Shown here piece by piece: positions 1-23,107 of a stretch of DNA of 23,107 nucleotides. Source of the DNA: a virus. The stretch lies in the IMG/VR virus record IMGVR_UViG_3300037069_000472, positions 1 to 23,107 of that record, one strand, 5' to 3'. Positions within the stretch are counted from its first letter, which is position 1; every line of letters begins with the position of its first letter. Below the pieces are notes generated by a model, which was not told the origin of the DNA, ran no database searches, and was given only the letters and a program-made list of their open reading frames with translations. Made by a program: the position numbers and the translations under genes.

Positions 1-113
1 GCACTGTACCCGCTGCTGGTGTAGATAGTTCCGCCCTCCAGGATGGCGATTACTGCTGCAAATATGTTTAGATCGGAGTGTGCTTCACACGCAATCCTGA
101 TAGGCTCTTTCAC
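1..113 (-). CDS. Small phage hypothetical protein, cut by left edge
   Basis: This reading frame runs leftward off the window, so the C-terminus is missing. It can start at a GTG that overlaps the TAG stop of the 24-aa ORF upstream (TAGTG), with a purine-rich GAGAGGGGG about 8 bases before it as a ribosome binding site. The visible 37 or so residues (after VKEPIRIACE come AHSDLNIFAAVIAILEGG and a short tail) read as a compact helical protein. The core AVIAILEGGTIY resembles small uncharacterised proteins common in phage accessory regions; that is family memory, not a search result. The frame stays open further upstream, so a longer N-terminus cannot be excluded, but no better start is visible. 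It lies in the short operon that begins at the promoter-like element near 587. Function unknown. Confidence 0.6.
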   Translation of the reverse strand, partial: MKEPIRIACEAHSDLNIFAAVIAILEGGTIYTSSGYS

Positions 114-187
114 TAGTCGGCCCCCTCTCGGAAGACTGCCGGGTTCCAGGCGTTGTCGAACACTTGTTGCAGCGTCAGTTGTTGCAT
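113..187 (-). CDS. 24-aa micro-ORF with strong ribosome binding site
   Basis: A 25-codon frame starts at ATG (187-185), whose first two bases overlap the TAA of the preceding gene (TAATG). It is preceded by AAGGAGG with 7-base spacing, one of the clearest Shine-Dalgarno sequences in the window. It begins MQQLTLQQVFDNAWN and stops at TAG, which overlaps the GTG start of the next gene by one base. The LTLQQVFD opening resembles the N-terminus of longer phage proteins, so it may be the truncated remnant of one. Alternatively it may work as a leader peptide that couples translation of the two flanking genes. Function unknown. Confidence 0.55.
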   Translation of the reverse strand: MQQLTLQQVFDNAWNPAVFREGAD

Positions 188-552
188 TAGAAGACCTCCT
201 TATCAACGGAGACCTTTATGGCGTCTCGTCCGTCAGCCAAAAAAATAGTGCCAAAGTTGTCGTTGATGTACGTAATTCCTTCGAGCCCTATGTAGTTCTT
301 CGGCTTGACAAACTTGATCGTCACAACCTCTTGCTCGACCGGGATCTTCTCTACCTTGGCTGGCCCTACAATCCCTCCAGTGATCTCGTATCCAGTCTTC
401 GGTGCTACGCCTATATAGTGTCCAGGCAAGGCAACTTTTGAAGCGTAGACATTACCGCGGCTGGTAATGACGAAGCCAGAGTTTTTTCCACCGAACGGGT
501 CAAGCTCTACGCCATCAGGCAGGCCGCCTAAGATTGTTACTTCGTATTTCAT
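187..552 (-). CDS. Hypothetical phage protein (121 aa)
   Basis: A complete gene that I do not recognise. It starts at ATG 552, preceded by AGGAGAG, and is the first gene after the promoter-like element at 584-602, with an inferred 5' leader of about 35 nt. The sequence is glycine- and valine-rich with no cysteines (opening MKYEVTILGGLPDGVELDPF), alternating hydrophobic residues in a way that suggests a mostly beta fold. There is no signal peptide or membrane segment. Its stop overlaps the start of the 24-aa ORF, so the three leftmost genes form one translationally coupled unit. A role in host takeover would be a guess from position only. Confidence 0.75.
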   Translation of the reverse strand: MKYEVTILGGLPDGVELDPFGGKNSGFVITSRGNVYASKVALPGHYIGVAPKTGYEITGGIVGPAKVEKIPVEQEVVTIKFVKPKNYIGLEGITYINDNFGTIFLADGRDAIKVSVDKEVF

Positions 553-583
553 TTAGGTCTCTCCTGAAACCAATCTAGCAGCG

Positions 584-602
584 TTTCTATAGTCGGTCAA
601 GC
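584..602 (-). promoter_or_regulatory. Promoter-like element A (TTGAC-N4-TATAGAAA)
   Basis: On the minus strand this reads GCTTGACCGACTATAGAAA. It sits 35 nt upstream of the ATG at 552 and just downstream of a terminator at 636-666, as expected at the boundary between two transcription units. The TTGAC-to-TATAG spacing is about 4 bases, far too short for a sigma70 -35/-10 pair. Four or five similar copies occur in the window. If it is a single-subunit RNA polymerase promoter, +1 would be the G at 587 (inference). Confidence 0.55.
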
Positions 603-635
603 AATTCTAGAAATTTATTTTCTGTAGGCTCCCGG

Positions 636-666
636 AAAAGGAAAACCCCAGGCGGCTAACCTGGGG
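636..666 (-). terminator. Rho-independent terminator (minus strand)
   Basis: On the minus strand a perfect 7-bp stem CCCCAGG / CCTGGGG with a 7-base loop is followed by TTTTCCTTTT. It lies 35 bases after the stop of the membrane-protein gene (701) and upstream of promoter-like element A, so it closes the operon that begins near 2944. Confidence 0.8.
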
Positions 667-700
667 CTGTGTTCTCTCTGGCGGTTGGAGAAGGTCTTTT

Positions 701-1141
701 TTAGATGTCTCCCAGGTTGTCCGGGGCCGGGGGAGGCGTGAAGTGCTCCCGGGGGAGTGTGGTTCCCGTTATCGGAGAGCCGGTAATGTCGCCGCCAAGC
801 CCCAGAGGAGACGGCAATTCTCCACACGGCGTTCCGTCGTGAGCGCGTGAAAACACCCAATGGTCTCCATCGAAGGTAAGTATACAGTCGTCGGGCATCT
901 TAGCCGTCTTGCGCTTCTTGTGGGGCTTGGCTGGCTTAGAAGGCAGCGGGGCTGTCTTAGCTGGCACAGTCGTAACCGATGCAACCTGGGCCGTCTGAGG
1001 AGCAACTACTTGCACCTTCTGGACATCGTAGCCGTACTTATGGTCGAAGTACACTCCGCAGGCCGCGAATCCTACAACGGCCGCCAATCCAAGCAGCAAG
1101 AATGCTGCCAGTTCAATAAAGTCTTTTGATCGTGATTTCAT
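701..1141 (-). CDS. Single-pass membrane protein with proline-rich tail (146 aa)
   Basis: The start is placed at ATG 1141 because GGGAGAGAGAAGAGAG lies just before it; the frame is open further upstream to 1201 but would overlap the previous gene. Residues about 9-31 (ELAAFLLLGLAAVVGFAACG) form one clear membrane segment after a short basic N-terminus. A Pro/Lys-rich linker (about residues 45-82) and a C-terminal part with two cysteines (near residues 86 and 106) follow. This looks like an N-in, C-out inner-membrane protein. It lacks the long coiled coil expected of an i-spanin and is far from the lysozyme gene, so I do not call it a spanin. It is the last gene before the terminator at 636-666. 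Function unknown. Confidence 0.75.
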   Translation of the reverse strand: MKSRSKDFIELAAFLLLGLAAVVGFAACGVYFDHKYGYDVQKVQVVAPQTAQVASVTTVPAKTAPLPSKPAKPHKKRKTAKMPDDCILTFDGDHWVFSRAHDGTPCGELPSPLGLGGDITGSPITGTTLPREHFTPPPAPDNLGDI

Positions 1142-1157
1142 CTCTCTTCTCTCTCCC

Positions 1158-1607
1158 TTAAACCTGTTCTCCGATAAACTCTGTGATGGCCCGATCGACA
1201 ACTGATTGTCGGTTTACGAGCCCCATCTTCTCTACAAGCGCCTCCAAAGCTCTGACGTGTTCTGGAGGTAGAGGAATTTTCACGTAGTGACAGCGCTCAG
1301 ACGCCGCTACGCGCTTCTGTTTCTCCTCTGGCATCTCTAACCCTTCTCCGGTTCCGTACTTCAATACAAAGCGTTCTACGGCCAGACGGATAATGTCAGG
1401 CATCGTTGTCGAGTACTTGCCGCGTATCCGCTCCAGTGCCGCGAACTTGCGCGGCTTGACGGAGCACTTGACGACCTCTGAACCGTGAGCTACGCGCCGG
1501 GGCCGGCCGTTAATCTGACCATGCTTCTTACGCCTTAAGGCGTCCTCTTTGCTCGTAACAGGCCGGCTAATGTTGACGGGCAGCGATAATTGCATGGCGC
1601 GGGGCAT
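1158..1607 (-). CDS. Tandem ribbon-helix-helix DNA-binding protein (149 aa)
   Basis: The ATG at 1607 overlaps the TAA of the gene before it (TAATG) and has AAGAGG upstream; the open frame to 1724 is an artefact of the neighbouring gene. After a basic N-terminus (KEDALRRKKHGQINGRPRR) there are two segments with the strand-helix-helix pattern of MetJ/Arc-type ribbon-helix-helix domains. They span about residues 45-84 (VVKCSVKPRKFAALERIRG, then STTMPDIIRLAVERFVLKYG) and about 105-146 (YVKIPLPPEHVRALEALVEK, then VNRQSVVDRAITEFIGE). RHH domains normally work as dimers, so this chain could form the DNA-binding unit by itself. Likely a phage transcriptional regulator; target unknown. Confidence 0.65.
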   Translation of the reverse strand: MPRAMQLSLPVNISRPVTSKEDALRRKKHGQINGRPRRVAHGSEVVKCSVKPRKFAALERIRGKYSTTMPDIIRLAVERFVLKYGTGEGLEMPEEKQKRVAASERCHYVKIPLPPEHVRALEALVEKMGLVNRQSVVDRAITEFIGEQV

Positions 1608-2008
1608 TACTGGTTGGCCTCTTGTAGAATGGCTTTCATGGCGTCTGCTGCGGCCGTTCTGTACTTGTCTGCTACAAGAAGGGCCTCTTCTCGGGTCTTG
1701 AACACATTGCCTTCCGATAGGCACTTGTCGTCAATGTAGTCATCGTCAAACGACTGCGAATCAACTTCGGAGCTATTGGCGTCAACAAAGTAGTAATATT
1801 CACCCAGTGCAGGCTTCCAGCGTGCCTTTCGGAGGATCAATGACGGGTAACTATACGCGTCCTTAAACGGACTAATGCCATCCTCTGTTGATAGGCGCAA
1901 GCGGAAGTCAAAGACTTCCATGCCGCCAAGGTTGCACTTGGGGTCGTTAAGAAAATTTTCGTAATAAGCCACTATCTTTTTGGCAACGTCTTCTGGTATC
2001 CTAATCAT
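1607..2008 (-). CDS. Hypothetical phage protein (133 aa)
   Basis: Starts at ATG 2008 with AAGAGAGAGA upstream. The first third is helical (IPEDVAKKIVAYYENFLND). The middle contains RWKPALGEYYYFVDANS followed by an Asp-rich stretch, and then NVFKTREEALLVADKY. This combination (W-x-P-x-x-G-E-x-Y-Y-F-V and N-x-F-x-T-x-E-E-A) resembles a widespread family of small phage and plasmid proteins of unknown function; that is recognition by pattern only. It is translationally coupled to the tandem RHH regulator downstream. There is no membrane segment or catalytic signature. Confidence 0.75.
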   Translation of the reverse strand: MIRIPEDVAKKIVAYYENFLNDPKCNLGGMEVFDFRLRLSTEDGISPFKDAYSYPSLILRKARWKPALGEYYYFVDANSSEVDSQSFDDDYIDDKCLSEGNVFKTREEALLVADKYRTAAADAMKAILQEANQ

Positions 2009-2050
2009 GTATTCAATCTCTCTCTTGGTTATCCCTTATTGATAATCGTT

Positions 2051-2079
2051 GGGCGGCCCTAAAGCCGCCCTTCTTTTTT
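2051..2079 (+). terminator. Hairpin plus T-run, oriented as plus-strand terminator
   Basis: GGGCGGC (2051-2057), a 6-base loop and GCCGCCC (2064-2070) are followed on the plus strand by TTCTTTTTT. Read on the minus strand, the strand of all nearby genes, the hairpin has no U-tract after it. It is therefore best read as a terminator for antisense transcription, or on the minus strand as an RNA structure in the leader of the gene at 2008. Confidence 0.5.
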
Positions 2080-2090
2080 GCTTCTCCTTA

Positions 2091-2441
2091 CTACGACAGC
2101 TTCACGCCGGCAGCGATTAACTGCGGCTTCGCATCGGCAATCAACTGTTTCGCCGCATCCAGCACAGACTTGTCTAAGCCAGCATCCAAAAGATGTTGCT
2201 CTAACGCAGCCTCGCCCTTCAACAGCACGCTTGCCAATTCGCCCAGAACCGCGAACGACATACGCACGATGTTCTGACCCTGTACGCCGTCAATGAGACC
2301 GGCGATCGCTTCTGCCTTCTGTTCCAGATCGGCGTTGCCGGCAATCTTCTGCACAAATTTTTCGGTTGCGACCGTACCTACGTACAAGTCGTGGAAGCCT
2401 ACGGAGATTCCGTGGCCGATAGTCTTGATGTTAATGCTCAT
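2091..2441 (-). CDS. Hypothetical helical protein (116 aa)
   Basis: Starts at ATG 2441 with AAGAAGAGAG upstream. It is rich in Ala, Leu, Ile and Gly with no cysteine or tryptophan, and from about residue 30 onward it appears as a series of amphipathic helices (LEQKAEAIAGLIDGV, FAVLGELASVLLKGEAALEQ, LDAAKQLIADAKPQLIAAG). No clear membrane-spanning segment is seen. It follows the small hydrophobic protein at 2477-2692 in the operon. I do not recognise the family; a structural or membrane-associated role is possible but unproven. Confidence 0.7.
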   Translation of the reverse strand: MSINIKTIGHGISVGFHDLYVGTVATEKFVQKIAGNADLEQKAEAIAGLIDGVQGQNIVRMSFAVLGELASVLLKGEAALEQHLLDAGLDKSVLDAAKQLIADAKPQLIAAGVKLS

Positions 2442-2476
2442 ATTCTCTCTTCTTGTTGTCCTTTTCTTCTTTGGTG

Positions 2477-2692
2477 CTACTTCTCTTTCGAGACTGGTGT
2501 GCCATCCGGGTTCGTGTAAATAGCGGTACAGCCTAAGTACAACTGGATGGCAGAAATGAATGCGGCGATTGCCTCGTGCTGCTGGCTCGTCATGTGGACG
2601 AATGCCGGGAGCAAGAACTGAGTTGCAGCTTGAGTTATCGCAAGCCCGGTTTGAAGCGACAGATGGCTTTTCGCAGTGATGTTGAGTTTCAT
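2477..2692 (-). CDS. Small hydrophobic protein (71 aa)
   Basis: The start at ATG 2692 overlaps the TGA of the preceding gene (ATGA) and has GGAAAGGAAA upstream; the longer frame from 2743 would run through that gene. Two hydrophobic stretches, about residues 13-30 (GLAITQAATQFLLPAFVH) and 38-55 (EAIAAFISAIQLYLGC), are followed by a short tail containing NPDGTPVSKEK. Size, two hydrophobic segments and a charged tail loosely resemble small phage membrane proteins, including some annotated as holin-like. The hydrophobicity is moderate, so membrane insertion is uncertain. Confidence 0.65.
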   Translation of the reverse strand: MKLNITAKSHLSLQTGLAITQAATQFLLPAFVHMTSQQHEAIAAFISAIQLYLGCTAIYTNPDGTPVSKEK

Positions 2693-2913
2693 ATTTTTCC
2701 TTTCCTTACGTGTTCCAAGTGAGCTTCGGTTTGTTCGGCCCACTGCATCTTCCTTCCTTTCTTCCCCAACCTGTTTGCGTCAAAGTATCCGTTAAATGCG
2801 TTCCAGGCCCACTCGTCAACACTTACGAAGTCTGAGGGGGAGAGAGCCGGGGTCGGGGCCTTAGCTCTCTCTGGCTGTGCGTTTAGTAATGCGTCCAATG
2901 CTTCAAGTGACAT
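2689..2913 (-). CDS. Hypothetical protein (74 aa), first gene after promoter D
   Basis: Starts at ATG 2913, about 31 nt downstream of the putative +1 of promoter-like element D. No convincing Shine-Dalgarno sequence precedes it (CTACACTACAA), unlike most genes here. The protein has a short helical N-terminus (MSLEALDALLNAQPERAK), an Ala/Pro linker, and SVDEWAWNAFNGYFDANRLG with two tryptophans and a basic patch after it. Its TGA overlaps the ATG of the next gene. No family is recognised. Confidence 0.65.
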   Translation of the reverse strand: MSLEALDALLNAQPERAKAPTPALSPSDFVSVDEWAWNAFNGYFDANRLGKKGRKMQWAEQTEAHLEHVRKGKI

Positions 2914-2940
2914 TTGTAGTGTAGCACCATAGAAAAGAAA

Positions 2941-2960
2941 TTTCTATAGTCTCGGCAAAA
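2941..2960 (-). promoter_or_regulatory. Promoter-like element D inside the primase 3' end
   Basis: The minus strand reads TTGCCGAGACTATAGAAATT. The TAG of the element (positions 2946-2944) is also the stop codon of the primase-helicase gene, so the last codons of that gene encode the element. It lies about 31 nt upstream of the ATG at 2913. It matches copies A, B and C in the TATAGAAA block and in the TTG-x-C block 5 bases before it. Confidence 0.5.
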
Positions 2961-5085
2961 AAAGTGTGGAAGATTTTTTGAAGTAACAATCTATCTCCCC
3001 CACGGAGCCCTTTCTGTTCTTTCCGAGGATTAACTGGCAGTTCCGGTAATCATCGTCTTTGTTGTCCTTGCTGAAGTCCTGCCAGACGAAGATAACCACG
3101 TCTGCGTCCGCTTCGATGCTGCCTGAGTCCTTCAGGTCCGAGAGGATCGGCTTGCGATTCAATTTCACACCATCTCGGCTCAACTGAGAGAGCAGAACGA
3201 TTGTGATGCCGAACTCCATTGCGATAGCCTTCAGGCCGCTCGTGATGTGTCCAATCTCGATGTCTCTGCGCTCCTTGCCGGGGAACCGGATAAGTTGCAG
3301 ATAGTCGATGATGACGATAGCTGGCAGTTCTCCGCGAAGCCTCGCTTGCTTCATCTGATTGCGGAAGCCTAGCAGGGTCCAGTCGTTCACGTCGTCAATG
3401 AACAGGTTGCAGTCATTCAGGCGGTAGGCTATCTCGGCTACCGTTGCCCTCTGCTCTTCCGTAAGAAGCCCCTCTTCTAGCGCCGTAGCGTCAAGCTCGC
3501 CAGCCTGACAGATCATTCGTACCAGCACTTCGTCTCGGCTCATCTCGAACGAATGGATATGGACCCGATGACGCTCTTTTGTCTTCACTGCCCAGAGGCC
3601 AAGTTGCGTTGCGATCGCGCTCTTACCTTCTCCTGGTCGTCCAGCAACGATGTAGAGCTTGCCTTCCTTGATGCCCCTGGTCATCCGGTCTAACTCTGCG
3701 ATGCCGGTCAGAATCCCCATTGGCTTTGGAGCAAAGAAGCTGTCCAGATTGCCGGCAACGGCCGACACGTGCTGCATTCTGTTTTCCGATTGGACAACCA
3801 GGGAAGTGCATTCGGCCGCCTTGGAAACCATCTCAACCGCGTCGTCCATCTTGCCGCCAAGCAAAATGCTGTCAACCGCGTGCATATTGGCCGCGATAAA
3901 CTTCCGCGCTCGGCTCGCCTCTTGAAGCGCTGTTACGTGCCAGTCGAATTGATACAAGGGCGGCAGTTCCGATGAAATCTCCATCAGATAATCTGCGAGG
4001 TCGTAACCGTCGTGCTTTAGCATCTGGCCGACTGCCAAGGTGTCTATGCTGCCGCCCTTGTCGGAGAGTCCCGCGATGCAAGCGAAGATGCGTGCATTGT
4101 TGGCCTGAGAGAAGTCCTCCGAGGTCAACATGGGTACGTCTTCGAAACTGCTGTGGCCGCGCAGAATGGACCCTAGAATCAATCGCTCCGATTCAACGGC
4201 CTCTGGCATCCCCCGCTTGCGAAGAATCTCCTGGGTGCGCTTTGTAGGCGAATTGTCTGGCTGGTTGGCAGCGTCTATCAAGGCAAGCAGGTCTTCTTTG
4301 GTGCCGCCGAGTTCCTTGAACTGCGTTACGTCTTTCCCTTTGGTGACATTGACGATAAGAACGCTCTTGGCCTTGCCGTTCAGAGCCATCGAAACCTTGC
4401 GTGCGTAGCTGGCTCCCGGCTTGTCGCCGGCTTCCTGGTCGGGCAGGATAATAACGATCTTGCCGATTAGGGACTCGGTGTACTCCCGATACCATTCCCC
4501 GCGTCCTCCAGAGGTCTTTGTTGTGGCAACGAAGTCCCACGACTTCAGCGTGTCTACGTCCTTCTTGCCTTCCACGAGGAACACAACGTCAGAGCCCAGG
4601 ACTGCCGGCAAATCGTAAAGCACTCGCCGGATGCGCGGGGGAAGGTTTGGATGCTGATTCCCTTCCTGGTCGTAGTGGAATTGCGTGAAGCTCTTCTTCT
4701 TGCCGTCGTGCCCTGGCTCGTAGCGATGCTCGCCGTACAAGGGCTTGCCGTGTTCGTCGGTAAAGATCGCAGTATCGACAAGCTGCGGCTCCATGTTGAT
4801 GTCGGCAGCAGACAGACCGGCAAGCTCGGCCGTGCGTACAGCGGCTTCGAGGAACGGGATGTCGTAATACTTGGCAACGAAGTCGATAGCGCTGCCAGCC
4901 GCTCCGCAACCGAAACACCAGTAGACGCCCCTGCTTTCGGTGAACGATAGGCTAGGGCTCTTGTCTGTGTGAAAACAACAGACAGCTTTGAACTCATCGT
5001 CGCTCTCCCGTATCAATGTGAGGCCGCTTGCCTCTGCTACTTTTGTAATGCTCGCCTGTTTTTTGATCGTCGCTAGGTCTAGCAA
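2944..5085 (-). CDS. Fused DnaG-type primase / DnaB-type replicative helicase (713 aa)
   Basis: The start is placed at TTG 5085 because GGAGGA lies 5 bases before it; the frame is open to 5217 but that part overlaps the HD gene and looks non-coding. Domains in order: a CHC2 zinc finger (C36, H39, C57, C60 in VCCFHTDKSPS...YWCFGCG); a TOPRIM-like region with E172 (FLVEGKKD) and D216 (IIILPDQEAG); a DnaB N-terminal helical domain at about 297-406; and a DnaB/RecA helicase core with Walker A GRPGEGKS (482-489), Walker B IVIIDYLQ (D594) and LLSQLSR (Q634). It should unwind the fork and lay primers in one polypeptide, like T7 gp4. Unlike T7 gp4 it keeps a full DnaB N-domain and is longer. It is last in the replication operon, and its stop lies within promoter D. 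Confidence 0.93.
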   Translation of the reverse strand: MLDLATIKKQASITKVAEASGLTLIRESDDEFKAVCCFHTDKSPSLSFTESRGVYWCFGCGAAGSAIDFVAKYYDIPFLEAAVRTAELAGLSAADINMEPQLVDTAIFTDEHGKPLYGEHRYEPGHDGKKKSFTQFHYDQEGNQHPNLPPRIRRVLYDLPAVLGSDVVFLVEGKKDVDTLKSWDFVATTKTSGGRGEWYREYTESLIGKIVIILPDQEAGDKPGASYARKVSMALNGKAKSVLIVNVTKGKDVTQFKELGGTKEDLLALIDAANQPDNSPTKRTQEILRKRGMPEAVESERLILGSILRGHSSFEDVPMLTSEDFSQANNARIFACIAGLSDKGGSIDTLAVGQMLKHDGYDLADYLMEISSELPPLYQFDWHVTALQEASRARKFIAANMHAVDSILLGGKMDDAVEMVSKAAECTSLVVQSENRMQHVSAVAGNLDSFFAPKPMGILTGIAELDRMTRGIKEGKLYIVAGRPGEGKSAIATQLGLWAVKTKERHRVHIHSFEMSRDEVLVRMICQAGELDATALEEGLLTEEQRATVAEIAYRLNDCNLFIDDVNDWTLLGFRNQMKQARLRGELPAIVIIDYLQLIRFPGKERRDIEIGHITSGLKAIAMEFGITIVLLSQLSRDGVKLNRKPILSDLKDSGSIEADADVVIFVWQDFSKDNKDDDYRNCQLILGKNRKGSVGEIDCYFKKSSTLFLPRL

Positions 5086-5645
5086 ACAATTCCTCCGAAG
5101 TCCTGAAACGTCTGCAAGAAAAGCTCTCTTGCCTTGTAGGGGTCGTAGAACATGGCGAACTTGCCCTTCATGCGTCCGCTGCTCAATTCCTTGCCGTGCT
5201 TGATGGTGTCGCCCCAATTCCCGATGTAGTTGTTGCCGTAGAACTCGGCAGCCTCTACAGCCAGAAGATCGTAGTCGGCGGCCTTGATGATGGTGTGCGA
5301 CTCTTCGGTTGCACGGATTCCGAATCGCTCGTAGATGGCATTCTGAACACGGTTCTCAACTACCCGGTAGCCGGCAAACTCGGGCATCTGCTTTAGGGGG
5401 CTTGATACGTCTCCCAATACATATTCCGAACCGTCGTGCAAAAGGGCTTCCAGGCGGTATTGCTTAGGAACCTCCAGGGCCACACGAATGCTGTGCTCGG
5501 CAATCGAGTAGTGATGCGGCGAATGCCCGGTATATCGGCAGAGATGAGCTAGAGAATGCGCCATGTCTTTAATGGAGATCATCTCTGGCCGTACATCTGC
5601 GAAGTTAAAAGCCCTGCCGCTGATCGTTTGAATTTCCGGCCTCAT
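5079..5645 (-). CDS. HD-domain phosphohydrolase, YfbR-like (188 aa)
   Basis: The start at ATG 5645 is preferred because it overlaps the TGA of the upstream gene (ATGA) and has GGAG six bases before it; ATG 5657 is the alternative. The HD signature is clear: H51 in YSIAEHSIRVA, H70-D71 and E74 in ALLHDGSEYVLGD, and later Asp residues in IIKAADYDLLAVEAAEF. The opening ISGRAFNFADVRPEMISIKD and HSLAHLCRYTGH are typical of YfbR-type phage phosphohydrolases. These act on deoxynucleoside monophosphates; some relatives (DatZ) hydrolyse dATP. It overlaps the primase start by 7 bases, so it is co-expressed with replication. A nucleotide-pool role is likely; the exact substrate cannot be told from sequence. 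Confidence 0.88.
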   Translation of the reverse strand: MRPEIQTISGRAFNFADVRPEMISIKDMAHSLAHLCRYTGHSPHHYSIAEHSIRVALEVPKQYRLEALLHDGSEYVLGDVSSPLKQMPEFAGYRVVENRVQNAIYERFGIRATEESHTIIKAADYDLLAVEAAEFYGNNYIGNWGDTIKHGKELSSGRMKGKFAMFYDPYKARELFLQTFQDFGGIVC

Positions 5646-5779
5646 GCAACGCTCCATGTAATCAACGATGCGGAAAACCAGTAAATAGCCTTCTTAGGCT
5701 CGCTGCTGAAAGCACAAACAAGGCCGCTGCAAAGATTGAGGGCAATCATGATGTAAGGGAAAACCTGGGTTCTCGTCAT
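5642..5779 (-). CDS. Small membrane protein (45 aa)
   Basis: This short frame starts at ATG 5779, overlapping the TAA of the preceding gene (TAATG), and ends in a TGA overlapping the HD gene start. It has a segment at about residues 6-24 (VFPYIMIALNLCSGLVCAF), a short charged turn SSEPKK, and a second hydrophobic segment (AIYWFSASLITWSVA), so it looks like a two-pass membrane hairpin. Perfect stop/start coupling on both sides supports it as a real gene. Similar tiny MTRxQ-type membrane proteins occur in other phages, by memory. Function unknown. Confidence 0.7.
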   Translation of the reverse strand: MTRTQVFPYIMIALNLCSGLVCAFSSEPKKAIYWFSASLITWSVA

Positions 5780-5976
5780 TACAGCGATCCCTTCTTTCGG
5801 GCTTCCAGCATTTCGTCTGCAAGCTTGTATGCTGATTCGGCCGTAGTCTTGTAGCTCATGTAATCTGAGTCGTTGATGTGAGTCAGTGCGGCCATCGCAA
5901 ACTCATCGCGCAAGGTCTTGACTTGCACTTCTTCAAAAGCAAAAGGCCATATTGCCGTTTTTCTCGTGTCGCTCAT
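5779..5976 (-). CDS. Hypothetical phage protein (65 aa)
   Basis: The start at ATG 5976 overlaps the TGA of the preceding gene and is preceded by GGGAG; the longer frame from 6198 reads through two other genes. The sequence contains LRDEFAMAALTHI and, near the end, AYKLADEMLEARKKGS. This D-E-F-A-x-x-A and Y-x-x-A-D-x-M-L-x-A-R pattern is common to a large group of small phage proteins of unknown function, often found near replication genes. It is helical and soluble, and is translationally coupled on both sides. Confidence 0.8.
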   Translation of the reverse strand: MSDTRKTAIWPFAFEEVQVKTLRDEFAMAALTHINDSDYMSYKTTAESAYKLADEMLEARKKGSL

Positions 5977-6164
5977 TGAATAAAACTCCCTGTTATCTCG
6001 ATCTCGAAAATGTCCCAATACGCTGCCGTCAGGTCGAACACAAAGAACTCCGACAAGAACTCGAAGCCCCGGCTTTCCAAGTACCGAACCATTGCCTTCT
6101 GCTCGTCTGTCAAAGCGTTCTCTGGGTTGGCCCCGATAATCTCGAAGACCTGCTCTGTCGTCAT
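5973..6164 (-). CDS. Hypothetical protein (63 aa)
   Basis: Starts at ATG 6164, overlapping the TGA of the RuvC-like gene (ATGA), and ends overlapping the next start. The protein opens MTTEQVFEIIGANPENALTD and ends in a hydrophobic/acidic stretch (FDLTAAYWDIFEIEI). It is acidic, small and probably soluble. I recognise no family. Its place inside a fully coupled operon next to a resolvase is the main support for it being real. Confidence 0.75.
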   Translation of the reverse strand: MTTEQVFEIIGANPENALTDEQKAMVRYLESRGFEFLSEFFVFDLTAAYWDIFEIEITGSFIQ

Positions 6165-6670
6165 TTCTTCTTTCCCTTCTTCTCCTGACGGGGAGCACCG
6201 TTCGTCAGAACGTCGTGTGCCCAGACTGCGATCGCGGTTGAACTCCAGATGTCATTTGCTACGCCGAAGAGGACACCCGGATTCTTTTTGTTCCCAGGCT
6301 CGCCAAAACGAGCTATAAGGGCCGCTCGGATCTGGGAGTCATTCGCCTTCGTCCCTCCGGTGTGATGCAGCTTAATTCGCGTCCTATTGACCTTCAGCAC
6401 TACCTTGGGTCCGGTTGCGGTCAGAAGCTCTTGCAGATGCCCGACGAAGAACGCAGTGTCGAATACCGTCTTGCCGACTGCCATTCCCATAGGCTGAATA
6501 CCTTCTACGGCCAAGGCAGAAACATTGTGGCTGTCGAGGTGGGCGAGAATCCAGTTGCGAACCTCGTCGTTCGGCGACAGCATCTTGTGAAGCACTCGCT
6601 GGCCGTCCCAAACTGTAAGCGCAGTCTGGACAGGAGCGGGGTCAATACCGCAAACGATCAGGTTTCCCAT
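6161..6670 (-). CDS. RuvC-like Holliday junction resolvase (169 aa)
   Basis: An RNase H-fold nuclease of the RuvC superfamily. The four acidic catalytic positions appear in the usual order: D10 in IVCGIDPAPV, E56 in ALAVEGIQPMG, D111 in GTKANDSQIRAAL, and D140 in VANDIWSSTAIAVWA. The length fits phage RuvC-like resolvases. The C-terminus ends in a lysine-rich tail (RQEKKGKKK). It should cleave branched DNA formed during replication and recombination, clearing DNA before packaging. Neighbours are recombination and replication genes. ATG 6670 is the start; the next gene overlaps by ATGA. Confidence 0.88.
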   Translation of the reverse strand: MGNLIVCGIDPAPVQTALTVWDGQRVLHKMLSPNDEVRNWILAHLDSHNVSALAVEGIQPMGMAVGKTVFDTAFFVGHLQELLTATGPKVVLKVNRTRIKLHHTGGTKANDSQIRAALIARFGEPGNKKNPGVLFGVANDIWSSTAIAVWAHDVLTNGAPRQEKKGKKK

Positions 6671-6675
6671 GTCGC

Positions 6676-6870
6676 CTACTTTTTGAGAAGGAGACCCTTA
6701 AGGGCAGAGCCAATGATGGAAATGCCGATCTTGAGGGCCTGTGCGGGGCGCATCATCGCTTCAGACGCTTTGTTGTCTTGGCGCAACTTGATCGTCACCC
6801 AGAACAGGTCGTTGGAGCAGATTCCCTCGCCTGCGATAACCTCTAATTCCGAACCGTTATTTGTATTCAT
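6676..6870 (-). CDS. Hypothetical protein (64 aa)
   Basis: The start at ATG 6870 has AGAGAGA just upstream; the longer frame from 7092 only shadows the C-terminus of the ssDNA-binding-like gene. The first half (SELEVIAGEGICSNDLFWVT) looks like beta strands. The second half (AMMRPAQALKIGISIIGSAL) is an amphipathic or weakly hydrophobic helix ending in KK. It lies between the ssDNA-binding-like and RuvC-like genes and stops 5 bases before the latter. No family recognised. Confidence 0.7.
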   Translation of the reverse strand: MNTNNGSELEVIAGEGICSNDLFWVTIKLRQDNKASEAMMRPAQALKIGISIIGSALKGLLLKK

Positions 6871-6939
6871 TGGTCTCTCTTTTTTTGAAATGATTCTTCG
6901 TGCGAATCTCAGAGACACCACCGAAGTGATGCCTTTGGG

Positions 6940-6955
6940 GGCCGCACGAGCGGCC
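6940..6955. other. GC-rich hairpin between genes
   Basis: GGCCGC-ACGA-GCGGCC is a perfect 6-bp stem with a 4-base loop. It lies between the stop of the ssDNA-binding-like gene (6962) and the start of the 64-aa gene (6870). No U-tract follows on the minus strand, so it is more likely an RNA stability or attenuation element than a full terminator. Confidence 0.4.
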
Positions 6956-6961
6956 TTCCTG

Positions 6962-7528
6962 TTACCAGCGGGGCTTGCGAGCGGGTGTCGCTGCCGCTCC
7001 TGTCTGGTCCTGCGGGGTGTTTTCTGTCTGAGTTGGTTGCTGAGTGGTGGGCTTGCTGCGGGGTGTGACTGCCACTCCGAACAGGTCGTCAAGCTTCATG
7101 AGGTCGGAGCGTTCCGGCTTCTGTAGCTTGTCCATCCAAGCATTACCGTTGCCGCCTCCGTTTTGCTGTAAGGCGCTGAACTCGTCATAACCGCGATCGT
7201 TGATGCGGCAGGACGCGTCGAACTGAACTCCAGCCAAGCTGTGATGCTCGTTGTGATCTTTGTGCAGGCGAGACACGCTCGTACCGGCCGGGAACTGTGC
7301 GAACTGCAAGAATGACTTGGTGCGCTCGATCGAAGCTTCCGTCGTCCACAGTTTCACCGTGCGGAACTTGCCGGCAACAAACTTCTGGCTGTCGCCCTTC
7401 TTGATCGCAAGAACCTTACAGCTAAGGACGATGTAGGTCTGGCGGTCGTTCTGTGCCAAGGTGTTTGACAGAATCTCCAAGCGGTAGATTCCATCGGGAT
7501 ATTTGTAATTTGATTTTGTTTCGCTCAT
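6962..7528 (-). CDS. Probable ssDNA-binding-type recombination protein (188 aa)
   Basis: Starts at ATG 7528, directly preceded by AAAAAGAGAGAG. The N-terminal two-thirds look like a beta-rich OB-type fold (YPDGIYRLEILSNTLAQND, TYIVLSCKVLAIKKGD, VAGKFRTVKLWTT). The last 45 or so residues are Pro/Thr/Gln-rich and probably disordered, a common layout for phage single-stranded DNA-binding proteins with a flexible tail. The opening resembles DUF669-type phage proteins. The tail here ends in RKPRW rather than in an acidic tip as in E. coli SSB. Being close to a Sak4-like ATPase and a RecB-like nuclease supports a recombination role. The family call is tentative. Confidence 0.55.
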   Translation of the reverse strand: MSETKSNYKYPDGIYRLEILSNTLAQNDRQTYIVLSCKVLAIKKGDSQKFVAGKFRTVKLWTTEASIERTKSFLQFAQFPAGTSVSRLHKDHNEHHSLAGVQFDASCRINDRGYDEFSALQQNGGGNGNAWMDKLQKPERSDLMKLDDLFGVAVTPRSKPTTQQPTQTENTPQDQTGAAATPARKPRW

Positions 7529-7567
7529 CTCTCTCTTTTTCTTTCCCTCTTTCTGAAATTGATTTGG

Positions 7568-7810
7568 TTAGTTCGCTACGTTAACGTGCTTGCTGAAGAA
7601 CGCGATGTCAACGATCTCGCCCTTGTCCGTGTCGGTGCATTCGTACTGGCGAGCCGCAGTGATGATGTTGTTGGCAACTACGTACTCAGAGTCGCCGTTC
7701 TCAAAGGTGACTTCGTACAGTCGCTTTGGAGCGAAGACCGGGCAGCTTGCTTGTTGTTGGAGGCCAAAGCTGCCTTGGTATGCGTAGTCGTATTGTTTTT
7801 CGTTTTTCAT
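7568..7810 (-). CDS. Hypothetical protein (80 aa)
   Basis: Starts at ATG 7810 with AGAAAAGGGG upstream. It is the first gene after the tandem promoter-like elements at 7845-7908. The core RLYEVTFENGDSEYVVANNIITAARQY reads as two beta strands and a helix, similar in outline to small phage proteins that sit beside ssDNA-binding genes. Two cysteines (C23 and C57) are not arranged as a zinc site. No function can be assigned. Confidence 0.75.
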   Translation of the reverse strand: MKNEKQYDYAYQGSFGLQQQASCPVFAPKRLYEVTFENGDSEYVVANNIITAARQYECTDTDKGEIVDIAFFSKHVNVAN

Positions 7811-7844
7811 ATTCCCCTTTTCTCGGTAATTTGATTTTCCCTTT

Positions 7845-7866
7845 TTTCTATACCGGAGTCAAGTTA
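7845..7866 (-). promoter_or_regulatory. Promoter-like element C (TTGAC-N5-TATAGAAA)
   Basis: On the minus strand CTTGACTCCGGTATAGAAA. It lies in the 100-bp gap between the Sak4-like gene stop (7913) and the ATG at 7810. The putative +1 G at 7848 would give a 38-nt leader. It shares TTGAC and TATAGAAA with elements A and B, with 5 bases between the blocks. Confidence 0.5.
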
Positions 7867-7888
7867 ATTCGGGGAATAAAGAAATGTT

Positions 7889-7908
7889 TTTTCTATAATC
7901 CCCGAAAA
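7889..7908 (-). promoter_or_regulatory. Promoter-like element C' (TATAGAAA, degenerate upstream block)
   Basis: The minus strand reads TTTTCGGGGATTATAGAAAA, 45 bases upstream of element C. The TATAGAAAA block is conserved, but the TTGAC block is replaced by TTTCG. It could be a second, weaker start in tandem with C, or a chance match in an AT-rich gap. Confidence 0.35.
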
Positions 7909-7912
7909 TGCT

Positions 7913-8704
7913 TTATCCGTTAAGGGCCTCCACAAAAAGCTCCCACGACTCCTGCGCGTTGGCACCCAGGGGAATCTCGGCCGGAAGACCAAAGCGGTTC
8001 TTGGCTTCGAAGCTGGCCTTGCCCTGCGTGTACATGATCCGGCGCGTGCCGCCCTTGGCTTTGCCGGCGACTTTGATCTTGTCGGTCGGCTTGTTCGGGT
8101 CCGTTACGTCGATCACGTAATCAATGAGCAGCATGGCATCTACGTACTTGTTCGTCATGCTGAACTTCTCTTTGCCCATGCCAGGGCGGAATTGCAGGTA
8201 GTTCGTTCCATCGGGGTTCTGGATGGTGACGATATCCTTGTGCGCCAGGATGATGACGCGCATCTGCCGCTCTTGCTTCAGGTCTTTGATTGCTTCAAGC
8301 ACTTCAGACCAGTGCATCGCCGCGAACTTCTCGCCACGTCCAAAGGCCAAGAACTTGTCGCGCTCTCCTTCACAGTCAACCAGCGTAGCGTGCTCGTCGG
8401 CGAACTCATTCATGCCGCTGGCACCGTCAAGCACAACGAACTTGAAGTCGTGCTTTTCAGTCCGCAGGTCTCGCAGGAGACCCAGAAGATCATCGTGACT
8501 CTCAACGGTCGTTGTCGGCACATCCGGCCCGATCTGACCGTTCTCCTTGAGAACATCCACGCTCTCGTCTTTGACCTGTACCATCAGCACGTTCGGCGCG
8601 TTTGAGAACATGGTCGTCTTGCCGCTGCCGGGGGGGCCGTAAACCATCAGGACTGCTCCGGTCGGCTTTGCTTCAGTCGTAATTCGTGATGCTAATTTGC
8701 TCAA
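7913..8704 (-). CDS. Sak4-like RecA-type ATPase (263 aa)
   Basis: The TTG start at 8704 overlaps the TGA of the preceding gene (TTGA) and has GGAGAAGG upstream. Walker A is MVYGPPGSGKTT (residues 20-31). Walker B is FKFVVLDGASG (D93). RVIILAHKD gives a sensor-like strand, and the gap between Walker motifs suits a RecA-fold core without the extra domains of RecA. The length and pattern fit phage Sak4 / AAA_24 nucleotide-binding proteins, which assist single-strand annealing or strand exchange together with an SSB. It sits with an ssDNA-binding-like gene downstream and a RecB-like nuclease upstream, a classic phage recombination set. A general phage P-loop protein is the alternative. Confidence 0.85.
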   Translation of the reverse strand: MSKLASRITTEAKPTGAVLMVYGPPGSGKTTMFSNAPNVLMVQVKDESVDVLKENGQIGPDVPTTTVESHDDLLGLLRDLRTEKHDFKFVVLDGASGMNEFADEHATLVDCEGERDKFLAFGRGEKFAAMHWSEVLEAIKDLKQERQMRVIILAHKDIVTIQNPDGTNYLQFRPGMGKEKFSMTNKYVDAMLLIDYVIDVTDPNKPTDKIKVAGKAKGGTRRIMYTQGKASFEAKNRFGLPAEIPLGANAQESWELFVEALNG

Positions 8705-8928
8705 TTTACCTTCTCCTTTGTGAAATGTTGTGACACTAATTGAGATACAAATTTGATCGCGTCACTCATACGAACAAACCTCACTGGTTCTTGGAAGCTG
8801 CGATAGTACTCCCAGACTCCATTGCTCAACCTCTCGGCTCGATCCAGGATTAAACCCGAGTCCTGGTGCAAGAACAGAATCTCCTCTGCTCTAAACCATC
8901 TGCGAACCACTTTGATCTCTGGTGTCAA
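8701..8928 (-). CDS. Hypothetical protein (75 aa)
   Basis: The TTG start at 8928 overlaps the stop of the hyper-acidic ORF (TTGA). The sequence shows beta-type segments (EIKVVRRWFRAEEILFLHQD, GVWEYYRSFQEPVRFVRMSD) and an amphipathic helix near the end. It resembles many short phage proteins built from antiparallel strands, but I recognise no named family. It is coupled on both sides and so most likely belongs to the recombination operon. Confidence 0.7.
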   Translation of the reverse strand: MTPEIKVVRRWFRAEEILFLHQDSGLILDRAERLSNGVWEYYRSFQEPVRFVRMSDAIKFVSQLVSQHFTKEKVN

Positions 8929-9062
8929 AACTCGTCCTCCTCGTAGTCGTCCTCATCGTCTTCGAAGTCGAAGAAATCGTCATCATCGAAATCCTCATCA
9001 TCGTCATAATCCTCGTCGCCGTAGTCGTAACGGTCTTCCAGTTCTTGAAGGTATTCTTCCAT
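8925..9062 (-). CDS. Hyper-acidic 45-aa protein, possible DNA mimic
   Basis: This short frame runs from ATG 9062 to a TGA that overlaps the TTG start of the next gene. It begins five bases after the nuclease stop codon, with GGAGAG and AAAGG upstream. By my count 29 of 45 residues are Asp or Glu, with one Arg and no Lys. The other residues are mainly Tyr and Phe (opening MEEYLQELEDRYDYGDEDYD), giving an estimated net charge near -28. The reading frame is uninterrupted through a repetitive GAY/GAR codon tract, and the coupling supports translation. Small acidic phage proteins of this kind can mimic DNA (for example Ocr, Gam-like or Ugi-type inhibitors, though those are larger) or act as tails for partner proteins. 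Function is inferred only. Confidence 0.65.
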   Translation of the reverse strand: MEEYLQELEDRYDYGDEDYDDDEDFDDDDFFDFEDDEDDYEEDEF

Positions 9063-9066
9063 GCCT

Positions 9067-10152
9067 TTATTGGCTCTCCTTTATTTGTTCGAAATATGCT
9101 TCTAGTCCCGCGTGCCCACACGAGCCAACCACAAGCGGCTCGTCAAATTCCTCTGCTGCCTTTTTTAATCCAAGCTCGTACTGCCCGTAGTGCTTCTTGT
9201 TGCAGGTTCGGAAGGTCTTTATTCGGCTGTTCGTAATTACCTGCCTGTGCTCAATGCCGTCTGGCAAATCAAGCTCGGCATGGTTGGTTCCGGCCTGCTG
9301 CCAAACTGACTTGTCGTCTGCGTCTGATCGCCCAGAGCAAAGGCCCAAGAACTTGCAGGGACGGTTGTACTCAAAACATGCACCTGGGTTCTTTAGGTGT
9401 TTTCCTGTTTTGTGGGCAGAGTCAATAAGCTGAGTCCAGTCGTACAAATCAGAAGCAAAGTTCGCTAGATTATGTGAAAGAATCGGAACTCGCTTTCGAA
9501 GAAAATACTCGTCAGGATTCTTCAAGTAGACAGCCAGGATGCGCTCTTCAAACTCCTCGAAGGTCTCTCCCGCTGTGGTGTCTCGAACCTCTGCTCGTGC
9601 CGGTATCGTTTCACCCTTCAAGTAAACAGTCCCGTCTGGCTCCGTTGTTTTTCTGGCCGCAACTCGCTCTGGCTTTGCTTCTTGAACTACGCGAGAGCTT
9701 TCCTGCCGAATGCGATGCTGTGTTTTTACGAGGCAGTCCCACAGTGCGAAATCTACCTTTACTCCATTTAGGAGCTTTAGCAAGGCATAGGTCATCGGCT
9801 GAGAATCAATAAGCAAATGTTCGTGCCGATCTTCGTCAATCGCTGAACTCAGCAATTTGTGATCCATTAACCCGATGCTTCCTGTTTTCCTTTCTCGGAT
9901 CATTCCGTCAATCTTTCCAGCGGCCAAATAAGAGCTTTGCTTTTTGGTTTCTGGGTTGATAATCGGCCCTGTGATAAGTTCTTCAACGGAAAGAATTTCG
10001 TACCGTCCGTTGTCCTCTTTCCACTTCTGGTCGTAGGCGCGAATCATAGCTCTGCATCTTGCTCTGATTACGTCAAGATTCGGGTAATTGCGATTCTTTG
10101 CAAGGTACGAGTCGATTCCGTCCAGAGCGGCATTCAGGGGCGCGTTATGCAA
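9067..10152 (-). CDS. PD-(D/E)XK RecB-like nuclease with circularly permuted motif order (361 aa)
   Basis: The core motifs of a RecB/Cas4-type nuclease are all present but in rotated order. Motif II D82 (AAGKIDGM), motif III D97-x-K99 (LMDHKL), Q118-x3-Y122 (SQPMTYALL) and the cysteine cluster C259, C266, C272 (ACFEYNRPCKFLGLC) come first. The part that normally opens the domain comes last: SRIKTFRTCNKKHYGQYELG with C317, then H347 and E351 (VGSCGHAGLEAYFE). In AddB/Cas4-like enzymes the first cysteine is N-terminal and the other three C-terminal, together holding a 4Fe-4S cluster. Here all four are present, in swapped order. The start is TTG 10152, overlapping the upstream stop by 8 bases, without a strong Shine-Dalgarno. 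A role in DNA end processing with the Sak4-like ATPase is likely. Confidence 0.8.
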   Translation of the reverse strand: MHNAPLNAALDGIDSYLAKNRNYPNLDVIRARCRAMIRAYDQKWKEDNGRYEILSVEELITGPIINPETKKQSSYLAAGKIDGMIRERKTGSIGLMDHKLLSSAIDEDRHEHLLIDSQPMTYALLKLLNGVKVDFALWDCLVKTQHRIRQESSRVVQEAKPERVAARKTTEPDGTVYLKGETIPARAEVRDTTAGETFEEFEERILAVYLKNPDEYFLRKRVPILSHNLANFASDLYDWTQLIDSAHKTGKHLKNPGACFEYNRPCKFLGLCSGRSDADDKSVWQQAGTNHAELDLPDGIEHRQVITNSRIKTFRTCNKKHYGQYELGLKKAAEEFDEPLVVGSCGHAGLEAYFEQIKESQ

Positions 10153-10444
10153 TGGGCACCGCCGTATTGTTCAGACTGACAATGCGAACGCTCTTTCCGG
10201 TCGTTGCGTCCTTGATCTTCTTCAGTTCAATAAGACGACCCGCCTGCACTAGCTCTGTGATGCGAGGCCGAACGCTGTTCATGTCGCTGAAGCCAAGCAA
10301 CATGCAAATCTCCCGATCAGTAAGCGCCTCTCCGATGCCAAAAACTACATCCAGAATGGCCTTCTTGCGCTCGTCCAGCTTTTCGCACTCCTGAGAGTAA
10401 GCGGCCAGAGAGTTGCTGTGCATTTGATGTTCGGCGTGTTGCAT
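10145..10444 (-). CDS. Winged-helix-like DNA-binding protein (99 aa)
   Basis: Starts at ATG 10444 with GGGGATAAG upstream, three bases after the preceding stop. The middle section KKAILDVVFGIGEALTDREICMLLGFSDMNSVRPRITELVQAGRLIEL follows a helix-turn-helix plus wing pattern: a short helix, a recognition helix (SDMNSVRPRITELVQAG, with the R-x-R-x-x-E-L typical of MarR-like and phage wHTH proteins), then wing strands (GRLIELKKI, GKSVRIVSL). It lacks an enzymatic domain. Likely a DNA-binding accessory or regulatory protein. Its stop overlaps the nuclease start, so the two are co-translated. Confidence 0.7.
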   Translation of the reverse strand: MQHAEHQMHSNSLAAYSQECEKLDERKKAILDVVFGIGEALTDREICMLLGFSDMNSVRPRITELVQAGRLIELKKIKDATTGKSVRIVSLNNTAVPIA

Positions 10445-10447
10445 GGC

Positions 10448-10894
10448 TTATCCCCAGAAGTCCTCTCGGTCAAACGATGTCGTGTCGGCGTTGATGCGCT
10501 CTGGAACGTCGAAGAGCTTGACGGTTTCCTTCTGGCTGTATGCCTCTACTCCGTCTTGCGGCCGGAACAGGTCTCCGCATTCCTCGCACTCAAGAATCAC
10601 GCTGGCCGAGTAGCTGTGCTCTTCGAAGTCCTTCAGTTCCAGGTTCGCCATTCCATCGACGCGCAAAATCTGTCCGCTGCGGCTGATCCCCTGAATAGCC
10701 TTGGTGATCTTGTCGCCGCATGTCGGGCAGTTAGGCAGGCTGTCGTGGTAAGCGGCAAGCAGTTCGTCTGAGGCCGGCTGGATGGCTCCTGTCTCGTCTA
10801 CTGCATTGCCGTTCACATCTACGTGTCCTCTCCACACTGGAGGCTTGGGGGGTGCCCATAGGGTGATTAGCTGTATCTCTTTTCGTGTATTCAT
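10448..10894 (-). CDS. Zinc-binding protein with two CxxC knuckles (148 aa)
   Basis: Starts at ATG 10894, overlapping the TGA of the HNH gene (ATGA), with AAAGAGAGAGA upstream. Two CxxC pairs are visible: C56-P-T-C59 (LPNCPTCGDK) and C103-E-E-C106 (ILECEECGDLF), about 43 residues apart, as expected for one zinc ribbon closed by two knuckles. The N-terminus (LITLWAPPKPPVWRGHVDV) is tryptophan- and proline-containing. There is no catalytic motif. It may bind nucleic acid or a protein partner; no specific family is recognised. Confidence 0.7.
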   Translation of the reverse strand: MNTRKEIQLITLWAPPKPPVWRGHVDVNGNAVDETGAIQPASDELLAAYHDSLPNCPTCGDKITKAIQGISRSGQILRVDGMANLELKDFEEHSYSASVILECEECGDLFRPQDGVEAYSQKETVKLFDVPERINADTTSFDREDFWG

Positions 10895-11409
10895 CGTTCT
10901 CTCTCTCTTTTGTTATTTTTTACTTCAAAAAAACCAAGCATTTCGTTCGTCATTGCGAACTCTCCGTAATACTCGATAGCTGCCTTGTCGTAAGCCGCTG
11001 CTGCGTCAATCGGGCACTTGAATGAACCTAAGTAAATCTCAAGCCCAAAAGCTCGAATGCGAGCCCGATAGAGTTTCTTTTTCTTCCTGTACGTAACTCC
11101 CTTGAACCCAGTTGTATTGCTTCTACTGGGGACTCTGTTTCTGGAGTTTTCGGCTCTAGTTGCAAGCCTAAGATTCGACCTTCTGTTATCTCTCTTGTTT
11201 AGATTTATATGGTCAACACATACGGAGGGATCAGATACCCCAAGGATCATTCGGTGCATTTTCCCTCCACCAACCAAACCTTCCGCAAGGCAACAAGTAG
11301 TACATGCGTAACCGCAAGATATGTGCCATACGAACTCGTTCAGCCAATCGAAGTCGATGTCGTCCACCAAGATCGCCGTTCTTCGTCGCCCTGTAAGGAT
11401 CGTCCTCAT
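10891..11409 (-). CDS. HNH endonuclease with AP2 DNA-binding domain (172 aa)
   Basis: The start is placed at ATG 11409; TTG 11424 is possible. An HNH_3-type nuclease domain lies at about residues 51-92: H52 (MHRMILG), D66-H67-x-N69 (VCVDHINLNKRDN), N79-L-R81 and N88 (RAENSRNR). An AP2-like domain follows at about 101-152 (GFKGVTYRKKKKLYRARIR, then YLGSFKCPIDAAAAYDKAAI), which provides sequence-specific binding. This is the standard build of a free-standing phage homing endonuclease. Oddly, it is the first gene of the replication operon, directly after element B, and its last codons (NKRERER) are the GA-rich leader and start of the next gene (ATGA overlap). Confidence 0.9.
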   Translation of the reverse strand: MRTILTGRRRTAILVDDIDFDWLNEFVWHISCGYACTTCCLAEGLVGGGKMHRMILGVSDPSVCVDHINLNKRDNRRSNLRLATRAENSRNRVPSRSNTTGFKGVTYRKKKKLYRARIRAFGLEIYLGSFKCPIDAAAAYDKAAIEYYGEFAMTNEMLGFFEVKNNKRERER

Positions 11410-11433
11410 CTCTCTCGAAACCAATTTCCCAAA

Positions 11434-11455
11434 TTTCTATAGTCCTGTCAAGCGT
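11434..11455 (-). promoter_or_regulatory. Promoter-like element B, minus strand
   Basis: On the minus strand GCTTGACAGGACTATAGAAA, nearly identical to element A except for one extra base between blocks. The putative +1 at 11437 lies 27 nt before the ATG of the HNH-AP2 gene. It shares the intergenic region with a plus-strand copy, forming a divergent promoter pair. Confidence 0.55.
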
Positions 11456-11465
11456 TATAGAAAAA

Positions 11466-11490
11466 TAGTTGCACAATTATAGAAAAAAGG
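11466..11490 (+). promoter_or_regulatory. Promoter-like element B+, plus strand
   Basis: The plus strand reads AGTTGCACAATTATAGAAAA, with TTGCA four bases before TATAGAAA. The putative +1 at 11482 gives a leader of 59 nt to the GTG at 11541. A second plus-strand TATAGAAAAA lies just upstream at 11456-11464 but lacks a TTGAC-like block. It faces away from element B and should drive the only plus-strand operon. Confidence 0.45.
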
Positions 11491-11540
11491 TAAAATCAGA
11501 TTGAGGGCAGGAAGCCCCATAAGAGAAAGAGAGAGATCGA

Positions 11541-12095
11541 GTGTACCCAGAGCAACACGATTTGGACGAGAAGAGAGATTGGCAAAGGGAGGGGATAAGC
11601 GCTGCCCTGCAACGGGAACTGAAAAAGGCCCAAGAGGAAGGGGTTGACTTCATCTTTGGCGAACACATGAGCGACAGCCATAAGTTAGACATGGTCAACC
11701 GCGAGATGGCGAAAAAGATGGTGCGGCGAAAAGCCATCCCAGAGATTCGCGGTATCAAGGGAGTCGGCAAGGATGCCGAAGTGGAGACGTTGCCGAACGG
11801 TGCCAAGCACTCGCGGCTGAATCGGGCCTTCCATCTGTTGCCGGCCTTGGCGCTTTCCAAGATTGCCGAAATCCTGCACGAAGGGGCAGACAAGTATGAG
11901 CCGGTCGAACTGCTCAACAGTGTCCGTGCCAACTGGCGAGGGATACCTACGCATTCGCACGTAAACCACGCTCTACAGCATCTTGTAGCTTATCTGGCTG
12001 AAGACACCCAGGACGACCACCTGGGGCACGCTGTAGCGCGTCTGATGTTCGCGTTGGAGCTACGGGAGGGCGGCAATGCTGTTAGGACTGCTTAG
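11541..12095 (+). CDS. dATP/dGTP diphosphohydrolase-like protein, MazZ/DUF5664 type (184 aa)
   Basis: Starts at GTG 11541 after AAGAGAAAGAGAGAGA. A charged helical N-terminus (about 1-85) precedes the conserved part: HLLPALALSKIAEILHEGAD-KY (98-119), N131-W132-R133, H143-A-L-Q-H147-L-V-A-Y, E154-D155 and D158-D159-H160-L-G-H163-A. This all-helical pattern (GA-x-KY, NWR, RHL-like helix, acidic pair, H-L-x-H-A) is what I know of the phage dATP/dGTP diphosphohydrolase N-terminal family, which includes MazZ of Vibrio phage phiVC8. MazZ makes dGMP for synthesis of the modified base 2-aminoadenine (Z). Many relatives occur without a Z pathway, and no PurZ gene is in this window. It leads the plus-strand operon. 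Confidence 0.75.
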   Translation: MYPEQHDLDEKRDWQREGISAALQRELKKAQEEGVDFIFGEHMSDSHKLDMVNREMAKKMVRRKAIPEIRGIKGVGKDAEVETLPNGAKHSRLNRAFHLLPALALSKIAEILHEGADKYEPVELLNSVRANWRGIPTHSHVNHALQHLVAYLAEDTQDDHLGHAVARLMFALELREGGNAVRTA

Positions 12096-12219
12096 GATAT
12101 TGGCTTGCCTCGTTTGGCACAACTACCGGGAGGGGAAGTTTCCTCCCTTTAAGGGGTATGCGTTTCTGAAAGAAGGAAAAAGGTGCATCGTATGTGGGCA
12201 TACGGTGTTTTACAAATGA
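12076..12219 (+). CDS. 47-aa hydrophobic CxxC microprotein
   Basis: ATG 12076 lies within the last codons of the MazZ-like gene and is preceded by GGGAGGGCGG. Its TGA overlaps the ATG of the next gene (ATGA). The N-terminus (MLLGLLRILACLVWHNY) is hydrophobic and could sit in or on the membrane. The C-terminal part, KRCIVCGHTVFYK, holds one CxxC pair, half of a zinc ribbon. The tight overlap on both sides and the clear ribosome binding site support a real gene. Function unknown. Confidence 0.6.
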   Translation: MLLGLLRILACLVWHNYREGKFPPFKGYAFLKEGKRCIVCGHTVFYK

Positions 12220-12452
12220 CGAACCCCAACTCCTGCTACTCACGTTTCATCGCGGACGAGGAACTGTTGGGCTCGCCTCGTCCTGATCTGGTTGTCCGTT
12301 GCGTCATCAACGGGCTGAGAGAGAAGACCGGAGATGTGTTCAAGGATGGGCATATCTGGGTGAAGCGCAGCGAAGAAAACCAGGGCTCATACATCACCCT
12401 TTTCAACGGACCAATCCCGGTCAAGAGGAAGCGTACACTGAAACACATCTAA
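12216..12452 (+). CDS. Hypothetical protein (78 aa)
   Basis: The start is placed at ATG 12216, which overlaps the preceding TGA; the open frame extends to 12183 but that part would be read inside the microprotein gene. The sequence contains RPDLVVRCVINGLREKTG, then GHIWVKRSEENQGSYITLF, ending in a basic tail (VKRKRTLKHI). It looks like a small basic mixed alpha/beta protein. It is last in the plus-strand operon; the terminator follows 19 bases after its stop. No family is recognised. Confidence 0.7.
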   Translation: MTNPNSCYSRFIADEELLGSPRPDLVVRCVINGLREKTGDVFKDGHIWVKRSEENQGSYITLFNGPIPVKRKRTLKHI

Positions 12453-12470
12453 CCTCCTCTCTCCCCAACT

Positions 12471-12509
12471 GGCCCTCGATACTTCTTAGTTTCGGGGGCC
12501 TTTTATTTT
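12471..12509 (+). terminator. Rho-independent terminator (plus strand)
   Basis: GGCCCTCGA (12471-12479) pairs with TCGGGGGCC (12492-12500) over 9 bp with one G-T wobble, followed by TTTTATTTT. It ends the plus-strand operon and faces the minus-strand terminator 11 bases further on. Confidence 0.8.
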
Positions 12510-12519
12510 GTCTCTACCA

Positions 12520-12548
12520 AAAGCAAAAGCCCCGGCGTTAGCCAGGGC
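12520..12548 (-). terminator. Rho-independent terminator (minus strand)
   Basis: On the minus strand GCCCTGGC-TAAC-GCCGGGGC, an 8-bp stem with one wobble and a 4-base loop, is followed by TTTTGCTTTTGG. It closes the late-gene transcript 35 bases after the XhlA-like gene and is convergent with the plus-strand terminator at 12471-12509. Confidence 0.75.
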
Positions 12549-12582
12549 CTTCGATCTTCCTTCTGCTCGCGGCAGGGAGGCT

Positions 12583-12846
12583 TTAATGTTTGGCGAATAG
12601 TGCGATCACAACGCCGATCGCAAACTGAAACGCAGTCGCGGCACCAGTGATAACGTAGAGCGTCTTCCTGGCTGCCTTCACGTCGCTTTCAGCGCTAGTC
12701 AAGCGCTTCTCTAGGGTCGAAACGTACTCCGAGTTGGCCTTCTTCTCCAGACTCTTTTTCATGTCGTCTAAGCTCTCGTGCGTAGACTTGAAACCGGCCT
12801 CGGTCGTAGCAATGAGCGTAATCAGCAAATCATGGTCCGAATGCAC
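12583..12846 (-). CDS. XhlA/holin-like membrane protein (87 aa)
   Basis: Starts at GTG 12846, two bases after the preceding stop. Residues about 20-58 form a charged, coiled-coil-prone helix (HESLDDMKKSLEKKANSEYV, then TLEKRLTSAESDVKAARK). A single C-terminal membrane segment follows (about residues 62-85, LYVITGAATAFQFAIGVVIA) and then a short tail. This coiled coil plus C-terminal anchor layout matches XhlA/haemolysin-type phage proteins that work with holins and lysins at lysis. It is the last gene of the late operon. The lysozyme is about 4.5 kb upstream, so the lysis genes are not in one cassette. A non-lytic virion role is also possible. Confidence 0.65.
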   Translation of the reverse strand: MHSDHDLLITLIATTEAGFKSTHESLDDMKKSLEKKANSEYVSTLEKRLTSAESDVKAARKTLYVITGAATAFQFAIGVVIALFAKH

Positions 12847-12848
12847 GA

Positions 12849-13220
12849 TTACCCTCTTTGAAGCTGGATGTTCAGCTTGATAGTTCCAGACGCAGCGAAC
12901 GCCCAGTAATCATATACCGAAATCACTTCATCATGGATGGCCTCGCGGTTGAAGCTTCCGTTCGGCTGCAACTTGAAGCCCATGTTGGTAGCGGAAACAT
13001 TCGAGTCTCCGATGCAAACATTGGCCGTGCTGATATCAGGATCGCTCTGGATGTTGATAGCACGGCAGGACGTCGAAGGAAGATCGGTTGCGCTCGCACC
13101 ATCCGGTTGCGGCAAAGCCTTGTATGCAGCCAGGATAAGCGGGTAAAGCTGAGTCGCTACGCCAGTTGGGACGGTGACTGTGACAGCTACGTATTGTCGT
13201 TTTGTATTGAATGAGGTCAT
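12849..13220 (-). CDS. Small beta-rich late protein (123 aa)
   Basis: ATG 13220 gives the most natural N-terminus (MTSFNTKRQYVAVTVTVPTG); ATG 13238 is an in-frame alternative. Neither has a clear Shine-Dalgarno sequence. The protein is rich in beta-prone residues and ends SGTIKLNIQLQRG. It has two central cysteines (around SCRAINIQ and ANVCIGDSN). It lies in the late module between a zinc-ribbon protein and the XhlA-like protein, so a virion decoration or head-tail role is plausible. No family can be named with confidence. Confidence 0.65.
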   Translation of the reverse strand: MTSFNTKRQYVAVTVTVPTGVATQLYPLILAAYKALPQPDGASATDLPSTSCRAINIQSDPDISTANVCIGDSNVSATNMGFKLQPNGSFNREAIHDEVISVYDYWAFAASGTIKLNIQLQRG

Positions 13221-13254
13221 GGTGGTGGCAAATAGCATCTGGACTATTGCACCG

Positions 13255-13288
13255 ATGCCTGCACCAATGTAGTCATCAATGCAGGCAT
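13255..13288. repeat. 9-bp perfect inverted repeat in late-operon gap
   Basis: ATGCCTGCA (13255-13263) and TGCAGGCAT (13280-13288) are exact complements with a 16-base loop. The repeat lies in the 60-80 base gap between the zinc-ribbon gene (stop 13301) and the next start (13220/13238). No U-tract follows on either strand, so it is not a normal terminator. It could stabilise mRNA or be a processing site. Confidence 0.5.
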
Positions 13289-13300
13289 GAGTTGGGTTGC

Positions 13301-13522
13301 TTATTGCTTATTGTTGAGCTTTGCCAGAGCGTCTTTCATCGTTAACGACTGCCCACTCTCCAGGTCTTTAACAAGTTTCTCTTGAGTTCCTATGGCAATC
13401 CCGCCTCTGCCGACAGGAGCTTTTTGAAGTGCGCAATCTTCACCTTCTTCGTGCCACATTCCACTGTTGCTTTTACCAAGCACCGCCCCACATCTAGGAC
13501 AGTGCTTATTTTGTGCTTCCAT
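13301..13522 (-). CDS. Small zinc-ribbon-like protein (73 aa)
   Basis: Starts at ATG 13522, with AGAAAG upstream. The N-terminus has C8-P-R-C11-G (NKHCPRCGAVLG), then H24 and C30 (MWHEEGEDCALQ), giving a possible C-C-H-C zinc site in the first 30 residues. The rest is a helical tail (QEKLVKDLESGQSL, then MKDALAKLNNKQ). Such short zinc-finger proteins occur in many phages without known function. It lies just after the signal-peptide protein gene in the late operon. Confidence 0.7.
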   Translation of the reverse strand: MEAQNKHCPRCGAVLGKSNSGMWHEEGEDCALQKAPVGRGGIAIGTQEKLVKDLESGQSLTMKDALAKLNNKQ

Positions 13523-13527
13523 GCTTT

Positions 13528-14583
13528 CTAATTGTAGGAAACTACGATCGTCATGGTCGTGTTTACGGGGGGAGTGAAAGGCGCAAGAGCGCCAGACATG
13601 GAACCGGAGACCGAACAGACTGTGGCATTCGTAAGGCCAGTCGCAGGCGACAGTGCAGTTGTCCCGTTATAGCCGTAAACTCCATAGCCGCTAACCAGGA
13701 TGAAATCTGCGCTTCCAGCAGAGCAGGCAAAGTTGGGAGACGACGGAAGGGCCGCCGTGTAGGTACTGGTAGTCCAAGACCCTGTTCCCGACTGAGAACA
13801 ATACTGAGACGTGCCAAAGAGTTGCATGACGGTATTGGCGGCCACAGATGTACTCATGGCTCCTACTGGGTTTGATGCCCCGCAAGTGCCATGAGTGGTT
13901 GTAAATGTCGGGCTTGCCGTGCCTGCATTGGTAGATGTATAGAGCGTCCCCGATGCGTAATAGGCCGCACTCGTGGAGCTTGAAGTTAATCCGCCAGTAG
14001 GAACGGCTGGCAATCCTGCTGCTCCTGCATATCCAGAGCCAGGAGAAGATTTAACATAAACCGCTGTACTGTTGTTGACAGTTATCAAAGGGTAAGACCC
14101 TACAGAAGACCAAAGCCAATAAGTGCTTCCTCCGTCGCCTGCCCAAGTATGGCCGTCTGTGGTGTAGTAATTCCCGGCGCTACCGCTGCCGCCCGAAACG
14201 ATTATACAGCCAGAAGTAACGCAGACCATAGATTGAGGCTTGGTAGTAATGGCTAGATTGATTAAAGGATTGGTCCAGTTTGACGACACCGAAGGATCAG
14301 AGCCAACGGGAATCTCAAATAGAGCCCATCCAGTCAAGCCAGTAGGAGCCATTTGCAACAACAGATAGCCATTGAATACTCCCGAGTTTATAGGGTTCAA
14401 AGTAGCAGCGTTTGGACCAGGAAGGCAGGCGCTAGTAGTTGTCCAAGACGAGTCCCCGTCAACAAACTTCGACAACGGCTTGCAGTTGGTAGTAGAAGAG
14501 CCGAACACATATAGCGTGTTAGCGGCTCTCGCCGGAATGATGCTGGCCGCAAAAATGGCCACTAAAAGCAGCAAGTGTTTCAT
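13528..14583 (-). CDS. Secreted Asp-box-like late protein (352 aa)
   Basis: ATG 14583 is chosen because it opens a textbook Sec signal peptide: a basic start (MKH), the hydrophobic core LLLLVAIFAASII, and a signal peptidase I site after PARA (A at -3 and -1). TTG 14601 is possible. The mature part is Ser/Thr/Gly-rich and beta-prone. YYTTDGHTWAGDGG is close to the Asp-box (S-x-D-x-G-x-T-W) of BNR/sialidase-type propellers, with LYTSTNAG as a weaker second copy. The last residues, TTMTIVVSYN, closely resemble the end of the 905-aa fibre-like protein upstream (HMTVVVVYQ). It may be a tail-fibre partner or a protein exported by the infected cell. No catalytic site is identified. Confidence 0.7.
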   Translation of the reverse strand: MKHLLLLVAIFAASIIPARAANTLYVFGSSTTNCKPLSKFVDGDSSWTTTSACLPGPNAATLNPINSGVFNGYLLLQMAPTGLTGWALFEIPVGSDPSVSSNWTNPLINLAITTKPQSMVCVTSGCIIVSGGSGSAGNYYTTDGHTWAGDGGSTYWLWSSVGSYPLITVNNSTAVYVKSSPGSGYAGAAGLPAVPTGGLTSSSTSAAYYASGTLYTSTNAGTASPTFTTTHGTCGASNPVGAMSTSVAANTVMQLFGTSQYCSQSGTGSWTTSTYTAALPSSPNFACSAGSADFILVSGYGVYGYNGTTALSPATGLTNATVCSVSGSMSGALAPFTPPVNTTMTIVVSYN

Positions 14584-14587
14584 GGCT

Positions 14588-17305
14588 TTATTGATAGACA
14601 ACTACTACTGTCATGTGGTGCAAGGCTGCGCTTGGGGATATTATCGACTGAGAAATCGTAGCTCCCGATCCCACGCTCGTAACTGCCAAACTGGTCGAAG
14701 ACGATCCTGTGCTAGTGCAAGAAAAGCTCGCTGTTCCAATATTGGTGCCAGACGTAGTTAGCTGGAACGTAGTAGCCGAAGAGTCGTCAGAGATGCAATA
14801 GACAGACTGGATGGCCCATGACGATGCTCCGGTATTAACAGCAAGATTGGGGGCCGATCCAGAAGTTGTCGTCAGGGTATTTACGGTATCCGCAAACTGC
14901 CAAGACACGCGATGGGTTGGCACTACCGGGCTAGTTGCCTCCCACTTAGAATCTGTCCCGCTATAAACAAGGCTCTGGCCGTCTGTCGGAGTGCCAGATT
15001 TAACGGCGATGCCTTGAATCTTTCCGACAACAGATGCAGCCGCAGTTCCGGTTACATCACCCGTCAAAGGCACAGCAGAGGGGGCGACAGTGGCAACTCC
15101 TGGCTCGTACTGGCTGGTGGTTGCGTTCCAGAATAATCCTTGTCCGCCAGACGGAGCCGTGTTAGCCACGTTGAAGCCTTGAATCTCGATAGCGTTTGCG
15201 GCGGCCTGCGGGTTTGTCCAGATAAAGCTCGTGCCGTTGTAGATGAGAGCCTGTCCGGTGTTGGTCGGGGCTCCGGTGATCGTGATACCGCCGATCTTGG
15301 ATAGAGTGCTGGCCGCAGTCGTTCCACTCACGTCACCAGCCATCGCGTAGTTCGCAGGAGCAGCCGGAGGAGTGTAGGTCTTGGCTTCCCAATCCGAATT
15401 GGCCGTCACCCAAGTCATGAACTGCTGGTCGGAAGGCGTGCCGGCCTTGACTGCATTGCCTTGAATCTTGCCAACCACAGACGTATTGCTTTGGCTCGTC
15501 ACGTCGCCTGCCATCGTTACGGCCGTAGCTGTGGAGGTCGGGTTGCCGAAGACAAACTCGGAGCCGTCCCACATGACAGCCTGACCAGACAAAGGAGTGC
15601 CGGTAAGAGACAGGGTGTAGCCTTGCAGTTTTGCAATCAAGGCAGTGCTGGCCGTCTGCGACAAGTCGCCCCCGAGGGTTGGGTTCTGGGCCGGGATAGT
15701 CGTAGGCTGCCACTGGTTGTTCGAGGTATTGAAGATCAAAGCCTGTTTGTCGGTCGGAGCAGTGGCGGCCACGTTGAAGCCGTTAATTCGCGCTACAACG
15801 CTCGTGTTTGAATTGCTGGTCACATCCCCTGCCATGACTACCGAAGTGGCTGCCGTTGGCGTGGTGGGCTCCCAGGCGCTATCTGTAGCATTCCAGGTAA
15901 GCACCTGCTTGTCAGTCGGAGAGGTTGCGGAAACGGCCTTCGTCTGAAGGGTCGTAGCGTTGCTGTTTGCCGCCTTCGGTTCCCACTGGCTGTCAGCAGA
16001 TACCCACGTCATTACCTGCTTGTCTGACGGGGCCGAGTTGGAGACCGCATGGCCTTGAATCTTCGCAACGGTGCTTGCGTCGGTCGTACCGCTCACATCG
16101 CCCGTCATCGGGTAGTTGGTCGGAGATGATGCCTGCGGAGCCATAATGAACTTGCTTCCGTCATAGGTAAGCACGTAGTTCGTGGCGGCAGCCGTCAGGT
16201 CCAACGTAATGCCTTTCAAGCTGTTTACAGCCAGAGAAGAGATGGGGCCTGACAGGTCTCCCCCGACCGACTGCGGAGTGTACGTTCCGGCATTGAACGA
16301 AAGGATTTGGTTGGAGGTCGGAGCCGTGGCAGAAACCGCATGGCCCTGGAGGGCAACAACGGTCATGGCGTTAGACAGTCCGCTTGCATCGCCGCCCATC
16401 GAGACAGACGTTACGGCAGATGGCGCGGCAGGCACCCAATGGCCTCCCACAACCGTCATTACGTTGCCATCGGCAGGCGTACCGGACAGCGGAGTACCAA
16501 GCAGCTTTGCGACAACCGTGCTGCCGTTCGCTCCGGTCACTTCGCCGGCCAGGGTAACGGTAGGAGTCGGCAGCGGGGCAGGCACCCAGGCCGTTCCGTT
16601 GAAGGAGAAGTAGTCGCCGTTGGCAGGCGCGTTGGCAGAGACGGTAATGCCCTGAATCTTGGAAAGCGTATTGCTATCGGTCGAGCCCGTCAGGTCTCCG
16701 AGTAACGGCACGGACGAAGCGCCGGGGTTGCCCCAGATCACCTTGCCGGTTGCGAGGTCGTAAATCAGTGCTTGCTTGTCGGTAGGCGTCACTCCCTGGA
16801 TGTTGAACGGAGTTCCTTGCACCTTGTTGACGGTCAGGCCGTTGTACTGTCCGGTAGCGTCTCCTCCGACGAACAGGGTTTGAGGCACCCAGTTGCCAGA
16901 TACGAACTGCATCACTTCGTTGGTCGTAGGAGTTGCCGTAGATAAGGGAACGCCACGGAACGCCTGAATGACGCTCACACCATCGGAATTGCTCGACACG
17001 TCGCCGGTCAATGCCGATCCGCTGCCCGAAGCCAAGGTCCACTTGCCGCTCTGACAGACGAACAGCTTGCCAGAGTACTCTCCAAAGGCCTCGGCATTCG
17101 AGCAGTCCGTGTTTGTCGGGTCCGTCGTGAACACCGTGTACGGAATGACAAACAAAGCTTTGGAGAAGTCGCTGGACGAAGCCGCTGTGTAGACGTTCGA
17201 CTTAGACTTGAAAACGTCTCCCCCGCCTCCGGGGTTGACAACCTGTGCAAACAGAGTTGCAACAGAAAATAGCAGGGCTGCCCCTGCTTTGAATGCGTTA
17301 TTCAT
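14588..17305 (-). CDS. Repeat-rich tail-fibre-like protein with signal peptide (905 aa)
   Basis: Starts at ATG 17305, directly after the lysozyme stop (TAAATG). Residues 1-20 (MNNAFKAGAALLFSVATLFA) look like a Sec signal peptide. Residues about 101-796 hold 12 units of roughly 40-46 aa built on GD(V/L/A)(S/T)G...(V/L)xK(I/L)QGxxV...APTxxQ(V/A)L.W....W.P, plus two half units that lack the GDVxG half. A distinct 109-residue C-terminal domain (from THRVSWQFAD, ending HMTVVVVYQ) follows. Repeats of this pattern are known from phage fibres and bacterial surface proteins, and form elongated beta-rich, probably trimeric rods; the C-terminus could be the receptor-binding or trimerisation tip. A signal peptide on a virion fibre is unusual. 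Confidence 0.8.
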   Translation of the reverse strand: MNNAFKAGAALLFSVATLFAQVVNPGGGGDVFKSKSNVYTAASSSDFSKALFVIPYTVFTTDPTNTDCSNAEAFGEYSGKLFVCQSGKWTLASGSGSALTGDVSSNSDGVSVIQAFRGVPLSTATPTTNEVMQFVSGNWVPQTLFVGGDATGQYNGLTVNKVQGTPFNIQGVTPTDKQALIYDLATGKVIWGNPGASSVPLLGDLTGSTDSNTLSKIQGITVSANAPANGDYFSFNGTAWVPAPLPTPTVTLAGEVTGANGSTVVAKLLGTPLSGTPADGNVMTVVGGHWVPAAPSAVTSVSMGGDASGLSNAMTVVALQGHAVSATAPTSNQILSFNAGTYTPQSVGGDLSGPISSLAVNSLKGITLDLTAAATNYVLTYDGSKFIMAPQASSPTNYPMTGDVSGTTDASTVAKIQGHAVSNSAPSDKQVMTWVSADSQWEPKAANSNATTLQTKAVSATSPTDKQVLTWNATDSAWEPTTPTAATSVVMAGDVTSNSNTSVVARINGFNVAATAPTDKQALIFNTSNNQWQPTTIPAQNPTLGGDLSQTASTALIAKLQGYTLSLTGTPLSGQAVMWDGSEFVFGNPTSTATAVTMAGDVTSQSNTSVVGKIQGNAVKAGTPSDQQFMTWVTANSDWEAKTYTPPAAPANYAMAGDVSGTTAASTLSKIGGITITGAPTNTGQALIYNGTSFIWTNPQAAANAIEIQGFNVANTAPSGGQGLFWNATTSQYEPGVATVAPSAVPLTGDVTGTAAASVVGKIQGIAVKSGTPTDGQSLVYSGTDSKWEATSPVVPTHRVSWQFADTVNTLTTTSGSAPNLAVNTGASSWAIQSVYCISDDSSATTFQLTTSGTNIGTASFSCTSTGSSSTSLAVTSVGSGATISQSIISPSAALHHMTVVVVYQ
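14918..17005 (-). repeat. Protein-level tandem repeat array (about 12 full and 2 half units)
   Basis: This part of the 905-aa gene encodes about 14 diverged units. Recurrent stretches include KIQGxxV, APTDKQAL, TPTDGQSL and GDVTSxSNTSVV. At the DNA level they are not identical, but phrases such as TTGCCTTGAATCTT recur, so the array is old and under selection for protein pattern rather than a fresh duplication. Confidence 0.8.
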
Positions 17306-17749
17306 TTATGATTGGCCTTGGGTTTTGGAAGTGAACCAGGACTGCTCTGTGAGCCTTCGCTTTAGGAGACCTGGGAGAACTTTGTCGCCGGCATGACACC
17401 AGCGGGAAAACTGTTGCGCGGCCTGCTCGTAGCGGCCGAGATTGAGAAGAATCAGAAGAGTTGAATGGTCGAGAGCGGAACGACCAAGGTTATATTCGAA
17501 ATCGCAAAGGGCATCGAACTGCCTTTGTGTAAGGGGAACCTTGACGTCTTCCGTGACGCACTCGGCAATGACGGCCAGGGTAAGACGAAGGCGCTTGTCG
17601 GCCTCCGCTTCTGTGATCGTCTGACCCTCTACTACATGGTCCGTAGAGCCGTAGCCGATCGTCCAAATTCCTACCGCATCTTTGTAGGAGTGGGCCACAA
17701 AGCCCTCGAACGACTTGACGTTGCCTACTAGTTCTTCGGAGTATTGCAC
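17306..17749 (-). CDS. Phage lysozyme / endolysin, GH24 family (147 aa)
   Basis: A T4-type lysozyme that cleaves the N-acetylmuramic acid to N-acetylglucosamine bond of peptidoglycan. The GH24 catalytic triad E-x8-D-x5-T is exact: E15 in KSFEGFVAH, D24 in YKDAVG and T30 in WTIGYGST. The helix LTQRQFDALCDFEYNLG and the C-terminal WCHAGDKVLPGLLKRR are family landmarks, and the length is usual. No signal peptide or membrane anchor is present, so a holin or other exit route is needed, unless it is virion-bound for DNA entry; it sits among ejection-type genes. The start is GTG 17749, whose first base is the end of a 7-bp hairpin. Confidence 0.92.
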   Translation of the reverse strand: MQYSEELVGNVKSFEGFVAHSYKDAVGIWTIGYGSTDHVVEGQTITEAEADKRLRLTLAVIAECVTEDVKVPLTQRQFDALCDFEYNLGRSALDHSTLLILLNLGRYEQAAQQFSRWCHAGDKVLPGLLKRRLTEQSWFTSKTQGQS

Positions 17750-17775
17750 CCCGTAAGGTTAGAGGCCATACGGGG
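17749..17775 (-). promoter_or_regulatory. Hairpin over the lysozyme start codon
   Basis: On the minus strand CCCCGTA (17775-17769) pairs perfectly with TACGGGG (17755-17749) across a 13-base loop. The last G of the stem is the first base of the lysozyme GTG, and the GGGG that could serve as Shine-Dalgarno lies inside the stem. Folding would mask initiation, so translation of the lysozyme may be dampened or depend on ribosomes arriving from upstream. Confidence 0.45.
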
Positions 17776-17786
17776 TTATGGTTGGG

Positions 17787-19307
17787 CTATTGCTGCTGGT
17801 TGTTGGAGCCGCTTAAAAGCTGATATGAAGTAAGCGGTGAACGCTGCCCCATCGCGGTTAAAACCCTTCCAACGTCGCCGCTTTGGGCCGCGTACTTAAA
17901 GGAGTTCTGCATCATCGCAGGCATCTTTTGAAACTGTGGGCTCTCCACGAAGTTCTTGGCCGCCTGAGCTACAGGAGCCGCAAGCTTGGGGTACAGCATT
18001 GAGCCTGCTACCGCTCCTACAGCGCCGCCAACAGGACCGGCAATTCCATGTCCTAATGAGAAGCCTGCTGCTGCCCCGGTTTCGCTGGCACCAACTTTAG
18101 CCATAGCCTTGCTGAGACCAGACTGCGTTGTGCCTCGTCCCATGCTTATGTTTTGACCAAGAACTTTGTCGAGAGCGTTGTAGTGCGCGTAGCTGCGGTT
18201 CAGATCGGTAGTCTCTGGCGCAATCTCGTCAAGTCCCTGACGGTAGACGTTTCCGACTCCTTTGTATAAGTCCTGATCGGCCTGCGGAGAGGCGAAACTT
18301 GTCCTACCGTTAGCGCCATCTCGCAGGTGCTTGATGTCGTCAAAAGAGAGATTCCCGCCGTTCTGAGCAGCAAGAGCCTTAGTATCGTCTATCTCTTGCT
18401 GAATGGAGTTGTAATAGGGCTTGTTGGCGTTCGTGATGACATCGCCACGCTTGAATGCGGCCTGCTGCTTTTGAAGGCCGTCAATAATCGTATCCGGGGC
18501 GATGGTGCGAGTTGCTATGTCTGGCGGTAAAGCGTCGTATTGATCTCCTAGCTTGCCAAGGTGAGACTGAATGGCTTCGCGCATCTCTACCGGACCAGCG
18601 GCAGGAGTTATGCCGTCCTTAACCAAAAGCGGCAGGGCTTTGTTGATGATTGGCTTCTGGCTAGGAGTAGCGTAGAATGCCTGAGAGAAATTGTCGATCG
18701 TAGGTTGCTTTGCAGCCGCCAGTGCTTTGATCCCCTGAATGGCAGGCTTGACTAGCTCGCCGCCAGCACCGAGGACACCACCAGCAATCGTAGAGGTCGG
18801 GTCGCCGCCCGTTTGAGCAGCGGACACGCCGGCCCCAATACCTCCCTGGCCGGCCATCTTTGCGAGCAGACTTGCTCCATCTAAAGCTTTTGCTGCCTTG
18901 GCTGCCGGGAGAGCATATTCAAGCCCTTGCTCTAAAAACTTACCCGTTCCCTGGCCGATACCGTTGGATGTCGTCAACTGCTGTTGCTCTTGCGGAGTAG
19001 GAGCTTTTTCTCCCATCGCGCCGTAGAACTTGTCGTTGAGAGTCTGAAGACCTGGAACATATTTGTTGAGCAGGTTTCCAGTATTGTCGAGCGTCTGAAT
19101 GGCTCCCTTGGCTGCCCCCTGAAGGACGCCCATAGGAGCGTCGATCCAGTTGTTGCCGGTGTGATAGTTCAGTGCTCTACCGAGAGCGTCTGGGCTCTGA
19201 CTGCCAGCTTCCGGCTGGCCGTCCAACGTGTAACCAGCGGGAAGCTTTGCAGTAGCAGCGGAAGAAGCTGGCTGGTCGTCAAGAGCGTATCCCTGTGGCA
19301 GCGGCAT
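17787..19307 (-). CDS. Large internal-virion / ejection-type protein (506 aa)
   Basis: ATG 19307 overlaps the TAA of the 548-aa gene (TAATG). The N-terminus repeats a short motif twice, LPQGYALDDQP and LPAGYTLDGQP, a motif often found at the start of phage virion-associated proteins. The Ala/Gly-rich segments at about 140-200 and 405-445 (GAAAGFSLGHGIAGPVGGAV, then GAVAGSMLYPKL) are weakly hydrophobic and could insert in membranes. The rest is helical and polar. Its place after two other large Gln/Ala-rich proteins and before a lysozyme matches the internal-core (ejection) block of podovirus-like phages, such as T7 gp14-16. No enzymatic motif is visible. The functional call is by context. Confidence 0.65.
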   Translation of the reverse strand: MPLPQGYALDDQPASSAATAKLPAGYTLDGQPEAGSQSPDALGRALNYHTGNNWIDAPMGVLQGAAKGAIQTLDNTGNLLNKYVPGLQTLNDKFYGAMGEKAPTPQEQQQLTTSNGIGQGTGKFLEQGLEYALPAAKAAKALDGASLLAKMAGQGGIGAGVSAAQTGGDPTSTIAGGVLGAGGELVKPAIQGIKALAAAKQPTIDNFSQAFYATPSQKPIINKALPLLVKDGITPAAGPVEMREAIQSHLGKLGDQYDALPPDIATRTIAPDTIIDGLQKQQAAFKRGDVITNANKPYYNSIQQEIDDTKALAAQNGGNLSFDDIKHLRDGANGRTSFASPQADQDLYKGVGNVYRQGLDEIAPETTDLNRSYAHYNALDKVLGQNISMGRGTTQSGLSKAMAKVGASETGAAAGFSLGHGIAGPVGGAVGAVAGSMLYPKLAAPVAQAAKNFVESPQFQKMPAMMQNSFKYAAQSGDVGRVLTAMGQRSPLTSYQLLSGSNNQQQ

Positions 19308-20953
19308 TACTGAACCTGCTTTCCGGTCTGTACGTCAAACCATGTCTGGCCGCCATCCTTCGAACCAATCTTGTGACCACCAGGGCCGGTTGCCGTGGTT
19401 GGATATGAAGACTGAGTAACAGCGGGAGTGAAGGGGCGACCAGAAATCTTTGACTGTAAAGAGTTCTGAGTGTTTTGGAAGCCGTTAGTACGAGTAGCAC
19501 CTTCTTTGTCAGTAACGTCAAAAGCTCCTCCCCATTGACCGGAATTAAGGCCGGCATAAAACATCTTTTCGCCAGTCGCTCTAAGAGCATCTGTGGCCCC
19601 GCCACGTCCACCATTCATACGGGCATACTCTTGTCCGTAAGTGTGAGCGAAGTTTATTAAGGCATGAGCATTTGCATCACCAGCGGCGTCTCTAGCTTTG
19701 AGAGTAGGAGCGTCTAACATCGGAATGCCTGACTGTTTTAGCTTGTTGACGTAATCCATAATCATTGGCTGTTGCGCCTGCAATGCGTTCAGCGAAGCGT
19801 TTATGGTGGCACCCTGATTGGCTACGGTTCTCATGCCGGAAGAGTTTGCAGTATAAGAAGCATGATTTCCTGCGATGTCTGCCCCGTTGAGAGAGCCTTC
19901 GCCAAGCAATTTGCCCATAGCAAGCTTGTAAAGCGCGAACTGCTTATTGGCTACCGGATTGTTACGGCCAGGAGCATTCTGAATCGTGCCTCGTGTCAAG
20001 TCGTTTTGAGCTTGAGCCATTGCGTACTTGGCGTCGGGGTCGTTAGCCCAGTCGATTTGATCGGCCGTCTTTCCGGCTAAACCACCCATCAACTTCAGAG
20101 TGTTTGCCTCTCGCATACCTTCGAGTTTAACCGCGTTAGCGTTAGCGTTGTTCTGAACCTTCATCTGCTCTGCCGTCTTCATGGCAAGCTCTTGCTGCTG
20201 CTGTGCGACTATCTGCTTTGAAGCGGCGTCAAGCTGGCTGTACTTTTGCATGGCAGCGGCCTTGGCTGCCGGATCAGTGGCGGCATTGGCAGCATTCAAC
20301 GCCTGCTGCTTCATTGCGTTCACTTGCCCCAGGTCTGCCATTGCTGCGTTCTGGCGAAGGTCTAAACCTTGCTGTGTCTGAGCGGTCGAGTTGTTGTGCT
20401 CGATGGCACCAATGCGACCAGCGGTATTGTTTTTGTCTACATCGTACTGCGTCTTGGCAGCGTTGATGCCGTCCTGCGTTTGCTGCTGCGCGTAAGAGTC
20501 GGACTTGCCGGCGATCTCATCGGCACGTCTCTGCTGCTCGGCTTGAATAGCACGCTTGGTATTCATCAAGGCCAGCGCATTCGTTAGGTTCTGCTGGTTG
20601 ATGCTACGGTTGTCGGTCATCACGCCAGAGGCGGCCTGACCCAAGTTTTGACCGCCAGCAAAACGGGCACCGAAGTTCATTAAGTCAGAACCCCAATCTC
20701 CCGCTGGTTTTATCCTGCCTTGCAATGCCTGAATCTGCGACAAGGCATCCGAGTAGTCCTGGCCGGGACCATACAGCTTTTGCATGGCTGCCTGAGCCGT
20801 GTCAAGGCCCATCGGAGTCGGGGCCGTGTACTGAACCTGCGTGGAGTTCGGGTCGATGTACTGAAGCTGCGGAGCGTCACCAACCACGCCGGGGCCGGTT
20901 CCCTGGTCGAAGCGTACCGGCATGATCCCTGCTTTGCGTTTTGCTCTTTTCAT
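19307..20953 (-). CDS. Large coiled-coil internal-virion-type protein (548 aa)
   Basis: Starts at ATG 20953, with GGAG well placed upstream; ATG 20923 is an alternative. After a basic first stretch (MKRAKRKAG), residues about 130-310 are extremely Gln/Ala/Asn-rich and helical (QQQQELAMKTAEQMKVQNNA, AAMQKYSQLDAASKQIVAQ), consistent with long coiled coils. The C-terminal part is less repetitive and has a Gly/Thr-rich end (GHKIGSKDGGQTWFDVQTG). Such alpha-helical, low-complexity proteins encoded with lysozyme are typical of proteins ejected with phage DNA. It is coupled to the 506-aa gene. The assignment is contextual. Confidence 0.65.
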   Translation of the reverse strand: MKRAKRKAGIMPVRFDQGTGPGVVGDAPQLQYIDPNSTQVQYTAPTPMGLDTAQAAMQKLYGPGQDYSDALSQIQALQGRIKPAGDWGSDLMNFGARFAGGQNLGQAASGVMTDNRSINQQNLTNALALMNTKRAIQAEQQRRADEIAGKSDSYAQQQTQDGINAAKTQYDVDKNNTAGRIGAIEHNNSTAQTQQGLDLRQNAAMADLGQVNAMKQQALNAANAATDPAAKAAAMQKYSQLDAASKQIVAQQQQELAMKTAEQMKVQNNANANAVKLEGMREANTLKLMGGLAGKTADQIDWANDPDAKYAMAQAQNDLTRGTIQNAPGRNNPVANKQFALYKLAMGKLLGEGSLNGADIAGNHASYTANSSGMRTVANQGATINASLNALQAQQPMIMDYVNKLKQSGIPMLDAPTLKARDAAGDANAHALINFAHTYGQEYARMNGGRGGATDALRATGEKMFYAGLNSGQWGGAFDVTDKEGATRTNGFQNTQNSLQSKISGRPFTPAVTQSSYPTTATGPGGHKIGSKDGGQTWFDVQTGKQVQ

Positions 20954-20956
20954 GGC

Positions 20957-21820
20957 TTATACTCCAAATCCCTTCGCCACACCACCAGCGAGCCCCATGA
21001 TTCCACCAAGGATCGTGTTGAGTGTCGAGTTCGTAGTCTGTTGCGTCTGAGTCGTTCCGGTGAAGTTCGGAGAGACGTTCCCAAGGATGCCAGCCTGATA
21101 CTGCGTCTGTTGTTCTGGAAACAGAATCTTTTGCAGTTCGTTGTTGTAGTCGATGTTCAGATTGTTTTGCTGTGCGCCTTGCGCGGCCTGACCGAGACCA
21201 GATTCGTTGTTGAGAACAGAGCCCGTCGTATTTGCGAGCGTAGCGTCGTTCTGGCCGATGCCGAGAGAGGACGACAGATTGGTTGACCTGTCCGCGTTGA
21301 ATTGATTAGCGCCCGTTTGGTAAGCATTGTTGAGGCCTTGGGCAACCATGTTCTGATTGTTCAGATTGTCTTGCGACTGAAGGACGCCCTTTTGAACCGC
21401 CGCACGATCCCCGCCGAGAGCGCCAGAAGAGGCAGCGGCAGAGTCGATACCCGACAACTGCTGCCCTTCTTGCGCGTTGTTTAGGTTCTCCTGCGTCTGC
21501 AATACGTTCTGCTCATACGGGTTCATGTACGAGGCAGCAACGCCGGGAGCCGTAAACGAGCTTGTGCTTAGATTCTTGAGCGTGTTGTTCGCGCCGGTAA
21601 CGTCGTTCGAAATCTGCGGCAACGCACCGTTAGCGAACTGCTGAGACGTAGAGGCGGCCCCGGTAATGCCGGGAGAGACAGCGGCCGTTCCTTGCTGCGG
21701 AACACCAGTATTACTGCTCTGCCCAATGGCTGTTTGAGCCAAATTCTGCCAATCGTTTTGCAACCATGTCGGCTGGTTTACTGTGCTGGTGGTGGTATTT
21801 TTCGGTCCACTCTTACTCAT
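20957..21820 (-). CDS. Virion-associated / ejection-type protein (287 aa)
   Basis: ATG 21820 overlaps the end of the GNAT-like gene by 8 bases. The sequence contains SYMNPYEQNVLQTQENLNNA followed by Ala/Gln/Asn-rich helix (GALGGDRAAVQKGVLQSQDN). This MNPY-x-x-x-V pattern within a Gln/Asn-rich protein occurs in many podovirus- and siphovirus-like virion proteins that lie after the tail genes. The C-terminus is Thr-rich and ends in a short glycine-rich hydrophobic segment (LNTILGGIMGLAGGVAKGFG) that could interact with membranes. Likely a component of the DNA-ejection apparatus; no enzymatic motif. Confidence 0.7.
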   Translation of the reverse strand: MSKSGPKNTTTSTVNQPTWLQNDWQNLAQTAIGQSSNTGVPQQGTAAVSPGITGAASTSQQFANGALPQISNDVTGANNTLKNLSTSSFTAPGVAASYMNPYEQNVLQTQENLNNAQEGQQLSGIDSAAASSGALGGDRAAVQKGVLQSQDNLNNQNMVAQGLNNAYQTGANQFNADRSTNLSSSLGIGQNDATLANTTGSVLNNESGLGQAAQGAQQNNLNIDYNNELQKILFPEQQTQYQAGILGNVSPNFTGTTQTQQTTNSTLNTILGGIMGLAGGVAKGFGV

Positions 21821-22238
21821 TTACGGGTAGCTCCATGAAGATGTGGCCGCTCTGCTGAAATCCATGCTTGCCCAAAACGCGACTCCAACCTTTGCGGCCG
21901 GCAAGGTCTATCGCTTCACAGTGATTGGCAGAGGCAAATGCTTTGAGCTTTTCCAGAAGGACATCCAGGAAAAGGTGCAACTTCGAGCCGCCTAAGAAGA
22001 CAACTGAGAGTAGAGTTTTTTTCGGGTATTCACTGACCTGGGTTACGCACGATGCGATAATCTCCTGGCCGTCCGCAGCTAACCAAAGCTGCATGTGCCC
22101 AGAACACAAAAGCCAGTACACATCTTCAAGCTCGTAGCGTCCCATGCTTTGCGAGACGGCACTTGCGAGTTGCGTACTGGCTACCTGCCAAACCCTGTCT
22201 ATTTCATCTTGAGGGCATTTGGCAAACAGGACTGGCAC
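21813..22238 (-). CDS. GNAT-fold-like phage protein (141 aa)
   Basis: The GTG start at 22238 lies four bases after the preceding stop, with GGAAGA upstream. The order of elements fits a small GNAT-type fold: a first helix (DEIDRVWQVASTQLASAVSQ), the strand MQLWLAADGQEIIASCVTQV, then SVVFLGGSKLHLFLDVLLEK and a final GRKGWSRVLGKHGFQQSG. The L-W-L-A and G-R-x-G-W-x-R phrases recur in phage proteins encoded next to internal-virion genes, including proteins related in outline to T7 gp13. A canonical acetyl-CoA loop (R/Q-x-x-G-x-G/A) is not evident, so it may be a structural derivative without acetyltransferase activity. Confidence 0.65.
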   Translation of the reverse strand: MPVLFAKCPQDEIDRVWQVASTQLASAVSQSMGRYELEDVYWLLCSGHMQLWLAADGQEIIASCVTQVSEYPKKTLLSVVFLGGSKLHLFLDVLLEKLKAFASANHCEAIDLAGRKGWSRVLGKHGFQQSGHIFMELPVNE

Positions 22239-22242
22239 CCGG

Positions 22243-23107
22243 CTATCTTCCGTTGAATAACGGATTGTCGTTGGGGCCTAGATCGGGAGGGTTGGATGCC
22301 GGCATTTTCTTGTGATGACGCACCGAAGCGATGCCTGCCGAAATCTTCTTTGCTCCAGCGTGACTTGAGCCGTTACCCATTGCAGACACTACGGAGGCCG
22401 GGACGATGTACTCTCCGCCGCTCAGAGAGATCGGACGGCCGGTAGGAGCGTGTACGGCAGGCACAGAATCGCTCGTGCCGTCTCCAGGCCCTTGTACCAT
22501 TCCGCCCGTCGCCATTGCGCTAGGCTGCGGCTGTGCGCCGGCAGGGGGCATCTGTTGGGGCTGGCCTTGAGGTTGACCCTGTGGTTGCCCCTGGCCGCCC
22601 TGCGGAAGCTGTAGCTGGCCCGACTTGACTACCTGAGCCAAGTGCTGAAGTTCGGCCTGTCCGAAGCGCTGCACGAAAGCCTGCAATGCGCTCTGGTCGT
22701 TAGACTGACCGGCGAGCACTGCGGCAGCCGCCATGATGATTTGGCGTGGGTCGCCGCCCTGCTGCTGCATCTGCTGTTGTTGCGGCTGCATCTGTTGTTG
22801 TTGCGGAGGAGGAGCCTGAATCTGGCCTCCCTGCGCGTAGCCAGAGTGGGCAGAGCGAGCCATAAGACGAGCCTGCGGAGGCATGATCCCGACTGACCTT
22901 GCGCCAACATTCGGGGACGAAGGAGAGTGCCCCATCAGGCCGCCGAGAGCGTTCATTCCGATGTTCAGCCAGTCTTTGCCGCTGAGACCCATAAAGCCGC
23001 TCATCTTAGGAGCAGCGGGGCCGCCCTGGTCCGAAAGGTCGGCACTGTACTGCTGCAATTCTGGGTTGTTAGAAGAGATCGTAGGATCGTAAGCGCCGAC
23101 ATCGGGC
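22243..23107 (-). CDS. P/Q-rich virion-type protein, cut by right edge
   Basis: The frame is open to the edge of the window: residues upstream of the apparent TTG at 23058 (PDVGAYDPTISSNNPE) read on without a stop, so the N-terminus is missing and at least 288 codons are present. A middle section (about 22500-22830) encodes a Gln/Pro/Gly-rich, probably disordered stretch. The C-terminal part contains ATGGMVQGPGDGTSDSVPA, LSGGEYIVPASVVSAMGNGS and a His/Lys-rich tail. The GPGDGTSDS-x-PA and G-E-Y-I-V-P-A phrases are common to phage structural proteins found just before the ejection-protein genes. Function unknown beyond a probable virion role. Confidence 0.7.
   Translation of the reverse strand, partial: PDVGAYDPTISSNNPELQQYSADLSDQGGPAAPKMSGFMGLSGKDWLNIGMNALGGLMGHSPSSPNVGARSVGIMPPQARLMARSAHSGYAQGGQIQAPPPQQQQMQPQQQQMQQQGGDPRQIIMAAAAVLAGQSNDQSALQAFVQRFGQAELQHLAQVVKSGQLQLPQGGQGQPQGQPQGQPQQMPPAGAQPQPSAMATGGMVQGPGDGTSDSVPAVHAPTGRPISLSGGEYIVPASVVSAMGNGSSHAGAKKISAGIASVRHHKKMPASNPPDLGPNDNPLFNGR

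Follow-up and report, generated by a model that had tools for sequence, protein, structure and literature searches.

A very probable circular permutation of a RecB/Cas4-type PD-(D/E)XK exonuclease in a phage exonuclease–Sak4–SSB module

The PHROG 1218 exonucleases are annotated as RecB-like or Cas4 family proteins in actinobacteriophages, such as the Microbacterium phages Htur and PermaG. The chain of these enzymes has the conventional order, in which the Cys/GxxxH segment comes first. Sak4 from phage HK620 has single-strand annealing activity, which its own SSB stimulates (PMC5928155). Two isolated Tunturiibacter phages with circular genomes, Tunturi_1 and Tunturi_2, have been described in a paper whose main text does not contain the word exonuclease (PMC11924767). 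Their proteins XJP11549.1 and XOB77130.1 are publicly annotated as 'exonuclease' only.

The window analyzed here is the whole stretch of 23,107 nucleotides of the IMG/VR virus record IMGVR_UViG_3300037069_000472. The gene at 9067–10152 very probably encodes a circularly permuted RecB/Cas4-type PD-(D/E)XK exonuclease (PHROG 1218), located in a phage exonuclease–Sak4–SSB recombination module. The single intact frame described in the original prediction was confirmed, with 361 codons from 10152 to 9067 on the minus strand, a strand that the prediction had not named. D82, D97-x-K99, Q118-x3-Y122, C259, C266, C272, C317, H347 and E351, the residues it had named, were all found at their positions. 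The gene and its parts are given below, with conservation counts among 45 dereplicated permuted homologues (<92% identical, the window protein included).

9067–10152, minus strand: gene of the putative permuted RecB/Cas4-type exonuclease, 361 aa, TTG start at 10152, stop at 9069–9067
9247–10152, minus strand: residues 1–302, the former C-terminal part, with a helix, the core beta sheet carrying motifs II and III, Q-x3-Y and three cysteines (PHROG 1218 positions 97–337; body-profile match to conventional relatives)
9070–9246, minus strand: residues 303–361, the former N-terminal segment (TNSRIKTFRTC, GxxxH), now C-terminal (PDDEXK_1 positions 4–52; segment profile)
9235–9270, minus strand: linker, residues 295–306, between H-x-EL of the old C-terminus and TNS of the old N-terminus
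9856–9909, minus strand: catalytic motifs II and III, D82 ... D97-x-K99 (D82 and K99 45/45; position 97 D in 39, E in 6)
9787–9801, minus strand: Q118-x3-Y122, RecB-family motif (45/45)
9337–9378, minus strand: C259, C266 and C272 (C-x6-C-x5-C), three of the four putative 4Fe-4S ligands (45/45)
9202–9204, minus strand: C317, which completes the set of four putative cluster ligands and now sits in the C-terminal instead of the N-terminal part (45/45)
9100–9114, minus strand: H347 (GxxxH motif; 45/45) and E351 (E in 25, D in 14 of 45)

The ribosome site ahead of the TTG start was weak. The upstream gene (10145–10444, minus strand) overlapped this start by 8 bases, so translation of the two genes may be coupled. 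The start had originally been taken as newly created, and this idea of a recent origin was dropped because the permuted family is diverse and old. An HNH endonuclease, possibly a free-standing homing enzyme, was encoded further upstream at 10891–11424 (minus strand).

In hmmscan searches of the native chain, PHROG 1218 positions 97–337 were aligned to residues 30–280 (phrog_1218, 7.1e-29 for the whole protein), and positions 4–52 of Pfam PDDEXK_1 were aligned to residues 308–356 with an E-value of 1.2e-10, over the cut-off. These matches were far beyond chance. The PHROG 1218 match of the native chain consisted of two swapped pieces, and the order shared by all conventional members tested, with the Cys/GxxxH segment before motifs II and III, was broken in the window protein. 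A profile search with the halves swapped had been set beforehand as the test, and it gave the longer and higher-scoring alignment after rotation. When the protein was rotated at residue 303, a single PHROG 1218 match was obtained, with residues 2–339 on positions 8–337 of 364, and the score was 110 bits for the rotated versus 102 bits for the native chain; the Tunturi_2 protein behaved likewise. The Pfam score rose from 42 bits in native order to 53 bits after rotation. In hhalign comparisons of the family profile with distant conventional enzymes, the scores for native and rotated order were 155 (209 columns, E 6.7e-21) and 252 (268 columns, E 6.7e-35), respectively. For close conventional enzymes, the native profile scored 424 (254 columns) and the rotated one 554 (331 columns, E 3e-78). 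A scan of cut points gave the top scores at cuts 280–303 around the linker, falling off on both sides. A segment profile was matched at the N-terminus in conventional loci and at the C-terminus in permuted loci.

Conservation was assessed across the 45 homologues. Y40, E57, G79, D82, K99, Q118, Y122, D139, K143, R204, C259, C266, C272, S309, C317, G343 and H347 were invariant (45/45), in agreement with the original claim that all four cysteines are kept. The motifs G-x2-D, D/E-x-K, Q-x3-Y and GxxxH were present in all 45 or with conservative substitution. E351 was kept more loosely, since position 351 was E or D in 39 of the 45. By what is established for the family, these residues represent the RecB/Cas4 catalytic motifs together with the AddB/Cas4-like cysteine set. 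The four-cysteine pattern of AddB/Cas4-like 4Fe-4S nucleases was found in permuted order, as C317 plus C259/C266/C272. The moved segment and the body are therefore subject to the same constraint. The linker was 6–19 aa long across the family, mostly 10–13 and about 11. The YWRQ stretch near residue 112, common in the family, was missing from the window protein, which also formed a long branch within the permuted family in the tree, so reduced activity of this copy is possible.

An AlphaFold2 model built from a 43-sequence alignment was confident, with a mean pLDDT of 88, a pTM of 0.84 and a pLDDT of about 95 for the moved segment; low confidence was mainly limited to residues 153–192. Its elements H308–316, H318–326, E329–331 and H338–360 corresponded to the N-terminal H8–16, H18–26, E29–31 and H36–54 of the conventional control L015, and the other secondary-structure elements had the same order in both models. 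This control is not fully independent, because its alignment contained fragments of permuted proteins. Foldseek aligns in chain order, and it matched the control to AdnA over 229–239 columns (TMq 0.57–0.58) and to CtACE1, of the Cas4 family, over 270 columns (0.51). The permuted model matched AdnA, CtACE1 and AddB, with only 124–162 columns and a TMq of 0.25–0.27 for AdnA and 0.30 for CtACE1; a short chain-order match is what a permutation is expected to give. When solved structures were searched by sequence, the matches were weak and limited to AdnA-like helicase-nucleases. Near whole-length matches with the same chain order were found in a viral structure library for A0A6J5NSY1 (TM 0.74/0.77) and A0A6J5MFE0 (TM 0.57/0.72), named only as PD-(D/E)XK nucleases; going by the models, both are probably permuted too. 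The RecB/Cas4-type PD-(D/E)XK fold of the window protein is thus a predicted one. The former C-terminus (H-x-EL) is joined by the linker to the former N-terminus (TNSRI), and the new termini lie in a short inter-helix loop. The permuted chain would adopt the fold of the conventional domain. In it, the metal site would be made up of D82, D97, K99 and H347, and a 4Fe-4S cluster bound by C259, C266, C272 and C317 would tie the two former termini to each other.

The permuted form was found in 46 distinct members from two isolated phages, metagenomic viruses and genome assemblies (45 after dereplication at 92%, with the window included, plus one from another genome assembly). Tunturi_1 and Tunturi_2 had the same permuted order. 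A junction-spanning query recovered ten permuted and three conventional proteins from viral contigs, and a family query recovered 58 loci and two further loci in bacterial genome assemblies. No match was obtained when viral contigs were scanned with the window protein alone, with a three-sequence alignment or with one Tunturi protein, nor in the first genome scan or among plasmids. Among 50,697 phage records, the permuted query in native order matched over most of its length only in the Tunturi phages, and rotated queries recovered conventional enzymes. The PHROG 1218 profile was matched by all 43 permuted members searched. All 13 virus records and both Tunturi genomes had the PHROG 1218 body (about 97–329) first and the N-segment (about 5–62) second, in one open frame and with no other copy. 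One further locus, L073:3310–4330, had a permuted exonuclease broken across two overlapping frames, by a frameshift or a sequencing error.

The origin of the permutation was examined in 294 genomes of the phylum of the L074 genome (a Planctomycetaceae assembly) and 284 of the phylum of the L075 genome (a Deltaproteobacteria assembly). These yielded one more permuted protein as well as close conventional relatives, the best of them at an E-value of 2.9e-69. A tree built from 68 proteins placed the permuted ones in one clade (99/93) with one change, recovered in 100% of bootstrap trees, and the conventional enzymes on successive outer branches around it. The midpoint served as a drawing root for this tree, in which the window protein and some conventional rows were long-branched. 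The sequence tree supports a single origin of the permuted form among conventional enzymes. The conventional proteins began with a stretch like LTxSR and ended with H-x-EL and a short tail. The new chain ends lie in the loop that separates LEAWW from the following helix (ALxxAL) and that is short in the nearest conventional proteins; residue-by-residue alignment showed that no part of the domain had been lost. The gene probably underwent an in-frame tandem duplication where it stood and then lost the two outer halves. This route, proposed in the original prediction, stood as plausible, as it would give exactly the observed arrangement; it is unproven because the duplicated intermediate was not found. 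No second copy of the moved segment was found in the window or the permuted loci, and no direct repeats marking a recent duplication were seen. The 4Fe-4S cluster, by pinning the former ends together, may have made the permutation easy.

Two observations were made on the conventional relatives. Four of them (L095–L098) occurred in one bacterial assembly, G123, each with a Sak4-like gene nearby, and are probably located in several of its prophages. Two others, G449:C316:8282–9034 (L111) and G545:C278:22371–23105, each had one TGA inside the match, which may be a sequencing error, a pseudogene or a stop reassignment.

Other explanations of the locus were weighed against this evidence. An artefact of assembly, or a break and rejoining of the gene confined to the window contig, could be suspected in a metagenomic virus record without read data and with a TTG start behind a weak ribosome site. 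However, two isolated phages (PMC11924767) share this junction, as do dozens of contigs encoding proteins that, where aligned, were only 28–37% identical to the window protein. Its recurrence in independent genomes shows that the junction did not come from assembly. This refuting outcome, named in the original prediction, thus did not occur, and an artefact is virtually out of the question. Being homologous to a nuclease N-terminus, the C-terminal segment might instead have been added as an extra copy, or might open a second nuclease, while the true first segment lies elsewhere. The missing N-terminal half that would then be expected was absent from the window and the permuted loci, and each virus record carried the body once and the segment once, within the same open frame. 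The confidence of the segment within the predicted fold and the invariance of C317 and H347 in all 45 homologues also argue against this reading, which is highly improbable. A second overlapping nuclease was considered and dropped as well.

It is improbable, but less so, that the protein is a degenerate or regulatory relative without catalysis, such as a DNA-binding partner of Sak4. The long branch of the window copy and its missing common stretch would fit such a role, but the catalytic D, D/E, K, H, Q and Y are conserved over a very diverged family. Some folds can undergo natural circular permutation repeatedly, and the permutation seen here could have arisen several times, or the conventional form could derive from the permuted one. 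Against this stand the single clade and single change in every bootstrap tree, the conventional enzymes on the successive outer branches, and a linker position and breakpoint common to the permuted proteins, making this explanation very improbable. The permuted order, the moved first cysteine and the one reassembled nuclease domain, all proposed from the first reading of the DNA, were supported by the rotation test, the 46 homologues, the confident model and the single-origin tree.

The preferred reading of a permuted exonuclease also agrees with the gene neighbourhood. The neighbouring genes of the module were as follows.

7913–8704, minus strand: Sak4-like single-strand annealing protein, the downstream partner (phrog_124, 3.5e-33)
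6962–7528, minus strand: probable SSB-like protein (phmmer match to the SSB-position genes of L005, L034, L044 and L074)
6161–6670, minus strand: RuvC-like Holliday junction resolvase in the same gene run (phrog_159, 7.4e-07; phrog_1770, 9.6e-07)

Further on, the window also encoded a DnaB-like helicase; the SSB-like protein of the window had no PHROG match of its own. The exonuclease gene adjoined the gene for the single-strand annealing protein, as in an exonuclease–annealase module. A Sak4-like annealase was encoded directly downstream in all 37 testable permuted loci (dereplicated and with enough sequence), mostly with an SSB gene next. The order of exonuclease, Sak4 and SSB in relatives agreed with that of the window, and the close conventional relatives likewise lay beside a Sak4-like gene. 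On the simplest reading, the enzyme may function in the resection of phage DNA ends: it would degrade one strand from the ends, and Sak4 and SSB would anneal the exposed strand. In a bolder reading, a single ancient permutation created a new topology of Cas4/RecB-type Fe-S nucleases, which was cheap because the cluster staples the ends and whose termini were kept for better strand hand-over to Sak4 and SSB. We regard this combination as conceivable but doubtful.

Two other products of the window were observed. Between the exonuclease and Sak4 genes, an ORF of 45 aa (8925–9062, minus strand) with a good ribosome site (AAAGGAG) had D or E in 29 of its 45 residues; by its sequence it looks like a DNA-mimic protein, at a position where other phages have recombination accessories. 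The gene at 14588–17305 (minus strand) encoded a 905-aa protein, probably a tail fibre or spike, which consists of repeats (GDVTG...KIQG...P..GQ.L.WN).

By homology, motifs and predicted fold, the permuted proteins are assigned to the RecB/Cas4-type PD-(D/E)XK exonucleases, and by their chain order they are a topology variant of them. They are a clear case of circular permutation in nature, here in a putative iron-sulfur nuclease. No description of a permuted RecB/Cas4-type phage nuclease was found in the open papers searched, a partial coverage of the literature. As far as seen, permuted sequences have already been deposited and their chain order has apparently gone unremarked. The permutation explains why automated annotation takes such proteins as two partial matches, and it suggests that order-dependent searches, both sequence profiles and chain-order fold comparison, under-score permuted enzymes.

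The nuclease domains of AddB, AdnA, Cas4 and RecB share the catalytic motifs with the window protein, and the cysteine set is like that of AddB and Cas4; however, the order of the segments differs, and the body alone aligns in chain order. The PHROG 1218 exonucleases have the same domain and motifs and are matched in one piece after rotation of the window protein, but differ in having the Cys/GxxxH segment at the start of the chain. The Tunturi exonucleases, 33–34% identical to the window protein and with Sak4 and SSB genes following them, have the same permuted order and no architectural difference from it. The close conventional relatives in bacterial genomes (L094–L107 and L109–L111), which have the 331-column match after rotation, the H-x-EL tail and the Sak4 neighbour, differ in being unpermuted, with an unbroken helix loop at the place of the permuted termini. 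Because these unpermuted relatives share the gene setting, the cost and consequence of the rewiring are directly comparable between the two forms.
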